Below, piece after piece: positions 1-64,000 of a stretch of 64,000 bases of DNA (position 1 is the stretch's first letter; every line of letters begins with the position of its first letter). Under the pieces are notes generated by a model. The model was not told where the DNA came from. It saw nothing but the letters and a program-made list of their open reading frames with translations, and did no database searches. Origin of the DNA: Roseimicrobium sp. ORNL1 (GTDB lineage: Bacteria > Verrucomicrobiota > Verrucomicrobiia > Verrucomicrobiales > Verrucomicrobiaceae); contig NZ_CP049143.1 of NCBI RefSeq assembly GCF_011044495.1, positions 3,906,001-3,970,000 on the forward strand, written 5' to 3'. A program made the translations under genes and the position numbers.

Positions 1-1257
1 CGCCTTCTTCTTCTTCGGCCGTCCCACCTTCACCGAAGCCAGGCACAATCCCGCAGTGAATGTTGCGAATCCCTGGGTGGTCGCAATGCCCCATGAACCC
101 ATCAGCACATTCATGCCACCCGCCCCAAATAGGAGCATCGGCAGGAGATTGCCATAGCGCAACGCACCCCAACCCTGTCTCAGCATCTGAATGCATATTC
201 CCAATCTGAGAACAAAAAAGATCGATCCGAAGACAATGCCCATTTCATGAAAAATCCGCCCTAACTCCGTTTCCTGCCCCCCGCCAAATCCTCGCTGCCC
301 CGTCGTCAGAAAGTGGCCCACAAGGGTGCCAGTGCCGATACCATGCCCCATGATGGGAGCTTCTTGAGCAGCCCACATCGGGTAGTCGGCCATGCCTGCC
401 ACGCGTTGCAGAGAACTGCTTACGACGGAGTCACCCCCTGATGAATCTTCAAATCTTTGAGAAAGCTGGCGTTGTCCCTCTTCAAAAAATTCCGTGCTGG
501 AGAGCCCCGCGGCCCCCAGCCCAATGACCCCCAGAAGCGCCAGGGCTCCACGAGCAGCGGACCCGCTCACAAGACTTAGGCCCACGAGCATCACGAAGAC
601 GATGCCTACCGACAAAATGCTGCTCCGGCTACCTGACACCGCAAGAGACGCAAGGACTGCCATAGAACACAGGATCCTCAGGGTCCATCCTCCCTTCTTT
701 GCCGATACAAACGAGTTTGCAAGGAATGAGGCCACCAGGGCGCTGTAGCACACCATGCCGCTTACAAAGGAAAACGTGCCTGCGGGCCGGACGGTGCCGT
801 ATTGGGTGTTCATGCCGCCCATGTTGATCCAACTCCCCTGGGGCGATCGGAACTGTTGCACCACCAGCAAAGCCATAGGAATCATCAGCCACATTGACCA
901 CTTCCCAATCTTCATCACATTCTCTGCGGAAAGAGCCCGCTGCATCACGTAAATGAGGGGGAGATGCAAAAAGTTCGCCCTCAAGCCGTAAACGGTGACT
1001 AGAATCGGACCGTCTCCCGCTACCGCACCGTACATACCGGTGACCAAAGCAAGCATGATTGTCGCACCTACCGCGGTGTTCTTTGGAAAGATTCCAGCCT
1101 GTCCGGCCAGCAGGTAGATTAGTATGACCACCGGGTCCCTGACGAGGAGCAGGAGATTGCTAAGGCTGGGCAGTACCCAGAATCGCAGAGCTCCTTCAAA
1201 AACAAGCAGCGCGAAATACAAAAATATCAATCTCCGTACTGCAATGATGGCACTCAT
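1..1257 (-). CDS. O-antigen polymerase/ligase-like membrane protein (Wzy/WaaL type), 3' end cut by window edge
   Basis: The frame is open from an ATG at 1257 down to base 1, so about 419 residues are visible and the C terminus lies outside. The protein is very hydrophobic with about ten membrane segments: residues 5-50, then pairs up to about 130, and again from about 165 to 240. A long periplasmic-type loop (about 250-330) carries the GHGIGTG stretch and a QETELGRIFHEMG stretch, as in the large loop of Wzy and WaaL proteins. These enzymes polymerise or ligate lipid-linked glycan repeats on the periplasmic face. It follows the GT4 gene by 27 bp in the same frame and is the last visible gene of the glycan operon. 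No clear ribosome-binding site precedes the ATG. Polymerase versus ligase cannot be decided. Confidence 0.82.
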   Translation of the reverse strand, partial: MSAIIAVRRLIFLYFALLVFEGALRFWVLPSLSNLLLLVRDPVVILIYLLAGQAGIFPKNTAVGATIMLALVTGMYGAVAGDGPILVTVYGLRANFLHLPLIYVMQRALSAENVMKIGKWSMWLMIPMALLVVQQFRSPQGSWINMGGMNTQYGTVRPAGTFSFVSGMVCYSALVASFLANSFVSAKKGGWTLRILCSMAVLASLAVSGSRSSILSVGIVFVMLVGLSLVSGSAARGALALLGVIGLGAAGLSSTEFFEEGQRQLSQRFEDSSGGDSVVSSSLQRVAGMADYPMWAAQEAPIMGHGIGTGTLVGHFLTTGQRGFGGGQETELGRIFHEMGIVFGSIFFVLRLGICIQMLRQGWGALRYGNLLPMLLFGAGGMNVLMGSWGIATTQGFATFTAGLCLASVKVGRPKKKKA

Positions 1258-1284
1258 GAGTAGAACGATCAGGCCAGCGTCAAT

Positions 1285-2571
1285 TCAATGCGCACTTGCT
1301 TGCGAAACTGTGTCCTTACGAATGATACCCAGTGATTCCAAGATGATCCCTGCATAACGCTCCCAAGTGCACGCCCTCGCCACGTCGGCACACGACGACC
1401 GCATAGATTCCAAGTTGCCGCGGTTGTCTGCAAACCATGCAATCTTCTCAGCGATGGCTTGAGGTGCTCGAATCGGCACAACAAACCCCGTCTCCCCTTC
1501 CCTCACCAGATCTTCTCCACCTGTGTTTGGAGTAATGATAAGCGGCAACCCGCAAGCCAGTGCTTCTTGTTGCACCAGAGCACGTCCTTCCACAATGGAA
1601 GGCAATACCAACACATCGCAGGAGCGCATCAACTCAAGCACCTGGCGGTGAGGACGGGTTTCCTCCAGGGTGAATGGGACATTCTGTGCGCGATAAAACG
1701 CAAGCGACTCCACCGGACTTCCCATCAGAAGGAGTTCCACATCGGATCTCCGTAGCACGCGCATGGCTTCAAACAGATCAGCGAGTCCCTTCCTCTGCGA
1801 CAGCGACCCTGCGAACAATACGCGCAATTTACCGGACTTCCTCCGGCGAGGAATTTCCTCAGCATCAGGCGCGGTCGCTTCAATGGCCGGGCTGCCAAAT
1901 TCTGCCACCACAATTCGCTGAGTCTCCTTCAGCGAATCAGGAAGAGTCCTTCGCACAAACTGGCTTGGCACCACGATCACATCCGCCAGTTCCAACTCCT
2001 GCGTCTTACGCTGCAGTTTTGCCGGAGAGTCAACAGTGCCGACCAACGTACCGGCCCACTCCGGCCACCGCTGCGCCTCCATCTCCAACAACTTCCGGCT
2101 TGTCTCCCAATAGGCAATGGGCAGTTCATACGCCCGCTTTATCCCGGCCTCTTCAGCGGCCTGAAAGCTTTGCAAGGCGCCGTCCTCATACGCGTACACC
2201 CAAGACGGCTCTTGAATGGCATTGCGGCGAAAATCGGCAAGAATCTTACGGCTCACGCAATAGTCCAGATCCTGATACACCGCATCCACGCTTGCCCACC
2301 CCGTCTCGTGCCGGGCGAGTGATCGACATCCCAAGCCGGAACAACCCAAGCGCGCTAGCTCCCGCCACGGGTGCAGATCAATCCGCTCTCGGGGAATTTC
2401 ATACGACCGGCGCTCCAACTGCCTCCTCAATCTCGAGGGGATCATTTTGGAGAGCTTCCCTTTTCCAAAGGCCATCGTGGTTGAATACTGATATTCATGC
2501 CCACCCGACTCCAGTGCTTGGAGCAAGGCGCGCACAAATGTATTCCCTGTGGGATGGACAACACGAATCAT
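1285..2571 (-). CDS. Glycosyltransferase family 4 protein
   Basis: A 428-residue cytoplasmic GT-B enzyme that should transfer a sugar from a nucleotide donor to the growing glycan. The C-terminal Rossmann half carries the GT4 signature: GKLRVLFAGSLSQRKGL at about 255-271 (donor-binding start of the second lobe) and CDVLVLPSIVEGRALVQQEALACGLP at about 330-355 with the E-x7-E pair. The ATG at 2571 directly abuts the TGA of the upstream acyltransferase gene (zero gap), so the two are probably translationally coupled. The N-terminal half is divergent, so donor and acceptor cannot be named. Confidence 0.85.
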   Translation of the reverse strand: MIRVVHPTGNTFVRALLQALESGGHEYQYSTTMAFGKGKLSKMIPSRLRRQLERRSYEIPRERIDLHPWRELARLGCSGLGCRSLARHETGWASVDAVYQDLDYCVSRKILADFRRNAIQEPSWVYAYEDGALQSFQAAEEAGIKRAYELPIAYWETSRKLLEMEAQRWPEWAGTLVGTVDSPAKLQRKTQELELADVIVVPSQFVRRTLPDSLKETQRIVVAEFGSPAIEATAPDAEEIPRRRKSGKLRVLFAGSLSQRKGLADLFEAMRVLRRSDVELLLMGSPVESLAFYRAQNVPFTLEETRPHRQVLELMRSCDVLVLPSIVEGRALVQQEALACGLPLIITPNTGGEDLVREGETGFVVPIRAPQAIAEKIAWFADNRGNLESMRSSCADVARACTWERYAGIILESLGIIRKDTVSQASAH

Positions 2572-3789
2572 TCAGTTTCCTTCGGCAGAAAGATCCCTAT
2601 GTACGGCAGTTCGGACGAGATTTGGGTCCGTGATCAAGGTCCCATCAGGCCCCAAGGTGGTTGACCGGGCCTTTCGCTCCTGGCCAAGCCTCCGTGCAAG
2701 CACATGGGATGGTCGCTCAATTAAGATATAGAATATCCAGGCCGCCCCGACGGAGATCAGAATTCCCGCCATCGCTACCAGAAGATTTGAGGGTTTGTCG
2801 CCCGTCCATATCTTCCACCAATGCCCCATGGCAAAAAATAGCGGGTAGTGCACGAGGTACAGGGAGTATGAGAATACTCCCACCTTCGCAAGAGCGCGCG
2901 CGGGCCACGCGGCATCCAGCCAACCCTCGCCTGACTTGTCTGACGAAGCCCAAATGAGGGCCAGCACACCGACCGCCCCCCAGAGCAACAACGACACAGA
3001 TTTCGCTGCAGGAAACGACATCATCTCCGACGCACAGGCGGCCGTCAGAGTTCCCGCGAATATCAAACCCCATTGCAAAGTCCAGCCTGGAAGCCTTTTC
3101 ATGGCGCTCCGCTCCGCTACCCACGCGCCGGCACACCAGACCACCCAGAAATTGAGAAAGTTTCCTCCCAGCCACCTCACTCCACTGAGCGAGACCACTA
3201 TTGACACCGCCGACACCGATCCTACAAACACCAGCATTCGCGAACACCCCAAGCGATTGATCATCCACCACACCGCTGGATACGCGACATACAACTCCAT
3301 TTCCACCGGAAGCGACCAAAGCGAAGGATTCGAAGCAACCTGGCCACCGGGCGGCACATAGTTTTGCATCATGAAAACGGACGCCAACCAGCGGACGATA
3401 CTCTGGTGATTAAGTGCGCCAACAACCACCAGCACCACTCCGCTCAAAACTAGGGCTGCGAGATATGGCGGAAAGATCCGCAAGAATCGACGCAGGTAGA
3501 AACTTGACCACGTGGGACAGGCACTTTCTTTCCCTCCCCCTAATTTGTGGATCCGCTCTGCCTGTGGCTTGTGGATGCAAAATCCACTAAGCACGAAAAA
3601 AATTACGACTCCCGCCCCCATGAAGCGCATCGGCAGGCCAAGGTAAGCAAGCAACCTCTCCAGAACAGTAAAATTCTCTGGATGAATCCTTATCGCGTTC
3701 CAACCAACCCAAAGTTCCGACCGCACGTGATAAAACACCACGCCCAACGCAGCCAACCCGCGAAGGACATCTACTCGAAACTCGCTCAT
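2572..3789 (-). CDS. Acyltransferase family 3 (OafA/YrhL-like) integral membrane protein
   Basis: This is a multi-pass inner-membrane O-acyltransferase that probably adds acetyl or another acyl group to the exported glycan. The start MSEFRVDVLRGLAALGVVFYHV is the classic first helix of the family, with Arg-Gly after Leu and the essential His in FYHV. Next come GVVIFFVLSGFCI and FYLRRFLRIFPPYLAAL, both family signatures (Arg pairs), and about ten helices overall. The chosen ATG at 3789 has an AGGG about ten bases upstream; an in-frame ATG at 3810 and a TTG at 3813 are alternatives. Length (405 aa) is normal. It sits between the FkbM methyltransferase (185 bp away) and the GT4 gene (abutting). 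Confidence 0.9.
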   Translation of the reverse strand: MSEFRVDVLRGLAALGVVFYHVRSELWVGWNAIRIHPENFTVLERLLAYLGLPMRFMGAGVVIFFVLSGFCIHKPQAERIHKLGGGKESACPTWSSFYLRRFLRIFPPYLAALVLSGVVLVVVGALNHQSIVRWLASVFMMQNYVPPGGQVASNPSLWSLPVEMELYVAYPAVWWMINRLGCSRMLVFVGSVSAVSIVVSLSGVRWLGGNFLNFWVVWCAGAWVAERSAMKRLPGWTLQWGLIFAGTLTAACASEMMSFPAAKSVSLLLWGAVGVLALIWASSDKSGEGWLDAAWPARALAKVGVFSYSLYLVHYPLFFAMGHWWKIWTGDKPSNLLVAMAGILISVGAAWIFYILIERPSHVLARRLGQERKARSTTLGPDGTLITDPNLVRTAVHRDLSAEGN

Positions 3790-3997
3790 GGTGATTCTAC
3801 CCTGCTTCATCAACGGCCTTTCTCAGCACACGATACTCAACCCAATTCTCGCACAGCAAAGCAGCCTTCGACGGGTCAAACACAGTACGGTCACTCCCCA
3901 AACGAAACCCAAGGACAATCTCGATTCCTCTTGGTGAATACCAACGCTGGCTTCCTTAACTCAGCGGCGAGGACGATGCTTGCCCGCGCGCCCATCA

Positions 3998-4858
3998 TCA
4001 CCTGTGAGCCAGATCGACGCCAAATGCAGACAATGTTCGGGAATCACGGACAAAAACGAAATTCTCCAAACTCTGCCCATGCGTGCCGTCCGATATACCA
4101 TCCAATGCGATCTGGTTATTTTCCTCCCTTAACGCATACCCACAAAAGTCATTTTGAGCCATGAACTCAAACAGATCTTGAGGACGGTAACCAAACCCTT
4201 CCGTATGCCCACCCCAGCACTCCAGCAGAACGCAGTTCGTCCGTCTCAAGGTCTCGCCGGCCCCTCGCAGTACAGGCAATTCATACCCTTCAACATCGAT
4301 CTTGAGCACATCAATTGATTCCAACGTCTTGCAAACAACGTCCAGTTTTTGCATCTCAACGGAAATCGAAGCTGGCCCCTGCTCGACTTTGTTCCAATCG
4401 TCATCCATTCGATCGCTAAATTGGATTACTCCTGCGTCTGCTCCGACTGCACTGTGAACAGCTGTTACATTTTCAACTCCATTCAGTTGGAGGTTATCCT
4501 CCAGCGCACGAAATGTTTCTGGATGCGCTTCAATGGCCACCACCTTCCCTGCAGCACCAACCGCATTTGAGGCCAAGAGGGAAAGGATACCGATATTTGC
4601 TCCGACATCCACAACCACGTTTCCTTTCTTCAAGAAACGTGACAGGAATACTTCACCATCAAGCTGCATTTCAGGCTCCGTCCAAAGCAGCCGGGCCAAC
4701 CCTCCCGACCTCATTTTTATTGAGGCGCCGTTGCGTCGATACGAGAAAATGCCGGCCATCCCCATTTTTGAAAGCAACAACGCCACCAGATAGCGCAAGG
4801 GATGTGGTTGTTTGCGCAAATGAGCGAGATGAAATGTCAGTTTATCTCCAATGGACAT
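3998..4858 (-). CDS. FkbM family SAM-dependent methyltransferase
   Basis: A 286-residue class I methyltransferase predicted to O-methylate a sugar of the surface glycan. Motif I VVDVGANIG lies at about 81-89, EAHPETF (ribose-binding acidic residue) at about 109-115, and the FkbM motif DVLKIDVEGYE at about 180-190, where the Asp and Glu are typically conserved. The C terminus is normal for the family. It is one of at least three clear FkbM proteins in this locus. A 184-bp space separates it from the acyltransferase downstream, wide for this operon; I see no gene there. Confidence 0.88.
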   Translation of the reverse strand: MSIGDKLTFHLAHLRKQPHPLRYLVALLLSKMGMAGIFSYRRNGASIKMRSGGLARLLWTEPEMQLDGEVFLSRFLKKGNVVVDVGANIGILSLLASNAVGAAGKVVAIEAHPETFRALEDNLQLNGVENVTAVHSAVGADAGVIQFSDRMDDDWNKVEQGPASISVEMQKLDVVCKTLESIDVLKIDVEGYELPVLRGAGETLRRTNCVLLECWGGHTEGFGYRPQDLFEFMAQNDFCGYALREENNQIALDGISDGTHGQSLENFVFVRDSRTLSAFGVDLAHR

Positions 4859-4900
4859 ACAAAGGGCCTTTTTTAACTGGGTCTCGTCAACTCTCCGGAT

Positions 4901-5929
4901 CTAACTCTCTGTCCAAGATGAATAAAAAGATGGTAGACCGTGCATCACCTTCGCCTGAGAGCGCGCTCGCCTTCTCTTAATATAAACACGAAGGACATTC
5001 CAAAACACCCACGGCCACTCCAACAGTTGAATTTTAGTCAAATTAGCCAGCGAAGACCAACGCTTCCATGAGGGATGCTTGCGGAATCGGGCACTCCGAA
5101 CCAGCCAGTTGGCATACAGCTCATGTCGACAGCGTTCATAGAAGCTCAAGGCCAGTGAACTCTCTCCTGCGGAAAGGTGTAATGCCGTCAGCAGAACGAG
5201 TGAGGGCTCAACGTTTCTCCAAGCCCAACTCTCGTTTGACTGAGACAAGGAATGCTGGTGTACACGGTAATCATGCAGCATCTCACCGTGGTAGTAAAAC
5301 CGGATGCCGCCGGACGCCAGTAGAAGCCAGTAAAACCAATCCTGACAATACCGCCAATCCATTTGATACCTTGTCAATATAGGTAGGGTGGCCGTTGTTC
5401 GTCCCAGAATTGAAGGTGTACTAATGATGTTACCACCAAGCAATATTTGAAGCATCTGCTCTGGCTCAATCAATTGATTCTCCAGCGGACGCATTTCTTC
5501 AAAAGTTTGCATCCCGAGATCGAACCATACCTGTTTTCCCTCAGAATCGATCTGTCCTCCTTTGCCAAACACGAGGGCGACATCTGGATAGGAATTCATC
5601 ACCCCCAAACGAGCGCTCAAAAAGGCAGGTTTTAGCACGTCGTCTGCGCCAGGATAACACCAAAACTCCCCTCGTGCCTGTTGCATGAGAAACAGGGTTG
5701 CCTGACTCACCCCGCGATTCTTCCCCCATGTGAAAGTCCGAATGCGCGGATCGTTCAGGCATTCTTCGGTCCCCGGAAACTTCAAGTCTCCAGACCCGTC
5801 ATCCAAAATTAGCAGCTCCCACTCTTCGTAGTCCTGTCTCTTCACTGATTCGACCAGTTCCTTCAAGTAGGGACCGGCATTGTAGGTTGGCACCAAAACT
5901 GATACCAAATTTTTGATGTTAGAATTCAT
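4901..5929 (-). CDS. Glycosyltransferase family 2 protein
   Basis: A 342-residue GT-A enzyme. The N terminus VSVLVPTYNAGPYLKELVESV is the standard GT2 start, followed by LLILDDGSGD (first Asp pair) and the metal-binding region FWCYPGADD at about 110-118, a DXD variant. QDWFYWLLLA at about 210 fits the ED-type catalytic-base region in divergent form. A basic C-terminal tail (VYIKRRRARSQAK) may bring it to the membrane. Inferred role: transfer of one sugar during assembly of the lipid-linked glycan. It lies 42 bp upstream of the FkbM gene. Confidence 0.87.
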   Translation of the reverse strand: MNSNIKNLVSVLVPTYNAGPYLKELVESVKRQDYEEWELLILDDGSGDLKFPGTEECLNDPRIRTFTWGKNRGVSQATLFLMQQARGEFWCYPGADDVLKPAFLSARLGVMNSYPDVALVFGKGGQIDSEGKQVWFDLGMQTFEEMRPLENQLIEPEQMLQILLGGNIISTPSILGRTTATLPILTRYQMDWRYCQDWFYWLLLASGGIRFYYHGEMLHDYRVHQHSLSQSNESWAWRNVEPSLVLLTALHLSAGESSLALSFYERCRHELYANWLVRSARFRKHPSWKRWSSLANLTKIQLLEWPWVFWNVLRVYIKRRRARSQAKVMHGLPSFYSSWTES

Positions 5930-5951
5930 ACCTTTTACCAGGACCTGGCAG

Positions 5952-6674
5952 TTACTCGCTGAAAGTTAGACACCTCCTGTAGAACGCAAGGTGCCGCGGC
6001 AACCGCAAGGCAACCAACGCGGCGTGCACCCTGGAAGTAAGGTTCATTGGCGTTCCGACCGCCGATTCCCGCATGATGGTGCCTCCGTGGTGGACAATGC
6101 ACGGTCCGGTACAAGGCCGATATATTCCGGAGTTCCATTCATGGGGCATGACATGCACATGCTGGCTGTTCTTCAGCACCCAAATGAAGTGACCATTTTC
6201 GTAGAGATTGCGGTCGCCTCTGGGAAGAAATGGCTCCGGAACAAACGCGGACCGGTACAGCTTCCGCACCAGCTGTCGACCAGCAGGAGTACTGCGGCAA
6301 TAGATGACAGCCGCATTCAACCTCTCTGAGAAGTCCCGGCATGCAAACAGGCTCTTCGTCGGTTCACGCGTGTCCCACACTCTGAAGTCTGGAACGTCTT
6401 TCTGCACCTCGCAGTCCGCATCCAGATACAGGACACCTCCCGTCACTTTCTGGATCAGATGACGCATGACGGCAACCTTCATCCAGGCGGAATCGTGTGC
6501 GTTGATGCCCCACGGTGGCCGTCCCGTGACAAGACAATAAGGCACGCCTATCCTACGGCAGTATTCGCGCTGGCTCTCAATGCAGTTCGCAAAGACTTTC
6601 TCATAGCCATTCGTGGCGATGGAAAATACCACGTGCGTGGGAGCATCTGTTGAGTCGCTGGACGGAATGGCCAT
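5952..6674 (-). CDS. Small DXD-type glycosyltransferase-like protein
   Basis: A 240-residue protein with the look of a compact GT-A enzyme: a HVVFSIATNGY start, SAWMKVAVMRHLIQ at about 62-75 (typical of GT34/GT77-like enzymes before the metal site), and VLYLDADCEV at about 82-91 as the DXD. Later HVMPHEWNSG and CIVHHGGT resemble the C-terminal His-containing part that closes over the donor. No signal peptide or membrane helix. It sits 22 bp upstream of the GT2 gene and 19 bp downstream of another DXD enzyme, so both probably act on neighbouring sugars. The exact family is not recognised. Confidence 0.7.
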   Translation of the reverse strand: MAIPSSDSTDAPTHVVFSIATNGYEKVFANCIESQREYCRRIGVPYCLVTGRPPWGINAHDSAWMKVAVMRHLIQKVTGGVLYLDADCEVQKDVPDFRVWDTREPTKSLFACRDFSERLNAAVIYCRSTPAGRQLVRKLYRSAFVPEPFLPRGDRNLYENGHFIWVLKNSQHVHVMPHEWNSGIYRPCTGPCIVHHGGTIMRESAVGTPMNLTSRVHAALVALRLPRHLAFYRRCLTFSE

Positions 6675-6693
6675 CAGGTTGTCACTACTGTAG

Positions 6694-7575
6694 TCAAGGA
6701 ATCCACCTGTTCACCAACACGGTGTTTTGCAGTTTTCGCTTAATCTGATTCATTCCCAACCAGAACGGATGCAGTCCCTCCAGGGCCTCCATGCGCACGT
6801 CGATGATCGGCGAGTCCGTATGTAGCGGCTCATACAAACTTTGTTCCCACAATCTCCGATATGCCGACAGGAAGTGTCCGCCAATCGACTCAGGGGTGAG
6901 AGTGGCGCTGCGATAAAGATTGACGATTTGCCGCGAATTCACCGCATGCCCATTGGCCCGCATGGCGAGCGCTGCCCAGCAAGTGGGCTCAGTCCAGGCC
7001 GGAATCACCCGCCAGTCACTCTGGGCGAGAAACCAATCTACATAGTCCAAATCAAAGACCGCAGGATCGCACAGAGTCAGGCCCGTATTGATTCCGGAGA
7101 CGACTTGCAGCCCTCGCTTGTCCGTCAAATGCCACGGCCTGATGGAGTATGCCTGCCAGACCGTATCACGCAGGAACACACATCTTCCGCGCGTGGCCTC
7201 ATCGGTGAATAGTCCGCGGAATGGCCGGAAGAACCGGATGTCACCATCCATGTAAAGGCACATCCCTGGCTCGGCGAGCACCACGTCCAGCAGCTTCAAT
7301 CCCCACACGGAACCTTCGCGGAAGCTCAGTGCGTTGGGATGTCCCCGCAGCTTCTCGCGCATCACTTCATCCGCGAGCCTTCTGGAAACAATTCGGGATC
7401 CAGGCAGCTTCTCCTGAATGAGTGCGCAGTCAGCCTCAGTCAGGGATCCATCTTCATGGATGACCATTTCAACTGGGTCCGCTGAAAGACGCATCACGGA
7501 CTCGAAGCAGTGGATGGCGAGATCCACATCCTTGTGGCACAGCAATGTTCGTACTGAACTCTTCCCTTGCGTCAT
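6694..7575 (-). CDS. DXD-type glycosyltransferase-like protein (nucleotide-sugar transferase fold)
   Basis: A 293-residue protein. The N terminus SSVRTLLCHKDVDLAIHCFESV and EMVIHEDGSLTEAD resemble GT-A enzymes of the GT8/GT77 type. The likely metal site is MCLYMDGDIRFFRPF at about 108-122 (DGD in place of DXD), preceded by WGLKLLDVVL. The pattern GINTGLTLCDPAVFD and EPTCWAAL then fits the acceptor half of such enzymes. No membrane segment. It is 7 bp from the downstream end of the GT4 gene and shares its orientation. Family assignment is by motif only. Confidence 0.7.
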   Translation of the reverse strand: MTQGKSSVRTLLCHKDVDLAIHCFESVMRLSADPVEMVIHEDGSLTEADCALIQEKLPGSRIVSRRLADEVMREKLRGHPNALSFREGSVWGLKLLDVVLAEPGMCLYMDGDIRFFRPFRGLFTDEATRGRCVFLRDTVWQAYSIRPWHLTDKRGLQVVSGINTGLTLCDPAVFDLDYVDWFLAQSDWRVIPAWTEPTCWAALAMRANGHAVNSRQIVNLYRSATLTPESIGGHFLSAYRRLWEQSLYEPLHTDSPIIDVRMEALEGLHPFWLGMNQIKRKLQNTVLVNRWIP

Positions 7576-7582
7576 GACTGTA

Positions 7583-8761
7583 TTAACTCAGAACCGGCGC
7601 AACCATTCCTGCGTTGCCGTTGGACGCCTGGATGAAATCTGACTCCACTTTCTCCGCGGCATCCAATACCCGATCACGCGCGGCATAGCGTGGCGGAGAG
7701 AGCAAAAGCCCATCATGCAGGAAATCCTCCACCAGGAAGAACGGAGCCGCTGAAGTTCCCACAAACGCCCCTGCACTACAGGATAGCACCGGAAGCCCCT
7801 GGTCACGAAAACAAGCCGCTGCGCTGCTCTTTCCAATGCAGTCCTGCGGCGTGGTGGTGATCCCGGCATCCATCTCCCTCATCATCGAAGCGATGTTCGC
7901 ATCTCCGGTATCGTTGGCTTCGAACAGCAAAGCCTCACATCCTTGCGTCAGCATTGACTGCTCCAGCTGAGCCCTTAGTGCCGCGGACCTACCCAGCAGA
8001 CAGATCACCACGTGCAGCCCATGCTCCTTTGCATGGACGTGAAGTTCACCCAGGCGCTGGACAAGGAGTTCCAGATCATGAACGGCCCCAAACACGCCAA
8101 CCAATCGAAGTTGGTCGGCAGAGGCAGTCTTGAGCGCTGGAATACTCTGCATCACCCGGGCTCTCAACTCACTCGACTCCCCTTCCCCGTGCTCCAAGGT
8201 CCCAAACATGGGAAGAACATCAGCCACAACACCAATCTTCCCCAGCGTGCGTTTATAGAGCTCAAGGCTGGTGTACGTCACCTGTGCGTTCCACGATCGC
8301 AACGCAGAGGCCACTCCCATCTTTTGCACCCATCCAAGAAGGCGCGTGCGCACCTTGGTTCCCGGATGCAGCCCGATCCAGGTCTCATGCACCATCACGC
8401 TATGACGTCCGCCTTCGTTTGTGCTGAACGGAAATCCACTTCTCATCACAAGGCCCTTGGGATGGAAGCTGTAGGGCACAAACTGCAGGCTGGTCCAGTC
8501 AGGCTTCCACCGTGCGAGTGCTTCTGTCACCTCATTCCAGCGTGCGGGAACGGGCCTGGCTGATGGCACGCGAACGTACTCCACATCCCCCTCGCCTACC
8601 GTTCTGGCACCACTCACGCTGTCTTGCACATGACGATCTGAAAAGCCGAGAAGCTTCACCTCATGTCCCCGGGATTGCAGGGCTGCACCAAGCCGCCACG
8701 AATAGTCGCCCACTCCGCTTCTGCCCGGCTCGATTCCCTCACATAGAATGGCAATCTTCAT
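7583..8761 (-). CDS. Glycosyltransferase family 4-like protein
   Basis: The ATG at 8761 gives MKIAILCEGIEPGRSGVGDYSWRL, a typical GT4 N terminus with the Gly-rich loop after the first strand; a GTG at 8776 would add five residues. About 392 residues. The second lobe is divergent: LRLVGVFGAVHDLELLVQRL, then MDAGITTTPQDCIGKSSAAACFRDQGLPVL, where the usual E-x7-E pattern is replaced. The fold fits a GT4 enzyme, but altered catalytic-region residues mean activity or donor could be unusual. It lies 7 bp upstream of the DGD enzyme and 19 bp after the methyltransferase stop. Confidence 0.75.
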   Translation of the reverse strand: MKIAILCEGIEPGRSGVGDYSWRLGAALQSRGHEVKLLGFSDRHVQDSVSGARTVGEGDVEYVRVPSARPVPARWNEVTEALARWKPDWTSLQFVPYSFHPKGLVMRSGFPFSTNEGGRHSVMVHETWIGLHPGTKVRTRLLGWVQKMGVASALRSWNAQVTYTSLELYKRTLGKIGVVADVLPMFGTLEHGEGESSELRARVMQSIPALKTASADQLRLVGVFGAVHDLELLVQRLGELHVHAKEHGLHVVICLLGRSAALRAQLEQSMLTQGCEALLFEANDTGDANIASMMREMDAGITTTPQDCIGKSSAAACFRDQGLPVLSCSAGAFVGTSAAPFFLVEDFLHDGLLLSPPRYAARDRVLDAAEKVESDFIQASNGNAGMVAPVLS

Positions 8762-8780
8762 TCTTATGCCTGCCACACGC

Positions 8781-9467
8781 CTATTTGCACAAGACGAGTA
8801 CCGAATACCCTCCGAGAATGCGGGCTGTCAGTTCAGGCTTCCACGAGTTCATCATGCGCCGCAAGAACATGAGCCTCTTTTGTCCCGGCGCTCCCTGCTC
8901 CAGTTCGACAGAGGTGAGAAACCAGTCCTTCACTTCGAGACCAGCCTGCTCCACAGATGCCAGGGCAGTCTCCAGGGTGAAATAATGCAGGTGTCCCACG
9001 TGCTGGCGCGCCAGAGACAGATAGGAAGGGCGCGCGACAGAGAGCATGCTGAGGTCCATGGGGATGTGGAGGATCTTCCACTCTGCCAATTCTTTCAGAC
9101 CGCGAATGAAGGCGAGGTAGTCCTCCACGTGCTCAGCCACGTCCATGGCGAGGGCAACATCAAATCGCCCGGCTTTTGGATCCGGCGTTCCGAGGAAAAA
9201 CTTCAATCCCTCCCCTTCTCGTTTTGCCGCATATTCGATCGCTTGCGGTGACACGTCATATCCTACGCATTCCGGTTTTGGATCAAGGCGGTTGCGAAGT
9301 TCCTCGAGAATACCTCCCACTCCGCAGCCCACCTCCAGCAGCCGCCTCGGCTTGATTGCATGCTTGGCCAGCATCTTCGACACTTGTGCGGCTTTAAAGG
9401 GCGAGTGTTCCAGATGCCAGTTGGGGTTCTTGGAGGCGTACTCGCCGGAGGTGTACATTTCGTTCAT
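8781..9467 (-). CDS. Class I SAM-dependent methyltransferase (Methyltransf_11/23-like)
   Basis: A 228-residue protein with LLEVGCGVGG at about 43-52 (motif I), CVGYDVSPQAIEYA at about 67-80 (acidic end of strand 2), and FDVALAMDVAEHVED at about 103-117 (motif II plus EHV, typical of UbiE/Methyltransf_11 enzymes). HVGHLHYFT at about 157 is often seen in methyltransferases of glycan clusters. Likely role is methylation of a sugar or terminal residue. Located between two GT4 genes, 30 bp after one and 19 bp before the next. Confidence 0.85.
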   Translation of the reverse strand: MNEMYTSGEYASKNPNWHLEHSPFKAAQVSKMLAKHAIKPRRLLEVGCGVGGILEELRNRLDPKPECVGYDVSPQAIEYAAKREGEGLKFFLGTPDPKAGRFDVALAMDVAEHVEDYLAFIRGLKELAEWKILHIPMDLSMLSVARPSYLSLARQHVGHLHYFTLETALASVEQAGLEVKDWFLTSVELEQGAPGQKRLMFLRRMMNSWKPELTARILGGYSVLVLCK

Positions 9468-9497
9468 GTCAGGACGGTCACTTTCAACTTTGGCACT

Positions 9498-10613
9498 TCA
9501 TCCACGAGCCACGGATGCTCGCGAACCTCGCGCCAGTTCGCTGTAAATTTTTGTATAGAAACTTGGGGCAACAAGTTCCTCAGGGAGGCTTTCGTGAGTC
9601 GTCCGCGCCAGCGAAGCATACTCCTGTGCGTCCATGGCCGAGGCTCTCTTCAACAAGGCGGCTAATCCTTCCACATCACCTGGCTCGCAGATCAAGGAAT
9701 GACGGCCGGCAGCCTCCGGCAGGCCACCGTCACGGGTGACAATGCAAGGCACGCCAAGATGCCGCGCCTCCACCGCAACCAATCCGAAGTCCTCCCGGGT
9801 GTTGGGAGGGATGACGGCAAATTTGCTCCGGCGTATCCTCTCCCCCTTTTCAGTTTCGTCAACGAACCCGGGCATCTGAACGCCACGCAATCCGAGCTTG
9901 CTGACGAGGGCCTCAACCCTCTGCCGGAGGGGACCATCTCCCAGCAACTGTAGCGGCCACTCCTGCGGATCCAGCCCGGCGCGGCCATAGGCTTCCACCA
10001 GGGTGTCGATCCCCTTGTTCTCAATCCACCGCCCCACGAAGATAAATCCCTTCCTTTGCTCCGGAGGGAGCGGCTCCAGTGCCGATAGATCACAGATGGG
10101 AAACACCACCCGGCTGTTGCGCCAGGGCTGCTCAGATTTCTCCCAGGTCCGGCGGACGAACTCAGAGATATAGAAGCGGCGGTGACCAAGTCCGAGGCAC
10201 AATCTCCACAACCGCTCATGGAGACTCTTGCCGCCGCGACTGTAGTTGATCACATTGATCAGAAGCGGCTTGCCCATCGCCCGGGCCATAAACACGACGT
10301 CTGGGCACGGATTTTGCACATGGACCACGTCGGCCTGCCATATCGCACGGACAAGATCCATGCTGGCCTTGCGAACGAACGTTACCTTCGCGCCTGAATC
10401 CGCGACACGAGTCTCGAGATCACGTCCAAGCTCAAATCCGTCGGTTTGCTTGAAACACAGGTTCAAGTTCACATCCTGATCGGTGCGAACACCTTTCGCG
10501 ATGGCGAGCACGAATCCCTCGAGCCCGCCGTAACGCCCCTGACAGGGGCTGATAATTGCCACGTTCACCACTTGCTTCAAATCAGTCACACGCTCCAGCG
10601 CCAGTTCGTTCAC
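9498..10613 (-). CDS. Glycosyltransferase family 4 protein
   Basis: A 371-residue GT-B enzyme starting at GTG 10613; a good AAGGA lies about ten bases upstream, which supports this start. N-terminal lobe: VNVAIISPCQGRYGGLEGFVLAIAKG. C-terminal lobe: KGFIFVGRWIENKGIDTLVEAY at about 208-229, PLQLLGDGPLRQRV, and FAVIPPNTREDFGLVAVEARHLGVPCIV at about 283-310, the EDFGLVAVEA form of the E-x7-E motif. A normal GT4 transferase of the lipid-linked glycan pathway; the sugar is not predictable. Confidence 0.9.
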   Translation of the reverse strand: MNELALERVTDLKQVVNVAIISPCQGRYGGLEGFVLAIAKGVRTDQDVNLNLCFKQTDGFELGRDLETRVADSGAKVTFVRKASMDLVRAIWQADVVHVQNPCPDVVFMARAMGKPLLINVINYSRGGKSLHERLWRLCLGLGHRRFYISEFVRRTWEKSEQPWRNSRVVFPICDLSALEPLPPEQRKGFIFVGRWIENKGIDTLVEAYGRAGLDPQEWPLQLLGDGPLRQRVEALVSKLGLRGVQMPGFVDETEKGERIRRSKFAVIPPNTREDFGLVAVEARHLGVPCIVTRDGGLPEAAGRHSLICEPGDVEGLAALLKRASAMDAQEYASLARTTHESLPEELVAPSFYTKIYSELARGSRASVARG

Positions 10614-10652
10614 GTTCGTGAGTTCCTTTTTTCAGACAAAAGAACAGGCCGG

Positions 10653-11795
10653 CTAGTTCGCGGCCTTACGCGCGTCCGCCAGCCACTCTTGATAAACTCC
10701 CTCCAAGCACTTCACCTGCCGTTCCCATGTTTGGTCCTCCACTCTCTTTCGTGCTGCGGAAGCCATTGCTTCCCTCAACCGTTCGGCCTCAAGCAGCCGA
10801 TTAATCTCCGTGCTCATCATCGCCACATCACCGAAATTACAAACCACTCCATCGACACCCCGGTTCACGGACGCTCCGAAGCCAGTCGGAGTCACGACGA
10901 CAGCACAACCGCAAGCCATCGCTTCTGTCGTTGCCATGCCGTAACCTTCGTAGAGACTGGGAAAGAGGAACACTTTCGCCTCGCTCAGCACTTCCACCAA
11001 TTTCTCCTCAGAGAGGCGGGGATGAATGGTCACGCGCGAGTGCACGGACGTGGGCAGGGCTTTCAAAACTTCATTCCGTGCACCGCCCACCCCCAACATG
11101 TGAAACTCCAGATCGGGATTGGTATCCAGCACGGCCTTTGCCACGGCAATCAACGTTGCAGGGTCCTTCCTGGGTGTCCAGCTTCCCATGCACACCAGGC
11201 GGTGCCGCTTCTTCTGGCTCCATGAGGCTCGCAGGAAAACCTCATCGACGCCAGGCTCCACCACGGTGCAGCGGGACGCCGGCTGAATCTTCTGCCGAAC
11301 GACATAATCCATATCCGCCTGGCAAATAGCTGCAAAACCATCCACACACGAAAATGCGTGAAGGTTCGCGCGTCTGATCCACGGCTCAATCAAAGTAGCC
11401 CCCAGTCGTCTGGCAAGCCCACCATTGTCTTGGCCGGCATCAGGAAGGCTCATCTCATCCGCCAGCAATTCCAATCCATTCGTGTGTGCCACCAGCAAAG
11501 GGCGCCGCGCACGTGGGCGGCGAGCCAGCCGCCGAATCAATGGCCCGAACTCTGCGCCATAAAACTCCACCACATCGTATCCCCCCTCGAGAATCCTTTG
11601 ATAAAGCCGCTGAGGAGCCAATCTCATCTTCAGACGCTTGGCCTTCTCACCGTACCACCGGGGATAAAACCTCTCGGGACTCTCGACAGTCACCTCATGC
11701 CCGAGATTTCGCAACCCGGTGCTCCACGCGAGAACAGTCTTCCCGGATCCCAGGGCAGGATCCAGATCACAATTGGTGACTGACATTATTCGCAT
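10653..11795 (-). CDS. Glycosyltransferase family 4 protein (paralogue of the one at 14572-15702)
   Basis: A 380-residue GT-B enzyme. The N terminus MRIMSVTNCDLDPALGSGKTVL matches the GT4 at 14572-15702 nearly position for position, including LVVAHTNGxE at about 120 and later DYVVRQKI versus EYAIREQL. C-lobe: LVCMGSWTPRKDPATLIAVA and VFLFPSLYEGYGMATTEAMACGCAVVVTPTG with the E-x7-E motif. It is the downstream half of a GT2-GT4 pair that occurs twice. Unlike the other copy, where the two genes overlap, here the GT2 and GT4 are 379 bp apart. Confidence 0.9.
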   Translation of the reverse strand: MRIMSVTNCDLDPALGSGKTVLAWSTGLRNLGHEVTVESPERFYPRWYGEKAKRLKMRLAPQRLYQRILEGGYDVVEFYGAEFGPLIRRLARRPRARRPLLVAHTNGLELLADEMSLPDAGQDNGGLARRLGATLIEPWIRRANLHAFSCVDGFAAICQADMDYVVRQKIQPASRCTVVEPGVDEVFLRASWSQKKRHRLVCMGSWTPRKDPATLIAVAKAVLDTNPDLEFHMLGVGGARNEVLKALPTSVHSRVTIHPRLSEEKLVEVLSEAKVFLFPSLYEGYGMATTEAMACGCAVVVTPTGFGASVNRGVDGVVCNFGDVAMMSTEINRLLEAERLREAMASAARKRVEDQTWERQVKCLEGVYQEWLADARKAAN

Positions 11796-11895
11796 CGACT
11801 CGTCAACACACTCGGCAGCGTGAGCTATCCATTTTCAACTGGTGGAATACTTGGAAAGTTTCTCACTTCTATCAGAAGTAAAAGTCACTCCCATT

Positions 11896-12174
11896 TCATC
11901 GACTCCAGTGATGCCCGTCTTTGGGTGTCACCAGGAGCAAATCACCTTGACTGATGAGCTTGAAGTAGACGGATTCCTCCGCATTCAATTGCCCGCCTTT
12001 GCTTGCCAAAAGCCTCCGATACAAGGTGGGGAACTGGCAAGGTACGTTGTGTAGAAGTCTGCTCATGCCTTTGTTCTTCGCTGGAGATCTCTGGTGAAGC
12101 GAATCTGTCGCCCATTCTTCAGTTAACGCCCGCATTTCGCATGCCGACCCGATGTGGAGATGCTTCTCGAGCAA
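11896..12174 (-). CDS. Orphan short ORF or gene remnant between the GT2 and GT4 genes
   Basis: The 379-bp space between the GT2 stop and the GT4 start holds one coherent minus-strand frame of 92 codons, opening with a TTG that abuts the GT2 stop or with an ATG at 12135 (79 codons). It encodes a mostly polar protein ending EESVYFKLISQGDLLLVTPKDGHHWSR. I recognise no family. The stretch looks less GC-rich than its neighbours, and the equivalent junction in the duplicated pair (15690/15702) has no such insert. It may be a short gene, a decayed remnant of a longer gene, or chance. The last 100 bp before the GT4 start hold nothing I can name. Confidence 0.3.
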   Translation of the reverse strand: MLEKHLHIGSACEMRALTEEWATDSLHQRSPAKNKGMSRLLHNVPCQFPTLYRRLLASKGGQLNAEESVYFKLISQGDLLLVTPKDGHHWSR

Positions 12175-13098
12175 TCAGGAGCCACGATTTTCTGTCTCAT
12201 TCCCGGGGACGTCACGTTCACCATGCCAGATGCGCATGGCGGCAATCGGCGCGCACAAAACGCGGATGCCACTCTCGAGACAAAAGCTCCGCCATTTCTG
12301 CCACCCCGCCACCGCGGCGTTGATGCGTGTACAACGAAACAGGTACACCATGGTCCACTGCGACAGACGGACAGCTGCCCCGATACCAGACATTGCCCCC
12401 CGCGACGTCGGATGAAGCAACCGATAGGTCTGATACTGCTGCTGGACCGTCCTGGTAAATATCGTCTTCAGCTTCTGCCTTCTCGCTGGGTGCTTTACCA
12501 CGGCCTTGGGGAGAAAGGTGGTTGGCACTCCCGCATTACGAATGCGCCGGCCCAAGTCCATGTCCTCGTGCGAGATGGCAAACTGTTCGTCAAAGCCACC
12601 GAGCGCCACAAAGGTGTCACGGCGGATCGCGAGATTCGCGGTACAGAACAGCCCCGGCGACTCCACCGTGGGCGCATACCAAAAGATGCTGTCAGGATAA
12701 TCCGTCGGTTGCACCACACCTTCGATCACATCCCATTGCCCGCTCAGGGCAGCCTTATGCACCTCGGCCAGCCAGTTGGGCTCCGGAAGTTCATCGTCGT
12801 CCACGAAGACAATCCATTCTCCCCTGCTCTGCCCCACCACCTTGTTTCTGTTTGCAGCAACGCCCCTCGCTGGTCCACTGACCCAGGTCACGCCTGCAAA
12901 CTCCTCGACCACCTTTTTGGCACTATGCTCGGGATCGTCATCACTTACGATGACGTCATAGTGCTCCCGGCTGAGTGACTGGCCGTTGATCACAATCTCC
13001 AGGCACTCCCTCAAGAGCGCCGGCCTTCCCCGAGTGACAATACAAACACTCAAGAACGGGACCTGCTTTTCAGTCTCCGGTAACAACATTGCCTTCAT
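12175..13098 (-). CDS. Glycosyltransferase family 2 protein (paralogue of the one at 15690-16667)
   Basis: About 307 residues. Start chosen at the ATG 13098, which forms an ATGA overlap with the PIG-L stop; ATG 13107 is an alternative. Motifs: PFLSVCIVTRGRPALLRECLE, VIVSDDDPEHS, GVAANRNKVV, and the metal site WIVFVDDDELP at about 98-108, then FCTANLAIRR, FDEQFAISHEDMDLGRRI (ED catalytic-base motif) and QQQYQTYRL (QXXRW-like region in altered form). Near-parallel throughout to the GT2 at 15690-16667. It probably transfers a sugar to a lipid-linked acceptor. Confidence 0.9.
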   Translation of the reverse strand: MKAMLLPETEKQVPFLSVCIVTRGRPALLRECLEIVINGQSLSREHYDVIVSDDDPEHSAKKVVEEFAGVTWVSGPARGVAANRNKVVGQSRGEWIVFVDDDELPEPNWLAEVHKAALSGQWDVIEGVVQPTDYPDSIFWYAPTVESPGLFCTANLAIRRDTFVALGGFDEQFAISHEDMDLGRRIRNAGVPTTFLPKAVVKHPARRQKLKTIFTRTVQQQYQTYRLLHPTSRGAMSGIGAAVRLSQWTMVYLFRCTRINAAVAGWQKWRSFCLESGIRVLCAPIAAMRIWHGERDVPGNETENRGS

Positions 13099-13964
13099 CG
13101 GGTGCAATGTGTAGCCTCCAGTCCACTTGTTTGGTTCCTACAAGGGAAGAACAGTTCATACGAGCGGAGGAACCTGTCCAGGAAGCCGTGTGGCAGCGTG
13201 GCCAATTGTGATGTGTAGGCTTGTATCGCCGCGTTCTTTTCAGCACACACGTCCGTGATACCAAGCCTCTCAGCCCTGCTCAGTTCCCGCAGAAACTGTG
13301 GTCGGTACAGGGGATGCAGCCACGGCTTCCAAATGACATACTGATAGAGCATCCCAATCTTGGGCACGCTGCTCGCCGCTTCTTTTGCAAGCACATGAGC
13401 TGCATCGTGGTCGCTATGCCCATCGTTCCAGTGCGGCAGAAAGACCGCTGTTGACCCATGCGAGGTCAGCAGGCTGGATAGCTTCTCAATCAGCGCATGC
13501 CGCGCAGCCTGGTCCAGCGAGTGCAGGGTTCCATCCCCGCAGTCCAGGAAATGAAGGCGCTGCTCGGGAACTCCGAGGCTTGCCATGGCCCGTCGTGCTT
13601 CCTCTTTGCGCAATGCTGGCAATTCCCGCCTCTCGGAAACACCGGTGCCATCCAAGGGTGCCTGGCTGCCATCCGTCAGGAAGACGACTTGCACGTCAGA
13701 ACCTCTCTTCTGGTGCTTTGCAATCAACCCGCCGCAACCGAATGTTTCGTCGTCTTGATGAGGTGCCACCACGGTGATTCTCTCAGGCATCTCCGCCATT
13801 TTTCTCGTCAGCAGCCTCGCGAGGAACGTCAGCAAAACGTCTGCATGAAAGGCGCGCAGGCGGAGCATGAAACGCTCGCGTGCTGCGGTTCCAGTGCCGC
13901 CACGGCTGGGATGGTTCACTCTAGCACACACGGGAGAAGACCAATCGTACAACACCGAGCTCAT
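13095..13964 (-). CDS. PIG-L family N-acetyl-sugar deacetylase
   Basis: The start ATG at 13964 overlaps the methyltransferase stop (ATGA), giving 289 residues; the frame is open further upstream but inside the methyltransferase gene. The zinc and catalytic motif is ITVVAPHQDDETFGCGG, the AHPDDE motif in PHQDDE form, with the second metal His in HWNDGHSDHDAAH about 120 residues later. PIG-L/MshB/BshB enzymes remove acetyl from N-acetylhexosamine. Here it sits between a methyltransferase and a GT2 and probably deacetylates one GlcNAc-type residue of the glycan or its lipid-linked precursor. No signal peptide, so it should act in the cytoplasm. Confidence 0.87.
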   Translation of the reverse strand: MSSVLYDWSSPVCARVNHPSRGGTGTAARERFMLRLRAFHADVLLTFLARLLTRKMAEMPERITVVAPHQDDETFGCGGLIAKHQKRGSDVQVVFLTDGSQAPLDGTGVSERRELPALRKEEARRAMASLGVPEQRLHFLDCGDGTLHSLDQAARHALIEKLSSLLTSHGSTAVFLPHWNDGHSDHDAAHVLAKEAASSVPKIGMLYQYVIWKPWLHPLYRPQFLRELSRAERLGITDVCAEKNAAIQAYTSQLATLPHGFLDRFLRSYELFFPCRNQTSGLEATHCTR

Positions 13965-14572
13965 ACAGCCTTCTTCACAAAGAAGTCGAATGAATGCCTT
14001 CCAGCCTCCGCCACCACCCTGGTGCTCCCAAGTGGAGGAAATTCCAATCGCGTAAAAGAACGAAGCGCCACGCAATCCTCCAGCGGAAAGGGTACGTGCC
14101 CGGGAAGATCATTCCATCCCAGGACAAACACTCCCCCCTCACGCAAGCAGTCAAAGCATCCCTGAAATGCCTTCTCCACTGCCTCACGCTCGTCCAGACC
14201 CCAGCCAAACACTCCATTGCAGATGATTGCATCCAGGTCGTTCTCACGAAAGTGCTGTCCAACGTTCTCCACGGAATCTGTGATGTGCTGCGAGCTTCCG
14301 TACCGCGCTTGCTCCGGATCTATTTCAATCGTCCAATAGTCCTTTCCCGTGAACACCTTCCTGTAACCACGGGTGTACCACGCACAGCCTACAAAGAGAA
14401 TCCGGTTATATCCCTCCTCCTGGGCAAGGTACGGCATGATGGTCTTCTCTAGAATGTCCCTATCCTGCGAGCTGATGTAAAGGTCCACTCCACAGCCCAG
14501 CAGCACCTTCATCCAAAGCCTCCTGAGATGCCGGCTGGTCCTTCGAAGCAGACCTGGATCGTCATGCCCCAT
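13961..14572 (-). CDS. Class I SAM-dependent methyltransferase-like protein
   Basis: A 203-residue protein with a compact Rossmann core: NRILFVGCAWYTRGY at about 56-70 (motif I with GCAWYT instead of the usual Gly-x-Gly), YWTIEIDPEQARYG at about 79-92, and DAIICNGVFGWGLDE at about 113-127. CLREGGVFVLGWND fits motif III. The changed Gly loop means SAM binding is plausible but not certain. Its ATG overlaps the GT4 stop by one base (TGATG) and its stop overlaps the PIG-L start by four, so the three genes are tightly coupled. Confidence 0.72.
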   Translation of the reverse strand: MGHDDPGLLRRTSRHLRRLWMKVLLGCGVDLYISSQDRDILEKTIMPYLAQEEGYNRILFVGCAWYTRGYRKVFTGKDYWTIEIDPEQARYGSSQHITDSVENVGQHFRENDLDAIICNGVFGWGLDEREAVEKAFQGCFDCLREGGVFVLGWNDLPGHVPFPLEDCVALRSFTRLEFPPLGSTRVVAEAGRHSFDFFVKKAV

Positions 14573-15702
14573 CAGATTTCCTCACCGTTTCTCCTGCGGG
14601 CTCGAAGCTCTGACAACCAGGAACCATACTTGGCTTCAAGAGTGCTGGCTGCTTCGGGCCATCGCAGAGTCTGCACCCGTTTCCATCCATTGCCTGCAAT
14701 GCGCTGCCGGAGTTGGTCGTCATTGAGGAGCGCTGAGATGGCCCGGGTCAGCGAACGCCTGTCCGCCAAATCCACGTGCATGACCTCCTCACCATCTTTC
14801 AGCGAGGCCGCAAACCCGGTCCTGGTTCCCACCAGCGCGCATCCGCACGCCATCCCTTCAGTGGACACCATTCCGAAACTCTCATAGACCGAGGGCATCA
14901 GCAGGATGGAAATCTCCTCGTAATGCCGTTTCAATTCCGTGCGGTTGCGTACGAAGGGAACTACCTCGATGCGATGCCACAGGTGCTGGGGAAAGAGCTT
15001 TTCTTTCGAGAACGGCGTCCCGACACCGATCATCTTCAACGTTGCTTGCGGATGCGCCTCCAAAACTTCAAGCATGCATTCCTGGATGTGGCCCACTCCC
15101 TTGTTCCAGTTCCATCCTCCGCAATAGCCAATCACCGGCTTCCGCTGAAGCCGGAGGGGAGTTCCCACATACCCTTCCGGCAGTGGGTTTTCGATGGCCA
15201 GCATCTGTGACTCTGGCAGCAATTGCTCCCTGATGGCGTACTCTAGGTCGAACTGACTCACCGTTACAATGCCGTCCACTTTCGTGAAGGCATCTTTCAC
15301 AGGCATCAATGTCGATCTGAGATGACTTCTGGTGGTGTGATCTCCCCCGCGCTCCTGCGCTTCGCTCATGTGCATCTCGATGCCATTGGTGTGCGCCACC
15401 ACGAGGCAGTCCCTGTCCTTCCTGGCTCCCAGCATTCTCGCTGCGTAGCAGGTCTGCCCACCACACAGCTCGATCACATCGAACTGTCCATCCATGGCAT
15501 GCTTCCGGATGTAGCGGCGCATTCCCAATGCCATGCGAAACAGCCGGCCAAACGGAAGCTTGGGAAGCGTCATGAATGTCTCCTGTCCCACCACTTGGAC
15601 ATCATGTCCCAAGTCGCGCAGGTACCGCGCGTAGTTGAGAAGCACATAGGCCGACCCGAGTGCGGCATCCAAGGGCACGTTGCAGACAGTCAGGATGCGC
15701 AT
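14572..15702 (-). CDS. Glycosyltransferase family 4 protein (paralogue of the one at 10653-11795)
   Basis: The ATG at 15702 is preceded by a purine-rich GGGAGGGCAGGGAAG and gives MRILTVCNVPLDAALGSAYVLLNY, colinear with the GT4 at 10653-11795; an upstream in-frame start at 15744 would add 14 residues inside the GT2 gene. 376 residues. The C-lobe has PVIGYCGGWNWNKGVGHIQ and ILLMPSVYESFGMVSTEGMACGCALVGTRTG (E-x7-E). The gene overlaps the end of the GT2 gene by 13 bp, so the GT2-GT4 pair is physically coupled here. Role: one transfer step of the surface glycan. Confidence 0.9.
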   Translation of the reverse strand: MRILTVCNVPLDAALGSAYVLLNYARYLRDLGHDVQVVGQETFMTLPKLPFGRLFRMALGMRRYIRKHAMDGQFDVIELCGGQTCYAARMLGARKDRDCLVVAHTNGIEMHMSEAQERGGDHTTRSHLRSTLMPVKDAFTKVDGIVTVSQFDLEYAIREQLLPESQMLAIENPLPEGYVGTPLRLQRKPVIGYCGGWNWNKGVGHIQECMLEVLEAHPQATLKMIGVGTPFSKEKLFPQHLWHRIEVVPFVRNRTELKRHYEEISILLMPSVYESFGMVSTEGMACGCALVGTRTGFAASLKDGEEVMHVDLADRRSLTRAISALLNDDQLRQRIAGNGWKRVQTLRWPEAASTLEAKYGSWLSELRARRRNGEEI

Positions 15703-16667
15703 CTTCCCTGCCCTCCCATCTGCTTGAATTGCTGGTCTTCGCATGCCCCTGGATTGGGCCCCCTGCGCTGGCTGAGTTCATTCCGCCAGAAACGCACGGC
15801 CGCAAAAGGCGCGCAAAGAAGGCGAATCACACTGTCAATGCTGTAGCGCTTCCACCTGCCGACTCCTTCCGCGGCAGCTTCGATTCGCATGCACCGATAC
15901 AGATAGACGATCGTCCACCACGGCAGAGCCAGAGCGCTCATCTTTCCGCACAAGGTGGGAGCGTCCGATCCATGAAGCAGTCTGAAGGTTTGGTACTGCT
16001 GCTGGATGGCTCTTGAGAAAGCAGTGCTCAAACTCTCCTTTCTGGCAGGATGTTTCACCAGCGCGAGGGGCAGAAAGGTAGTCGCAATCCCGGATGCGCG
16101 AATGCGACGTCCCAGATCCATATCTTCGTGCGAGATCGCAAACCGTTCGTCGAAGGCACCCAAAGCAAACAGTAGTTCGCGGCGGATGGCAAGGTTGGCG
16201 GTGCAAAACACTCCCGGTGACATCACGCTTGGGGCATACCAGAAAATGCTGTCAGGGTAGTCGACTGACTCGACCATACCTTCGATGACATCCCACCGGC
16301 CAGTGCATGCGGCCTTGTGCATCTCCTCCAGCCAGTTCGCTTCTGGCAGCTCGTCATCATCCACAAAGACGATCCACTCGCCCGTGCTTCCTCTTGCCAC
16401 AGTGTTTCGATTGGCCGCCACGCCACGCCCCGGTCCCTGGATCCACCGCACGCCGTCGAACTGCTCGACGACCTCCCTGGCACTGCCTTGGGGATCATCA
16501 TCACTGACCAGGACTTCATAGCGTGCCCGCTCAAGCAACTGCCCCCGTACCACACGCTCCAGACACTGCCGTAGCAAAGCCGGTCGACCGCGAGTGATGA
16601 TGCACACACTCAAGAACGGCGTATGCCTCTCAGTGACCGGCACTGGCATTGCCTCCATCAGAATCAA
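15690..16667 (-). CDS. Glycosyltransferase family 2 protein (paralogue of the one at 12175-13098)
   Basis: 325 residues, starting at an ATG that forms an ATGA overlap with the upstream GT4 stop. TPFLSVCIITRGRPALLRQCLE, VLVSDDDPQGS, GVAANRNTVA and WIVFVDDDELP (metal site) are followed by FCTANLAIRR, AISHEDMDLGRRI and QQQYQTFRLLHG, the same order and spacing as the other copy. It has about 15 extra C-terminal residues that lie under the start of the next GT4 gene. The pairing of this GT2 with the following GT4 is the repeated module of the locus. Confidence 0.9.
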   Translation of the reverse strand: MILMEAMPVPVTERHTPFLSVCIITRGRPALLRQCLERVVRGQLLERARYEVLVSDDDPQGSAREVVEQFDGVRWIQGPGRGVAANRNTVARGSTGEWIVFVDDDELPEANWLEEMHKAACTGRWDVIEGMVESVDYPDSIFWYAPSVMSPGVFCTANLAIRRELLFALGAFDERFAISHEDMDLGRRIRASGIATTFLPLALVKHPARKESLSTAFSRAIQQQYQTFRLLHGSDAPTLCGKMSALALPWWTIVYLYRCMRIEAAAEGVGRWKRYSIDSVIRLLCAPFAAVRFWRNELSQRRGPNPGACEDQQFKQMGGQGRCAS

Positions 16668-17824
16668 CGTGCGACCTCCGACTGCAGGACTTCTCCGAGC
16701 AGGTCTCCCATTCTTCTCGCAAAAGCGATTGAATTGAAGCGGCTCTCCGCGAGCGCGCGCGCCCGCCGGCCCATCTCCTTCACTTCTTCCGGATGCTCAT
16801 TCACCCAGCGAAGCCTGTCCTTCCAACCGTCCACATCTCCCGGTTGCAGCCAGAAGCCAATGCCATGCGCTTCGATATCAAGGTCCACGTGCACGTTCCT
16901 TGTCATCAGTACCGCTCTGCCTAGCCCCAAGGCATCCATCAGGCTCGTAATCCCGACGAGTGATTTCTGGTCATACAGGGGAATGGCGATGACTGCGTGA
17001 TCCGCCATGTGCCGGCAAAGTTCCGGATACTTCATCCACCCCTTCTTCTCACCTGGGACAGGCTGTTGGTTGGGAGTTTCGATGACGTGCAAGTTCTCGG
17101 GAGCACGGTAGATCTCATCCTCAAACTGTCCCTCGAGTCCCACGATCGTCGTCCTGATGCCCGTGGTGGCAGCCGCCAGGGCAAATGTTCTGAAGTCCCT
17201 GCCAGTGCGGCCCGTGGCAATCACCCCTTCCCCAGGAGGTGTCCAAGGTCCATAGAAGTCCACGTCGGCCCCCCACTCCAGCGCTTCACGCTTCGCCGCA
17301 GGGCAACCCCACTTTCCAAGCTCATCCTCCACGGCGCGGCTGAGTGAGGGCAATCGGTCAGCACCCTTAACAAAGAGACGCCGCTGCCAAGAGCGAAAGA
17401 TGTCCAGTTTCCCTTTGGGAAATGGATGGTGCATCAGCGTCACAATCGGCACCTTCAGCAAGCCCAACGCACGAAGGTACTGGAGCAAGTGTGTCTGAGA
17501 ACCGCAAGGGGCATAGATCACATCACCCTTTCGCATTTCACGCAACGCAAGGACCTGCTGCTGCAGATCCCCCAACTCGAGCGGGAGGCGCAACGACTTG
17601 ACCCAACCCTGCACTCGTGACCAGAAACCCTCGGCAGGATACGGTAGAAAGATCGGCTCGTATCCCATGTCTGCCAACCGATCTACTCCGAAAAGCACAT
17701 GGTCTGGGGTCTCTGCCAAGTCCACCTCACGGATGACCCGGTCCAGGGGATAGTTATTGAGAACAAAGACCCTGGACTTCCGATCCGCCGATTCGCCAAT
17801 GATTGACTTTGTTACCTCAGACAT
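16664..17824 (-). CDS. Glycosyltransferase family 4/GT-B-like protein
   Basis: ATG 17824 (MSEVTKSII) is chosen because it lies 32 bp beyond the preceding methyltransferase gene; the frame stays open to 17905 inside that gene. About 386 residues. The N-lobe starts KSRVFVLNNYPLDRV; the middle has VPIVTLMHHPFPKG; the C-lobe has GVIATGRTGRDFRTFALAA (strand plus loop) and AVIAIPLYDQKSLVGITSLMDALGLGRAVLMTRN, where the usual acidic motif becomes LVGITSLMDALGLG. This IPL...GITSLMDAL form is seen in some GT4-like enzymes, so catalytic details are uncertain. It overlaps the GT2 gene by four bases. Confidence 0.77.
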   Translation of the reverse strand: MSEVTKSIIGESADRKSRVFVLNNYPLDRVIREVDLAETPDHVLFGVDRLADMGYEPIFLPYPAEGFWSRVQGWVKSLRLPLELGDLQQQVLALREMRKGDVIYAPCGSQTHLLQYLRALGLLKVPIVTLMHHPFPKGKLDIFRSWQRRLFVKGADRLPSLSRAVEDELGKWGCPAAKREALEWGADVDFYGPWTPPGEGVIATGRTGRDFRTFALAAATTGIRTTIVGLEGQFEDEIYRAPENLHVIETPNQQPVPGEKKGWMKYPELCRHMADHAVIAIPLYDQKSLVGITSLMDALGLGRAVLMTRNVHVDLDIEAHGIGFWLQPGDVDGWKDRLRWVNEHPEEVKEMGRRARALAESRFNSIAFARRMGDLLGEVLQSEVAR

Positions 17825-17856
17825 AGCATAACCGCCGGCAGCTTGCCTAAAGCTCC

Positions 17857-18471
17857 TCAATCCCGCGTACGTTCCCATTCCGGGAAACAAATGGTGGTAT
17901 TCCACTCATGAAGAAGGCACGGACCAAGCCCTCGGAATTTGACAATCGTTCTATTCGCCCCTTCAAAAAGCTCCGGCAAACCGTATCCACCCGCACCGGG
18001 ATCGGTATTGTCGATTACCACGTATGCGCCAGGTTTACACCGGGCACGAGCCAGTTCCGCGCTCTCCCTGCGCCACGGCCCATCGATCAGGATGATGTCC
18101 GCATCGGCAATCAGTTGCCCAAATTGCACGGGATCAAACTCTGCGGAAACGCGCACATTCACATTATTGAGCCCTCGTTCACGGGCCATGCTCTCAACCC
18201 TCTCAGCCCAAGCTGGGTCAGTCTCAATCGATACGACGCTTCGAGCCCTTTTGGCGAACCACAAGCTCGACTGTCCCGATCCAAATTCCACAACAGCTTG
18301 GGAACCGTTCAGGATGTCCTCAAGTTGATGAATCGCCGAATACGTCAGCCACGGTATCGGTTCACCATTAACATCAACAGCGCGACTGCCCAGCAAACTG
18401 GATACGACACCAGATCTCCGTATGGCGCCAATGCCTACGCGAATTTGTCCGAAGACGATATTGAAGTTCAT
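17857..18471 (-). CDS. Class I SAM-dependent methyltransferase-like protein
   Basis: 204 residues. AVVEFGSGQSSLWFAKRARSVVSIETDPAWAERV at about 59-92 holds motif I (EFGSGQSS) and the acidic strand-2 end (ETD). ADIILIDGPWRRESAELARA at about 123-142 is the motif II region with IDGPWR, as seen in small methyltransferases of glycan and peptide tailoring clusters, and YVVIDNTDPG follows. It lies between GT47 (32 bp) and GT4 (32 bp), consistent with tailoring of the same glycan. The substrate is unknown. Confidence 0.8.
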   Translation of the reverse strand: MNFNIVFGQIRVGIGAIRRSGVVSSLLGSRAVDVNGEPIPWLTYSAIHQLEDILNGSQAVVEFGSGQSSLWFAKRARSVVSIETDPAWAERVESMARERGLNNVNVRVSAEFDPVQFGQLIADADIILIDGPWRRESAELARARCKPGAYVVIDNTDPGAGGYGLPELFEGANRTIVKFRGLGPCLLHEWNTTICFPEWERTRD

Positions 18472-18502
18472 AGGTATGTTATCGGGAAAAGCTAAAAGCT
18501 AC

Positions 18503-19507
18503 TCACTTTGCAAATGATTGGGGAAACCTGGACCGATGTTTGAGAAAACGGACAGCGCCCCTCAATTCAGTCGAGCAACCGAATCCCGCAGCCCATTTCT
18601 TCATGAGCGGAATTCGCTTTCCAAATCCAGGCCTTTTCTGCAGGGAAATGCACGCTTCTACAGTCCGCTTCAGCCACACGTCAGGACTGAACCATTCCTC
18701 CCAAGCTCGCCTTGCCAAAACGCCCATCTCGTGTGCCCGGTGACGATGGGGCTCCAGTAGCTCGTGCAGATGTTCCACTTCAGCCTCCGCTATTCTGATT
18801 GAGAAGTCATTCCAGTTGGGACCGCTCGGTGGAACCCACTCGTCGGAGATAATCACCGGCGCCCGTCCCATACTCATCACTTCGAAGAGCCGCATGGATG
18901 AAGCACCCACTCCCCGGGGACAAAGGGCAAACTGCCCCTGACCTACCGACACCTCCATGACACGTCGCAATTCCGCAATCTCGGCGGTACTCCCTGCGGA
19001 AAACGCGGCGGTGACCCGTTGGCGATTCGAATTCAGGACCAACCCACTCTCTCCATAGAGCTCCAGAAGCTTTTGTCGAACCGGATGTGTTTCACAACTT
19101 CCCGCAAACGTGAACAGCTTCAAAGGGGCCCCCAGGACTACCGATGACCAGGTCGCTGCACCCTCGCGAATGTAGGGACCGCCTGCATGCCAGTTCGCGT
19201 CATACCTTGTCCGCATGATGGATGCATAGACCCCCCGAAGGCAATCCGGTGGAAAGTCAGCATCGGAATAAACAAGGGCCTTGGTCCAGCATCTACGATA
19301 GGCCGACATGAACGGCACAAGAAGTCCTGGAACACCTCCCACATCCGAAAACAACACAATGTCCGCATCGTCTGGCTGCTCAGTCAGTTGAAGACCAGCG
19401 GTGTCATTTAGAGCCCCGGCACCTTTCAAAAGCGCCGTGTAGGAACCTCTATTCCAGAGGTTGTCCGGATTGTCCGGAAAAAGGCTCGTCAGACACACTC
19501 TTGTCAT
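18503..19507 (-). CDS. Exostosin-like (GT47-type) glycosyltransferase
   Basis: 334 residues from ATG 19507; a TTG at 19534 would extend it 9 residues into the upstream gene. The C-terminal half shows the exostosin pattern: FALCPRGVGASSMRLFEVMSMGRAPVIISDEWVPPSG, where the Pro-Arg-Gly, the R-x-F/E pair and the VIISD-x-WVPP stretch match the donor-binding region of GT47. NLWNRGSYTALL near the N terminus also recurs in bacterial members. These enzymes transfer glucuronic acid, xylose, galactose or GlcNAc residues; which one cannot be told. No signal peptide, as expected for a cytoplasmic bacterial version. Confidence 0.8.
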   Translation of the reverse strand: MTRVCLTSLFPDNPDNLWNRGSYTALLKGAGALNDTAGLQLTEQPDDADIVLFSDVGGVPGLLVPFMSAYRRCWTKALVYSDADFPPDCLRGVYASIMRTRYDANWHAGGPYIREGAATWSSVVLGAPLKLFTFAGSCETHPVRQKLLELYGESGLVLNSNRQRVTAAFSAGSTAEIAELRRVMEVSVGQGQFALCPRGVGASSMRLFEVMSMGRAPVIISDEWVPPSGPNWNDFSIRIAEAEVEHLHELLEPHRHRAHEMGVLARRAWEEWFSPDVWLKRTVEACISLQKRPGFGKRIPLMKKWAAGFGCSTELRGAVRFLKHRSRFPQSFAK

Positions 19508-19512
19508 ATCAC

Positions 19513-20175
19513 TCAGGCGCGTTGCCAGATCCAACTGGGGCCGAGTCGAGCAAACAACTTGTAGCCGTGTTTCAGGAACACCGCCTCAACTTCGGGCTCC
19601 AGGGAATCATAACCGAACTCCGCCACATAAACTTCCGGCGCATGAGTCTCAAAGGGATATACGAGTGCAATTTCCTTGTCGAACCCTTCCAAATCCGTGG
19701 ACACCAGATGGGGCGCTTGAGCATAAGGCCACCACTTCGGCAGGCAGTCGATACCCAGAACGGGTACCGTGCGTTTCGCTTTCCCCTCCGCCGGTTGAGC
19801 AACACTCACCCTGTTCATCGCGTCATGGACAGGATCTTCATCCAGTATTGCGGTGCCACATCCCTCCTCCTGCAGCACTGCAGCTGTCATATGGCGATCA
19901 CGCGGACGCATTCTCTTCCAGTCAGCGGCGTGCTTTGAATTGGCGTCCACCGTCACGCCGCTCCATCCCCGTTGATAAAAGTGATAGGTATTGCTCCAGC
20001 GGATCGGGGCGTAGCACCCAAGATCCAGGTAGTGTCCCTCAGTTTGTTCTGCATGGATCAGCGCTGCGAGCACCGCATCCTCGCCGAACTGGCTGTAGCT
20101 TGCCTTGCACGAACGCACTCCCTCCACAGAGAGTGGCAAACCCCGTTTTTTCCAAAAACCTCCAATACTGCTCAT
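19513..20175 (-). CDS. FkbM-like SAM-dependent methyltransferase
   Basis: 220 residues of the short FkbM-like type: SYSQFGEDAVLAALI at about 26-40, GHYLDLGCYAPIRWSNTYHFYQRGWSGVTVDAN at about 47-79 (motif I in DLGCYAP form and strand-2 DAN), then LVSTDLEGFDKEI at about 157-169 in place of the usual KIDVEG motif. Pattern and length fit the family. It lies 5 bp upstream of the GT47 start and 67 bp after the GT2 stop. Likely a sugar O-methyltransferase. Confidence 0.82.
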   Translation of the reverse strand: MSSIGGFWKKRGLPLSVEGVRSCKASYSQFGEDAVLAALIHAEQTEGHYLDLGCYAPIRWSNTYHFYQRGWSGVTVDANSKHAADWKRMRPRDRHMTAAVLQEEGCGTAILDEDPVHDAMNRVSVAQPAEGKAKRTVPVLGIDCLPKWWPYAQAPHLVSTDLEGFDKEIALVYPFETHAPEVYVAEFGYDSLEPEVEAVFLKHGYKLFARLGPSWIWQRA

Positions 20176-20242
20176 TTCTCTATTGGGCTAAACATCGCGG
20201 AAAAACCGGCACATCCCGGTGCCGGCAAGAAGGTGGAGTCAG

Positions 20243-21082
20243 TCAGCCGACAACCCCTTGCTGGCTTCGTTTTCCTGACCAGGATTTCCAGGCTTGATAG
20301 TGAGGACAAAAAGCACTGATAAGAGCGGCTGCCGGGTCTCGCGCGCGGAGATCATTCCGGGCCATTACAGTCAAGGAATACACCGTCAATTTCAGATAGT
20401 CTCCAAACGTCAATCGCCCCACGAGGCCGGAGTTCCATCGCCAGTACCGTTCAAGCAATTGCAATACCGAGTTGTCAGTCAGGCTCACCACCTTCAGCTC
20501 CGGGTCGAACAACACATCATATCCAGCGGCAACGAGGCGCCGTCCCAGATCGCCGTCCTCGTTGTAGCGAAACGCAGGATCAAATCCTCCCACCTCTGAA
20601 ACGACTCGCTTCTTCAGCATCGCCCCGTGGGTGGACAGGCGGGCCTGGCGGCTGAACTCATAGGGAATGTCAACTCGATACAAATGCCGGCCTCTCCAGC
20701 GCAAGGTCGCAGTGTTCTGCTTCGGCTGCACAAACCTCCCAAAAACCGCTGCAGCCTTCTCTTCATCCAGCCTCATTGCCGCGCGCCTCACAAAGTCGGA
20801 ATCCAATGCATTCGTGGCATCGCAGCATGTGACCAGGTCAAACTTGGCCTCAGCCATCGCGGTCGCCCGGGCGGCTCCCCGGCCTTTGTTGTGTGCGTGC
20901 CTGAGTACACGAACAGGAAGGTCTTTCAGGCAGTCTGCCACAGGCAGTGCCGAACCGTCATCAATTACGAGGATCTCTTCCGGCTTGTGTGACTGCTCCA
21001 GAAGACTCTGCACGGCGGCTCTCAGTGTCTCGCAGGTATTATTGAACGCCAGAAGGTACGCGCTGACCGGCGGCAAATTCAT
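20243..21082 (-). CDS. Glycosyltransferase family 2 protein
   Basis: 279 residues. VSAYLLAFNNTCETLRAAVQSLLEQ and ILVIDDGSA open the GT2 domain; KGRGAARATAMAEAKFDLVTCCDATNALDSDFV holds the metal-site region, with CDATN in place of DXD (first Asp kept, then Ala-Thr), a notable variation. GGFDPAFRYNEDGDLGRRL at about 175-193 carries the ED catalytic-base motif, and LERYWRWNSG fits the QXXRW region. The ATG overlaps the stop of the acyltransferase gene by four bases. Probably active, but metal binding may differ. Confidence 0.85.
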   Translation of the reverse strand: MNLPPVSAYLLAFNNTCETLRAAVQSLLEQSHKPEEILVIDDGSALPVADCLKDLPVRVLRHAHNKGRGAARATAMAEAKFDLVTCCDATNALDSDFVRRAAMRLDEEKAAAVFGRFVQPKQNTATLRWRGRHLYRVDIPYEFSRQARLSTHGAMLKKRVVSEVGGFDPAFRYNEDGDLGRRLVAAGYDVLFDPELKVVSLTDNSVLQLLERYWRWNSGLVGRLTFGDYLKLTVYSLTVMARNDLRARDPAAALISAFCPHYQAWKSWSGKRSQQGVVG

Positions 21083-21825
21083 TTGGAGACTGCAGAGCTA
21101 TCAGGCGCATGATTCCATCCCGCGGGAAGGTCATCAATTCGCTGGCGCGTCCAGGTCACTCCGGAGCGAATTACTTTGGCCGGCACTCCTGTGGCGATGC
21201 AGCCACTCGGGACGTCATTCGTGACCACTGCGCATGCGCCAATGATGGACCCCATGCCGATTCGAACGTTCTTCAGAATTTGCGCCCGCGTTCCTACAAG
21301 CACATTCTCTTCGAGTTCGATTGATATCGCGCGGTTCAGAATCTCACCGGTTTCCTTTTCAAAGATGGCATGCCCATCACCACATCTTATCGCGCACTGT
21401 GGCCCCAGCATGGTTCCCGCTCCAATCCGGATACGCGAGCGATCTTCCGTGAGAATGATCTCCGACTCATTCACGGATACTTCCGTCTCAATGCACACCT
21501 TGGAATCACTTCCGTGAATCCAAAAAGTCGAATTTCCAATCCTTGCCTTGGGACCAAATTTCACCTCGTTGTTGGAGCCAAGCACAACTACCCGGCACTT
21601 CAGCATCGAGGCATCGGGAGCCCATTCAATGTGGTTGTTGTCACCGAACAGCTCAATCTTGGTTTGGTCCACCACAGCTCCATTTCGGACAATTCTGTTC
21701 CGCATGCCATGGTCCGAGATCGCCTTTCCGGTCAAGCGCAAGCATCGCAACGCAAACCGTCGCCAATTTTTTGTAAGTGATGCGAGCAAGCGGATTGGTG
21801 GTAAAAGGACCTGCTCAGACTTCAC
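21079..21825 (-). CDS. Left-handed beta-helix (hexapeptide repeat) acyltransferase
   Basis: 248 residues. After a basic N-terminal stretch, imperfect [LIV]-G-x4 repeats run from about 55 to 220, with clear copies at RIRIGAGTMLGPQCAIRCGDGH, VLVGTRAQILKNVRIGMGSIIGACAVV and CIATGVPAKVIR, the last being the typical C-terminal coil of sugar O- and N-acetyltransferases. A His in GDGHAIFE may serve as base. Likely acetylates a sugar of the exported glycan. Overlaps by four bases with genes on both sides, forming an FkbM-acetyltransferase-GT2 coupled block. Confidence 0.87.
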   Translation of the reverse strand: MKSEQVLLPPIRLLASLTKNWRRFALRCLRLTGKAISDHGMRNRIVRNGAVVDQTKIELFGDNNHIEWAPDASMLKCRVVVLGSNNEVKFGPKARIGNSTFWIHGSDSKVCIETEVSVNESEIILTEDRSRIRIGAGTMLGPQCAIRCGDGHAIFEKETGEILNRAISIELEENVLVGTRAQILKNVRIGMGSIIGACAVVTNDVPSGCIATGVPAKVIRSGVTWTRQRIDDLPAGWNHAPDSSAVSK

Positions 21826-22583
21826 CTGGCAACCCAGACTGAAGAGAAGACATCGGGACCTTCACCCGAAAGGATTCGAACACTTGGATTCGGAAAGCCC
21901 GATTCGGTCAAATGTTGTAACACCACCTCGTGTCTGCGAGCGCCGTGAGTTTCAAGACACACAACCGACGACGCAGCAAGCACCCCCGGGAAATTACTTA
22001 GCAGCGAAGTCTCGCTTCCTTCGATATCAACCTTCAAAAGATTGATACCGGGCCAGTCTTTGATGATTTGATTCAAATCGAGATAGTCCACTTTCTCACC
22101 CTGGGCGTCGGATCGTTCATCAACGGAATGCGCAAAATGGCCAGGCCCTTGTGTCAACGCCCCCTGTCCCGAAACCTCACCCACAAGGCCACGGTCTACT
22201 CTCCAGCATCGACCCAGTTCTGGATTCCTTTGGATCAAGCTCTCTATCGCTGCGCAATTTTGCCGATCTGGCTCGACAGACTGCAAATGCAATCGCGAAA
22301 GAGGCAGCTTCTCCTGGAGCCAGTACTCAAACAATCTCAGGCCAAAAAGACCCACATTTGCACCCAAATCCAAGACATAACACTTCGCATCCGATTGGGA
22401 AACACGGCGACACAATTCCCGCAATGGCTCATCGTACTCCCCCAATTCGAAAATCTCGTGGAAGATCAGCCAGTCATCGTAATTCCTCAGGTGATATTTC
22501 AACCCCATTTTTGTGGCCTTCAGACCGCAGGTCGCTCTTTCCCAGCGCTTCTGCCTTATTTTGTGAAGGAAGTGTCTGAACAT
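21822..22583 (-). CDS. FkbM family SAM-dependent methyltransferase
   Basis: 253 residues. CYVLDLGANVGLFGLRLFEYW at about 68-88 is motif I; SVEPDRQNC at about 106-114 is the strand-2 acidic end; INLLKVDIEGSETSLLSNFP at about 179-198 is the KIDVEG signature of FkbM enzymes, and VVCLETHG follows. YDDWLIFHEIFELGEY near the N terminus is a common opening in this family. Predicted to O-methylate a sugar. Its start lies 33 bp after the stop of the GT11-like gene. Confidence 0.88.
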   Translation of the reverse strand: MFRHFLHKIRQKRWERATCGLKATKMGLKYHLRNYDDWLIFHEIFELGEYDEPLRELCRRVSQSDAKCYVLDLGANVGLFGLRLFEYWLQEKLPLSRLHLQSVEPDRQNCAAIESLIQRNPELGRCWRVDRGLVGEVSGQGALTQGPGHFAHSVDERSDAQGEKVDYLDLNQIIKDWPGINLLKVDIEGSETSLLSNFPGVLAASSVVCLETHGARRHEVVLQHLTESGFPNPSVRILSGEGPDVFSSVWVAR

Positions 22584-22616
22584 TGTAGGAACGCTTTTAC
22601 GACTCTGACTCGATAC

Positions 22617-23510
22617 TCAAGCAGTATGCTCCGCAAAGAAAGGCTCCCCCTTCAAATCAAGTGACTGCGGAGGCTGGCCCGTGAATACAAGAAGGTCTCC
22701 CCCTCCATAAAAGGCAGCCCATTCCGAATAAGTGCTTGGAGGGCCAATCACGATGCGGCATCTGGCCAATGCATAGAGATCTTCAATCTCCGTTCCATCC
22801 AACAGCGTTGAAGACATTCCGGAAACCAGTTGCTCCGGGATCCTCTCATCCGAAGCAACGATAAAATGCACCTGCCGCGGTGACAGCAGTTTCACGACTT
22901 GAAGCATCATTTCTCGATACTGGGCGTGGTCAAAATAATACCGCCCCCCCAGGTATTCGGCGTAGTCCCCACGGCGGACATGAATGCCGACGAGGATCTT
23001 GCCTCTAGGGACATGGCGCAACCGGTCGTCAATCGCAGCGACAACGTGCACAGCGGGCTGAAACAGGTCCACCAGTTTTCCCCTCCATTGTTCTCGGAGC
23101 TCGTCAAACTTGAGATTCCATGCAGTCCACACCAACCAGGAATGTCCGTCCTGCAGACCCTGCCTTGCCAAGTCAGCCACCGTCAGTTCATGCTCGTCTG
23201 GAGCCTCGAAGATTGATCCCTGGAAACGAAGGATCCTGTTAAACTTCGCACTCCCAAGCATTCGGGCCGCTACTTTGAAGCCGATTCGAGTATTCGTGAA
23301 CGCTCCCAGAACTCCCAGATTTCCGCTGGGGGTCCAACTGGCAACCGACCGCCCCCTGAAATGATGGAAGGAATCTGCATATTCTCCAAACGAAAGATTG
23401 TGTACCTGCCAGCCACGACTCATCGCCAGTGCCACCAAATTACCAAAGGTCAGTAATCTGTTTCCCAACCGACCGTACCTTTTCCAGAGCAAAACCTCCA
23501 TGGATGCCAT
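22617..23510 (-). CDS. Alpha-1,2-fucosyltransferase-like protein (GT11-type)
   Basis: 297 residues. The diagnostic GT11 motif H-x-R-R-G-D-Y appears as VGIHVRRGDYAEYLGGRYYFDHAQYREMM at about 173-201, the GDP-fucose-binding part. The N terminus KRYGRLGNRLLTFGNLVALA matches the G-[RQ]-L-G-N-x-L/M opening, and HFIVASDERIP and GTEIEDLYALARCRIVIGPPSTYSEWAAFYGG match the third conserved block. These enzymes transfer L-fucose (or a related GDP-6-deoxyhexose) in alpha-1,2 linkage. The two GMD paralogues in this locus would supply the GDP-sugar intermediate. An ATG nine bases further in (23501) is an alternative start. Confidence 0.85.
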   Translation of the reverse strand: MASMEVLLWKRYGRLGNRLLTFGNLVALAMSRGWQVHNLSFGEYADSFHHFRGRSVASWTPSGNLGVLGAFTNTRIGFKVAARMLGSAKFNRILRFQGSIFEAPDEHELTVADLARQGLQDGHSWLVWTAWNLKFDELREQWRGKLVDLFQPAVHVVAAIDDRLRHVPRGKILVGIHVRRGDYAEYLGGRYYFDHAQYREMMLQVVKLLSPRQVHFIVASDERIPEQLVSGMSSTLLDGTEIEDLYALARCRIVIGPPSTYSEWAAFYGGGDLLVFTGQPPQSLDLKGEPFFAEHTA

Positions 23511-23583
23511 CTATTGGAACTTCTTATGCAAGAAGAAGCATATCTGAATCCGCGCAGTTCCCTGACTTCCACCAGACCATACG

Positions 23584-24345
23584 TTAGAAGCTCTGATGAT
23601 ATGTCCAATGCCTTGTGTCATGCCCCGTCTTACGCAGGAAGACTAGGTTACCCAAGTTCTCGTCTTTCCAAGGGTGAAGGAACGACTTGGCGAAGATCTT
23701 TTCCGCCTTGGGAATTCTCTTCGCCATCGCACGGATCGAGTCCTTCCAGGAGTTCGTGCGGCTCGACTTCCCCTCGTAGCCCCGCCCGGGTTGCCAAACC
23801 TCGTAGCTCCTGTTGCTTAAGATGAAGCGAAAAACTCCCTGGAGCGAAGGCATCCACATATCGTGAAACCCCACAACACCACCAACGTCGAGTTTTTTGT
23901 CGACCATGACAAACTCCACAAGTGTCAGGTCAAAAAGATGAGAGGCATCAATGAAGGCGAACTGGATGGCTCCAAGGGAGGGAATCACTTCCTCGGCGAA
24001 TTTCCGATGAAACTCCCACAATGGCTCCAAGCCGGAGCGGCGGACCATCTCGATCCCGCTGTTTTTGTAGTTGTCTTGAAATGGATCCATCACCACGTGG
24101 CGCCCCTGGCCATTTTCCGCCAGGGCCCCGAGGATCGCCAGCGTAGACACCCCTTTTGCAAGCCCGACTTCGACCGATTGCAATGGCTTCACCTCTATCA
24201 CGGCATCAAATAGCAGCCGCGCCTCCGATTCTGAGACATTGGAGTCCAGCGGAGATTGGTTGCCGGACTCATCCCAGACCTTTTGCGTCCTGAATACCTC
24301 CTTCAAAACTGATGGAAGCACTTCATCGTGTTGCTCGTTATTCAT
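23584..24345 (-). CDS. Class I SAM-dependent methyltransferase (Methyltransf_24-like)
   Basis: ATG 24345 forms an ATGA overlap with the GT9 stop, giving 253 residues; an in-frame extension to 24459 lies wholly inside the GT9 gene and is not used. SVEVGLAKGVSTLAILGAL at about 57-75 is motif I (EVGLAKG), HVVMDPFQDNY gives the acidic strand-2 residue, and IQFAFIDASHLFDLTLVEFVMVDKKLDVGGVVGFHDMW at about 126-163 is the IDASH...HD pattern typical of this methyltransferase group. Probably tailors a glycan sugar. 73 bp separate it from the GT11-like gene. Confidence 0.84.
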   Translation of the reverse strand: MNNEQHDEVLPSVLKEVFRTQKVWDESGNQSPLDSNVSESEARLLFDAVIEVKPLQSVEVGLAKGVSTLAILGALAENGQGRHVVMDPFQDNYKNSGIEMVRRSGLEPLWEFHRKFAEEVIPSLGAIQFAFIDASHLFDLTLVEFVMVDKKLDVGGVVGFHDMWMPSLQGVFRFILSNRSYEVWQPGRGYEGKSSRTNSWKDSIRAMAKRIPKAEKIFAKSFLHPWKDENLGNLVFLRKTGHDTRHWTYHQSF

Positions 24346-25274
24346 GAAAAATTGGGAACTGCGGCTGCCTCCCCCCTGCAATCCTTCAGTCTGGAGCGAA
24401 GAACTCCTTCGACTTCGTCCACGAGAACTTTTTCCATGCACGCGATGTTGTGAGGGCACACATCTCCTCTACTGTCGTGTAACCAACATGGTCCGCAGGG
24501 CATGGGAACATAGAGGTTGTCATTGACAGCATATCCGGAGTTTTTTGGTGACTCCCTGCCTCCGTAGATGATAACCCCGGGGACGTTCACGCCGTTGGCA
24601 GCGTGCATCAGAAAACTGACGCCTCCCAGAAACAGGTCACAATTCGCCAGAACGGCCATCGATTGGCGCATCGAGAGCGCACCCGCGAATCTTGTAACGT
24701 TTTCAAACACTGGCTCAGACGCATCACCGAGCTGCACAAGCTCCACTTCGGAGGCAAAGCGGGCCAAAAGCACGCTCCACCTCTCCCTCGGCCAGTTTTT
24801 CACCTCTTCTTTTGTTCGCGTGCTGAAAGCGACTCTCAATCGCCCACCTCTGCCGAGTAGAGCGCGAGCTTCGTCCAACTCGCCCTCGCCAAGGTACACC
24901 TTGGATTGATATGCGTAATTCCTGATCCCTACTTTCTGCAGCGTTTCTTGCAGGATGTTGGCTTCACCCCGGCTTCCTGTGGCAGTTTCAAGATACCAAA
25001 ACCTCAGCGTAAAATATCCCTCTTTCGCATTGATGGTTTCCAGACACGGATCAGTCGAGACAAGCTCACTCCATTCGGTTTCCAGATTGATGCGGAGTCT
25101 TGGGTAAGTACCCTTCAAGGTGCGGCAGCAATTGGCCGCAAGAAGCGTGTCCCCGGGAGCACCGAATGCATTTTTAACCGTGAGCCGACCGCCTATTATG
25201 TCCAATATCCACAGATGGCGCAACATCCATTCATTCAAGTGCCATCGAACTCTTTCCAAGAGAGTCACAATCAC
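24342..25274 (-). CDS. Glycosyltransferase family 9 (heptosyltransferase-like) protein
   Basis: 310 residues. NAFGAPGDTLLAANCCRTLKGTYP at about 35-58 is the GT9 N-terminal pattern (G-x-GD-x-L), and FSTRTKEEVKNWPRERWSVLL at about 148-168 matches the K-x-WP-x-E-R-W motif of heptosyltransferases. FAGALSMRQSMAVLANCDLFLGGVSFLMHAANGVNVPGVIIYGG at about 197-240 matches the final donor-binding motif. CGPCWLHDSRGDVCPHNIACM near the C terminus resembles the Cys-rich tail of many GT9 members. It starts directly after the stop of the GT4 gene (zero gap). Confidence 0.87.
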   Translation of the reverse strand: MIVTLLERVRWHLNEWMLRHLWILDIIGGRLTVKNAFGAPGDTLLAANCCRTLKGTYPRLRINLETEWSELVSTDPCLETINAKEGYFTLRFWYLETATGSRGEANILQETLQKVGIRNYAYQSKVYLGEGELDEARALLGRGGRLRVAFSTRTKEEVKNWPRERWSVLLARFASEVELVQLGDASEPVFENVTRFAGALSMRQSMAVLANCDLFLGGVSFLMHAANGVNVPGVIIYGGRESPKNSGYAVNDNLYVPMPCGPCWLHDSRGDVCPHNIACMEKVLVDEVEGVLRSRLKDCRGEAAAVPNFS

Positions 25275-26486
25275 TCAACGAATTGTCCCTTTGCGACAAT
25301 TCCAAAAAGGAGATGCCGCCTCTATGAATGGTCCAATGTTCGAGTCCCAGCTCATGCGGAGTTCATACTCCGTCCTGCTCTGCTCTACCATCGTGCGGTA
25401 GCGAGCTGGGCTTCCCCATAGTTCCCTGACCCAAGTGGTTGCTTCTGCCACGAACGACTCGATGGCAAAGCACGCTCCATTCACATTTTGACTGACCAAG
25501 CTGCGAGTTCCCCCAACGATGGTCGTGACTACAGGGATTCCGAAACACGCCGCCTCGGCAAAGCAAATCGGCGCGCAGTCTGCCGTGGTAGGAAGTATGA
25601 GGAAGTGCGCCTGCCCATAAATCTCCCAAAGCCTCTTCTCCACTCCGGCCTGGTTTTTGTTGACCGTCGGAAGAATTTCCACCCCGGGCTCGTTGGCCAC
25701 ATATTCTGGAATTTGCGGCGGCCCGAGGATGATGAGTTTTGCGTCTACACCAGATTGGCGGAGACGACGAGTGACCTCAATCGCAGCGTCTCCTCCCTTT
25801 CTCTCCCAGCTCCATCCCACAAAAAGCAGATTGCAGGTGGTGGCTGTTTTCTTGGCGAGTATTTCATCCAGTTCCTTCCTGTCAGGTACTGATGTCATGC
25901 TGGGGCCAAAGAGCACGGTCTTCACTTTACCAGCGGTTTCCGGATAGTTGGTCCGGCATATCTCCGCCGCCCAATCGGAAGTAAACGCAGCCATACCTGC
26001 TCTCGACAGGCCCCGGCGCTCGAATCGCCTGCAAACCCGCTTATTTCGTGGACTTTGATAGTGGATATTGATCGGATAGAGGTCCTGCACCGCGGCAAAT
26101 ACGTGATCTGTCCACGCCGTCCAAGGCTGCTCGACACCCGCCATCCAAACGGGGTTCCCAGTACAAATGACGCCGTCAAAACCGCCGCCTGCTATTCTTT
26201 TATTGATCCGCTTTGCAAGTGACCGGATGACGATCGAGTTGCTGGCAGGATTATAGAAATGTGGCTCCAGCCGCATCATCCATCTTTGGGCCAATCTACC
26301 GAACCACTCGGCAGCCTTAGAAGGTCGGGCTTCTATCTGACTGCACTCCCAGCCTTGAGCAGCAAGGGCATGTGCAACATAGTAAGGGTACAGTCCTCGA
26401 TCTCCCATCGGCGCATGGTCAACAAGCGCCAATCTTCCCTTTGATTGTCGAAGGGGAATCGAATCAACCTTTTCGCGCGTGGACAT
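25275..26486 (-). CDS. Glycosyltransferase family 4 protein
   Basis: 403 residues. The N-lobe has KGRLALVDHAPMGDRGLYPYYVAHALAAQGWECSQIEA; the C-lobe has TCNLLFVGWSWERKGGDAAIEVTRRL at about 218-243 and AHFLILPTTADCAPICFAEAACFGIPVVTT at about 293-322, where the usual EG-x-EA motif appears as DCAPICFAEAACFG. The domain is complete and of normal length. It lies 75 bp downstream of an FkbM gene and abuts the GT9 gene. Confidence 0.87.
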   Translation of the reverse strand: MSTREKVDSIPLRQSKGRLALVDHAPMGDRGLYPYYVAHALAAQGWECSQIEARPSKAAEWFGRLAQRWMMRLEPHFYNPASNSIVIRSLAKRINKRIAGGGFDGVICTGNPVWMAGVEQPWTAWTDHVFAAVQDLYPINIHYQSPRNKRVCRRFERRGLSRAGMAAFTSDWAAEICRTNYPETAGKVKTVLFGPSMTSVPDRKELDEILAKKTATTCNLLFVGWSWERKGGDAAIEVTRRLRQSGVDAKLIILGPPQIPEYVANEPGVEILPTVNKNQAGVEKRLWEIYGQAHFLILPTTADCAPICFAEAACFGIPVVTTIVGGTRSLVSQNVNGACFAIESFVAEATTWVRELWGSPARYRTMVEQSRTEYELRMSWDSNIGPFIEAASPFWNCRKGTIR

Positions 26487-26561
26487 ACCTGTTTTAGCTC
26501 CGGAAAAGTTGGCTAAAGCTCACCCCGTCCAACCGGTCTCTTTGCGCTCTAAATTCCCAGC

Positions 26562-27296
26562 TTACTGCTCACGCTCAAACCCAAGCACCCGGCCCCACGA
26601 GTTCACCAATCTGTACCCCTGTCGCACAAGCCAGTTCGTAACGTCGCCTACCTGTTCCTTCGACAGCAAGTCAGGATGGATTTCGATGATCACAGAACGC
26701 ACCCCTCCGGGTATGGTGGTATGCACCGCACCGACTTCAGCGCCTTCAATGTCCATCATCAGCACATCCATTCGATTCCCATACTGTTTGAACAGCGTTT
26801 CAAACGAGACGGCCGGCACTTCACGTACATCTCCGGTTGCGCCCCGCTCTCCGTCTGCCACCCGGTCCTCCCAAAAATCTCCGGAGATGCTCAGACGCAG
26901 AGTCCCATCAACGGATCCGGCGGCTGCGTGAACGAAGTCCGCTGAAACCTTGTTGCGTCCGTAATTATCCTTCAACAACTCAAATGTGTTGGGATTCGCT
27001 TCTACCGCGGTGATCTGCGCTGCAGCAAGGAACTTCATCGCGTACAGCCCCACGAAACCCAAACCAGCCCCCAAATCCAATATGCGATCACCAGGTTGAA
27101 CAAGACTACGCGCCACCTCTGTCTCCGCCTTCTCAAACCCCCCAGAGATGAGCAATTTTTTCATCGAAATAGACAGGCCTGTAACATTCAGTTCCACTCC
27201 CTGAACGTGCAGGACATCCACGCCACCCAGGTGGCGCTCCAATCTCGACTCACGATAGCGCCCCAAGGCGCCCTGAATTGATGCGGCTAAAGACAT
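26562..27296 (-). CDS. FkbM family SAM-dependent methyltransferase
   Basis: 244 residues. RILDLGAGLGFVGLYAMKFLAAAQITAVEANPNTFELLKDN at about 71-111 holds motif I (DLGAGLG) and the strand-2 EAN. MDVLMMDIEGAEVGAVHTTIPGG at about 175-197 is the FkbM motif with MDIEG in place of KIDVEG. IIEIHPDLLS follows. The first methyltransferase after the exporter genes (49 bp from the wzt stop). Predicted role: O-methylation of the glycan, possibly a chain-capping methyl; ABC-exported O-antigens are often terminated by such a group, which the Wzt C-terminal domain then recognises. Confidence 0.86.
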   Translation of the reverse strand: MSLAASIQGALGRYRESRLERHLGGVDVLHVQGVELNVTGLSISMKKLLISGGFEKAETEVARSLVQPGDRILDLGAGLGFVGLYAMKFLAAAQITAVEANPNTFELLKDNYGRNKVSADFVHAAAGSVDGTLRLSISGDFWEDRVADGERGATGDVREVPAVSFETLFKQYGNRMDVLMMDIEGAEVGAVHTTIPGGVRSVIIEIHPDLLSKEQVGDVTNWLVRQGYRLVNSWGRVLGFEREQ

Positions 27297-27345
27297 GGGG
27301 AGTTATTTGGGGAGTTCAGGCACTGCAAAATCCTAACCACAGATC

Positions 27346-28611
27346 TCACTTGATATCCGCCGAGCCCTCAATCCGGTAGGTGCATTTGGGGAAGCTGAAT
27401 CCTTCTTTTCTGGAATGGGGAAAGGATCGTCCCGGTGTTGGGCTTTCGGTGATGTCAAAAGCCAGGGCCGTCTTGATTTGCTCCAGCGTTTCAGAATAGT
27501 ACGCTCCCGTCCAGAGACCTACCCCGTAAGAGCCTGGAATGAGGGGAGGCAACTGAATGCGAAGCGAAACGACAAATTCACCCTTGGAACACTCGATGAA
27601 CGGGAAGGGTTCCGGAAGCACTTGCAGGATCTGGTCGCCAAGTGTGTCAAAAATGTCAATGGCCACCATCACACGCGCGGACGGGCGCTGACATATCATG
27701 TGAGCTTCCAACTCAAGAAACATGTCCGGCTGCTTGCCGGTGAGGTTCAGACTCGCCTTCAGAAAGCAGACGGACTCATTCACCGGCGCCACACGCTGCC
27801 AGGTCGATTGAGCGCCCCATTTTCCTTGTTCACAATAGATTTCAATAGCGCGGCTGATGTCACCGGCGAACTCGGGCTGTCCTTCCTTCAACACCATTCC
27901 CGTGCCACAGAGCGCATGTACCGCGTTCATGTTGTGACTTACAAAGAGCACCGTCCGGCCCTCTTTTGCCACCTCGGACATACGCCCGACACACCTCTTC
28001 TGAAACTCTGCATCTCCCACCGCCAGCACCTCGTCCACGATCAGGATTTCCGGCTCCAGGTGGGCTGCCACGGCAAACGCGAGGCGAACTTGCATGCCTG
28101 ACGAATAGCGCTTCACCGGCGTGTCAAGGTAGGCTTCGCAGCCAGAGAAGCTGACAATTTCATCCAGTTTGGCGCGAATCTCTGCACGCGTCATTCCAAG
28201 GATCGCACCATTGAGGAAGATATTTTCCCGTCCCGTCAGCTCAGGATGGAACCCAGTGCCTACTTCCAAAAGGGATGCAATGCGACCTTTCACCCTCACC
28301 TCTCCGGTGGATGGCGCCGTCACGCGCGAGAGGATCTTCAGCAGAGTGGACTTGCCAGCGCCATTGCGCCCGATGATGCCTAGAACATCACCCTGCTTCA
28401 CTTCGAAGTTGATGTCCTTCAATGCCCACACCCAGTCGCTCTCCGCTTTCTTGGTGCGATCATTTACCTGACCCACTTGGGAATAAGGGTCCTCCTTTCC
28501 GCGCACGCGGTGCCACCAGCGATTCACATCATGGGCGAGGGAACCCGTGCCCACCTCACCAAGCCGGTACAGTTTGGAAATGTTGTCAACTTCGATGACC
28601 GTTTCAGACAT
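27346..28611 (-). CDS. wzt: Polysaccharide ABC exporter ATP-binding protein (Wzt-type)
   Basis: 421 residues. The nucleotide-binding domain has Walker A GRNGAGKST at 81-89, signature YSSGMQVRL at 169-177, Walker B ILIVDEV at 189-195 and the switch His in VSHN at 225-228; SDWVWALKDINFEV is typical for Wzt/TagH ATPases. The C-terminal 160 residues (about 262-421) form an immunoglobulin-like Wzt_C domain (VCFLKASLNLTGKQ, MVAIDIFDTLGDQILQ), which in O9a-type systems binds the capped end of the chain before export. Together with Wzm (20 bp upstream) it should drive undecaprenyl-linked glycan across the inner membrane. Confidence 0.93.
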   Translation of the reverse strand: MSETVIEVDNISKLYRLGEVGTGSLAHDVNRWWHRVRGKEDPYSQVGQVNDRTKKAESDWVWALKDINFEVKQGDVLGIIGRNGAGKSTLLKILSRVTAPSTGEVRVKGRIASLLEVGTGFHPELTGRENIFLNGAILGMTRAEIRAKLDEIVSFSGCEAYLDTPVKRYSSGMQVRLAFAVAAHLEPEILIVDEVLAVGDAEFQKRCVGRMSEVAKEGRTVLFVSHNMNAVHALCGTGMVLKEGQPEFAGDISRAIEIYCEQGKWGAQSTWQRVAPVNESVCFLKASLNLTGKQPDMFLELEAHMICQRPSARVMVAIDIFDTLGDQILQVLPEPFPFIECSKGEFVVSLRIQLPPLIPGSYGVGLWTGAYYSETLEQIKTALAFDITESPTPGRSFPHSRKEGFSFPKCTYRIEGSADIK

Positions 28612-28631
28612 GCAGTCGAGAGTGCGCTAGT

Positions 28632-29543
28632 TTACACCGTGTCCATGAACGTCTTTTCCACCCGATGAAATAGAACCATGCCTATGAGTGCGGTAACCAG
28701 AGTGAAGACTCCGGCATAAATCAACGTTCCGGCAGACCAATCCCCTGATCCCAGGTAGATACCACGGAAGCATTCAATAATGGGGGTCATCGGATTTGCC
28801 GACACCAACAGGCGATATTTGTCCGGGATACTACCGAGGGCATAGATGACCGGAGTTCCATACATGAGAAGCTGGACGCCAAACGTCACCAAGAACTGCA
28901 TGTCGCGATACTTGGTGGTCAGTGATGAAACAATGATGCCCAAGCCCAAACCTAGCAATCCCATCATCAGCAAAAGCACCGGGGTCAGCAGAAGTATCAA
29001 CCCCCACTGCGGCTGCACCGCAGTACCTGTTGCGCCATAGTAGACGAGAAAACAGAGGAACAGGGCAAACTGAATGACGAACTGGATGATGTTGGAAGTC
29101 ACCACGGAGAGCGGGACTATCAGCCGGGGAAAGTACACCTTGCCGAAAATGGCCGCATTGGCAGTAAAGGTACTGGAGGTCTTCGACAGACAGGCTGCGA
29201 AGTAGTTCCACGCCGTAGTACCCGCGAGGTAGAAAAGCATGGGAGGCAACCCGCCCGTGGGAATCTGGGCGATGCCACTAAACACCACCATGAAGACCAG
29301 CGTGGTAAGGAGCGGCTGCACAAAGAACCATATGGGCCCCAGGACCGTCTGCTTGTATACCGAAACAAAGTCCCGGCGCACAAACATCCAGAGCAGGTCA
29401 CGATAGCTCCACAATTCGCCAAGCCGCAGATCCAGCCAGCCATCCTTGGGCCTGATAATCATGTCCCAAGCCCTCTTGGAAGGCACGGAGGAACCCGTGG
29501 CCGATGACAGGGATTCAGAACTGGCTGCCGTAGATTCGCTCAT
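28632..29543 (-). CDS. wzm: Polysaccharide ABC exporter permease (Wzm-type, ABC-2)
   Basis: About 303 residues from ATG 29543 (a TTG at 29555 would add four). A Ser/Ala-rich cytoplasmic N terminus precedes DLRLGELWSYRDLLWMFVRRDFVSVYKQTVLGPIWFFVQPLLTTLVFMVVFSGIA, the hallmark of Wzm/TagG permeases. Six membrane helices follow, with FPRLIVPLSVV and TKYRDMQFLVTFGVQLLMYGTPVIYALGSIP as further family blocks and the re-entrant NPMTPIIECFRGIYLG near the end. It forms the channel for glycan export with Wzt. Confidence 0.93.
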   Translation of the reverse strand: MSESTAASSESLSSATGSSVPSKRAWDMIIRPKDGWLDLRLGELWSYRDLLWMFVRRDFVSVYKQTVLGPIWFFVQPLLTTLVFMVVFSGIAQIPTGGLPPMLFYLAGTTAWNYFAACLSKTSSTFTANAAIFGKVYFPRLIVPLSVVTSNIIQFVIQFALFLCFLVYYGATGTAVQPQWGLILLLTPVLLLMMGLLGLGLGIIVSSLTTKYRDMQFLVTFGVQLLMYGTPVIYALGSIPDKYRLLVSANPMTPIIECFRGIYLGSGDWSAGTLIYAGVFTLVTALIGMVLFHRVEKTFMDTV

Positions 29544-29576
29544 CGGATTTTTCAAAGCTCCACCTGCAAAAATTGA

Positions 29577-30611
29577 CTACCGCCGCTCCAACTGGGTCAT
29601 CTTTTCCGCCACAGCGGCGCCTTTGATGCTCGGCTGCCACCCCAGAATACTGGCTGCACTCGCAGGGTTACCCATCAGTCTGATGGGCTCCACGGGACGA
29701 TGGAATCTCTTGTTCACGCGCAGCAGGAGAGCCCCATTGCGGGAATCGCGGGCCGTCTGCTCCTCGCCCTCCCCTTCGAATTCAAGGCGTATCCCCTCAG
29801 CGGCGAATGCGGCACTCGCAAAATTCCTGACGGAAGTGCTGGTTCCCGTAGCCAGCACATAATCCCCAGCCGTTGGATGCTGCAGCATGCGCCACATGGC
29901 ATCCACGTATTCAGGCGCCCAGCCCCAGTCACGTTCCGCGTCCAGATTGCCCAATTCCAGGATCTCACCGGAGCCTTGTGCAATACGAGCCACCGTGGCC
30001 GTGATTTTCCGCGTCACGAAGCTTTCACTGCGGCGGGGAGATTCGTGATTGTAGGCGATCCCGCAGCAAATGTGGAGGTGATGCGACTCCCGGTATACAC
30101 GGCACAAGCTTGCCGCAAACGCCTTGGCACAACCGTACGGATTCACCGGCCGGAAGGGTGTCTCCTCGTTCTGCGGATAGACTCCGGGACTGCCAAATAC
30201 CTCGGAAGACGCAGCCATGAACACGCGTGGTGGCGTCTCCAGATCCCTCAGAATTTCGAGGAGCGCGAGCGTCGCCACCGCAGTCTCCTGCACGGTCGAT
30301 TCCGGGATTTCAAAGCTCAGTCCCGGCTGGCTCTGCCCGGCCAGGTGATACAATTCCGAGGGCTGGATCTTGATCAAATGCCGGCGCAGCGTGGTGGCGT
30401 CAGTGAGATCCGCATAGTGCAGGAACAGGCGCCGGCCATATACTTCCGGATCGGCGCGGAGGTGCTCAATGCGCGAGCGATTGAACATGCTCGCGCGCCG
30501 GACAATCCCATGCACTTCATACCCCTTTTCCAGGAGCAATTCTGCAAGGTACGATCCATCCTGACCGGTGATGCCGGTGATGACAGCCGTATGTCGGTTT
30601 CCGCGTGACAT
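29577..30611 (-). CDS. GDP-mannose 4,6-dehydratase paralogue (SDR family; exact product uncertain)
   Basis: 344 residues of an extended short-chain dehydrogenase. [22 protein letters not shown] at 10-31 binds NADP; AASSEVFG at 133-140 gives the Ser and Glu; Tyr159 and Lys163 in NPYGCAKAF complete the catalytic set; HESPRRSESFVTRKI at about 188-202 is the GMD signature. It is clearly a GMD relative but diverges from its neighbour at 30655-31698: AGQSQPGLSF replaces [10 protein letters not shown] and the C-terminal third differs. It could be a second dehydratase or the GDP-4-keto-6-deoxymannose reductase step (RMD), which is itself a GMD homologue. No separate fcl gene is visible here. Confidence 0.8.
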   Translation of the reverse strand: MSRGNRHTAVITGITGQDGSYLAELLLEKGYEVHGIVRRASMFNRSRIEHLRADPEVYGRRLFLHYADLTDATTLRRHLIKIQPSELYHLAGQSQPGLSFEIPESTVQETAVATLALLEILRDLETPPRVFMAASSEVFGSPGVYPQNEETPFRPVNPYGCAKAFAASLCRVYRESHHLHICCGIAYNHESPRRSESFVTRKITATVARIAQGSGEILELGNLDAERDWGWAPEYVDAMWRMLQHPTAGDYVLATGTSTSVRNFASAAFAAEGIRLEFEGEGEEQTARDSRNGALLLRVNKRFHRPVEPIRLMGNPASAASILGWQPSIKGAAVAEKMTQLERR

Positions 30612-30654
30612 AGTTTCGGGCCTGGGGCGCAGGCTCAGATCCGTCCCAAAGGAC

Positions 30655-31698
30655 TCAGCTCCTTTCCCGCTTTGCCAGTTCCCAGTCCGCCTCGGCCATC
30701 ACCCGGACCAGTTCGCGGAAGGTTACCTTCGGTTCCCAGCCCAGTTCCGCCCTGGCCTTCGCCGGGTCTCCAATCAGAAGTTCGACTTCAGCGGGACGGA
30801 AATAAGAGGGAGAGACTTTCACCCGCGCCACACCATCAGCATCGCGTCCCACCTCATTCACCCCTTCTCCCGAGAACGTGAGTGGCATGCCCACAGCGGC
30901 AAACGTTTCCTCGCAAAATTCACGGACGGTATGGGTCTCACCCGTAGCGCACACATAGTCACCCGGCTCATCCTTTTGCAGCATCCGCCACATCATTTCC
31001 GTGTATTCAGGGGCATACCCCCAGTCACGCTGGGCACCCAGATTGCCCAGTTCCACCGCGTCCTGCAGGCCTTCCCGGATCCGCCCCGCAGCGCGCGTAA
31101 TCTTACGGGTGACGAAGGTTTCCCCGCGTCTCGGTGACTCGTGATTGAAAAGAATGCCGTTGCTGGCGTGGATGCCGTAGGACTCGCGATAGTTCACCAC
31201 AATCCAGTACGCATACAGTTTCGCAACACCGTAGGGAGAACGAGGATAGAAGGGGGTGCGCTCGGTTTGCGGCACTTCCTGTACCAGACCGTAGAGTTCA
31301 CTGGTGGATGCCTGATAAAACCTCACCCGTCTCTCCAGGCCCACCTCCTTGATGGCGTCCAGGAATCTCAGGGTGCCCACGCCGTCCACTTCCGCGGTGT
31401 ATTCCGGCACTTCAAAGGACACCTTCACGTGGCTCTGAGCTGCAAGATTGTAGATTTCATCCGGCGCGATTCTCTCCAGCAGACGATTCAAGTTGCTGGA
31501 ATCCGTCAGATCACCGTGATGAAGAAAAAGTCGTTGGCCGTAGACCTCTGGGTCTTTGAACAGGTGTTCAATACGTTGAGTATTGAAATTCGAGGCACGT
31601 CTGACCATGCCATGCACATTGTATCCCTTGGCCAGCAGTTGTTCTGCAAGGTAAGAGCCATCCTGACCGGTAATGCCGGTAATCAACGCGGTTTTCAT
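30655..31698 (-). CDS. gmd: GDP-mannose 4,6-dehydratase
   Basis: 347 residues, full length. [31 protein letters not shown] at the N terminus is the GMD NADP-binding signature, GDLTDSSNL sits at 62-70, the catalytic Thr132-Ser-Glu134 lies in STSELYG, Tyr156 and Lys160 in SPYGVAK, and [16 protein letters not shown] at about 184-199 binds the substrate. It converts GDP-D-mannose to GDP-4-keto-6-deoxy-D-mannose, the precursor of GDP-L-fucose, GDP-D-rhamnose, GDP-perosamine and others. First gene of the minus-strand glycan operon; the 470-bp region upstream should hold the promoter. Spacing to the paralogue is 43 bp. Confidence 0.94.
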
Positions 31699-32168
31699 TC
31701 GTCCAAATTCACTAAACTCGTGACCTTTCCCAATCGAGGAAAGCTGCCGCCACCGGTCGCGTGCCGAGAAACGCTCCGATCAACCATCTTTAGCTTTCTT
31801 TAGCGGTATCCGCTCAAGCAGGTCCTATGCCTGATTAGTACTGCTTTTCCGTAATGCCGACATCCCACTGCGGTGACAAAGATTCGCCGATCCTAGGGTT
31901 TAGGTTCGGAGCCCCGTCATTCAGGTGAATGCAGCAAGGCGCAATTACTCGACCGGGTTGATTAAAGCAAGCAACGTGATAGGAATTTTTTTAGGTGCCG
32001 AACAACTGTTCATACGTCATGCATCTTGCATCGCACTTGAATGAAAAACGATTTAGTGATATCGCGCTTCCTCCCTGTTATGCCCCAAAATTGCAACCCC
32101 AAGACACCTCCCGTTAACACTCAAGCCTCCTCCCCCTCAGGCCTGGCCCAGCGCTAGCCATTCAATCC
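31699..32168. other. Intergenic region between divergent glycan operons
   Basis: 470 bp without a convincing gene, between the start of the long minus-strand glycan operon and a plus-strand O-antigen ligase-like gene. It must hold promoters for both, but I find no strong -35/-10 pair, no ops/JUMPstart element and no riboswitch-like fold that I can support. It is noticeably more AT-rich in parts (about 31975-32060, with a run of seven T) than the coding DNA around it, as expected for a control region. Confidence 0.5.
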
Positions 32169-33605
32169 ATGGGGAAACTGGGAAATACTTCAGGATGGGC
32201 CGTTGTGGCCATCCTGGCAGTGGCGCCGTTCTTGTACGGGGGAACCACAGAGCGGTTCATTGACTGCCTGAATTGGGGCATGCTCGGCGTTTCACTGCTC
32301 TGGATTGCCAGTCTCATCGTCGACCGGCGCTCTCCGCGCATTCCCATTCTCGTCACCGTCTGCGTGCTCTGGATTCTTTGTCAGGGCTGGTTCATGGCCT
32401 TCAACGCCAAATCCATCATCGACAGGGAATATTTGGAACAGGTGGCGATTAATGCGCCCTTCCCTTCGCTCCCGGGTTCCATGGACGCGGTGGGATCACG
32501 GACAATGATGCTCCGCATCACCGCCTTGGCCCTCTTTTTCTTCACGGTCATCGACCTTGGACAGAGCACACGGTGGGTCCGCCGACTCCTCTCCGCGATC
32601 GCCATCTCTGGGACCGCGCTCGCGGCCTTCGGGGTCTGGCAGCGCTCCTCTCCCACTCCCTTCGAAATTTGGCCCGAGGGTTCCAAGCCCCAGCTTACTG
32701 CCTTTGCCACCTTCTGGTACCACGGAAATGCCGCCTCGTTGCTCAATCTCGCCTGGCCAGCCTCATTGATGGGGGCCATATGGTCCTTTCGTAGTCCCCG
32801 CTCCCAGCTCCTTCGCGCCCTGTGGCTGGCCAGTCTTGGGATGATTTTGACAGGCTTGATTGTGAATGCATCCAAAGCAGGTCACATCATCGCCGCCTTC
32901 ATGGCCGTCCTGTTTATCCTTGTGTTTCTGTTTCGTTTGCGTGTCCTGGTTTCCAGGCATGGTTGGCCCCAGGTAATCGTCTATGCCGTCCTTGGATTTG
33001 CGGCAGTTGGAGCCCTTCTCCTGCACGCGGACGGGGCGTTTTCAGTCCATCGCTGGCGGGAGTGGTATGAACGCCCCGGTTTCTCAGATTCGCGACTGAC
33101 CACTGCCTCTACCATTCTGCACACCCTGCCAGGGATGAACCTCCTTGGCTCAGGACCCGGAACCTTCGAGGGGGTTTTCTACCGCAGGGCGGCAGCAGTG
33201 GACGAGACCCCGGACGTGCGCTGGGAGTTTGCCCACAATGATTACCTGCAATACGTCGTCGAATACGGGTGGGTTGGCAGCCTCGTGTGGCTCATCCTTT
33301 GGGGATACGTCTTGTACCATTGCTTCCGCCAGATCTGGTACATGGTTCGACCAGCTTTGGAAATGGGAGAGTATCGGGGAAGACGTAGCCGCCAGCGATG
33401 GGAGCATTCGTTCAATGCCATGCGCCAGTACTATCTCTTCGGGGCCAGCGTCACCATGATAGGTGTCCTGTTGAACGCCATGTTGGATTTCCCACTGCAA
33501 ATTCTGTCCCTCCAGATCTACGCCTTCACCGTCGCGGGCATCATCATATCCGTGCCGAAATCATCCTTGGCCGCCCCTCACGTCCTCCTTCCAGAAGAGG
33601 CGTGA
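32169..33605 (+). CDS. O-antigen ligase/polymerase-like membrane protein (Wzy_C/WaaL type)
   Basis: 478 residues with about eleven membrane helices spread from residue 10 to 465. The large periplasmic loop (about 290-370) carries LLGSGPGTFEGVFY and WEFAHNDYLQYVVEYGWVGSLVW, the H-[ND]-x-[YF]-L-[QN]-x2-x-E-x-G motif of O-antigen ligases and polymerases. It should transfer a finished glycan from undecaprenyl diphosphate to lipid A-core, a protein or a growing chain. It diverges from the glycan operon and, since the exporter is of the ABC type, a ligase role is more likely than polymerase. ATG 32169 is the first in frame. Confidence 0.85.
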   Translation: MGKLGNTSGWAVVAILAVAPFLYGGTTERFIDCLNWGMLGVSLLWIASLIVDRRSPRIPILVTVCVLWILCQGWFMAFNAKSIIDREYLEQVAINAPFPSLPGSMDAVGSRTMMLRITALALFFFTVIDLGQSTRWVRRLLSAIAISGTALAAFGVWQRSSPTPFEIWPEGSKPQLTAFATFWYHGNAASLLNLAWPASLMGAIWSFRSPRSQLLRALWLASLGMILTGLIVNASKAGHIIAAFMAVLFILVFLFRLRVLVSRHGWPQVIVYAVLGFAAVGALLLHADGAFSVHRWREWYERPGFSDSRLTTASTILHTLPGMNLLGSGPGTFEGVFYRRAAAVDETPDVRWEFAHNDYLQYVVEYGWVGSLVWLILWGYVLYHCFRQIWYMVRPALEMGEYRGRRSRQRWEHSFNAMRQYYLFGASVTMIGVLLNAMLDFPLQILSLQIYAFTVAGIIISVPKSSLAAPHVLLPEEA

Positions 33606-33726
33606 ACGAGGGTCCAGCAACATCATAAAAGGTCTGGCATTTCCTCTTGTCGCCTCTTCAAGGAGTACTCGAAGATGACAGGCCACCATTTCACGATACC
33701 CTTTCCCGATCCGTAGACATCCATTT

Positions 33727-34251
33727 ATGAAAACGGTCCTCCTATCCTGCGCGCTGCTTGCATCGGCGCTTCTTCATGCCCAAGAGCCCGAGCGGGTCCC
33801 GTTGAACGAACGTCGTACCACCGTGAAAATCTGGAACCAGCACAACGGTGGATTCAATGACAGGGGATCGACGATGATTAACGTCGTGTTGATCACGAAG
33901 GACAAAGAGGTCTTTCGCAAGGATGGCATCATCATCCCGTGGGAGCGGGGGCAGGACAAGTTCGTGTCTGTGATCGTGCCTTCTGTGGCGACTGATACGG
34001 TGAGGGTTGAGATTGTGGAAAGCGTGAACGAACGTCCTGGTCTGGCGGAAATTGAGTTCATCCGGAATGGCAAGAATCTTGCGCGCAAGCGCAGCGTGAA
34101 GGTCAATGGCGTTTGGGAAAGCCACCCAGGCGTCACGGGTGATACCCTCACGGACGGCGTCACCACTTCAAGCAAACACCAGTATGGTTACTGGTGTTCC
34201 CCAGACAAAGAAAAGGCGTGGGCGGAAGTCCAAGTCAAGACCCGTGACTAG
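33727..34251 (+). CDS. Secreted protein of unknown function
   Basis: 174 residues. A clean signal peptide (MKTVLLSCALLASALLHAQ) with cleavage probably after residue 18 or 19, then a beta-rich soluble domain: TTVKIWNQHNGGFNDRGSTMINVVLITKDKEVFRKDGIIIPW, and TVRVEIVESVNERPGLAEIEFIRNGKNLARKRSVKVNG. The IEF-x-RNGK strand resembles discoidin-like or other beta-sandwich secreted domains, but I recognise no family. No neighbour gives a role; 121 bp separate it from the ligase gene upstream. Confidence 0.8.
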   Translation: MKTVLLSCALLASALLHAQEPERVPLNERRTTVKIWNQHNGGFNDRGSTMINVVLITKDKEVFRKDGIIIPWERGQDKFVSVIVPSVATDTVRVEIVESVNERPGLAEIEFIRNGKNLARKRSVKVNGVWESHPGVTGDTLTDGVTTSSKHQYGYWCSPDKEKAWAEVQVKTRD

Positions 34252-34320
34252 CGTCACCCTTACGAAACATCGTGGATGTTTCCAAGAGGGCCCAGATGGT
34301 GCAATGCCAAATCTTCCGCC

Positions 34321-34698
34321 ATGGCCAAGACCAAGTCACCCACGTTTGCCCGCATCCGCGCGGAAGTCATCCGGCTGGTGGGCTTGATTCCGCCTGGCAA
34401 ATTCACCACCTACGGCAGCATCGCGGTGCATATGAATGTGGTCGCGCGACATGTGGCCACCGTGATGAGCCATCTCACGGAGGAAGAATCCGCCGCACTT
34501 CCCTGGCATCGCGTCGTGAGTGCGGACGCCCGTATCAGTCCGAACATGGAGCGCAAAACAGCCGCCCTGCAACGTTCCCGGCTGAAGACGGAGGGGATGA
34601 AGATCAATCGCGAAGGCTACATTCAGGACCCGGATGCCCACTTCCATGTCGTAGGACCTCGTAGGGATATACGCTGGAGTTCGCTAAAGGATTCGTAA
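34321..34698 (+). CDS. Alkyltransferase-like protein (ATL; MGMT DNA-binding domain without the acceptor Cys)
   Basis: ATG 34321 gives 125 residues; an in-frame start at 34276 would add 15 residues without family character. FARIRAEVIRLVGLIPPGKFTTYGSIAVHM matches the winged-helix domain of O6-alkylguanine transferases (P-x-G-x-V-x-T/Y-x-x-[IL]A). The active site, normally PCHRV, reads LPWHRVVSADARI: Trp replaces the acceptor Cys. This is the hallmark of ATL proteins, which bind O6-alkylguanine, flip it out and hand it to nucleotide excision repair. The usual ATL C-terminal REGY strand is present (NREGYIQD). No partner gene is adjacent. Confidence 0.88.
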   Translation: MAKTKSPTFARIRAEVIRLVGLIPPGKFTTYGSIAVHMNVVARHVATVMSHLTEEESAALPWHRVVSADARISPNMERKTAALQRSRLKTEGMKINREGYIQDPDAHFHVVGPRRDIRWSSLKDS

Positions 34699-34770
34699 GT
34701 GTGGAAAAAATTCGAATGTCGAATGTGGACGCCACGTCCCATCAGCCATTAACATTCGTCCTTACTCGCC

Positions 34771-35307
34771 ATGCACCCCCTCGCCCGACTTCTGGCGCTC
34801 GGTTCCGTGTGTCTCACCACCGGTTGTGTTTTCTTTGGTCCCTCCAGCACCGTTTCCACTCGTGGCCCCAATGGCGAAACCTATTGGATCACCGACACGC
34901 TCTTTGACGACCATTACGATTACTACGACGCTCGCTACGACAACGATTCGGACAGGGAGCACAAGCATTCCCATGACGAACACGGAGGCGGGGGCAGCAG
35001 CAGCAGCAGTTCCCATGACCATGACAGGCATGCGTCGTCGTCGCGAAGCGAATCCCACCGCAGCGACGATAGCCACAATCACAGTCACAGTCACAGCCGC
35101 GATCGGGATTCCTCATCCTCTTCCTCTTCTTCATCCCGAAGCGATCACAGCTCACGAAGCAGTGATAGCGACAGCGGACGCTCGCGAGGCGATGACTCAC
35201 ACAGCAGCCGGAGCAGCAGCAGCGACAGCAAGTCGAGCGATAACGACAGCAAATCTTCCAATGACAACGACTCCAAGAGCGGCGATTCCGGCGGACGCTC
35301 GCGCTAG
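34771..35307 (+). CDS. Ser/Asp/His-rich low-complexity lipoprotein
   Basis: 178 residues. The signal peptide ends in the lipobox LTTGC (Cys19), so the protein should be lipid-anchored. About 30 ordinary residues follow (GPNGETYWITDTLFDDHYDYYDARYDND), then roughly 120 residues made almost only of Ser, Asp, His, Arg, Lys, Asn and Gly, with His runs (SHNHSHSHS at about 105-113), a nine-Ser run at about 114-122 and SDxxS repeats to the end. The polar tail is probably disordered; clustered His and Asp suggest metal binding, which is inference. Codons for Ser vary (AGC, TCC, TCG, TCT), so this is not simple DNA slippage alone. Confidence 0.75.
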   Translation: MHPLARLLALGSVCLTTGCVFFGPSSTVSTRGPNGETYWITDTLFDDHYDYYDARYDNDSDREHKHSHDEHGGGGSSSSSSHDHDRHASSSRSESHRSDDSHNHSHSHSRDRDSSSSSSSSSRSDHSSRSSDSDSGRSRGDDSHSSRSSSSDSKSSDNDSKSSNDNDSKSGDSGGRSR

Positions 35308-35332
35308 GTCACTTTGACTTCGTTCCGGAGAT

Positions 35333-35878
35333 TCACCGCACGTAGACCAATGGCATGGTCGTCGTATCGAGCGTGTTGCCGTAGTAGGCTTCCTTCTTGC
35401 TGATGATGCGGTAGAAGAGTGTTCTGCGACTCCCATCTGGGTTGAAATTGCCGGTTACCTCAACAATGTTTGGAGGTTGGATGCGCCAAACGACCGGCAA
35501 AGATTGATTCCCCTCCTCCTTCACGCCTTCTCCGCCCTTCTTGAGAGTCACAGTTGACCCCATGACGTGCTTCCACGTGGTCCCAATCACGAACTTCTCA
35601 AACTCCTTGTCTGAGGTCGTAGGAGCTGTTTCGCCCCCCTTCCCTCCCATGATCGTCGCGATCTCATCCATCGTCACCTGCGCCTCAGCCAGGTTTCCTG
35701 CCTTGGTCTGCTTTTCCAGCAGCTTGCGCAGTTCGGTGACATACGTCTTGTTGATTGGCTCATTGGCCTTCTGGATGGCCGCTTGATAGGACTTTTGGAG
35801 CCTCGCGAAGTCGGCGTCTTCAGCCTGGCACACGGGTACCAATGAAGCGAGGGCAAGCACAAGGGCTGAGCGTTTCAT
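35333..35878 (-). CDS. Small secreted protein of unknown function
   Basis: ATG 35878 opens a signal peptide (MKRSALVLALASLVPVCQA, cleavage after residue 19), giving 181 residues; the frame is open 27 codons further upstream but that part has no signal character. The mature protein begins with a helical, charged stretch (DFARLQKSYQAAIQKANEPINKTYVTELRKLLEKQTKAGNLAEAQVTMDEI), likely a helical hairpin, followed by a beta domain (KFVIGTTWKHVMGSTVTLKKGG, VVWRIQPPNIVEVTGNFNPDGSRRTLFYRI). This helix-plus-WRI pattern recurs in secreted planctomycete and verrucomicrobial proteins, but I know no function. Confidence 0.8.
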   Translation of the reverse strand: MKRSALVLALASLVPVCQAEDADFARLQKSYQAAIQKANEPINKTYVTELRKLLEKQTKAGNLAEAQVTMDEIATIMGGKGGETAPTTSDKEFEKFVIGTTWKHVMGSTVTLKKGGEGVKEEGNQSLPVVWRIQPPNIVEVTGNFNPDGSRRTLFYRIISKKEAYYGNTLDTTTMPLVYVR

Positions 35879-35949
35879 GGGCTCATTGGAGTCAAATTTT
35901 CTCCACCCGTCAAGAGTCGGCTTGAGAAGGAAAAGGCGGATTTTCCACC

Positions 35950-36930
35950 CTATACCCACTTCACCCTCGTCAGGTCCTGCGTATCCACCATGCCCACCGG
36001 CCGGCCATGGACATCCACCACCAGCAGGTCATCCACGCGATGATGTTCCAGCACCGCCAGCACCTCAGTGGCCAGCTTCTCTGCGGAAATGCTGATGGGC
36101 TTCCGCGTCATGTACCCTTCCACGGCATTCTGCCCCACCAATGGGTCAGCCTGCCAGGCACGGACGAAGTCCCCGTGGGTAAACACACCCGCCAGTGAAC
36201 CATCTTCATGCACCACAATGGCCGCACCCGCGCGCGCCTTGGTCATGGCCGTGAGCACCTTTGCCACCGGCGTGGCAGGTGACACCATCGCCAGCGCATC
36301 CCCCTGGCGCATGACGTCAGACACCTTCGTCAGCAGCGCACGCCCCAGCGAGCCGCTGGGGTGGTACTTCGCGAAGTCGTCCGTATTGAATCCACGCGCC
36401 TCCAGCAGCACCATCGCCAGGGCATCGCACAGCACCAGCATGGTAGTCGTGCTTGAGGTGGGCGCCAGCCCCAGCGGGCACGCCTCCCGTTGCACGCTGA
36501 CATCCAGCACCACATCCGCATTCTTCCCCAGCGGACTGGCCACATTTCCTGTGATCGCGATGAGCGTGACATTGAGACGGCGCAGGTGCGGCAGCAGGGT
36601 CAGCAATTCAGCAGTTTCCCCCGAGTAGCTCAGCAAGACAACCACATCCCCCTCATCCAGCACACCCAGATCCCCGTGCAGAGCATCCTGGGCATTGAGA
36701 TTCACACAGGTGGCGCCGGTGCTGTTCAGCGTGGCGGTGAATTTGCGGCCGATGTTCCCGCTTTTCCCCACCCCGCATACCACGATCTTCCGCCGCGACT
36801 CCAGCCCCTGCTGCATGAACTCCACCGCCCGGGTGAAGCCGCCATCAATGCGCTCACCCAACCGGCCCAGCTCCTCCATTTCGAGGGCAATCACACGGCG
36901 GGCATGTTCGGGGAAATCTTCGCGATTCAA
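35950..36930 (-). CDS. kdsD: Arabinose-5-phosphate isomerase, KdsD/KpsF type
   Basis: A SIS domain followed by two CBS domains. KIVVCGVGKSGNIGRKFTATLNSTG, VVLLSYSGETAEL and EACPLGLAPTSSTTTMLVLCDALAMVLL match KdsD closely, then KYHPSGSLGR; the CBS pair runs from VSDVMRQGD to the end. It converts ribulose-5-phosphate to arabinose-5-phosphate, the first step of Kdo synthesis. The start is uncertain: the frame is open to a GTG at 37071, but that would run into the divergent GT gene. TTG 36930 (327 aa) leaves a space for divergent promoters and fits the family length of about 328. Confidence 0.9.
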   Translation of the reverse strand: MNREDFPEHARRVIALEMEELGRLGERIDGGFTRAVEFMQQGLESRRKIVVCGVGKSGNIGRKFTATLNSTGATCVNLNAQDALHGDLGVLDEGDVVVLLSYSGETAELLTLLPHLRRLNVTLIAITGNVASPLGKNADVVLDVSVQREACPLGLAPTSSTTTMLVLCDALAMVLLEARGFNTDDFAKYHPSGSLGRALLTKVSDVMRQGDALAMVSPATPVAKVLTAMTKARAGAAIVVHEDGSLAGVFTHGDFVRAWQADPLVGQNAVEGYMTRKPISISAEKLATEVLAVLEHHRVDDLLVVDVHGRPVGMVDTQDLTRVKWV

Positions 36931-37051
36931 GGCAGGCAGTTCGAGGTTGAGAGATGCAGGATTGACAGTTAATCGGTACGTCCATCCCGCACTTGGAGAT
37001 CCATGCCAGTGATCGCCCCAGTCTTCAACCCCCAACCTGCCCGTCTCAACT

Positions 37052-38230
37052 TTGAATCCTGAACGCTCCACGAAGCCGGTCGTCGCCAGCTATGTGTCTG
37101 ACTTCGTGAAACCCGACATGCTGCACGTGTATCGACAGATCACGGGCCAACAGCGGGTCATCCCGTGGGTCTTCACGCACAAGCGCGAGGGCGAGGAGCG
37201 CTTCCCGTTTCAAAAGAAACGTCTCGTGGTGCTGCCCAAGCCAGGCCTGCGCTGGTGGCGCCGCTTCGTGAGCCGGAACATTCGCAGGGAACCCTGGCAG
37301 CTCTACCGCTGGGAACTCCGTCACGCCCTGCTGGAGCTCACCCGCGCGGATGCCCGGCTGCTGCATGTCTATTTCGGCCACACGGCGATCCATCTGCGCC
37401 CCCTCCTGCGCGCCTTCCCACATGCCACCGTGGTGTCTTTTCATGGGGCCGATGCCGGTGTGGATATGAAGAAGAAGGCTCACCGCGCCGCCATGGAAGA
37501 GGTCTTCAAGTTGGCCAATCAGATTCAAGCGCGCTCACAGAGCCTTGCGGATGATCTCGTAGAACTCGGCTGTCCCCCGGAAAAGATTCGTGTGCAACGC
37601 ACCGGCATTCCGCTGGAGGAGTGGACCTTCGTGCCACGCACGACTCCGCCAGAGGGCGCCTGGCGCATCCTGCAGAGCTGCCGCTTCATCGCGAAGAAGG
37701 GACTGGACCTCACGCTGCGCGCCTTCGCCGCCGCGCAGAAGGAGATGCCGAATATCCAACTGGTACTCGCCGGAGATGGCCCGCTGAAGGAGCAACTGCA
37801 AAAGCAGGCGGCGAAACTGGGCATCGCCTCATCCGTCACCTTCACCGGCTTCCTCTCTCAAGACGAACTGCGACAGCAAGTCTATGCCTCGCATGTCTTC
37901 ATCCACCCCAGCCGCACCAGCAAGGACGGCAATCGCGAAGGCATCCCCAATTCCATGTTGGAAGCCATGGCCAGCGGCACACCGGTCATCGCCACCAAAC
38001 ACGGAGGCATCCCCGAGGCCGTCACGGATGGCGAAAGTGGACTCCTCGTCCCGGAGGATGATCACGAAGCTCTCACGAAGGCCCTGCTCTCCGTGCTGAA
38101 AGACGAGAAGCTCGCAACCAAGCTCGGTCAGGGCGCAAGGAAAGCCGTGGAAGAGAAGTTCGACCGCGCGCGAAACATCCGCCTGCTGGAGGATAGCTAT
38201 CTGGAGCTGATTGCGCGGAGATCGACGTAG
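37052..38230 (+). CDS. Glycosyltransferase family 4 protein
   Basis: 392 residues starting at TTG 37052, with no better start nearby that keeps the N-lobe strand VVASYVSDFVKPDMLHVYRQI. LLHVYFGHTAIHLRPLL and VVSFHGADAGVDM are typical of GT4 N-lobes. C-lobe: WRILQSCRFIAKKGLDLTLRAFA at about 205-227, LVLAGDGPLKEQLQKQA and VFIHPSRTSKDGNREGIPNSMLEAMASGTPVIATKHGGIPEAV at about 285-327 with the EGIPN...EAMA catalytic motif. It probably acts in LPS core or surface-glycan assembly. Divergent from kdsD. Confidence 0.9.
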   Translation: MNPERSTKPVVASYVSDFVKPDMLHVYRQITGQQRVIPWVFTHKREGEERFPFQKKRLVVLPKPGLRWWRRFVSRNIRREPWQLYRWELRHALLELTRADARLLHVYFGHTAIHLRPLLRAFPHATVVSFHGADAGVDMKKKAHRAAMEEVFKLANQIQARSQSLADDLVELGCPPEKIRVQRTGIPLEEWTFVPRTTPPEGAWRILQSCRFIAKKGLDLTLRAFAAAQKEMPNIQLVLAGDGPLKEQLQKQAAKLGIASSVTFTGFLSQDELRQQVYASHVFIHPSRTSKDGNREGIPNSMLEAMASGTPVIATKHGGIPEAVTDGESGLLVPEDDHEALTKALLSVLKDEKLATKLGQGARKAVEEKFDRARNIRLLEDSYLELIARRST

Positions 38231-38231
38231 C

Positions 38232-38249
38232 AGGCTTCTTCAGAAGCCT
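38232..38249 (+). terminator. Hairpin after the GT4 gene (possible terminator)
   Basis: Two bases after the GT4 stop region, AGGCTTCT and AGAAGCCT form a perfect 8-bp stem around a 2-base loop, followed by TTTCAGG. The T tract is only three, so intrinsic termination would be weak. It lies between convergent genes (GT4 and the sugar ABC operon) and could serve both strands. Confidence 0.45.
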
Positions 38250-38338
38250 TTCAGGATCGCGCCACCACGCTCAACGCTCCTTCGTCGGATTCACTTCCAA
38301 TGCCATGGCCGCTGGAGAATCCTGCTACGTTGAATTCG

Positions 38339-39289
38339 CTACGCCTTCCGTCTTCGCCGCAGCAGTTCATCCGCCGTGACACCCAGCAGGATCACCACGC
38401 CGATGATGGCGAACTCCACCTGGCTCGCCTGTCCCAGGACGTTGATGGAATTGGAAAGGACACGCATCACCGCGGCGCCGATGATCACGCCCAGGATGCT
38501 CCCCTCACCCCCACGCAGACTGCACCCACCCAGGACCGCCGCAGCGATGGCATACAGCTCATAAAAATTCCCATGCCCTGCCGGCTGCACCGAATTGAGC
38601 TCCAGGGCGAAGAGAATTCCACCCAGGCCGCTAAGGAAGGAACAGAGCACATAGGCCAGCATGATCATCCGCTCCGTGCGGATGCCGCTGTAGCGCGCCG
38701 CGTCCTCGTTTCTTCCCAATGCCAGCAGATGCCTTCCCCACACCGTCTTGTTCAAGAAGATCGCCGCGAGGATCGCGATACCTAGCATGATGAAAAACGG
38801 GATGGGTAGCCAGTAATCACCGGGCAGTTGCACCCGCCCCGTCGCGAGCCAGCGAAGACTATCGAACTTACCTTCGAATCCCTGATCCTGATCATGAGTG
38901 ATCGTGCGCGCCACCCCGCGATAGATGAGCAATCCGCATAGCGTCACCACGAACGCAGGCAATCGCAGCTTGGTCACGAGCACGCCGTGAATGAGGCCAA
39001 TTAACAGTGAGACCGACATCCCCGCACCCAGCGCCGCAGGCACACTCCACCCCTTCTTCACCAGCAACCAGGGCAACATCGTACCCACCAATCCCACCAC
39101 ACTGCCGATGCTGAGATCAATGCCACCCGTGATAATCACAAATGCCGCCCCTATGCCGAGAATGGCGAAGAGCGAGGTCCACTTGACCACGTTCCCCACG
39201 TTGTAGGCGCCCAGGAAATTCGGGTTCACTACAGCCGTGAACACACAGACGAGAACCAGGAGAATCGTGATGCCGAGAATCTTCTTCAT
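38339..39289 (-). CDS. Sugar ABC importer permease (RbsC-like)
   Basis: 316 residues, a BPD_transp_2 permease with about nine to ten helices. ITGGIDLSIGSVVGLVGTMLPWLL at about 54-77 and ALGRNEDAARYSGIRTERMIMLAYVLCSFLSGLGGILFALEL at about 190-231 are the RbsC signature blocks (the latter the EAA-like coupling region), and YELYAIAAAVLGGCSLRGGEGSILGVIIGAAVMRVLSN near the C terminus completes the pattern. It should form the inner-membrane channel of a pentose or hexose importer. Third and last gene of the operon, 63 bp after the ATPase gene. Confidence 0.92.
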   Translation of the reverse strand: MKKILGITILLVLVCVFTAVVNPNFLGAYNVGNVVKWTSLFAILGIGAAFVIITGGIDLSIGSVVGLVGTMLPWLLVKKGWSVPAALGAGMSVSLLIGLIHGVLVTKLRLPAFVVTLCGLLIYRGVARTITHDQDQGFEGKFDSLRWLATGRVQLPGDYWLPIPFFIMLGIAILAAIFLNKTVWGRHLLALGRNEDAARYSGIRTERMIMLAYVLCSFLSGLGGILFALELNSVQPAGHGNFYELYAIAAAVLGGCSLRGGEGSILGVIIGAAVMRVLSNSINVLGQASQVEFAIIGVVILLGVTADELLRRRRKA

Positions 39290-39352
39290 GAATGCGTACC
39301 GCGTTGCTGCTATTGCCTGCCGGCCAGAATGGCGGGCGCTTTCTTTCCCATC

Positions 39353-40861
39353 TCAATGACCGGTGGCAAGGCGCATGATTGCTTCTTCGCTCAGATCCTC
39401 TCTCTCCAGCCAACCGGCCTGACGTCCTTCATGCATGACCATCACGCGATCGGACATCGCAAGGATCTCCTCCATCTCGCTGCTGGCGAAAAGGATCGCC
39501 ATGCCCTCCGCAGCGAGCTGTTCCATCAGCGTGTAGATCTCACGCTTCGCTCCCACGTCGATGCCGCGCGTGGGTTCATCCAGCAGCAGCACCATGGGTC
39601 GCATGGCCAGCCATTTGCCCAGCGCAACCTTTTGCTGGTTCCCGCCGGAAAGCGTGCCCACCAGCGTTTCCAACGTTGCCGACTTCACTCGCAGATCATC
39701 TCGAGCCTTCTCCGCATGCCTCTTCTCCGCGCTGCGGTTCAGGAAGATGCCGGAGCGAGCATCGTACGTCGCAGCCGGCAGGCCCACATTCCACTTCACC
39801 GACTCAGGAAGGAAGACTCCCAGCGCTTTGCGGTCCTCCGGCACAAGTGCCATGCCCACCTCAATCGCCTGCCGTGGATGAGTCGCATTCAATTCCTTGC
39901 CGTTCACCATGATCTTCCCAGCAAGGGGCGGCTCCACGCCGAAGAGCGCACGCAGCACCTCCGTGCGACCCGCTCCCACCAGCCCCGCCATGCCCACAAT
40001 CTCACCCTTCTTCAAATCAATGCCGATCTGATGCTGCGGATGCGCTTGCGTACGCAGGCCGACGACATCCAGCACCACCCACTCGGGATGCTGCGGGCGA
40101 TGCTCAAACACCTGCGAAAGATCCCGCCCGACCATGAGCCGTACCATCGCGTCATGGTTGACTTCATTTCGCTGCAGTTCCCCGGCGTTCTTGCCATCGC
40201 GCAGCGCCACCACCCGGTCAGCCACCCGCTTCACTTCACCGAGGCGGTGGGAAATGTAGAGGATGCTCATGCCTGCCTGCTGCAGCCCCTGCATCACCTC
40301 GAAGAGCACCTCCGTCTCTCCGCCGGAAAGGCTGGAAGTCGGCTCATCCATGATGAGCAGCTTCGTATCCATGGAAAGCGCCTTGGCAATCTCCACGAGC
40401 TGGCGCTGACCCAGGGAAAGTTTTTCCACGGGAGTATCCGCATTGAAGTTCGCACGCAGTCGTTTCAGCAACACATTCGTGCGTTCCCGCATCACTTTGC
40501 GCTGCAGCAGCCCGGCCCGCCGTGGCTCACGGCCGAGGAACACATTGCCCGCTACATCGAGATTGTCCGCCAGATTGAGTTCCTGGTGAATCAGCGAAAT
40601 GCCTAGCGCCTGCGCATCATTCACGGACCGAAGCGTCACCGCATTACCATTCCATGAAATTGCCCCGGCTTCAGGCTGGTAGATGCCCGCCACGATCTTC
40701 ATCAGCGTGCTCTTCCCTGCCCCGTTCTCGCCAATCACTGCGACAGTCTCCCCGGGTGCCACGGAAAGTGATACACCATCCAGCGCCACCACGCCGGGGA
40801 AGCGCTTGGTGAGTTCCGATACTTCAAGCAATGATGGAGACGTGTCCATTTGTGGGAGCAT
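39353..40861 (-). CDS. Sugar ABC importer ATP-binding protein (RbsA-like, two ATPase domains)
   Basis: About 502 residues. First ABC domain: Walker A GENGAGKST at about 44-52, signature LSLGQRQLVEIAKAL, Walker B LLIMDEPTSSL and switch His in YISHR. Second domain: degenerate P-loop GLVGAGRTEVLRALFG at about 290-305, as usual in RbsA/XylG/AraG, then LSGGNQQKVALGKWLA, VLLLDEPTRGIDVGAK and ASSEMEEI. The double-domain form is typical for CUT2 sugar importers. The start ATG 40861 lies 3 bp from the binding-protein stop; ATG 40849 is equally possible. Confidence 0.93.
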   Translation of the reverse strand: MLPQMDTSPSLLEVSELTKRFPGVVALDGVSLSVAPGETVAVIGENGAGKSTLMKIVAGIYQPEAGAISWNGNAVTLRSVNDAQALGISLIHQELNLADNLDVAGNVFLGREPRRAGLLQRKVMRERTNVLLKRLRANFNADTPVEKLSLGQRQLVEIAKALSMDTKLLIMDEPTSSLSGGETEVLFEVMQGLQQAGMSILYISHRLGEVKRVADRVVALRDGKNAGELQRNEVNHDAMVRLMVGRDLSQVFEHRPQHPEWVVLDVVGLRTQAHPQHQIGIDLKKGEIVGMAGLVGAGRTEVLRALFGVEPPLAGKIMVNGKELNATHPRQAIEVGMALVPEDRKALGVFLPESVKWNVGLPAATYDARSGIFLNRSAEKRHAEKARDDLRVKSATLETLVGTLSGGNQQKVALGKWLAMRPMVLLLDEPTRGIDVGAKREIYTLMEQLAAEGMAILFASSEMEEILAMSDRVMVMHEGRQAGWLEREDLSEEAIMRLATGH

Positions 40862-40864
40862 CGA

Positions 40865-41869
40865 TTATTGCAACATTTCCTTCAGCTCTTTCCAAAAGGC
40901 GTCCACATCGTCCTTCTTCACCGCCCTCGCCGGCACCTCGAAGAATTTATTCTCCGGCACCACGCTCTTGTCCCCCTTCACCAGGGCCGCGAGGATGCGC
41001 ACGCTTTCGTAGCCATAGCGGAACGGGCTCTGCACCACCGTGCCGAAGATGTGGCCCGCCTGCACGCCTCGCAGCGTGTCATCTTCTTCGTCAAAGCCGA
41101 CAATCCGCACCTTACCGAGCCTGTTCGCTTCTCTCACGGCCTCGTAGATTTTGGGCGTGTTGTAGCTGAAGAGTCCCACCAGGCAGCCGATGTCCTGATG
41201 CCGGGTGAGTGCGTCCTGCACATTGGACTTTGCCTTGGCAAAATCCACCTCGTCCGTGCGCGTCCCGAGGATGGTGTACTTCGCACCCTTCAGCTCCGCG
41301 TCCGGTGGATCATCCCCCTGCTGACCTTCGGGACGATCCAGCAGTACATCCGTGATGCCCTGGCGGCGCTGCTTCGCATTGAGCTGGCCCGCACGGCCCA
41401 CGAAGAACATCACCGAACCTCCCTCCGGCATCGCTTCCTTGATGAGCTTCCCACAGAGGCGACCCGCCTGATAGTTATCCATACCCACAAAGACCTGCCT
41501 CGGTGCTTCGGGCGCATCACTGTCCTGGGTGATGAGGATCGCGTTCTTCGCGATCTCCTGCATGAGATCGAGTTGGTTCTTCGGATCTGCGGGACTGAAG
41601 GCGATGCCCTTCACGCCGCGCGCGAGCAACTCCTCCACCATGCGCTTCTGATCCGCGGCGCCGTTCGCCGGCATGCGGACGTCCACTTCCACTCCATGCT
41701 CCGCCGCCGCCTTGCGTGCCCCCTTTTCCGCAATCGTCCAGAAGGGTGCGATGGCATTGCCCATGTAAGCCACGCGCGGCTTGCTATCATCGGACTTTCC
41801 ACACTGTGCGAGCACCGCAACGCAACAGGCCAGCGCAGCAGGGACCAGAAGACGTAAATGAGTTTTCAT
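40865..41869 (-). CDS. Sugar ABC importer substrate-binding lipoprotein (Peripla_BP_4 type)
   Basis: 334 residues. The signal sequence ends with LAQC (Cys23) as a lipobox, so the protein is probably anchored. The mature part is a type I periplasmic binding protein: PRVAYMGNAIAPFWTIAEKGARKAAAEHGVEVDVRMP, GVKGIAFSPADPKN, NAILITQDSDAPEAPRQVFVGMDNYQAGRLCGKLIKEAM and VRIVGFDEEDDTLRGVQAGHIFGTVVQSPFRYGYESVRIL. Asp and Asn in QDSDAP and the FDE region commonly contact sugar hydroxyls. The substrate is likely a pentose, hexose or cyclitol. First gene of the three-gene operon. Confidence 0.92.
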   Translation of the reverse strand: MKTHLRLLVPAALACCVAVLAQCGKSDDSKPRVAYMGNAIAPFWTIAEKGARKAAAEHGVEVDVRMPANGAADQKRMVEELLARGVKGIAFSPADPKNQLDLMQEIAKNAILITQDSDAPEAPRQVFVGMDNYQAGRLCGKLIKEAMPEGGSVMFFVGRAGQLNAKQRRQGITDVLLDRPEGQQGDDPPDAELKGAKYTILGTRTDEVDFAKAKSNVQDALTRHQDIGCLVGLFSYNTPKIYEAVREANRLGKVRIVGFDEEDDTLRGVQAGHIFGTVVQSPFRYGYESVRILAALVKGDKSVVPENKFFEVPARAVKKDDVDAFWKELKEMLQ

Positions 41870-41973
41870 GAGAGGAAGCGGATCTTCTTTGATCCTAGGG
41901 AAATGGTTACAGAAGTACCAGTAGAAAAGTTTCGCCGATCGTGGCCGGATTGTGTTGTCTCCACGCGAGCACC

Positions 41974-43470
41974 ATGCCAGTATTCAGGACTATGCCTGAG
42001 TTCTCCATCCTGTTTCTCGTGGCGGGTTTCGCCATCCTGGTGTTCTCTGTGTTTGTCCTGTTCTCTTCCAGGTACAAGCGCTGCCCCTCAGACAAGATCC
42101 TCGTCGTCTACGGCAAGGTGGGCAAGGGACAGAGCGCGCGATGCATTCATGGTGGCGCCACCTTCATTCTGCCCATCGTCCAGGACTACCGCTTCCTCGA
42201 TCTCACGCCGATGCCCATCGACATCAAGCTGACGGGCGCGCTCTCGAAGCAGAACATTCGCGTGAACACGCCATCCACGTTCACTGTGGGTATCTCCACG
42301 AAAACCGGTGTCATGGAAAATGCCGCCGAGCGCCTTCTGGGCCTGCCGCCGGAGAGCGTTCGTGAACTCGCGAAGGACATCATCTTCGGCCAGATGCGCG
42401 TGGTGCTTGCCACCATGTCGATCGAAGAAATCAATGCTGACCGCGACAAGCTCATCGAAAACATCAGCCGCGGCGTCGAGGTCGAACTGGAGAAGGTGGG
42501 CCTGCGCCTCATCAACGTGAACATCCAGGACATCACGGATGAGAGCGGCTACATCGCTGCCCTCGGTCAGGAAGCCGCCGCGCGTGCCATCAATGACGCG
42601 AAGATCAAGGTCGCCCAGGCCGAGCGTGACGGTGAAATCGGCAGTTCCCAGGCGCAGAAGGAACAGAAGATCATGGTGAGCCAGGCACACGCTGAAGCCA
42701 CCCAGGGTGAGAACCTCGCCGCGGTGGATATCGCCAACTCCAACGCCAACCGCCTTGTGAAGGAAGCGGAAGCCGACCGTCTCGCCGAAGCCGCCCAACG
42801 CGTGGCTGCAGCGAAGGTGGAACAGGAAGCCCTGCTCGCCCAGCGCGAAGCGGAACTCGCCCGCGCCGAGAGGGACAAGGCCGCCCAATACGCCGGAGTC
42901 GTGGTGCCCGCCGAGATTGAAAAGCAGCGCATCGAGACCATCGCTGCTGCCGAAGCCGCGAAGCAGCAGATCGAAGCCAAGGGCAAAGGCGATGCCATCC
43001 GTCTCGTGCAGCAGGCGCAGGCAGACGGCCAGAAGGCCCAGTTCCTCGCCGAAGCCGAAGGTCAGCGCGCCAAGCTGCTCGCCGAAGCCGAGGGTACCGA
43101 GAAGGTGCTCATGAGCAAGGCGGCCGGTTTCCGCGCCCTCGTGGAGGTCACCTCCTCCAGCCCAGACCTTGCCATCAACCTCCTCATCACGGAGCAGCTT
43201 CCCCGTCTGGTGGAGGAGCAGGTCAAAGCCATCTCCAACATCAAGATCGACAAGGTCACCGTGTGGGACAGCGGCGCTGGTACGGACGGGAAGAACAGCA
43301 CCTCGAGCTTCCTCAGTGGGCTGGCTGGCAGCCTGCCACCCATCCATGAACTGGCGCGCAACGCCGGCATCGAGCTGCCTCAGGTCCTCGGCCGCACCAA
43401 GAGTTCAGGAGGTAACTCCAGCGGGCCATCGACGGAGTCACCTCACTCGCCTCCGGCCAAAGGCAAGTAG
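41974..43470 (+). CDS. Flotillin-like SPFH-domain membrane protein
   Basis: About 498 residues. An N-terminal membrane segment (ILFLVAGFAILVFSVFVLF) is followed by RYKRCPSDKILVVYGKVGKGQSARCIHGGATFILPIVQDYRFLDLTPMPIDI, the flotillin/FloA-type opening of the SPFH domain, and GMxx-type LAKDIIFGQMRVVLATMSIEEINADRDKLIENI. From about 220 to 420 lies a long Ala/Glu/Gln-rich coiled coil with repeated AEAEG and AQ blocks, then a Ser/Gly/Pro tail. Flotillins form large assemblies that organise membrane microdomains. The start is ATG 41974 or 41992. The NfeD-like gene downstream is the usual partner. Confidence 0.93.
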   Translation: MPVFRTMPEFSILFLVAGFAILVFSVFVLFSSRYKRCPSDKILVVYGKVGKGQSARCIHGGATFILPIVQDYRFLDLTPMPIDIKLTGALSKQNIRVNTPSTFTVGISTKTGVMENAAERLLGLPPESVRELAKDIIFGQMRVVLATMSIEEINADRDKLIENISRGVEVELEKVGLRLINVNIQDITDESGYIAALGQEAAARAINDAKIKVAQAERDGEIGSSQAQKEQKIMVSQAHAEATQGENLAAVDIANSNANRLVKEAEADRLAEAAQRVAAAKVEQEALLAQREAELARAERDKAAQYAGVVVPAEIEKQRIETIAAAEAAKQQIEAKGKGDAIRLVQQAQADGQKAQFLAEAEGQRAKLLAEAEGTEKVLMSKAAGFRALVEVTSSSPDLAINLLITEQLPRLVEEQVKAISNIKIDKVTVWDSGAGTDGKNSTSSFLSGLAGSLPPIHELARNAGIELPQVLGRTKSSGGNSSGPSTESPHSPPAKGK

Positions 43471-43604
43471 CCCGAGTGCAGACGGACGGTCTGCCCAACC
43501 GCTGACAGCCAATTCATGCAACTGATGCCACCTTCGCCCTCGCGAGGGTGGCGTGTCTTGGGGCCAGCCTTCTTGCGAGTGCCGCCCCGGAGAATCTGCA
43601 CCTC

Positions 43605-44036
43605 ATGACCAAACCCTGCTTCGAGCAATCCCTCTTCATCGGCGCGCCAGCCGCTGAGGTGTGGGCAGCGCTTACGACGAAGGCCTTTGTCGACCAATAC
43701 TACCTCGCTCCACTGCTGGTCCTTGAATTGCAGGATAGAGGACGCATCGCCTACGGTCTGGAGACTCCGATGATCGAGGGAATCGTTGCAAAGGTCGATC
43801 CTCCACGTGTCCTTGAGCATACGTTTGAATTCGCCGGAACACCGAATTCAGGAAGTGTGGTGACCTATGAAATCGAGCCTGTCGGAGACAGCATGTGCCT
43901 CCTGCGGCTTACCCACATGATATTCAAGGGAACTGATCAGATGATTGCCGATATTCGCGAGGGCTGGCCGGTGATTCTGTCCTCCCTCAAGACTCTGTTG
44001 GAGACCGGCAAGCCCCTCCCCTGGCCGAAGGATTGA
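43605..44036 (+). CDS. SRPBCC/AHSA1-like ligand-binding domain protein
   Basis: 143 residues from ATG 43605 (an earlier in-frame start at 43548 adds 19 atypical residues). CFEQSLFIGAPAAEVWAALTTKAFVDQYYL is the AHSA1/START-type opening, with the helix A-AEVWxALT and the W/Y contact; VLEHTFEFAGTPNSGSVVTYEIEPVGDSMCLLRLTHMIF gives the following strands and DIREGWPVILSSLKTLLETG is the characteristic C-terminal helix (xxGWxxxLxxLKxxLE). Small hydrophobic-ligand binding is the fold's usual role; the function here is unknown. It sits between flotillin and NfeD-like genes. Confidence 0.87.
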   Translation: MTKPCFEQSLFIGAPAAEVWAALTTKAFVDQYYLAPLLVLELQDRGRIAYGLETPMIEGIVAKVDPPRVLEHTFEFAGTPNSGSVVTYEIEPVGDSMCLLRLTHMIFKGTDQMIADIREGWPVILSSLKTLLETGKPLPWPKD

Positions 44037-44090
44037 TCCGGTCTCACGCTTCACCTACACTATCGTCAGAAATACACGATTTTCTCTCCC

Positions 44091-44657
44091 ATGCTGAATA
44101 TCTTCGACTGGAGCACCCTGGGTCTATTGCACAAGGTATTTGCCGTCATCGGCCTCGTCGCCCTGGCGCTGATCATCTTGCAGACACTGCTGGGGTTCCT
44201 GGGTGGCGATATTGATCATGAGTTCGATGTGAGTGGAGATCATAGTGGCACAGACCATGCCTGGGGCTTGTTTTCCGTGCGAGGCATGCTGGGCATCATG
44301 CTTGGTCTCGGCTGGGGCGGTCTCATCGCCCTACAGAAAGGATTCAGTGGCACCGCAGCCACTTTCATCGGTCTCGGCGTCGGCATCGTGATCGCGTTTT
44401 GCCTCGCCCTTCTCATGAAGGTCTTTCACGCGGCTCGCAGCGATGGCACCATCGACCTTCAGAACGCCGTGGGCCAGACCGGCAGCGTCTATCAACGCGT
44501 GCCTGCCAAACGCGACGGCATCGGCAAAGTACAAATCATGGTGCAGGGCCGCCTGCAAATGCTCGAAGCCTGCACCGATGCTGAGAACGACCTCATGCCA
44601 CAGAAGCACATCAAAGTAACGGGCGTGGTTTCGGGAAATACACTGCTGGTGGAGTGA
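44091..44657 (+). CDS. NfeD-like/YuaF-like membrane protein with C-terminal OB-fold
   Basis: 188 residues. Three membrane helices (about 15-38, 62-82 and 88-107) flank a polar acidic loop (GGDIDHEFDVSGDHSGTDH). The last 70 residues (NAVGQTGSVYQRVPAKRDGIGKVQIMVQGRLQMLEACTDAENDLMPQKHIKVTGVVSGNTLLVE) form the OB-fold of the NfeD family: G-x-xG...GxxGxVxV...GR...A.T....I..G..V.V..V.GxxLxVE. NfeD short forms are encoded next to flotillin and are thought to interact with it (as YuaF and FloT). Here the pair is split by an SRPBCC gene. Confidence 0.87.
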   Translation: MLNIFDWSTLGLLHKVFAVIGLVALALIILQTLLGFLGGDIDHEFDVSGDHSGTDHAWGLFSVRGMLGIMLGLGWGGLIALQKGFSGTAATFIGLGVGIVIAFCLALLMKVFHAARSDGTIDLQNAVGQTGSVYQRVPAKRDGIGKVQIMVQGRLQMLEACTDAENDLMPQKHIKVTGVVSGNTLLVE

Positions 44658-44659
44658 AT

Positions 44660-45053
44660 GTAGTCCGCCGAGCCTCAGCGGTTGCCCGTCAGGTTACGAG
44701 AACAGTGCGACATCACAGCGAAGCGGGAACATGCACGAATGATCCGGACACTTTGACGCGCAGCGTCCTTGGACTGCGTGCAGCCCTGCTGCCGCTTTCC
44801 TAATGTACAGCCTGCTGCACGCTACACCGCGACGAAGTCGCCACGCTTCCCCGGACACGTCACCTTGCGAGCGAGTGTCACCATCGCCACAGCAGGCTGT
44901 GGACTCTGCAAAGCGGCAGCAGGGCTGCACGCAGTCCAAGGCCTTCGGCACCACTTCCACATCCTCAACCTGACGTTCTCGTGCAAGGAGCGGGACTTGC
45001 GGCTATACCGCATCCCGCAATAACGCACACACCGCCGAAGCCCCTGCGGACTA
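44660..45053. repeat. Nested inverted-repeat element (REP/MITE-like)
   Basis: This 405-bp gap without a gene is built as a palindrome. A perfect 32-bp inverted repeat occupies 44767-44798 and 44910-44941; pairing continues imperfectly inward (TACAGCCTGCTG against CACAGCCTGCTG) to about 55 bp per arm. The outer ends also match: TAGTCCGC at about 44661 is repeated inverted at about 45045-45052. Such folding suggests a transcribed hairpin or a small non-autonomous mobile element. No ORF is credible. It lies between nfeD (plus) and marC (minus), so it may also act as a bidirectional terminator. Confidence 0.75.
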
Positions 45054-45062
45054 CTTTCCTTC

Positions 45063-45662
45063 CTACACCGCCTTCATGAACTCCTTGATACCGCGGAGGA
45101 ACATCTCCACAGCAATCGCCGTCAGCAGCAGACCCATCAGCCGCTCCATGGCCTGAAGCCCGCGCTCGCCCAGCACACGTGCGATGCGCTCGCTCAGCAA
45201 TAGCACCACGGTGGTCACGCTCATCGCGAGTACGATCGCCAGGATCGCCGTGCCCTTGCCCACTTGATGCTCCGAGCCGAGCAGGATCACCGTCGCCAGT
45301 GCCGAAGGCCCCACCAGCATCGGTATCGCCAGCGGCACAATGAAAGGCTCCCCTTCCGGCATCCCGCCAAAGACCTTCGCCGAGGACTCAAACACCATGC
45401 GCAGAGCAATCAGAAACAAGATGATCGCGCCCGCAATCCCCAGCGAACTTTGCGAAAGTCCCAGCACCTTCAAGAACTGATCCCCAACCCACAGGAAGAG
45501 TATCAGCAACACCGTCGCCACCGCGCACTCCCGCAGCACGATCGTTTTCCTCCGCGCCGACGGTGCCCCCCGCAGCAGCGCGATGAAAGTAGGGATGTTG
45601 CCAATCGGGTCCAGCACCAGAAGCAAGAGGACAAATGCGTTGAGCCAGGCGGGAGGGGTCAT
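45063..45662 (-). CDS. MarC family integral membrane protein
   Basis: 199 residues, six helices. LNAFVLLLLVLDPIGNIPTFIALLRG is the MarC/YchE opening (D-P-x-G), LRECAVATVLLILFLWVGDQFLKVLGLSQSSLGIAGAIILFLIALRMVF and FIVPLAIPMLVGPSALATVILL follow the family order, and LMGLLLTAIAVEMFLRGIK is the C-terminal helix (G-L-x-L-x-A-[IV]). Function of the family is not established; the old link to multiple antibiotic resistance did not hold. The last codons approach the inverted-repeat element. Confidence 0.9.
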   Translation of the reverse strand: MTPPAWLNAFVLLLLVLDPIGNIPTFIALLRGAPSARRKTIVLRECAVATVLLILFLWVGDQFLKVLGLSQSSLGIAGAIILFLIALRMVFESSAKVFGGMPEGEPFIVPLAIPMLVGPSALATVILLGSEHQVGKGTAILAIVLAMSVTTVVLLLSERIARVLGERGLQAMERLMGLLLTAIAVEMFLRGIKEFMKAV

Positions 45663-45732
45663 ATCAGATCAGAAGTTCACGATGGAATGCTGAAGACGGA
45701 CCTCCCGGTAGGAAGGAACTCCTGCGCGTTTG

Positions 45733-45771
45733 CATATGGCAGTCGAAGACGGTGAAAAGCTTCGCCATATG
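45733..45771 (-). repeat. Hairpin-forming inverted repeat upstream of marC
   Basis: CATATGGC at 45733-45740 and GCCATATG at 45764-45771 are complementary; inside them CGAAG and CTTCG also pair, giving about 12 paired bases with a short bulge and an 11-base loop. It lies about 70 bp upstream of the marC start in a 257-bp gap that otherwise holds nothing I can name. It could be an operator or leader hairpin. Confidence 0.4.
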
Positions 45772-45919
45772 AACCGGTCTGCCCATGTCCGGATGATCCA
45801 AAACAGGACTGCTCTCGAAGAGACATTGTCCTGACAAACGCAGACGAGAATTTTATCTCGATAGGCCTGCTCATGCCTCGCATTCTATGCGACCGTCTTC
45901 TCCTTTGATACAGAAAAGA

Positions 45920-45994
45920 TGGCGACCCCTACGGGAATCGAACCCGTGTTACAGCCGTGAAAGGGCCGTGTCCTAACCGCTAGACGAAAGGGTC
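45920..45994 (-). tRNA. tRNA-Glu, anticodon TTC
   Basis: Read on the minus strand the gene begins GACCCTTTCGTCTAGCGG and ends GGTTCGATTCCCG followed by AGGGGTC-G-CCA. The acceptor stem pairs GACCCTT with AGGGGTC (one G-T pair). The anticodon loop CCTTTCACGG places TTC at 45961-45959; the D arm (TCTAGCGGTTAGGACA) and the T loop TTCGATT are standard for tRNA-Glu. CCA is encoded. 75 bases including CCA. Confidence 0.95.
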
Positions 45995-46008
45995 TTGTTG
46001 AGCGGGCG

Positions 46009-46039
46009 TTTATAATGCTTAGGGATGAAGAAGATGCAA
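46009..46039 (-). promoter_or_regulatory. Sigma70-type promoter of tRNA-Glu
   Basis: On the minus strand TTGCAT (46039-46034) and TATAAA (46014-46009) are separated by 19 bp, and the -10 box ends 14 bp before the first tRNA base. Match is 4 of 6 for -35 and 5 of 6 for -10; the spacer is slightly long. Confidence 0.5.
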
Positions 46040-46062
46040 CTACTTTTTGATGTTTTTCGGCG

Positions 46063-47400
46063 TTAGTTTTTGCCGGAAAGAAGATCAACCGTGCGCACCG
46101 TCGCGCCCGTATGAGGGTCGAGGGCTTTGCGCCCAGCCAGAGCGAGTTGCTGCCCTTTCTGGGGCGATTGCATCAGCGAACGAATCGCGACCTCGGCGGC
46201 ATCGACATCAGCCACTTCCAGGGCCCCGCCATGCTGCAGGAGCAGATCCTTCAGCGCCGAGAAGTTCTCCATGTGCGGGCCGAAGACCACCGGCTTCCCG
46301 GCCACGATTGCTTCCGCAGGATTCTGTCCGCCCGTGCCGAGAAAACTCTTCCCAATCACCACCACGCTCGCAAGGTACTGCCAGGCACGCAGCTCACCCG
46401 TGGAGTTCACCACCAGGACGTCTCCTGCAGAGGCTGTGGCCTCCCCGCCAAGCGCGGATCTCAGCCGCACCTGCAGGCCCACTCCTTCCAGCTCCTTCGC
46501 AATCTCCTCACCACGCTCGGCGTGACGAGGCACTACAACATAATACACCCCGGGCACATCCTTGCGCAAACGCTGGTACATCTTCGCCAGCGCCAGTTCC
46601 TCTCCGGAATGCGTGCTCGCGGCAAGCAGGATGGGACGCTCCGCCGTGATGCCTATGTTGGAAAGCAATGCCCGGAATGCGGCCACCTGCTCCACCGGCT
46701 CCTTCTCACCTGCCGTATCAAACTTGATGCTCCCCGTGTGCACGATACATCCTGGCCGAATGCCCAGCGCGGAAGCGAATCGCTGCGGGTCGTCCGCCTC
46801 CTGCACGCCCACGTGGTCGAGCATCTCATAGATGGGCTCCACCAGGAAACGCACCTTGCGGAAGCGCCGCTCAGATCGCGGGGAGAGGCGTGCATTCACC
46901 AGGCTCACTGGGATGCCGCGTGCATGACAGGCCTGCACCAGATTCGGCCACACCTCCGCTTCCACCAGCACGAGCTGGCTCGGCTGAATCAGGTTCAGAA
47001 AACGACGCACGCCACGCCAGTCATCCAGCGCGCTGTACATGGGGATCACCCGCCCGTCACACTTCGCAGCAAAGTCCTCAAACTGCCGCAGTCCGGTCGG
47101 CGTGGTCGTGGTCACGAAGAAGCCAAGGTCCGGACGCCGCTTGCGCAGCTCACGGATGAGCTTCACCGCAATGCCCACCTCACCCACGCTCACCGCGTGA
47201 ATCCACCACAGCTCGCCGGTACTGCGAAGAGCACGCACCCTGTTTTCGTCATCAACATCAAAGTGCCCGAACCTCTGCCAGAGATCATACGCCTTCCCCC
47301 CGCGCGCTTTCATCTTCTTCCAGGCTTTGGGCGCCATGGCCAGGAACATCAGGGGCTGGAGACAATTGTAGAGCAGCAGCACCAGGAATCGCACCATCAT
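46063..47400 (-). CDS. waaA: 3-deoxy-D-manno-octulosonic acid (Kdo) transferase
   Basis: 445 residues. An N-terminal membrane anchor (MVRFLVLLLYNCLQPLMFLAM) leads to the GT30 domain: WWIHAVSVGEVGIAVKLIRELRKRRP (H-[AS]-x-S-[VG]-GE with the catalytic Glu), LVLVEAEVWPNLVQACHARGIPVSLVNARLSPRS, and in the C-lobe PILLAASTHSGEE, VVPRHAERGEEI and KSFLGTGGQNPAEAIVAGKPVVFGPHMENF, all standard for KdtA. It transfers one or more Kdo residues to lipid IVA, so the organism makes a Kdo-containing LPS. Its first 116 bp overlap the end of rsmD in another frame. Confidence 0.95.
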   Translation of the reverse strand: MMVRFLVLLLYNCLQPLMFLAMAPKAWKKMKARGGKAYDLWQRFGHFDVDDENRVRALRSTGELWWIHAVSVGEVGIAVKLIRELRKRRPDLGFFVTTTTPTGLRQFEDFAAKCDGRVIPMYSALDDWRGVRRFLNLIQPSQLVLVEAEVWPNLVQACHARGIPVSLVNARLSPRSERRFRKVRFLVEPIYEMLDHVGVQEADDPQRFASALGIRPGCIVHTGSIKFDTAGEKEPVEQVAAFRALLSNIGITAERPILLAASTHSGEELALAKMYQRLRKDVPGVYYVVVPRHAERGEEIAKELEGVGLQVRLRSALGGEATASAGDVLVVNSTGELRAWQYLASVVVIGKSFLGTGGQNPAEAIVAGKPVVFGPHMENFSALKDLLLQHGGALEVADVDAAEVAIRSLMQSPQKGQQLALAGRKALDPHTGATVRTVDLLSGKN

Positions 47401-47965
47401 GTAGAGTCGGAAGTTGCAGGATAAGAATGCGGGTGGAGCCGTACGCGCGATCGCGAATGACGTCCCATCCGGCGATAGCTCCGTCGCCGCCCTTTGTCAC
47501 CATGCTTTCCAGCACGAAGATGCCTCCGGGCTGCAGCACAGTGCGCAGGTTCTCATCTGCCAGGAGCTTCATCCCAAAGTCGATGTCACCCGGCTTCTTG
47601 GCGTAAGGTGGATCTGCAAAGATGATGTCAAAGCGCGTGCCGCCTTCCACGAGCCGCCGCAAGGCCGCAAACGCATCTGCCTTTACGATCTGGCCGCCCT
47701 TCAGTCGCGAGCGGGTGAGGTTGTCCTGAATGATGGAGGCGGCCTGGCCCTGCTGCTCCACGAAGGTGGCTTGGGCCGCACCCCGGCTCAGCGCTTCCAG
47801 CCCCATGCCTCCGGAGCCGGCAAAGAGATCCAATACCCGAGCCTCCACCACCGATTCGCCCAGCATGGAGAATACCGCTTCACGCACGCGGTCCGTGGTG
47901 GGGCGTGTCACACTGGGGGGGACTTTGACCGGGATGCCCCCGGCACTTCCTGCGATGATCCTCAT
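47285..47965 (-). CDS. rsmD: 16S rRNA (guanine966-N2)-methyltransferase
   Basis: 226 residues. MRIIAGSAGGIPVKVPPSVTRPTTDRVREAVFSMLG is the RsmD opening (G-x-x-[KR]G...RPT-x-DRV-[KR]EA-[LV]F-[NS]). VLDLFAGSGGMGLEALSRGA is SAM motif I and FDIIFADPPYAKKPG holds the DPPY base-binding motif. It methylates G966 of 16S rRNA. The recognisable fold ends near YGSTRILILQL (about residue 185); the last 40 residues read through the start of waaA in a different frame and look non-homologous. The stop at 47285 is real in the sequence, so the overlap is genuine unless there is a frameshift. Confidence 0.92.
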   Translation of the reverse strand: MRIIAGSAGGIPVKVPPSVTRPTTDRVREAVFSMLGESVVEARVLDLFAGSGGMGLEALSRGAAQATFVEQQGQAASIIQDNLTRSRLKGGQIVKADAFAALRRLVEGGTRFDIIFADPPYAKKPGDIDFGMKLLADENLRTVLQPGGIFVLESMVTKGGDGAIAGWDVIRDRAYGSTRILILQLPTLHDGAIPGAAALQLSPAPDVPGHGAQSLEEDESARGEGV

Positions 47966-47985
47966 GGAGTAGCACTCTCTCCCAC

Positions 47986-48936
47986 CTACTTCCGCGCGGT
48001 GCCACCACTTTGATCGCGCCGCATGATTTCCTCCCGTGCACGATCCAGCATCTCCCGCTCTTCGCTGCTCAGGCTGTCCAGCCCATGTTCGGCAATCTTG
48101 TCCAGCAGCGGGTCAATCTCCCGGGCAATGAAATCCCGGGTACTGACCGGCGGTGGCAGGGCAGCTGGCTCCTCTACCACTCGCGCGGCGCGCTTGCGGC
48201 GGGGCACACCCGCAAAGGCGCGTGCCTCTTCCGTGCGTTGCCGTTCGTTCCACATCCTCTCATACGTGACCGGCGGCCCGCCGTAGCCCAGCAGGCGGAC
48301 GAACCACCAGCCCGCCAGGGCTCCACCGAGATGCGCAAAGTAAGAACCCTCCGTGGGCCACACTCTGGTGATTTGTGCCAGGGCAAGAACAGAGGTCACG
48401 CCCATGGCACACATGGCCACCGTCCAGAACCGGAGTCTGGCGGGAAGCACGAAGTGCAGCATGGCACTCACCGACTCCTGCGGCAGCATCGCCGCCAGGG
48501 CAAGGAAGGTGCCATAGGTGGCAGCAGAGGCACCCATCACGACTGGATGCTGGCCCAAGGCAAGACCCACGACCGCCTGGGAGGCAGCACCCACCACTCC
48601 GGAAAGGAAGTAGATGTACAGGAAATGCTTGGCACCCAACAGGGCCTGTACTGCCTTCCCAGCCAGGAAAAGCGCGGTGCAGTTCAGCGCCACATGCACC
48701 AGTCCCTGGTGCACGAACAAGTGGGTGAAGAGTGTCCAGACCCGGCCATCCATCAGGGCCGCCAGGGAGAATGTACCCCAGGGACGGCCTCTCTCATCCA
48801 CCGCCATGCGGAAAAGGTGCTGCAACAGGAAGACCGCGACATTGAGGAGGATCAATGCTGTCACAGCGTCTGGCATCAGATCCTTCCAGCGGAAGGATCG
48901 CCGCCCACGCATGTAGTCTCGGTCATGCAGAGCCAT
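47986..48936 (-). CDS. Rhomboid family intramembrane serine protease
   Basis: 316 residues. Six helices occupy about 25-215. The catalytic Ser137 lies in MGASAATYG (G-x-S-x-x-x-[FY]-G) and His202 in YFAHLGGALAGW (H-x-G-G-x-x-x-G), the rhomboid dyad; WTLFTHLFVHQGLVHVALNCTAL at about 67-89 is the conserved loop plus helix 2 with the oxyanion Asn85. A soluble, charged C-terminal tail of about 100 residues (RKRAARVVEEP, then LLDKIAEHGLDSLSSEEREMLDRA) resembles the short helical motif often fused to verrucomicrobial rhomboids. It cleaves membrane-anchored substrates; which is unknown. Confidence 0.9.
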   Translation of the reverse strand: MALHDRDYMRGRRSFRWKDLMPDAVTALILLNVAVFLLQHLFRMAVDERGRPWGTFSLAALMDGRVWTLFTHLFVHQGLVHVALNCTALFLAGKAVQALLGAKHFLYIYFLSGVVGAASQAVVGLALGQHPVVMGASAATYGTFLALAAMLPQESVSAMLHFVLPARLRFWTVAMCAMGVTSVLALAQITRVWPTEGSYFAHLGGALAGWWFVRLLGYGGPPVTYERMWNERQRTEEARAFAGVPRRKRAARVVEEPAALPPPVSTRDFIAREIDPLLDKIAEHGLDSLSSEEREMLDRAREEIMRRDQSGGTARK

Positions 48937-48969
48937 GTGAATTGTATTTCCTTCTTACCACAGATCGGC

Positions 48970-49467
48970 TCAGCGCGCCAAATCCACATGTGAAAAATCC
49001 ATGGTCTCCGTATCCCACATCCCAAAACCCGGCTGGCCAAACCGGCCCATCACCTCTCCCGGGTTTGCCCAGAGGGTGTGGCCAATCTGGTGGATGTACC
49101 GCTGGTGGTCGTGCCCGCTGAAGACCGCGTCATAAGCCCCGCTCTCCGCCAGCCGCCGGGCGATGTCCGGGTAGTGGTTCAGCCCCACCTTCCTCCCACC
49201 CAGCTCGATTTCGGCGAGCTGCCCGTGCAGGGTCACCTGCGGGTGCTTCGCCGCCACCCTCGAGATGAGAAAGGTGTCTCCATCGTTGTTGCCGAAGACC
49301 ACGTGAATCGGACCTCTGAATCCCTCCGCCAGCTGTGCCAGTGTGAAGGGGGCGCAAAAATCCCCAAGGAACAGCAACACCTCCGCGCCTGAATCATGGA
49401 TTTGGCCCAAGATTGTTTCCAGGTTCCAGATGTTGTCGTGAATGTCACTTACAATGGCGGCTTTCAT
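48970..49467 (-). CDS. Metallophosphoesterase, YfcE/MJ0936-like
   Basis: ATG 49467 gives MKAAIVSDIHDNIWNLETILGQIHDSGAEVLLFLGDFCAPF, 165 residues. The metal-binding set is visible: D-x-H in SDIHDN, GD in FLGDFC, GNND in VFGNNDGD, H in LNHYPDIA, and G-H-[DT]-H in FSGHDHQRY. NPGEVMG near the end is also typical. It is predicted to hydrolyse phosphodiesters (YfcE and MJ0936 act on bis-pNPP and related substrates). It lies 33 bp upstream of the rhomboid gene on the same strand. Confidence 0.9.
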   Translation of the reverse strand: MKAAIVSDIHDNIWNLETILGQIHDSGAEVLLFLGDFCAPFTLAQLAEGFRGPIHVVFGNNDGDTFLISRVAAKHPQVTLHGQLAEIELGGRKVGLNHYPDIARRLAESGAYDAVFSGHDHQRYIHQIGHTLWANPGEVMGRFGQPGFGMWDTETMDFSHVDLAR

Positions 49468-49608
49468 GCAAATTGAGAACAAAGGTTTGGCCATCCAAAT
49501 GGGTCATCAGGGGATTTCCCATTTGACGCCCAATTTGCCAGCGTCTAGGGCTTGCGCGAACGAAGAATCACCGCACACTAGCCGTTCGCCTCACAAGTCC
49601 AGTACTGT

Positions 49609-50214
49609 ATGAATTTTCGCGCCATCATTGCCACCCTCGGCATCGCACTCGCCATCAGCCTTCCCGCCCCAGCGGAAAATCTGCCTGCAGACCATCCCGC
49701 GACCGGATTGGTGAAGTCGTACCTCGAAACCGTGGCAAAACAGGACTGGAAGACAGTGTCCGCCATGCTGCAGCCCACCTTCTTGGAGCGCCGCCGCCTC
49801 AGCTTGATCAACAACGTGAAGAACTCCGAGACCATGTCTGTGGAGGCCACCAAGCTCGCCATGCTCGGCGTAAAGGACATCAAGGACCTTGAGAAGATGA
49901 CCCCGCAGGAGGCCTTCATCGCCGACCGTGAGGCCGTGCATAAGCGCATGAAGGTGAGCCCTGAGGATCTCAAGAAGAAGCAGGACACCCTCCAGATCAA
50001 TGTCCTCGGCCTTGTTCCTGAAGACGGTGGCAAGATCGTTCACGCGCTGATCCGCACCACGCAGGACACCACGAAGGTGAAAATCGAAGAGCTCCTGCTC
50101 GTCTCCCTCGTCCAGGACAAGGAAGACACCAAGAAGTGGTTCATCGTTCCGGACATGCAGCAGCCGATCGCCACGGAGATTGGCGGTGCAGCCAAGCCCG
50201 CCGCTGCTCCCTGA
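49609..50214 (+). CDS. Secreted protein of unknown function
   Basis: 201 residues. MNFRAIIATLGIALAISLPAPAENL is a signal peptide with likely cleavage after PAPA or AEN. The mature part is mainly alpha-helical at first (VKSYLETVAKQDWKTVSAMLQPTFLERRRLSLINNVKNSETMSVEATKLAML) and then beta-like (KKKQDTLQINVLGLVPEDGGKIVHALIRTTQDTTKVKIEELLLVSLVQDKEDTKKWFIVPDMQ). The second half resembles DUF4878/SnoaL-like lumazine-binding proteins, a cautious comparison. A strong terminator follows 26 bp after the stop. Confidence 0.82.
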   Translation: MNFRAIIATLGIALAISLPAPAENLPADHPATGLVKSYLETVAKQDWKTVSAMLQPTFLERRRLSLINNVKNSETMSVEATKLAMLGVKDIKDLEKMTPQEAFIADREAVHKRMKVSPEDLKKKQDTLQINVLGLVPEDGGKIVHALIRTTQDTTKVKIEELLLVSLVQDKEDTKKWFIVPDMQQPIATEIGGAAKPAAAP

Positions 50215-50240
50215 TAGCGCCACGACAATTTTCTCTGCAA

Positions 50241-50267
50241 AGCCCCGCCACCCGGCGGGGCTTTTTT
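50241..50267 (+). terminator. Rho-independent terminator
   Basis: AGCCCCGCC (50241-50249) pairs perfectly with GGCGGGGCT (50254-50262) around the loop ACCC, followed by six T. It ends the transcript of the secreted-protein gene at 49609-50214. Confidence 0.92.
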
Positions 50268-50349
50268 GTACCTGCTACCCACGCTACGTCTCCCCCACCC
50301 GTCTTCCGGGTTGGTTGACAGGCCCGTGGACAATGCGAATGCTTGCGTC

Positions 50350-50739
50350 ATGGACTCCACCAGTGCCGTCACCACCGCAACGACTGGTCCGTTGCTCATT
50401 CGGCACGAAGGCCACACTCCCCGCGAGCGCAGCACCTGCGGCTGGCGGGACCGTCTTATCAGTCGCGAAGACGCCAGCCTCTCCCCCGCCGCATGGGCTC
50501 ACGCGGTGGATATCGATGGCGCCAAGCTGCACTACCACAAGCGCTCCACCGAGCTCTACTACGTGCTGGAAGGCAGCGGCAGCGTGCTGCTGGATGGCGT
50601 GGAGCAGGAAGTGCACGCCGGGTCCTTGGTACACATCCCACCCGGTGTCGTCCACGGCGCCCGCGGCCGCATGCGCGTCCTGGTGGTGGGCATCCCGGAC
50701 ATTGCGGAGGATGATTACTTCGAAATGGAGCAGGTATAG
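50350..50739 (+). CDS. Small cupin-domain protein
   Basis: 129 residues from ATG 50350; the frame is open to 50266 but that part lies over the terminator of the previous gene. The cupin motif 1 is AKLHYHKRSTELYYVLEGSG (H-x-H...E), and motif 2 VHIPPGVVHGARG (P-x2-x-H). This predicts a single double-stranded beta-helix with a metal bound by His, His, Glu and His. A sugar isomerase or a ligand-sensing role is possible. Substrate unknown. Confidence 0.85.
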   Translation: MDSTSAVTTATTGPLLIRHEGHTPRERSTCGWRDRLISREDASLSPAAWAHAVDIDGAKLHYHKRSTELYYVLEGSGSVLLDGVEQEVHAGSLVHIPPGVVHGARGRMRVLVVGIPDIAEDDYFEMEQV

Positions 50740-50799
50740 GAGAGCGTGGTGAGCGGACGGCTCCGTGCTTGAGTCAGGCTCAGTTTACCCCTTCGGATC

Positions 50800-51363
50800 A
50801 TGGCGTTGGTTTTGGAGTACGATTTCGGGACCGAGGAGGAGTTTGTGAAATTCCGCCTGCAGAATCCTCATGCCTACAACTCTCATTGGTACTCCCAGCG
50901 GGAGACGATTGGTTATTGGGCCGCCCTGGCCATCGTTGGCGGAGTCTCCGCGTTCATGGCGGGGCACTATTTCGTGCTGGCAGTATTCGTGGTGGTGTTT
51001 GCCATCTACGCGTACAGACAGGGCCCCACTCCCAAGAGGTACTGGTCCTTGGTTCGAAAGTCTTTCGGAGAAAACAGGAAACTGCGGGTGCGTTTTGAAG
51101 TGTTGGATGAGGGCCTCCGTCAGACCGTGTGTGACATGCAATCCTTCATCCCGTGGTCAGCCATCCGCGGCTTCGTATTGTTCGAGGGGATCCTGTTCAT
51201 CCAACTTGCGAGTGAAGGTATGACCGCCGTGGGCAGAAGAAACCTGGTGCCGACGTCCGGCATCGACGACCTCATGCGCGTGCTGAAGGAGTATTCCATT
51301 GAGGAACTCCCCCAGCCTCCCGTTTATGCCGATCCGGCCTCTGAGGCTTCATGGATCGGTTAA
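50800..51363 (+). CDS. YcxB-like membrane protein
   Basis: 187 residues. An acidic N terminus (LEYDFGTEEEFVKFRL) precedes two membrane helices (IGYWAALAIVGGVSAFMAGHYFVLAVFVVVFAIYAYR), then a C-terminal soluble domain with the pattern VRFEVLDEGLRQTVCDMQSFIPWSAIRGFVLFEGILFIQLASEGMTAVGRRNLVPTSGIDDLMRVLKEY. The W-x-x-[IV]xx...lfi....... PrraF/L pattern is that of the YcxB family. Function unknown. Located between the two cupins, 60 bp downstream of the first. Confidence 0.8.
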   Translation: MALVLEYDFGTEEEFVKFRLQNPHAYNSHWYSQRETIGYWAALAIVGGVSAFMAGHYFVLAVFVVVFAIYAYRQGPTPKRYWSLVRKSFGENRKLRVRFEVLDEGLRQTVCDMQSFIPWSAIRGFVLFEGILFIQLASEGMTAVGRRNLVPTSGIDDLMRVLKEYSIEELPQPPVYADPASEASWIG

Positions 51364-51373
51364 GCTAGGCCTG

Positions 51374-51787
51374 CTACTGCCGCAGCGACTTCCACGGCTC
51401 CTGCTCGCTCACGTCCACAATCGCCGGATCTGCCGCATTGGCGGGCGAGAGAATCGCCAGGAAGACCAGACGTTCGTTAAACGGATTGTACGTCCCGTGC
51501 ACTTCCCCCATGGGAATGAAAGCCATCTCCCCGGGTCCAAGAATGCGCTTCTCCTTCCCCACCCACTGCTCAGCGCGACCGGAGATGATGTAGATCATTT
51601 CCTCCCGCGTCGGGTGTGTGTGGAACGGATGATCCTTTCCCGGCTCCATGTTCGCCCGCACCATGAGCAGGTGCTCATTCTTCACAATATCACCACGGCA
51701 AAGCCACTCCTCCAACGTCCAGGGAGAAAGGAAATCCACCTTCTCGGCGGCGGTCACAAAGCGGCGTGAAGCGATTTCGTCAGACAT
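51374..51787 (-). CDS. Cupin-domain protein
   Basis: 137 residues from ATG 51787 (an open extension to 51850 is rich in Arg and Pro and unlike the family). HLLMVRANMEPGKDHPFHTHPTREEMIYIISGRAEQWVGKEKRILGPGEMAFIPMGEVHGTYNP carries cupin motif 1 (H-x-H-x4-E... as HTHPTREEMIYI) and motif 2 (G-x6-P-x-G-x2-H). Predicted metal-binding single cupin, possibly a sugar- or phenolic-processing enzyme. Convergent with the YcxB-like gene, 10 bp apart. Confidence 0.85.
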   Translation of the reverse strand: MSDEIASRRFVTAAEKVDFLSPWTLEEWLCRGDIVKNEHLLMVRANMEPGKDHPFHTHPTREEMIYIISGRAEQWVGKEKRILGPGEMAFIPMGEVHGTYNPFNERLVFLAILSPANAADPAIVDVSEQEPWKSLRQ

Positions 51788-52012
51788 GGGGCGGGCAGGA
51801 TAGCGACGTCGCCCCATCGGAAAAGGCAAAATGTGATCAACATGCCCCAAAAGGGTCCCCTGTCCTGCGCCTATTGCGGCCCTTTGCGGCTACCCTCTTC
51901 AGTCACTTTCCGCCCCCAGCGTCCTCATGTGACAGGATTGTCAGGATCGCCGCATTGCGCAGGAGGGGTGGTCGGCGATTCACTCTAAAACAATCCTTCA
52001 TCGCTCGTTCTC

Positions 52013-52528
52013 ATGGAAGCTCGTACCCTCAAGGTCCTGTTCGTGTGCGTTCGAAATGCGGCCCGCAGCCAGATGGCCGAGGCATGGCTGAACCACCTCC
52101 AGCCCGATCTCGCCCAGGCGAAAAGTGCTGGTTTTGAACCCGGTATCCTGGATCCCAATACCGTGCAGGTGATGAAGGAGGTGGGGATCGACATTTCCAA
52201 CAGCCCCACCAAGGGGGTGCTCGACCTCTTCAGCAGGGGCGAGCGCTTCGACCGTGTCATCGGCGTGAGCGACCAGAGTGCGGACGAGCGTTGTCCCTTC
52301 TTCCCCGGACTCACGGAGCGCCTCTTCTGGAGCTTCCCCAATCCCGCCCACTTCGAGGGGACAGAGGAGGAGAAACTGGACCAAACCCGCGCCCTGCGGG
52401 ACGACATCAAGGCGCACATCGAAAAGTGGGCCGCCGAAGAGAAGAAACGCCAGGCGGCAGTGGCGACCCACGCTCAGACCCAAGCTCAAGCCGAAGCCAA
52501 GACTCAGGAGGCAGAAGCCAAAGCCTGA
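52013..52528 (+). CDS. Low-molecular-weight phosphatase/arsenate reductase fold protein (ArsC-like)
   Basis: 171 residues. LKVLFVCVRNAARSQMAEAWLNHL holds the P-loop C12-x5-R18 (CVRNAARS) of LMW-PTP and thioredoxin-type ArsC. The later AGFEPGILDPNTVQVMKEVGIDIS and CPFFPGLTERLFWSFPNPAHFEG (with the general acid Asp region shifted) match arsenate reductases of this fold (S-x-G-[TF]... DPA at P-N-P-A). A 35-residue Ala/Gln/Glu-rich tail (AAVATHAQTQAQAEAKTQEAEAKA) is unusual. As arsenate reductase it would need resolving cysteines; C88 alone follows, so a phosphatase role is possible. Confidence 0.83.
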   Translation: MEARTLKVLFVCVRNAARSQMAEAWLNHLQPDLAQAKSAGFEPGILDPNTVQVMKEVGIDISNSPTKGVLDLFSRGERFDRVIGVSDQSADERCPFFPGLTERLFWSFPNPAHFEGTEEEKLDQTRALRDDIKAHIEKWAAEEKKRQAAVATHAQTQAQAEAKTQEAEAKA

Positions 52529-52615
52529 CATTTCCCCGGGGATCCCTTACCCGGCAGCCATTGTCTCACGAGCTGGTATTGCGTTCTGCAAAGTTCTGCT
52601 CCATAGGCTTACGCC

Positions 52616-53317
52616 ATGGAGCCAAAAGATATTGGTACCGGAAGCCGCCGCGAACTCAAGACACGCAATGCCAAGTGGGCTCAGGCCCTCGCCCGGAAAG
52701 TAGATGCCATGGGCATCACGCCGAACGCGGTTTCGGTGGTCAGCATCGTTTTCGCCATCGCAGGCGCTGCGCTCATGATGACCGTGAGCTACGCCTGCTG
52801 CAAGACTGCTGCCACGCTCATGTGGGTCGGCGCGGCCGCCTGCATCCAGCTCCGACTCGTGTGCAATCTTATCGACGGCATGGTCGCCATCGAAGGCGGT
52901 AAGAAGAGCGTGGTGGGAGGGCTCTACAATGAAGTGCCGGACCGCATCGCCGACCCGCTTTTTCTCCTGGCCGCAGGCTACTGCAATGACTGGATCATCA
53001 AGCTGTGGGGCATGCCTTTGGGTTGGATTGCCGCCGTGCTCGCACTGATGACCGCCTACATCCGCGTGCTGGGAGGTACCCTCGTGGGCACGCAGAGTTT
53101 CATCGGCCCCATGGCAAAACAGCATCGCATGGCCGTGCTCACCCTCGCCTGCCTTTTGAGCATCGGGGAACTCTGGTGGCGGCAGGATGGCAAGCCGGCG
53201 GAGAACGTGATGACCGTCGCCCTGGCCATCATTGTGGTCGGCAGTCTGGTGACTTGTTGGAGGAGACTTCGTCTCATTTCAGCGGATTTGCACAAGAAAG
53301 CGTCAAACACTCCTTGA
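52616..53317 (+). CDS. CDP-alcohol phosphatidyltransferase family protein with non-canonical motif
   Basis: 233 residues, about six helices. The canonical site is D-x2-DG-x2-AR-x8-G-x3-D-x3-D. Here it reads N84-L-I-D87-G-M-V-A-I92-x8-G101-x3-N105-x3-D109: the first and third Asp are Asn and the Arg is Ile, while D87 and D109 remain, with a further D113 in EVPDRIAD. The whole NEVPDR stretch looks like a subfamily feature rather than random decay. Its place before plsC and a cdsA-like gene points to phospholipid headgroup synthesis from CDP-diacylglycerol. Product and head group cannot be named. Confidence 0.85.
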   Translation: MEPKDIGTGSRRELKTRNAKWAQALARKVDAMGITPNAVSVVSIVFAIAGAALMMTVSYACCKTAATLMWVGAAACIQLRLVCNLIDGMVAIEGGKKSVVGGLYNEVPDRIADPLFLLAAGYCNDWIIKLWGMPLGWIAAVLALMTAYIRVLGGTLVGTQSFIGPMAKQHRMAVLTLACLLSIGELWWRQDGKPAENVMTVALAIIVVGSLVTCWRRLRLISADLHKKASNTP

Positions 53318-53324
53318 GGCTCCC

Positions 53325-53954
53325 ATGTGGTTGCGTTCCAGCTCCGTCTTCCTGACCCGGCTCATCACCGGGGTGAATCCCGTATGGGTGGATTGCCCGG
53401 CACCGTGCGGGCAGTTGCGCGTATACTTCGCGAACCACGGCAGTCATCTTGACTTCGCCACCCTCTGGGCCGCCCTCCCGGCTGCCGCCCGGGAGTGCAC
53501 CCGCCCCGTGGCCGCCCGCGACTACTGGGGAAAGACCGCCGCCAACCGCGCGATCGCGGTGGGGCTTTTCAATTCGCTGCTGATCGCTCGTGAGGGCATC
53601 ACTCGAAAGGACAATCCCATCGAGCAGATGGCCACCGCCATGCGGGAGGGGAATTCGCTTATTCTTTTCCCCGAGGGCACGCGCAGTGCGGACGGCACCA
53701 TGTGCGCCTTCAAGCCCGGCCTCTACCACCTCGCGGCGAAGGTACCGGAGGCGGAGTTCGTGCCTGTGTACCTGCAGAATCTGAACCGCATCCTGCCGAA
53801 GGGACACCTCCTTCCCATTCCCCTACTCAGCAGTGTGGTCTTCGGGGCACCGCTCAAGCTCGAGCCTGGCGAGAAAAAGCAGGACTTCCTGAAGCGCACC
53901 CAGGAGGCCGTGGTGAATCTGATGCCTCACGCGACCCATGCTGAGAGCCTTTGA
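53325..53954 (+). CDS. 1-acyl-sn-glycerol-3-phosphate acyltransferase-like protein (PlsC family)
   Basis: 209 residues. FANHGSHLDFATLWAALP is the NHx4D catalytic motif (His and Asp), ARDYWGKTAANRAIAVGLFNSLLIAREG the second block, and LILFPEGTRSADGTMCAFKPGLYHLAA the phosphate-binding block (FPEGTRS). VPVYLQNLNRILPKG (the VPV block) follows. A short and mostly soluble PlsC-type enzyme with one amphipathic N-terminal region. Its start is 7 bp after the CDP-alcohol transferase stop. It should acylate lysophosphatidic acid or a related acceptor. Confidence 0.9.
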   Translation: MWLRSSSVFLTRLITGVNPVWVDCPAPCGQLRVYFANHGSHLDFATLWAALPAAARECTRPVAARDYWGKTAANRAIAVGLFNSLLIAREGITRKDNPIEQMATAMREGNSLILFPEGTRSADGTMCAFKPGLYHLAAKVPEAEFVPVYLQNLNRILPKGHLLPIPLLSSVVFGAPLKLEPGEKKQDFLKRTQEAVVNLMPHATHAESL

Positions 53955-53961
53955 TAATCAC

Positions 53962-54210
53962 ATGTCGTGGCCGGACTTTGCCATTCTGGTCATGATTGTC
54001 ATGCTTTCCCTGCTGAGCCTGCTGAACTCGTGGAAGGCAAAGCAGGTGTGGCTGTGGCAGTTCCTCCTTCTGCTGGTGGCCTGGAGTGTCTGCTGGTTCT
54101 CAGTCCGCGAGGAGGGCGTGAAGGTGAAGCTGGTCCTCACCACCTGGATCTGCATGCTCGTCTCCTTCGCCATCGGGTGGTCCGGTCGCATGCCAGGCAA
54201 GCTCTCGTGA
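53962..54210 (+). CDS. Small integral membrane protein
   Basis: 82 residues from ATG 53962 (ATG 53938 would overlap the plsC end). Three hydrophobic stretches: FAILVMIVMLSLLSLLN, VWLWQFLLLLVAWSVCWF and LVLTTWICMLVSFAIGW. No family recognised. Placed 7 bp after plsC and 33 bp before the cdsA-like gene, it may be an accessory of this lipid-synthesis operon. Confidence 0.72.
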   Translation: MSWPDFAILVMIVMLSLLSLLNSWKAKQVWLWQFLLLLVAWSVCWFSVREEGVKVKLVLTTWICMLVSFAIGWSGRMPGKLS

Positions 54211-54243
54211 TTTTCCTTTTTTCTGCTTACAGCCGCACTTTCC

Positions 54244-55209
54244 ATGTTCCTCGCCATCATCAACTGGTCCTCCCAAGTCAGTCAAAACGTCATGATGGTC
54301 GTCTTCGGCGTCCTCATCGTGGCAAGCGTCATTGGCTTCATCCTTTCCAAGACCACCAAGAGTGAGTCTGGGAAAGCCACCGTCTCCAATCTCAATGCCC
54401 GCACCAAGAGCTGGTGGGTCATGGTATTGGTGCTCATCGGAGCGCTGTCGCTCTCATCTCCCGGAACGGCGATTGTTTTTGGCCTCATTTCCTTTCTGGC
54501 CTTGCGGGAGTTCCTGACCGCCACACCCACCCGGCGCGCGGATCACTGGGCGCTCTTCGTGAGCTTCTTCCTCATCGTGCCCTACCAGTTCTACCTCGTG
54601 GCAGTGAACTGGTACGGGATGTTTGCCATCATGATTCCGGTGTATGCGTTCGTGCTCATCCCCATGCTTACGGTGTTGCAGGGGGACGTAAAGGACTTCC
54701 TGGAGCGGAACGCCCGCACGCAGTGGGGCCTGATGGTGTGCGTGTACTTCATCAGCCACATTCCCATGATCATGAACCTGAAGGTGGAGACCATGCGGAT
54801 GGGCCCCGGCGGGCTGGTGCTCTTCCTCATTGCCGTGACCCAGGGTAGTGACGTCCTGCAGTACGTGTGGGGCAAATTGTGCGGGAAGCGGCCCATTGTC
54901 CCGAAAGTGAGCCCCAAGAAGACGGTGGAAGGCTTCATTGGCGGGGTGGCCACGGCCAGCCTGCTCGGCGCGTGCATGTTCCGCCTCACTCCGTTCAACC
55001 CTTGGCAGGCGTTCCTCGTGGCCATGCTGCTCTGCGTGACGGGCTTCTTTGGAGGCCTGGTGATGTCCGCCATCAAGCGGGAACGCGGCATCAAGGACTG
55101 GGGTACCCTGATTGAGGGACACGGGGGCATGCTGGATCGCATTGATTCCCTGTGCTTTTCAGCCCCGGTATTCTTCCATATCTTGCGCTACTTTTTCCAG
55201 CCGGACTAA
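54244..55209 (+). CDS. Phosphatidate cytidylyltransferase-like protein (CdsA family)
   Basis: 321 residues, eight or more helices. The CDP-DAG synthase signature is near the C terminus: VPKVSPKKTVEGFIGGVATA and, after two helices, SAIKRERGIKDWGTLIEGHGGMLDRIDSLCFSAPVFF (S-x-[LIVMF]-K-R-x4-KD-x-[GSA]-x2-[LI]-P-G-HGG-[LIVMF]-x-DR-[LIVMFT]-D), with PGHGG here as EGHGG. GPGGLVLFLIAVTQGSDVLQYVWGKLCGKR is the preceding conserved block (D-x-[GAS]-x-Y-x-x-G). It should activate phosphatidate to CDP-diacylglycerol for the CDP-alcohol transferase. This YnbB-like type often travels with atypical CDP-alcohol transferases. Confidence 0.9.
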   Translation: MFLAIINWSSQVSQNVMMVVFGVLIVASVIGFILSKTTKSESGKATVSNLNARTKSWWVMVLVLIGALSLSSPGTAIVFGLISFLALREFLTATPTRRADHWALFVSFFLIVPYQFYLVAVNWYGMFAIMIPVYAFVLIPMLTVLQGDVKDFLERNARTQWGLMVCVYFISHIPMIMNLKVETMRMGPGGLVLFLIAVTQGSDVLQYVWGKLCGKRPIVPKVSPKKTVEGFIGGVATASLLGACMFRLTPFNPWQAFLVAMLLCVTGFFGGLVMSAIKRERGIKDWGTLIEGHGGMLDRIDSLCFSAPVFFHILRYFFQPD

Positions 55210-55262
55210 TTTACAACCGCACAAAATCGTATTAGCTATTGCCCGTTTCCTCAAGAAAATCC

Positions 55263-56231
55263 ATGAAAGCCTTTGGTCTGCTTCTCCTCCTGGTCGCTGT
55301 CGGCGCCGTGTCGTACTTCTACGCTTACGAGCCGCTTGCCGATTTCCTTGGCCTGGAGAAACCCAAGGCGGAGATCCCCGTGGAAGTCCAGCCCACGGTG
55401 GTGAAACTTGAAGAGCCCCCGCCCCCGCCGCCGAAGATGGAGGAGCCGAAGCCCGAGCCTCCCAAGCCAGAGCCGATGCCGAGCGCTCCGCCCATGACCC
55501 CTCCTCCCATGGTCGTGGACAACACGCCCAAGCCCGATGCTGATGGCTTCATTGCCCCGGTGTTCCCTCCCATTGAGGAAGTGGTGAAGGGATGGATGGA
55601 GATTCCCAAGAGCGCCTTCAACCCGCCCCGCCCGGTGAAGGTCATGAAGCCCCTTGAGTTCGTCCGCGTCATCAACGGCAACAAGATTGGTTCCAAGATG
55701 CCAGCCGGCGGCACCGCCTATGTCACGGGCCAGGAAGGCCTGAACCTCATGGTGGCCACCTCGCCTGATCCCGGCGCTCCCGCCTCCCAAGTCTCCATCG
55801 ATGACACCGACCTCAAGGCCGTGCTGACCGCCGCGTATGACAACTGGAAGGTGAACATGACCGAGTACAAGCGCCGCCAGCACCTCTTCGCCAAAGAATC
55901 CGCTGGTCGCGCCCAGGAAGCGAAGAAGTCCGGTGGTGGTGCCTCCGCACCGGTCAGCGCTGGAGCTCCGGCGAAGTCGGCTGACGGTTCCTACGAAGTC
56001 CTCCTTGCCAGCATGAAGGCCGGTCAGGTGACCGAAATCACCCCCACCAACGTGAAGAAGTGGGGCGACGCCCAGGTGGAGAAGATCGACGGCAAGGACT
56101 ACTGGACCGTCATCGTGGACTACACCACAAAGACCATGTTCGGCGACTTCGACACCCAGGCCCAGGCCCGCATCTACAACGGCAAGGTGGAGAAGTGGAT
56201 CTACACTGGCTCCGGTGAAGTGGTTCCCTGA
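55263..56231 (+). CDS. Membrane-anchored proline-rich protein of unknown function
   Basis: 322 residues from ATG 55263. A single N-terminal membrane segment (AFGLLLLLVAVGAVSYFYAY) is followed by a Pro/Glu/Lys-rich spacer (about residues 35-80, with PPPPPP and repeated KPEPPKPEP), as in TonB and other proteins that span the periplasm. A conserved-looking middle part (VKVMKPLEFVRVINGNKIGSKMPAGGTAYVTGQEGLNLMVA) might be a small beta domain, then an Ala/Gly/Lys linker and a C-terminal beta domain (KDYWTVIVDYTTKTMFGDFDTQAQARIYNGKVEKWIYTGSGEVVP). No TonB C-terminal motif is visible. 53 bp after the cdsA-like gene. Confidence 0.83.
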   Translation: MKAFGLLLLLVAVGAVSYFYAYEPLADFLGLEKPKAEIPVEVQPTVVKLEEPPPPPPKMEEPKPEPPKPEPMPSAPPMTPPPMVVDNTPKPDADGFIAPVFPPIEEVVKGWMEIPKSAFNPPRPVKVMKPLEFVRVINGNKIGSKMPAGGTAYVTGQEGLNLMVATSPDPGAPASQVSIDDTDLKAVLTAAYDNWKVNMTEYKRRQHLFAKESAGRAQEAKKSGGGASAPVSAGAPAKSADGSYEVLLASMKAGQVTEITPTNVKKWGDAQVEKIDGKDYWTVIVDYTTKTMFGDFDTQAQARIYNGKVEKWIYTGSGEVVP

Positions 56232-56320
56232 TTCAGGGAACGCAGAACGAACGTCAGGCGCACCGCTGCCTGCGGTGCGAGCACGGCAGGCAATGTGTGT
56301 GCGGCGAGGGTTCGCCGCAC
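56224..56320 (+). terminator. Three hairpins in the gap after the proline-rich gene
   Basis: TTCCCTG/CAGGGAA (56224-56240) covers the stop codon; GCACCGC/GCGGTGC (56260-56266 with 56272-56278) and GTGCGGCGA/TCGCCGCAC (56299-56307 with 56312-56320) follow. None has a T tract, so classical termination is not certain; the group could slow or stabilise the operon 3' end. Confidence 0.4.
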
Positions 56321-56499
56321 GATTGTACCCTGTGTGGACCGGGAGGCCACGATTTCCAGGCTTCTCGAGGGTTCAGCTCGTCTCCCGCTCCGCATTCGCG
56401 CCTTCCCAAACACCACCGCTGTTTCATTGACAGTTGTGCTGAACTTGGGGTGTAATGCGAGGGTATCCAGCACGCGAGCCCCTAGCTCTCACACCTTCC

Positions 56500-57051
56500 A
56501 TGTTCGGCCTCTTCTCGAAACGCTGCCAGACCTGTAGCAAAACCTTCGACGGCCGCCGCTACAAGTGGCACATTGCAGGGAGAAAGCTTATCGTATGCGA
56601 GCGGTGTAACGGGCAACTGGAACACCGCGCAGGTGCCATGAGATTGAGCCGGGGCGGGCCTCCATCTCCAGAGACGTTTGGGGAAAGGTGGTCGGGCACC
56701 ATCACGAACATCGTGATCGCCGCACTGGGCGTAGCCGCTGCCATCGCGATCGCACATTGGCGACCGAACCCTCAACATCAGGAGGCGACGGAGGCCGCAG
56801 ATGCAGCACTGGAGAAGGCGGTGAGAGTTGCCGTCAGAGAAGAGGCTGCAATGGAGGACAATGATATGCTCGTTCTGGAGAGCAAGGATGGTAGGACCAT
56901 CCGCGCGCAGATCCTCACGCTCACCCAGAGAGACGTATTTGTCCGGCGTGATGATAAGCTGGAGGTCCGTGTGCCCCTAAGCCAACTCACAGACGCATCG
57001 CTGCGAAAAGTGGAAGCGTTCAGGACGTCTTTGTCCGGCAACGTGCATTAA
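56500..57051 (+). CDS. Zinc-ribbon, single-pass membrane protein with SHD1-like C-terminal domain
   Basis: ATG 56500 gives 183 residues (an open upstream stretch to 56455 lacks similarity to anything). A zinc ribbon (CQTCSKTFDGRRYKWHIAGRKLIVCERC, two CxxC pairs) is followed by one membrane helix (NIVIAALGVAAAIAIAHW), a short coiled region and a C-terminal domain MLVLESKDGRTIRAQILTLTQRDVFVRRDDKLEVRVPLSQLTDASLRKV. The last part has the strand pattern of SLA1 homology domain 1 proteins (W/L-x-[DS]x-[GD]-x...F/V...DxV-x[LV]xx..G-x-x-x-VPL-x-x-L-x-x-x-D), which are frequent in the PVC group. Function unknown. Confidence 0.72.
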   Translation: MFGLFSKRCQTCSKTFDGRRYKWHIAGRKLIVCERCNGQLEHRAGAMRLSRGGPPSPETFGERWSGTITNIVIAALGVAAAIAIAHWRPNPQHQEATEAADAALEKAVRVAVREEAAMEDNDMLVLESKDGRTIRAQILTLTQRDVFVRRDDKLEVRVPLSQLTDASLRKVEAFRTSLSGNVH

Positions 57052-57258
57052 GCAACTCTCTTGAGAGGCCTCCCCATCCAGCACTTGCTATCTTAATTTC
57101 CGTTCATCTCCTTCAGCGAGAGACCTCGGCGTTGGAAGATTTTTTGATCAGCCGCTTGCGCCACGTTCCCGCAAGCGTACGATCGCGTCTTGTGCTTCTA
57201 CACGGTTGCATAGGCACAAAACGGCTCGGTATCGTCCTCAACCTTTCCACCTTATAGC

Positions 57259-57290
57259 AACCCGGTGGGCTTTATCTTGCCGGGTTTTTT
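57259..57290 (+). terminator. Rho-independent terminator touching the next start codon
   Basis: AACCCGG (57259-57265) pairs with CCGGGTT (57280-57286) around a 14-base loop, followed by a T run to 57290. The ATG of the next gene begins at 57292, so the hairpin lies in its leader. The gap 57052-57258 holds no gene. Confidence 0.7.
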
Positions 57291-57291
57291 T

Positions 57292-57855
57292 ATGGATCCT
57301 TGGTCAGTGCTATCAATCTTCGGTGCTTTGGGCTTCTTGCTGCTTCTGCTGTTGCTGGGGCGTGAGGGCCTCCGTATGTTCAAACGCGAAACCCGGGTTG
57401 GAGCCGCCGAGATGGGATTAGCTTCCTCTGGGGGAACGACCGCGGAGTATCGTTCCAAGGTGCATCTGTTGTCGAAGGCGGAACGCTCATTCTTCGGCGT
57501 GCTGCAGAATGAATTGAATGGGCAGTTCGTCGTATTCTCGAAGGTGCGGATGGCAGACATCGTGAAGCCGGTCTCCGTGGACGGACCTTCCTGGTGGACG
57601 GCCTTCAACCAGCTTTCCTCCAAGCACATTGACTTCGTCGTGTGTGAGCCCTCCAGCCTCGCGCTGGTCTGCTGCATCGAGCTGGACGACGCCTCCCACG
57701 ATCGGGATGAACGGCGGGCGCGTGATGGATTTGTTGATAACTGCCTGGCTGCTGCCGGCATTCCCCTGCTCCGCTTTGCGGCCTCCAAAGGCTGCAACCC
57801 TAATGAGGTGCGCGACAAGTTCTGGCTGACTGTTGGCCGCCCTCAAGTGTCTTGA
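57292..57855 (+). CDS. DUF2726-like protein with N-terminal membrane segment
   Basis: 187 residues. An N-terminal anchor (LSIFGALGFLLLLLLLG) precedes a soluble domain with the DUF2726 pattern: LLSKAERSFFGVLQNELNGQFVVFSKVRMADIVKPV, HIDFVVCEPSSLALVCCIELDDASH and FVDNCLAAAGIPLLRFAA. The IDFV-x-C...xxVxCCIELDDASHxxxxRxxRD-x-F motif places acidic residues where PD-(D/E)xK nuclease-like folds hold theirs; DUF2726 is often discussed as nuclease-related. Actual activity is unproven. Start ATG 57292 follows a terminator hairpin immediately. Confidence 0.85.
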   Translation: MDPWSVLSIFGALGFLLLLLLLGREGLRMFKRETRVGAAEMGLASSGGTTAEYRSKVHLLSKAERSFFGVLQNELNGQFVVFSKVRMADIVKPVSVDGPSWWTAFNQLSSKHIDFVVCEPSSLALVCCIELDDASHDRDERRARDGFVDNCLAAAGIPLLRFAASKGCNPNEVRDKFWLTVGRPQVS

Positions 57856-57998
57856 GGTGATGCACCTGGTGTCCCGAAACGCCGGTGAAGCAAGAGTGCA
57901 CGCAACGTTGGTGCGAAAGTTTGGGCTTGCTCCAAACCGGGAAAATCCAGACGATATTCCCGTCAGGCCCCCGCATTCACATCCAGCTCGCGTGACCT

Positions 57999-58223
57999 AT
58001 GACCACATCACAAAAGAATCAGATGCTGAAGTGGAACACCCTCTTGTGGGTCATGGCGATGGTCCTTCCGGGCATCTTCCACGTCGCCTTCGCCTCCACC
58101 AAATTTCCCTGGCCAATCATCATTCCCTGCCTGCTCCTCGGAGCATTGCTGGCATCGAACAACATGCTCTCCAAAGCCATTGGAACTCCTACAGACGCTC
58201 CTGCAGGGACAGAGCATCCCTGA
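57999..58223 (+). CDS. Small integral membrane protein
   Basis: 74 residues. Two hydrophobic helices (TLLWVMAMVLPGIFHVAFA and WPIIIPCLLLGALLASNNML) joined by a short STKFP turn, with a polar start (MTTSQKNQMLKWN) and end (PTDAPAGTEHP). No family recognised. It stands alone between the DUF2726-like and GH10-like genes. Confidence 0.65.
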   Translation: MTTSQKNQMLKWNTLLWVMAMVLPGIFHVAFASTKFPWPIIIPCLLLGALLASNNMLSKAIGTPTDAPAGTEHP

Positions 58224-58415
58224 CTCACAGCCACAGACGGCAGTACCAAAGGGCTGCATAAAAGCCCAGCCCGAGCCCAGGCCCGGAGCCTGCCCGGCAT
58301 TTTTCGATTGTCTTGCCGTTGTGCCTGTGATTCCGCTGAATCACTGATTCCCTGCGGATCCCACCAGACTGCACGGGTCCTTCCTACCTTCCCTCTCTCC
58401 GGTTCTCTTTCACCC

Positions 58416-60224
58416 ATGGCCGCACAATTGTTTCCCTCTCCCTCCACGGTCTCACATCTGGTCTGCACGCTCACCCTGGCGACCAGCTTCTTTGTCAGTC
58501 CGATGATTCAGGCCATTGAGCATCCTACCGGCGGAACCACCTTGCAGGATGGCTCGACGCTGGAGGCGTGGGTGGGAAAGGAAGTGGGCACCGCCGAGCC
58601 CTTGGAAGGCGGAGGAAAGCGGCTCGTAGTGAGCCAGCCCGTGCCGGCGAAATCATACTCGGCACTTCTCACCACACCGTGCGGCGCGAGCCTGCAAAAA
58701 GAAGAGCCCCTCCTCGTGGTGGTAAAGGCACGCTCCGCAGGTGCAACGCCGGAGATGGGGGCGATGGTGGTAAAGCTGCAGATGAAAGCAGCCCCTTACC
58801 AAGCACTGGCGGACACGACGGAGATTCCCGTGCCGCCCACCTGGACAGACCTGCCCGTGACGCTCGTGCCCCGGGGTGATATCCCACCCGGAGACATCGT
58901 GGTGCAACTGCTGTGCGGCCACAAAAAGCAGACACTGGAGGTACAGTCCGTGCGGGTGGTCAAGTACCCCACCGGGACTGTCACCGCTGGATTCCCCCGC
59001 ATCAAACGCACCTACATTGGACGCGAGGCAGATGCCCCTTGGAGGAAAGCCGCCTTGGAGCGCATCGAGAAGCACCGGAAGGCAGAACTTTCCCTGGCAC
59101 TCACAAACTCCGAGGGCGCGGCTTTGTCCAACACGGAAGTCCATCTCAAGCTGCGCCGCCATGCGTTTGGCTTCGGCTCCGCCGTGACGGCGAAGCATCT
59201 CTGCGGAACCAGCGCGGATGATGCGCGCTACCGGGAGATTGTGGATCGGCTCTTCAGCATTGTGGTGTTTGAGAATGATCTGAAGGATGGAAATTGGGAG
59301 CCCTTCTTCGACGATGGACGGAAGGAGAAGCGCAATGCCGACCTGGAGCAGAGCTTTGCCTGGCTCGGCGAACGGCACATCCGCGTGCGCGGACACTACC
59401 TCATGCAGGTGGCTACGCCCTTCAACTTCGATGGAGTGAAGGACAACCAGGCCATTCATGACCGTGTGCTGGCCAGTGTGCGCGAGCGTTTGACGTTTGT
59501 GAAAGATCGCGTGTGCGAGTGGGATGTGATCAATCATCCCATCGCGTGGAGCGGTGCGGACATGCTGAACAAGCGACCGGGACTGGAGAAGCTTGATGAA
59601 GAAATCTTCCAGCTGGCGCGCACCCAGACGCAACTGCCCTTCTTTGTGAACGAGGACCAGGTGTTCCGCCCGGGACCGCAGCATGATGACACCTTCACCT
59701 ACATCCAGCGCCTGCAGGCGGAGGGTCTCGCAGTACAGGGGCTCGGTAATCAAGCCCACTTCGATGAGAGCTATCTCCCCTCTCCCACGCATCTCCTGGA
59801 AGTTACCGATCACTTCCAGAAGCTCGTGAAGCAGCAGTCCATCACTGAATATGACATCGTCACGACGAATGATGACGAGCTGGCGGCGGACTACACGCGG
59901 GATGTGTTGATCGCGACCTTCAGTCATCCTGCGTACACCAGCTTCCTCCTGTGGGGATTCTGGGAGGGCTCCCACTGGAAACCTGAGGCGGCCTCATGGA
60001 ATCTTGACTGGACCCTCAAGAAGCGCGGTGAAGTGCTGGAGGAATGGATTGGAAAAAGGTGGCAAACCAAAGTCACCCTGAAGACGGATGCGGAAGGCAG
60101 GCTGCACTGGCGTGGCTTCCCCGGCTGGTATGAAGTGACCGTGAAAGGCTCAAAGACAAAGGACGTCGAAGCCTCTGCTGAGGGTACGTCGGTCAAGGTG
60201 AGGATGGAAGCCTCTCCACGCTAG
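58416..60224 (+). CDS. Secreted GH10-like protein with altered acid/base position
   Basis: 602 residues from ATG 58416; the frame is open 36 codons upstream without signal character. A long signal or anchor segment (VCTLTLATSFFVSPMIQA) precedes a beta-rich domain (about 35-190) of carbohydrate-binding-module type, then the GH10 barrel from about 240. The GH10 blocks are present in order: FGSAVTAKHL, VFENDLKDGNWEPF, HIRVRGHYL, VCEWDVINHPIAW, GLGNQAHFD, ITEYDIVTTNDDELAADYTRDVLIATFSHPAYTSFLLWGFWEGSHW. The nucleophile Glu in ITEYDI (59847-59849) is kept, but the acid/base Glu of the usual DVVNE is His (59535-59537). It may be an inactive binder or use another residue. Confidence 0.87.
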   Translation: MAAQLFPSPSTVSHLVCTLTLATSFFVSPMIQAIEHPTGGTTLQDGSTLEAWVGKEVGTAEPLEGGGKRLVVSQPVPAKSYSALLTTPCGASLQKEEPLLVVVKARSAGATPEMGAMVVKLQMKAAPYQALADTTEIPVPPTWTDLPVTLVPRGDIPPGDIVVQLLCGHKKQTLEVQSVRVVKYPTGTVTAGFPRIKRTYIGREADAPWRKAALERIEKHRKAELSLALTNSEGAALSNTEVHLKLRRHAFGFGSAVTAKHLCGTSADDARYREIVDRLFSIVVFENDLKDGNWEPFFDDGRKEKRNADLEQSFAWLGERHIRVRGHYLMQVATPFNFDGVKDNQAIHDRVLASVRERLTFVKDRVCEWDVINHPIAWSGADMLNKRPGLEKLDEEIFQLARTQTQLPFFVNEDQVFRPGPQHDDTFTYIQRLQAEGLAVQGLGNQAHFDESYLPSPTHLLEVTDHFQKLVKQQSITEYDIVTTNDDELAADYTRDVLIATFSHPAYTSFLLWGFWEGSHWKPEAASWNLDWTLKKRGEVLEEWIGKRWQTKVTLKTDAEGRLHWRGFPGWYEVTVKGSKTKDVEASAEGTSVKVRMEASPR

Positions 60225-60304
60225 AACTTACGACTTATTGAGCCTTGCGTAATAGACTGACAGTGTCATCCCAAATATTTGGCAGTCATCAGTCTGGCAG
60301 CCGT

Positions 60305-60550
60305 GCCCTGAAGGGGCACAAGAGCAAAGCCCAGGGTTAGGGAGCCTCGGCGACCGACACCCTGGGTTGATGAGAAAAGATGCTCGACCCTGAAGGGGTC
60401 GCGGAGAGGGAGGCAATCCTCTGACGCGTGACATGCTTCTTGTGACGGCTCCTCCACCCCTTCAGGGTGGGATGCATTTGTGTACACCACCCAGGGTGTC
60501 GGTCGCTAAGGCTCTCTAACCCTGGGCTGGCCTCCTGCAGCCCTTCAGGC
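60305..60550. repeat. Inverted-repeat element with two nearly identical 95-nt arms
   Basis: The 425-bp gap after the GH10 gene holds a long palindrome: the left arm (60305-60400, from GCCCTGAAGGGGC to GACCCTGAAGGGGTC) and the right arm (about 60455-60550) match in reverse complement over most of their length, including the stretches AAGCCCAGGGTTAG, GCGACCGACACCCTGGGT and CCCTGAAGG. Each arm is itself flanked by CCCTGAAGG-type palindromes. A 55-nt spacer lies between. It should form a strong hairpin or is a small mobile element. No ORF in it. Confidence 0.8.
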
Positions 60551-60652
60551 AGCAACTTCGGAAATGCAGTCCATCTCGTGGGGCTCACCACCGGCGTCAG
60601 CCTATTACGAAAGGTTCAACAGGCGAAGGGAACCTTCGCCCCTCAGCCACAC

Positions 60653-60949
60653 TCAAAATCCAAAAATCGGCGGCGGCTTGTTCGGAGCGCCCTGCGTTTT
60701 CAGGCTCTCGATCTGTTTTTCAGAGTTGGCCAATTTGTCTTTGCACCAGCGGAAGTACTCATCCGAGATCTCCTGCACTGGCTTGGGTGAGTTGGCATAG
60801 GCCCAGAGGTAGGGACCGCCGTAGGTCCGGAGCCAGGTGGGTACCATGACTGTTTTTCCGCTCTTGTGGGAATAGTGCCCCACGAGCGGACCCATGCTCA
60901 GCGCGTACAGGCCTATCAGTACCAGCAACAGCAGAACCCACTTCGACAT
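60653..60949 (-). CDS. Small membrane-anchored protein of unknown function
   Basis: 98 residues from ATG 60949; an open frame continues upstream but without signal or membrane character. One N-terminal helix (WVLLLLVLIGLYALSMGPLVG) is followed by a polar domain (HYSHKSGKTVMVPTWLRTYGGPYLWAYANSPKPVQEISDEYFRWCKDKLANSEKQIESLKTQ) ending in GAPNKPPPIFGF. No family recognised. Convergent with the GH10 gene across the repeat element. Confidence 0.7.
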   Translation of the reverse strand: MSKWVLLLLVLIGLYALSMGPLVGHYSHKSGKTVMVPTWLRTYGGPYLWAYANSPKPVQEISDEYFRWCKDKLANSEKQIESLKTQGAPNKPPPIFGF

Positions 60950-61162
60950 GGGTACACGGTGGCTCAAAAGCTCCCTGGCGCCACTGGTAAATTGGCGCCC
61001 CTGCTTCGGCCGAAATCCACGATGACGTGAAAGCAAATGCTGCGTCACAACCGCCCGGGCACTTACCAACTCCCTATAGGAACCGGGTTCGTCGCCACCC
61101 GCTCCCCACGCAGCCTGCATCTGTTGTCCGCCTCATTTTCAACCCTCTTCCTCATTCGACCG

Positions 61163-61711
61163 ATGAGCATTCCTTACTACAATATCGCTCTGGCGGTTCA
61201 GTTACTGGGACTCCTTCTCGTCATGGGGGGCATGGTCGCCGTGCAATACTTCAGGGGAAAGGAGGAAGCCGTGCTTCGCACAGAACAGAAAGCCCTGCGT
61301 GCTGAGGCCGAGCGCGCACGCGATCATCTGGAGGACCCGAATGCGCCGCGCTGGGTTACCAAGGGCCTGGAGCGCGACTTGAAGATCTTCCTCCGCGCTC
61401 ACCCACCCGTGATCATGCACTTTGGCGCGCTGAAGAATCATCGTGAATCCGTGACCTTCGCGCTGGCCCTGCAGAAGGTGTGCTATAAGGAGGGCTGGTC
61501 ATCTTCGTTTCAAGTCATTGATCCCATCGCTGGTGTGCCCGTGCCGGTGGATGTGTGGATCACCGGTGATGCTGACTACCGTGAAGCCTTTGCCCACATT
61601 CTGCGCACCCACGGCATCAAGGTCGAGTATGTGGGTGCCACGCTCGATGGCTGGAGCTATGGCTATGATGATGCCGGGTTGGGCGTGTACGTGGGTGTGA
61701 AGAAGGGATGA
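61163..61711 (+). CDS. Membrane-anchored protein of unknown function
   Basis: 182 residues from ATG 61163. An N-terminal helix (ALAVQLLGLLLVMGGMVAVQYF) leads into a charged coiled-coil stretch (EAVLRTEQKALRAEAERARDHLED) and a soluble alpha/beta domain (LKIFLRAHPPVIMHFGALKNHRESVTFALALQKVCYKEGWSSSF, VDVWITGDADYREAFAHILRTHGIKVEYVGATLDG). The second half resembles a Rossmann-type or TIR-like sensor unit, an unproven comparison. Divergent from the small gene at 60653-60949. Confidence 0.72.
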   Translation: MSIPYYNIALAVQLLGLLLVMGGMVAVQYFRGKEEAVLRTEQKALRAEAERARDHLEDPNAPRWVTKGLERDLKIFLRAHPPVIMHFGALKNHRESVTFALALQKVCYKEGWSSSFQVIDPIAGVPVPVDVWITGDADYREAFAHILRTHGIKVEYVGATLDGWSYGYDDAGLGVYVGVKKG

Positions 61712-61804
61712 CAATTCTCATCCAGTATCCGCATAGGTCCGACATCAACCAAATGGGCTCGAAAATGCATGACAAGATGCAAAGGACATCTGAGACATGA
61801 AAGC

Positions 61805-62131
61805 ATGTCTTGGAATCTGCTGATCTACAGTCCTGAGGGCACCTCGCTCGGAGAGCCTGCAGCCGTAAAGACCGCACTTGAGAATGCATTTCCAGGATTT
61901 GAATGGCGAACGTTCACCGAAGGTGGATTGATCGTGGATGGAGGCTTCACTCTGGATCTCGCCATCGAAGAGGGAGCCGTGAGAGACATCTACACCAATG
62001 GCGGCTACAACCATATCAGGCAACTGGCGGCACTATGTCAGCGCCAGCACTGGGCCATGGCAGATGCACAGGAAGGCGAGGACATCGATCTCGATGATCC
62101 CGTGAAGTGGTACGAGGAACGCATGGAGTGA
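61805..62131 (+). CDS. Small cytoplasmic protein of unknown function
   Basis: 108 residues from ATG 61805 (ATG further up at 61769 possible). MSWNLLIYSPEGTSLGEPAAVKTALENAFPGFEWRTFTEGGLIVDGGFTLDLAIEEGAVRDIYTNGGYN shows alternating strands and helices of a small alpha/beta domain; acidic end (DAQEGEDIDLDDPVKWYEERME). It looks like the small globular proteins often found beside SMI1/KNR4-type immunity genes, but I see no toxin nearby. Function unknown. Confidence 0.72.
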   Translation: MSWNLLIYSPEGTSLGEPAAVKTALENAFPGFEWRTFTEGGLIVDGGFTLDLAIEEGAVRDIYTNGGYNHIRQLAALCQRQHWAMADAQEGEDIDLDDPVKWYEERME

Positions 62132-62163
62132 CGCACCGCCACTTCTCCTCTCACGGACGATTC

Positions 62164-62409
62164 ATGGAACGAACAAACCCCACTGTTATCTCCATGAGAA
62201 TCTTCGTCTACATCCTCGGATACCTCCTCCTCATTGGTGGCCTCGCTTGGGGCGCTTTGGTGATTGGCGTGCCGCTGCTGTATGTGCAGATCGCCAGCGT
62301 CATCTTCCTGGGTCTCGGCCTTATCGGCGCTGCCACCCGTACGCGCACTGCCCATGTGGTGACCAGCCCGCCTGCCACGACGGTGGTGGAGGACAGGAAT
62401 ACGCTGTAG
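62164..62409 (+). CDS. Small membrane protein
   Basis: 81 residues from ATG 62164; ATG 62194 would give 71. Two hydrophobic stretches (IFVYILGYLLLIGGLAWGALVIGV and YVQIASVIFLGLGLIGAAT) and a short polar tail with a TxxATTVVEDR sequence. No family recognised. 32 bp after the preceding gene on the same strand. Confidence 0.68.
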   Translation: MERTNPTVISMRIFVYILGYLLLIGGLAWGALVIGVPLLYVQIASVIFLGLGLIGAATRTRTAHVVTSPPATTVVEDRNTL

Positions 62410-62430
62410 CGCCGACACCACGAAGTGGTT

Positions 62431-63774
62431 TCACGGCGTCGTCACGGCTGGCTTCAGCAGATGCGCGGGCTCCACGCCTGCGGTTGCACTGAAGAGGTCC
62501 ACCTTGTCATTGGGTGGCTCGTCAAAGACAACGCCATCGCGGGTCTCCACGATGTAAGGTTTGCCATGGGCCAAGGCAAAGATCACTACGACGGTGCCGT
62601 CTGAAGCTTTGATCTCCGCCCGCAGTACCGGCCTGTTCCGCGAGGGTGGTGTACCCGGCGGCAAGGGCGCTACCAGTGTGACGTCACACTCCCCCGGCGC
62701 GAGGGCTTTGGAAAAACCATCGTCCACCGTTCCCACCTGACCATCGGGCAGCCTCCCCGTGCTGCGCGCCCGGCCGTCGGGTATGGCGAAGAGCATCTCA
62801 TTCTCAAAGACACCACTCTGGAAGAGCACGCGGAACACATCATTGGAGGTCTTCCCTTCGGGATATCTACCCTCGTTCCCAACGGCGTGGATGAAGAGCA
62901 TTGTATTGATGCTCGCGAGTTGCTCCTGCACCTTTCTAGCCACCGCGAGCGCCTCTTCACGGCTGAGGCCCGCACCTGTGGGTGACGACACCACCGCTGC
63001 TGCCGGTACCGCTACTGGAGCCTGATCCATGCGTTGCTTAGCCTCTACCGGTACTTCCACTTTGGTCGTCCCGATGTCTGAGAACTTCGCGGTGATATTG
63101 AATCCCCGCGTCACTCCACCTTCCTCAAAGCGCTGCTGCATTTCCATCAACACCGGAAATCCCTGCTCGATGCGAATGCGGACGTTCACCTTCGCGGGAG
63201 TGACGACACCCTTCTTCTTGTCCAGGCCGAGGGCCTTCATCACCTCCTCGGGAGTTAGCTCCGCGGTGTAGAAGTCCCCCTCCATCTTAAAAGAGGTGAT
63301 CGCACGCGCCATTGCCAATGCCATCTCGGCGGGAAGTTTCTTGCTGGTGAGCATGGTGAGTTCCCTCCGCATCGGCCGTGGACGGTCACTCTTCTTCTCC
63401 CGGTCATTCTCTTCCTGAATCAATTCTGCCACGGTCTTCCAGCCGTTTGGCATCTTGATGAGCCCCTTGCGCTTCTTGAACGCAATGTCGTAGGTACCAT
63501 TGGGTGATGTTTGCGTGAGCAATGTCCATCCGTCGCGCTCTGCCTTGCCCGAGATGTCCCCCACCCCCTGTGGCATTGCAGGCACGATCTCGGTGCGCCA
63601 CTGGAACGTCGCATTGGAAGCGTCCGCAAGCCGGGCAAACGCGGCCTGCACTTCGGCACTGGCATCCTCCGCCCAAGCCAGTTGGCTCCCAGCCAGGAGG
63701 CACGTGATGCTACCGACGATTACCAGCCTGCTGGGCATCACGCACCGGGCAAATAACCACGGAAATCTTTTCAT
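62431..63774 (-). CDS. Large secreted protein of unknown function
   Basis: 447 residues (ATG 63774, or ATG 63738 with a cleaner signal peptide: MPSRLVIVGSITCLLAGSQLAWA). The mature part begins with a helix-rich segment (DASAEVQAAFARLADASNATFQWRTEI), then a domain of mixed strands (GWTLLTQTSPNGTYDIAFKKRKGLIKMPNGWKTVAELIQEENDREKKSDRPRPM), a middle part with FYTAELTPEEVMKALGLDKKK and an Ala/Pro linker, and a C-terminal domain (DVTLVAPLPPGTPPSRNRPVLRAEIKASDGTVVVIFALAHGKPYIVETRDGVVFDEPPNDK). No family recognised. Convergent with the small membrane gene. Confidence 0.82.
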   Translation of the reverse strand: MKRFPWLFARCVMPSRLVIVGSITCLLAGSQLAWAEDASAEVQAAFARLADASNATFQWRTEIVPAMPQGVGDISGKAERDGWTLLTQTSPNGTYDIAFKKRKGLIKMPNGWKTVAELIQEENDREKKSDRPRPMRRELTMLTSKKLPAEMALAMARAITSFKMEGDFYTAELTPEEVMKALGLDKKKGVVTPAKVNVRIRIEQGFPVLMEMQQRFEEGGVTRGFNITAKFSDIGTTKVEVPVEAKQRMDQAPVAVPAAAVVSSPTGAGLSREEALAVARKVQEQLASINTMLFIHAVGNEGRYPEGKTSNDVFRVLFQSGVFENEMLFAIPDGRARSTGRLPDGQVGTVDDGFSKALAPGECDVTLVAPLPPGTPPSRNRPVLRAEIKASDGTVVVIFALAHGKPYIVETRDGVVFDEPPNDKVDLFSATAGVEPAHLLKPAVTTP

Positions 63775-64000
63775 AAGGCCATCCCTTTCGTTGCCGGAGA
63801 CCCGGCGGTTGGAATTCGAAAATCAATCAACAAGCAGACGCTCGGCAGGGCCCGAGGACGAGGGGTAAAGGCCTTTTGTTCAGCAGAATAGCAGAACGCC
63901 AATTTCCGGGCAAGGATGCTGACGGGCGTTTCCTCTTCGAGTCTGTGGTCGGGACGCCTACTGGGCATCTCCGTCATCCGCCGTAGCTTGTATCCCAGCC
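63775..64000. other. Right-end region without a confident gene
   Basis: 226 bp upstream of the secreted-protein gene to the window edge. A plus-strand frame opens at ATG 63916 and stays open to base 64000 (28 codons, starting MLTGVSSSSLWSGRLLG) with a GGGC-AAGG upstream; it may be the start of a gene that continues outside. A short minus-strand frame (63771-63977) that ends in an ATGA with the downstream gene has no protein character that I trust. Confidence 0.3.

Follow-up and report, generated by a model that had tools for sequence, protein, structure and literature searches.

Histidine in place of the acid/base glutamate is conserved across a divergent clade of GH10-like proteins

To our knowledge, few glycosidase families have been studied as thoroughly as GH10, in which both catalytic glutamates are taken to be invariant. 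A gene in the window (the whole stretch of 64,000 nucleotides of Roseimicrobium sp. ORNL1 that was analysed) raises the question of what such a protein can still do when one of the two has been replaced. An earlier note, made from the letters of the DNA, had read its product as a GH10-like protein that keeps the nucleophile Glu in ITEYDI but carries His (WDVINH) at the acid/base position of WDVxNE, and had supposed that hydrolysis is usually lost with such a change.

The closest solved relatives of the window protein, found with phmmer (E = 2e-35), are the XynA xylanase pair 7d88 and 7d89, the latter being, by its title, the inactivated E182A/E280A mutant of the former. In the alignment, WDVINH lies against WDVNNE in 7d88 and WDVNNA in 7d89, and ITEYD against VTEYD and VTAYD, respectively; because the two Glu-to-Ala columns of this mutagenised homologue coincide exactly with His374 and Glu478, the register is fixed. 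The canonical acid/base Glu is thus absent from the window protein, where His374 falls in the column of E182A, and the nucleophile is present in its TE-x-D motif (Glu478, aligned with Glu280 of 7d88) together with the His-Asp relay (His448 and Asp480), in which the role of His448 as partner of the nucleophile is one that we take to be established for GH10. Both residue assignments of the earlier note therefore stand.

The earlier note was right about the GH10 architecture as well. Pfam GH10 (PF00331) matches residues 250–525 with an E-value of 1.3e-22 and a score of 80.9 bits, against a cut-off of 22.1, and an AlphaFold2 model of the window protein, built from 49 input sequences (the window protein and its loci; pLDDT 88.8, pTM 0.83), superimposes as a (beta/alpha)8 barrel of the GH10 type on 7d88 (Z-score 40.3, 356 residues, rmsd 2.9, 28% identity), and this match extends to the C-terminal part. 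The beta-rich N-terminal domain noticed earlier is, as modelled, a CBM4-like jelly roll: modelled alone it reached a pLDDT of 95.4, the model matched the CBM4 modules of a xylanase and of a laminarinase with a Z-score of 13.7 (VIA-align), and its profile gave a weak match to the CBM4 chain 1k42 (E = 6e-4). In the Pfam scan of the whole protein GH10 was the sole family listed, CBM4 being absent from the list. Residues 1–30 are hydrophobic, the structure model gives them low confidence, and the N termini of orthologues are typical Met-Lys-hydrophobic-Ala leaders, so that a signal peptide, and hence secretion, is probable for the window protein. The layout of the gene is given in Table 1. Just 3' of the gene lies a 61-nucleotide inverted repeat (window positions 60307–60367 and 60489–60549; 84% complementary, arms 121 nucleotides apart); an exact search of the whole genome with a guessed pattern for its core gave no match.

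Table 1. Features of the His-type gene in window coordinates, and two haloarchaeal relatives in the coordinates of their own plasmid records.
Feature	Position	Strand	Basis or remark
Whole gene, 602 aa + stop	58416..60224	+	ATG start; translated ORF, Pfam, model
Probable signal peptide, residues 1–33	58416..58514	+	hydrophobic stretch; low-pLDDT helix; orthologue leaders
CBM4-like jelly-roll domain, residues 34–200	58515..59015	+	domain model, structure match, profile match
GH10 TIM barrel, about residues 245–550	59148..60065	+	Pfam PF00331; 7d88 structure match
Small C-terminal beta domain, about residues 551–600	60066..60215	+	in 7d88 too
His374 (CAT), acid/base position, Glu in GH10 xylanases	59535..59537	+	aligned with E182A site of 7d89
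Asn412-Glu413 (Asn-Asp in many GH10)	59649..59654	+	Glu413, candidate partner of His374
His448, nucleophile partner	59757..59759	+	33/33 in clade
Glu478 nucleophile (GAA, 59847–59849) and Asp480 of Glu-His-Asp relay	59847..59855	+	Glu478 aligned with E280 of 7d88
L244, Halorussus vallis plasmid	NZ_CP100002.1, about 79178–81253		EWDMHNHP
L245, Halocatena marina plasmid	NZ_CP109982.1, 85813–87135		EWDVINHP

The earlier note had pointed to the conservation of the His among relatives as a check, and this was examined in two stages. A first set of 50 relatives was fetched from bacterial genomes; in it, all relatives of at least 40% identity that covered the site had His, as did a Lentisphaerae-labelled and a Spirochaetales-labelled MAG, and relatives from planctomycete- and Bryobacterales-labelled MAGs had Glu. 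The set was then enlarged by searches of the window's family and phylum, a spirochaete phylum, a planctomycete phylum and plasmids, and clustering below 75% identity left 33 rows with His and 89 with Glu. His occupies position 374 in 33/33 rows of the clade and in 0/89 outside it, where Glu is found in 89/89. Being conserved across the whole of a divergent clade, the His lies far beyond chance. Invariant in the His rows, where present, are H374, H327, E286, D370, N412, H448, D480, W513 and W516 (H448, D480, H327, W513 and N412 each in 33/33); N373 is found in 32 of the 33, as is the nucleophile E478. One member, L031, has Asp at the nucleophile. The –1 subsite residues retained in the clade are those of xylan/glucan-type GH10. 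Within residues 195–590, H374 is the sole proton donor (His, Lys, Tyr, Cys or Arg) that the clade has acquired and that its relatives rarely have, and over the same residues we found no acid that is fixed in the clade and missing outside; at D288, part of an END motif common in both types, the acid fraction rises from 0.52 to 0.88 in the clade. Together with the 7d88/7d89 columns, by which no alternative Glu can be aligned with the acid/base position, the lack of a clade-specific acid rules out misalignment. The gene family is under purifying selection, with a median dN/dS of about 0.12 (pairwise, for pairs of 75–97% identity in the first set, mostly of the His clade), and this value and the clade-wide conservation exclude decay of a single gene.

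How often the replacement arose was judged from trees from which column 374, and later columns 412–414 as well, had been omitted. Without haloarchaeal rows, all His rows fell on one branch, with SH-aLRT values of 99 in the first tree and 96 in the second, and in a more careful tree of 62 rows, likewise without the haloarchaea, the branch had bootstrap and SH-aLRT values of 99/96, a single change sufficing in 98% of the bootstrap trees (the bootstrap was not fully settled). With the haloarchaeal rows included, the His rows still formed one group, but the support fell to 88; here L244 and L245 grouped inside the His branch with L240, a member from the planctomycete phylum. These trees favour a single origin with wide spread and argue against repeated independent Glu-to-His changes, although the placement of the pair L221/L223 and of the haloarchaea is less sure. 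The clade spans genomes of Verrucomicrobiota, of the spirochaete phylum and of the planctomycete phylum; that it extends to haloarchaeal plasmids is less well supported. The two haloarchaeal members are annotated as endo-1,4-beta-xylanases, yet have His at the acid/base site; the GH10 proteins of other haloarchaeal plasmids (L246–L249) have Glu. Presence among close relatives is patchy, since the gene is absent from a 99% complete genome of the window's genus (G061). On contig 20 of G616, two different His-type genes (L220 and L223) stand in tandem at 76079–79692, one of which retains the Asn-Asp-Tyr motif and is a member of the His pair that branches first. A xylanase gene on a Haliscomenobacter plasmid (L243; NC_015513.1, 29749–31808) is annotated as two neighbouring coding sequences, which are probably the parts of a single, interrupted Glu-type gene.

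Loss of the canonical acid/base residue, together with the attached CBM4-like domain and the isolated position of the gene in its neighbourhood, in a genome in which we found no GH43, might point to a pseudoenzyme: a secreted glycan binder whose GH10 cleft serves as the binding site and in which His374 is a binding contact that transfers no proton. We consider this unlikely. A lectin would not need the nucleophile and relay to be kept as strictly as they are, and His is the only replacement that the site has accepted. Moreover, relatives that do look dead have lost both catalytic residues: L181 has Ala for the acid/base residue and reads ITAFQ at the nucleophile, and L235 and L228 have VAD/TALG and VSD/IDLA, respectively. 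These three, which lie on the Glu side, look like true pseudoenzymes, and the His clade is their opposite, with one residue exchanged for a single fixed alternative and the nucleophile kept. The strictness of the His, the equal constraint on nucleophile and relay, and the joint loss of both residues in the dead-looking relatives favour a functional replacement. Of the earlier note's interpretation, the residue call thus holds and the supposed loss of hydrolysis is weakened; the binding or transferase roles that it also offered, or a role with an external nucleophile, may still apply.

Since the rest of the catalytic machinery has been kept, the window protein is probably still an enzyme, with an altered mechanism. 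The reading that we prefer, by a modest degree of confidence, is that of a secreted retaining beta-glycosidase or transglycosidase with a CBM4-like module, in which His374 would act as the acid/base. A beta-linked sugar would be cleaved or transferred by double displacement: Glu478, supported by the His448-Asp480 relay, would attack as the nucleophile, His374 would protonate the leaving group in place of the usual Glu, and the same His would then activate the acceptor, be it water, a sugar or a small anion. A nearby carboxylate may tune His374 in a dyad, for which Glu413 is a candidate and Asp370 another. Position 413 is Glu in 31 of the 33 His rows (outside the clade, Asp in 52 and Glu in 37); because the earliest-branching His pair, L221/L223, has Asp there, a dyad with Glu413 would not be universal. 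Support comes by analogy: GH117 is described as having a His general acid backed by Asp, the same has been proposed of GH3 NagZ and of GH156 (PMC11574756), and crystals with Michaelis complexes and a covalent intermediate are given for an engineered GH10 enzyme, N127S/E128H, in Table 1 of PMC5811086.

The genomic context offers little guidance to the substrate. The genome of 7.96 Mb, in one contig, encodes a xylose isomerase and has this gene as its single convincing GH10; a second candidate, a match of 24.2 bits, has a WNEP motif and seems to belong to a different clan-A family that merely cross-matches. No neighbouring gene was found to be common to the window and its orthologues, and the neighbours of distant members of the clade vary: a GH10-esterase (L200), a GH30 (L205) and a GH66-like protein (L198). 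The attempt to derive function from gene neighbourhood was abandoned for these two reasons. L196 and L197 adjoin 3-keto-disaccharide hydrolases, with sulfatases as well at L196 and none at L197 among the genes scanned, possibly marking an unusual glycan pathway. Such neighbours, and the retained nucleophile, would suit an activated or anionic aglycone (aryl, acyl, sulfated or uronic acid), for which help from an acid is unnecessary and a neutral or positive His would avoid repelling the anion; plant myrosinase, with Gln at the comparable position, is a parallel. Yet the neighbourhoods differ among members, the window gene has no such neighbours, and without proton transfer there would be no need to keep a titratable His fixed at the site, so that we regard this explanation as distinctly improbable.

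We think it very unlikely that the protein is a glycoside phosphorylase or dedicated transglycosidase in which His lets phosphate or another anion reach the glycosyl-enzyme, as has been argued for GH3 enzymes of the NagZ type. In its favour, Macdonald (2015), as cited in PMC11574756, is said to have linked the His acid/base of GH3 to phosphorolysis. However, the window protein is probably secreted, and phosphorolysis would be unusual there; moreover, a comparison of His with Glu rows found no clade-specific gain of an Arg or Lys as a possible phosphate ligand.

The deep His clade is a natural experiment on an acid/base swap in a retaining glycosidase, and its connection with glycosidases and phosphorylases that rely on His can be tested. 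The clade is apparently a widespread and undescribed branch of secreted GH10-like proteins; the open-access literature yielded no account of natural His variants of GH10, subscription papers being outside the scope of that search and priority not being established. More tentatively, and as a possibility rather than an expectation, the clade may be a cross-domain GH10 subfamily in which His has naturally taken over from the carboxylate acid/base and serves not plain hydrolysis of xylan but another reaction, such as transglycosylation, phosphorolysis or anionic-glycan cleavage. The engineered E128H xylanase would then have a counterpart in nature, and the subfamily would give rise to wrong 'endo-1,4-beta-xylanase' annotations. 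That label, carried by at least two haloarchaeal His members, in any case advises caution with automatic annotation.

Among known systems, XynA (7d88; mutant 7d89) resembles the window protein in its GH10 barrel, C-terminal beta part, nucleophile and –1 subsite, but has Glu where the window protein has His374 and lacks the additional N-terminal CBM4-like domain. That domain shares its jelly-roll fold with the CBM4-2 of Rhodothermus marinus Xyn10A and the CBM4 of laminarinase Lam16A, although at only about 10–13% identity. In the GH3 beta-N-acetylglucosaminidases of the NagZ type and in GH117 (His-Asp acid), His replaces the carboxylate acid as it does in the clade (PMC11574756), but these are unrelated families or folds, and the partner in the clade's putative dyad is a guess. 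The engineered N127S/E128H xylanase of Streptomyces olivaceoviridis E-86 (2D20, 2D22 and 2D24; the triple mutant with T82A is 5GQD and 5GQE), like the clade, has His at the acid/base site of a GH10 barrel and an intact nucleophile. It is a laboratory mutant, however, with a Ser-His pair, whereas the natural clade has Asn-His; the Ser-His pair occurs naturally only in L140, as WDAISH.
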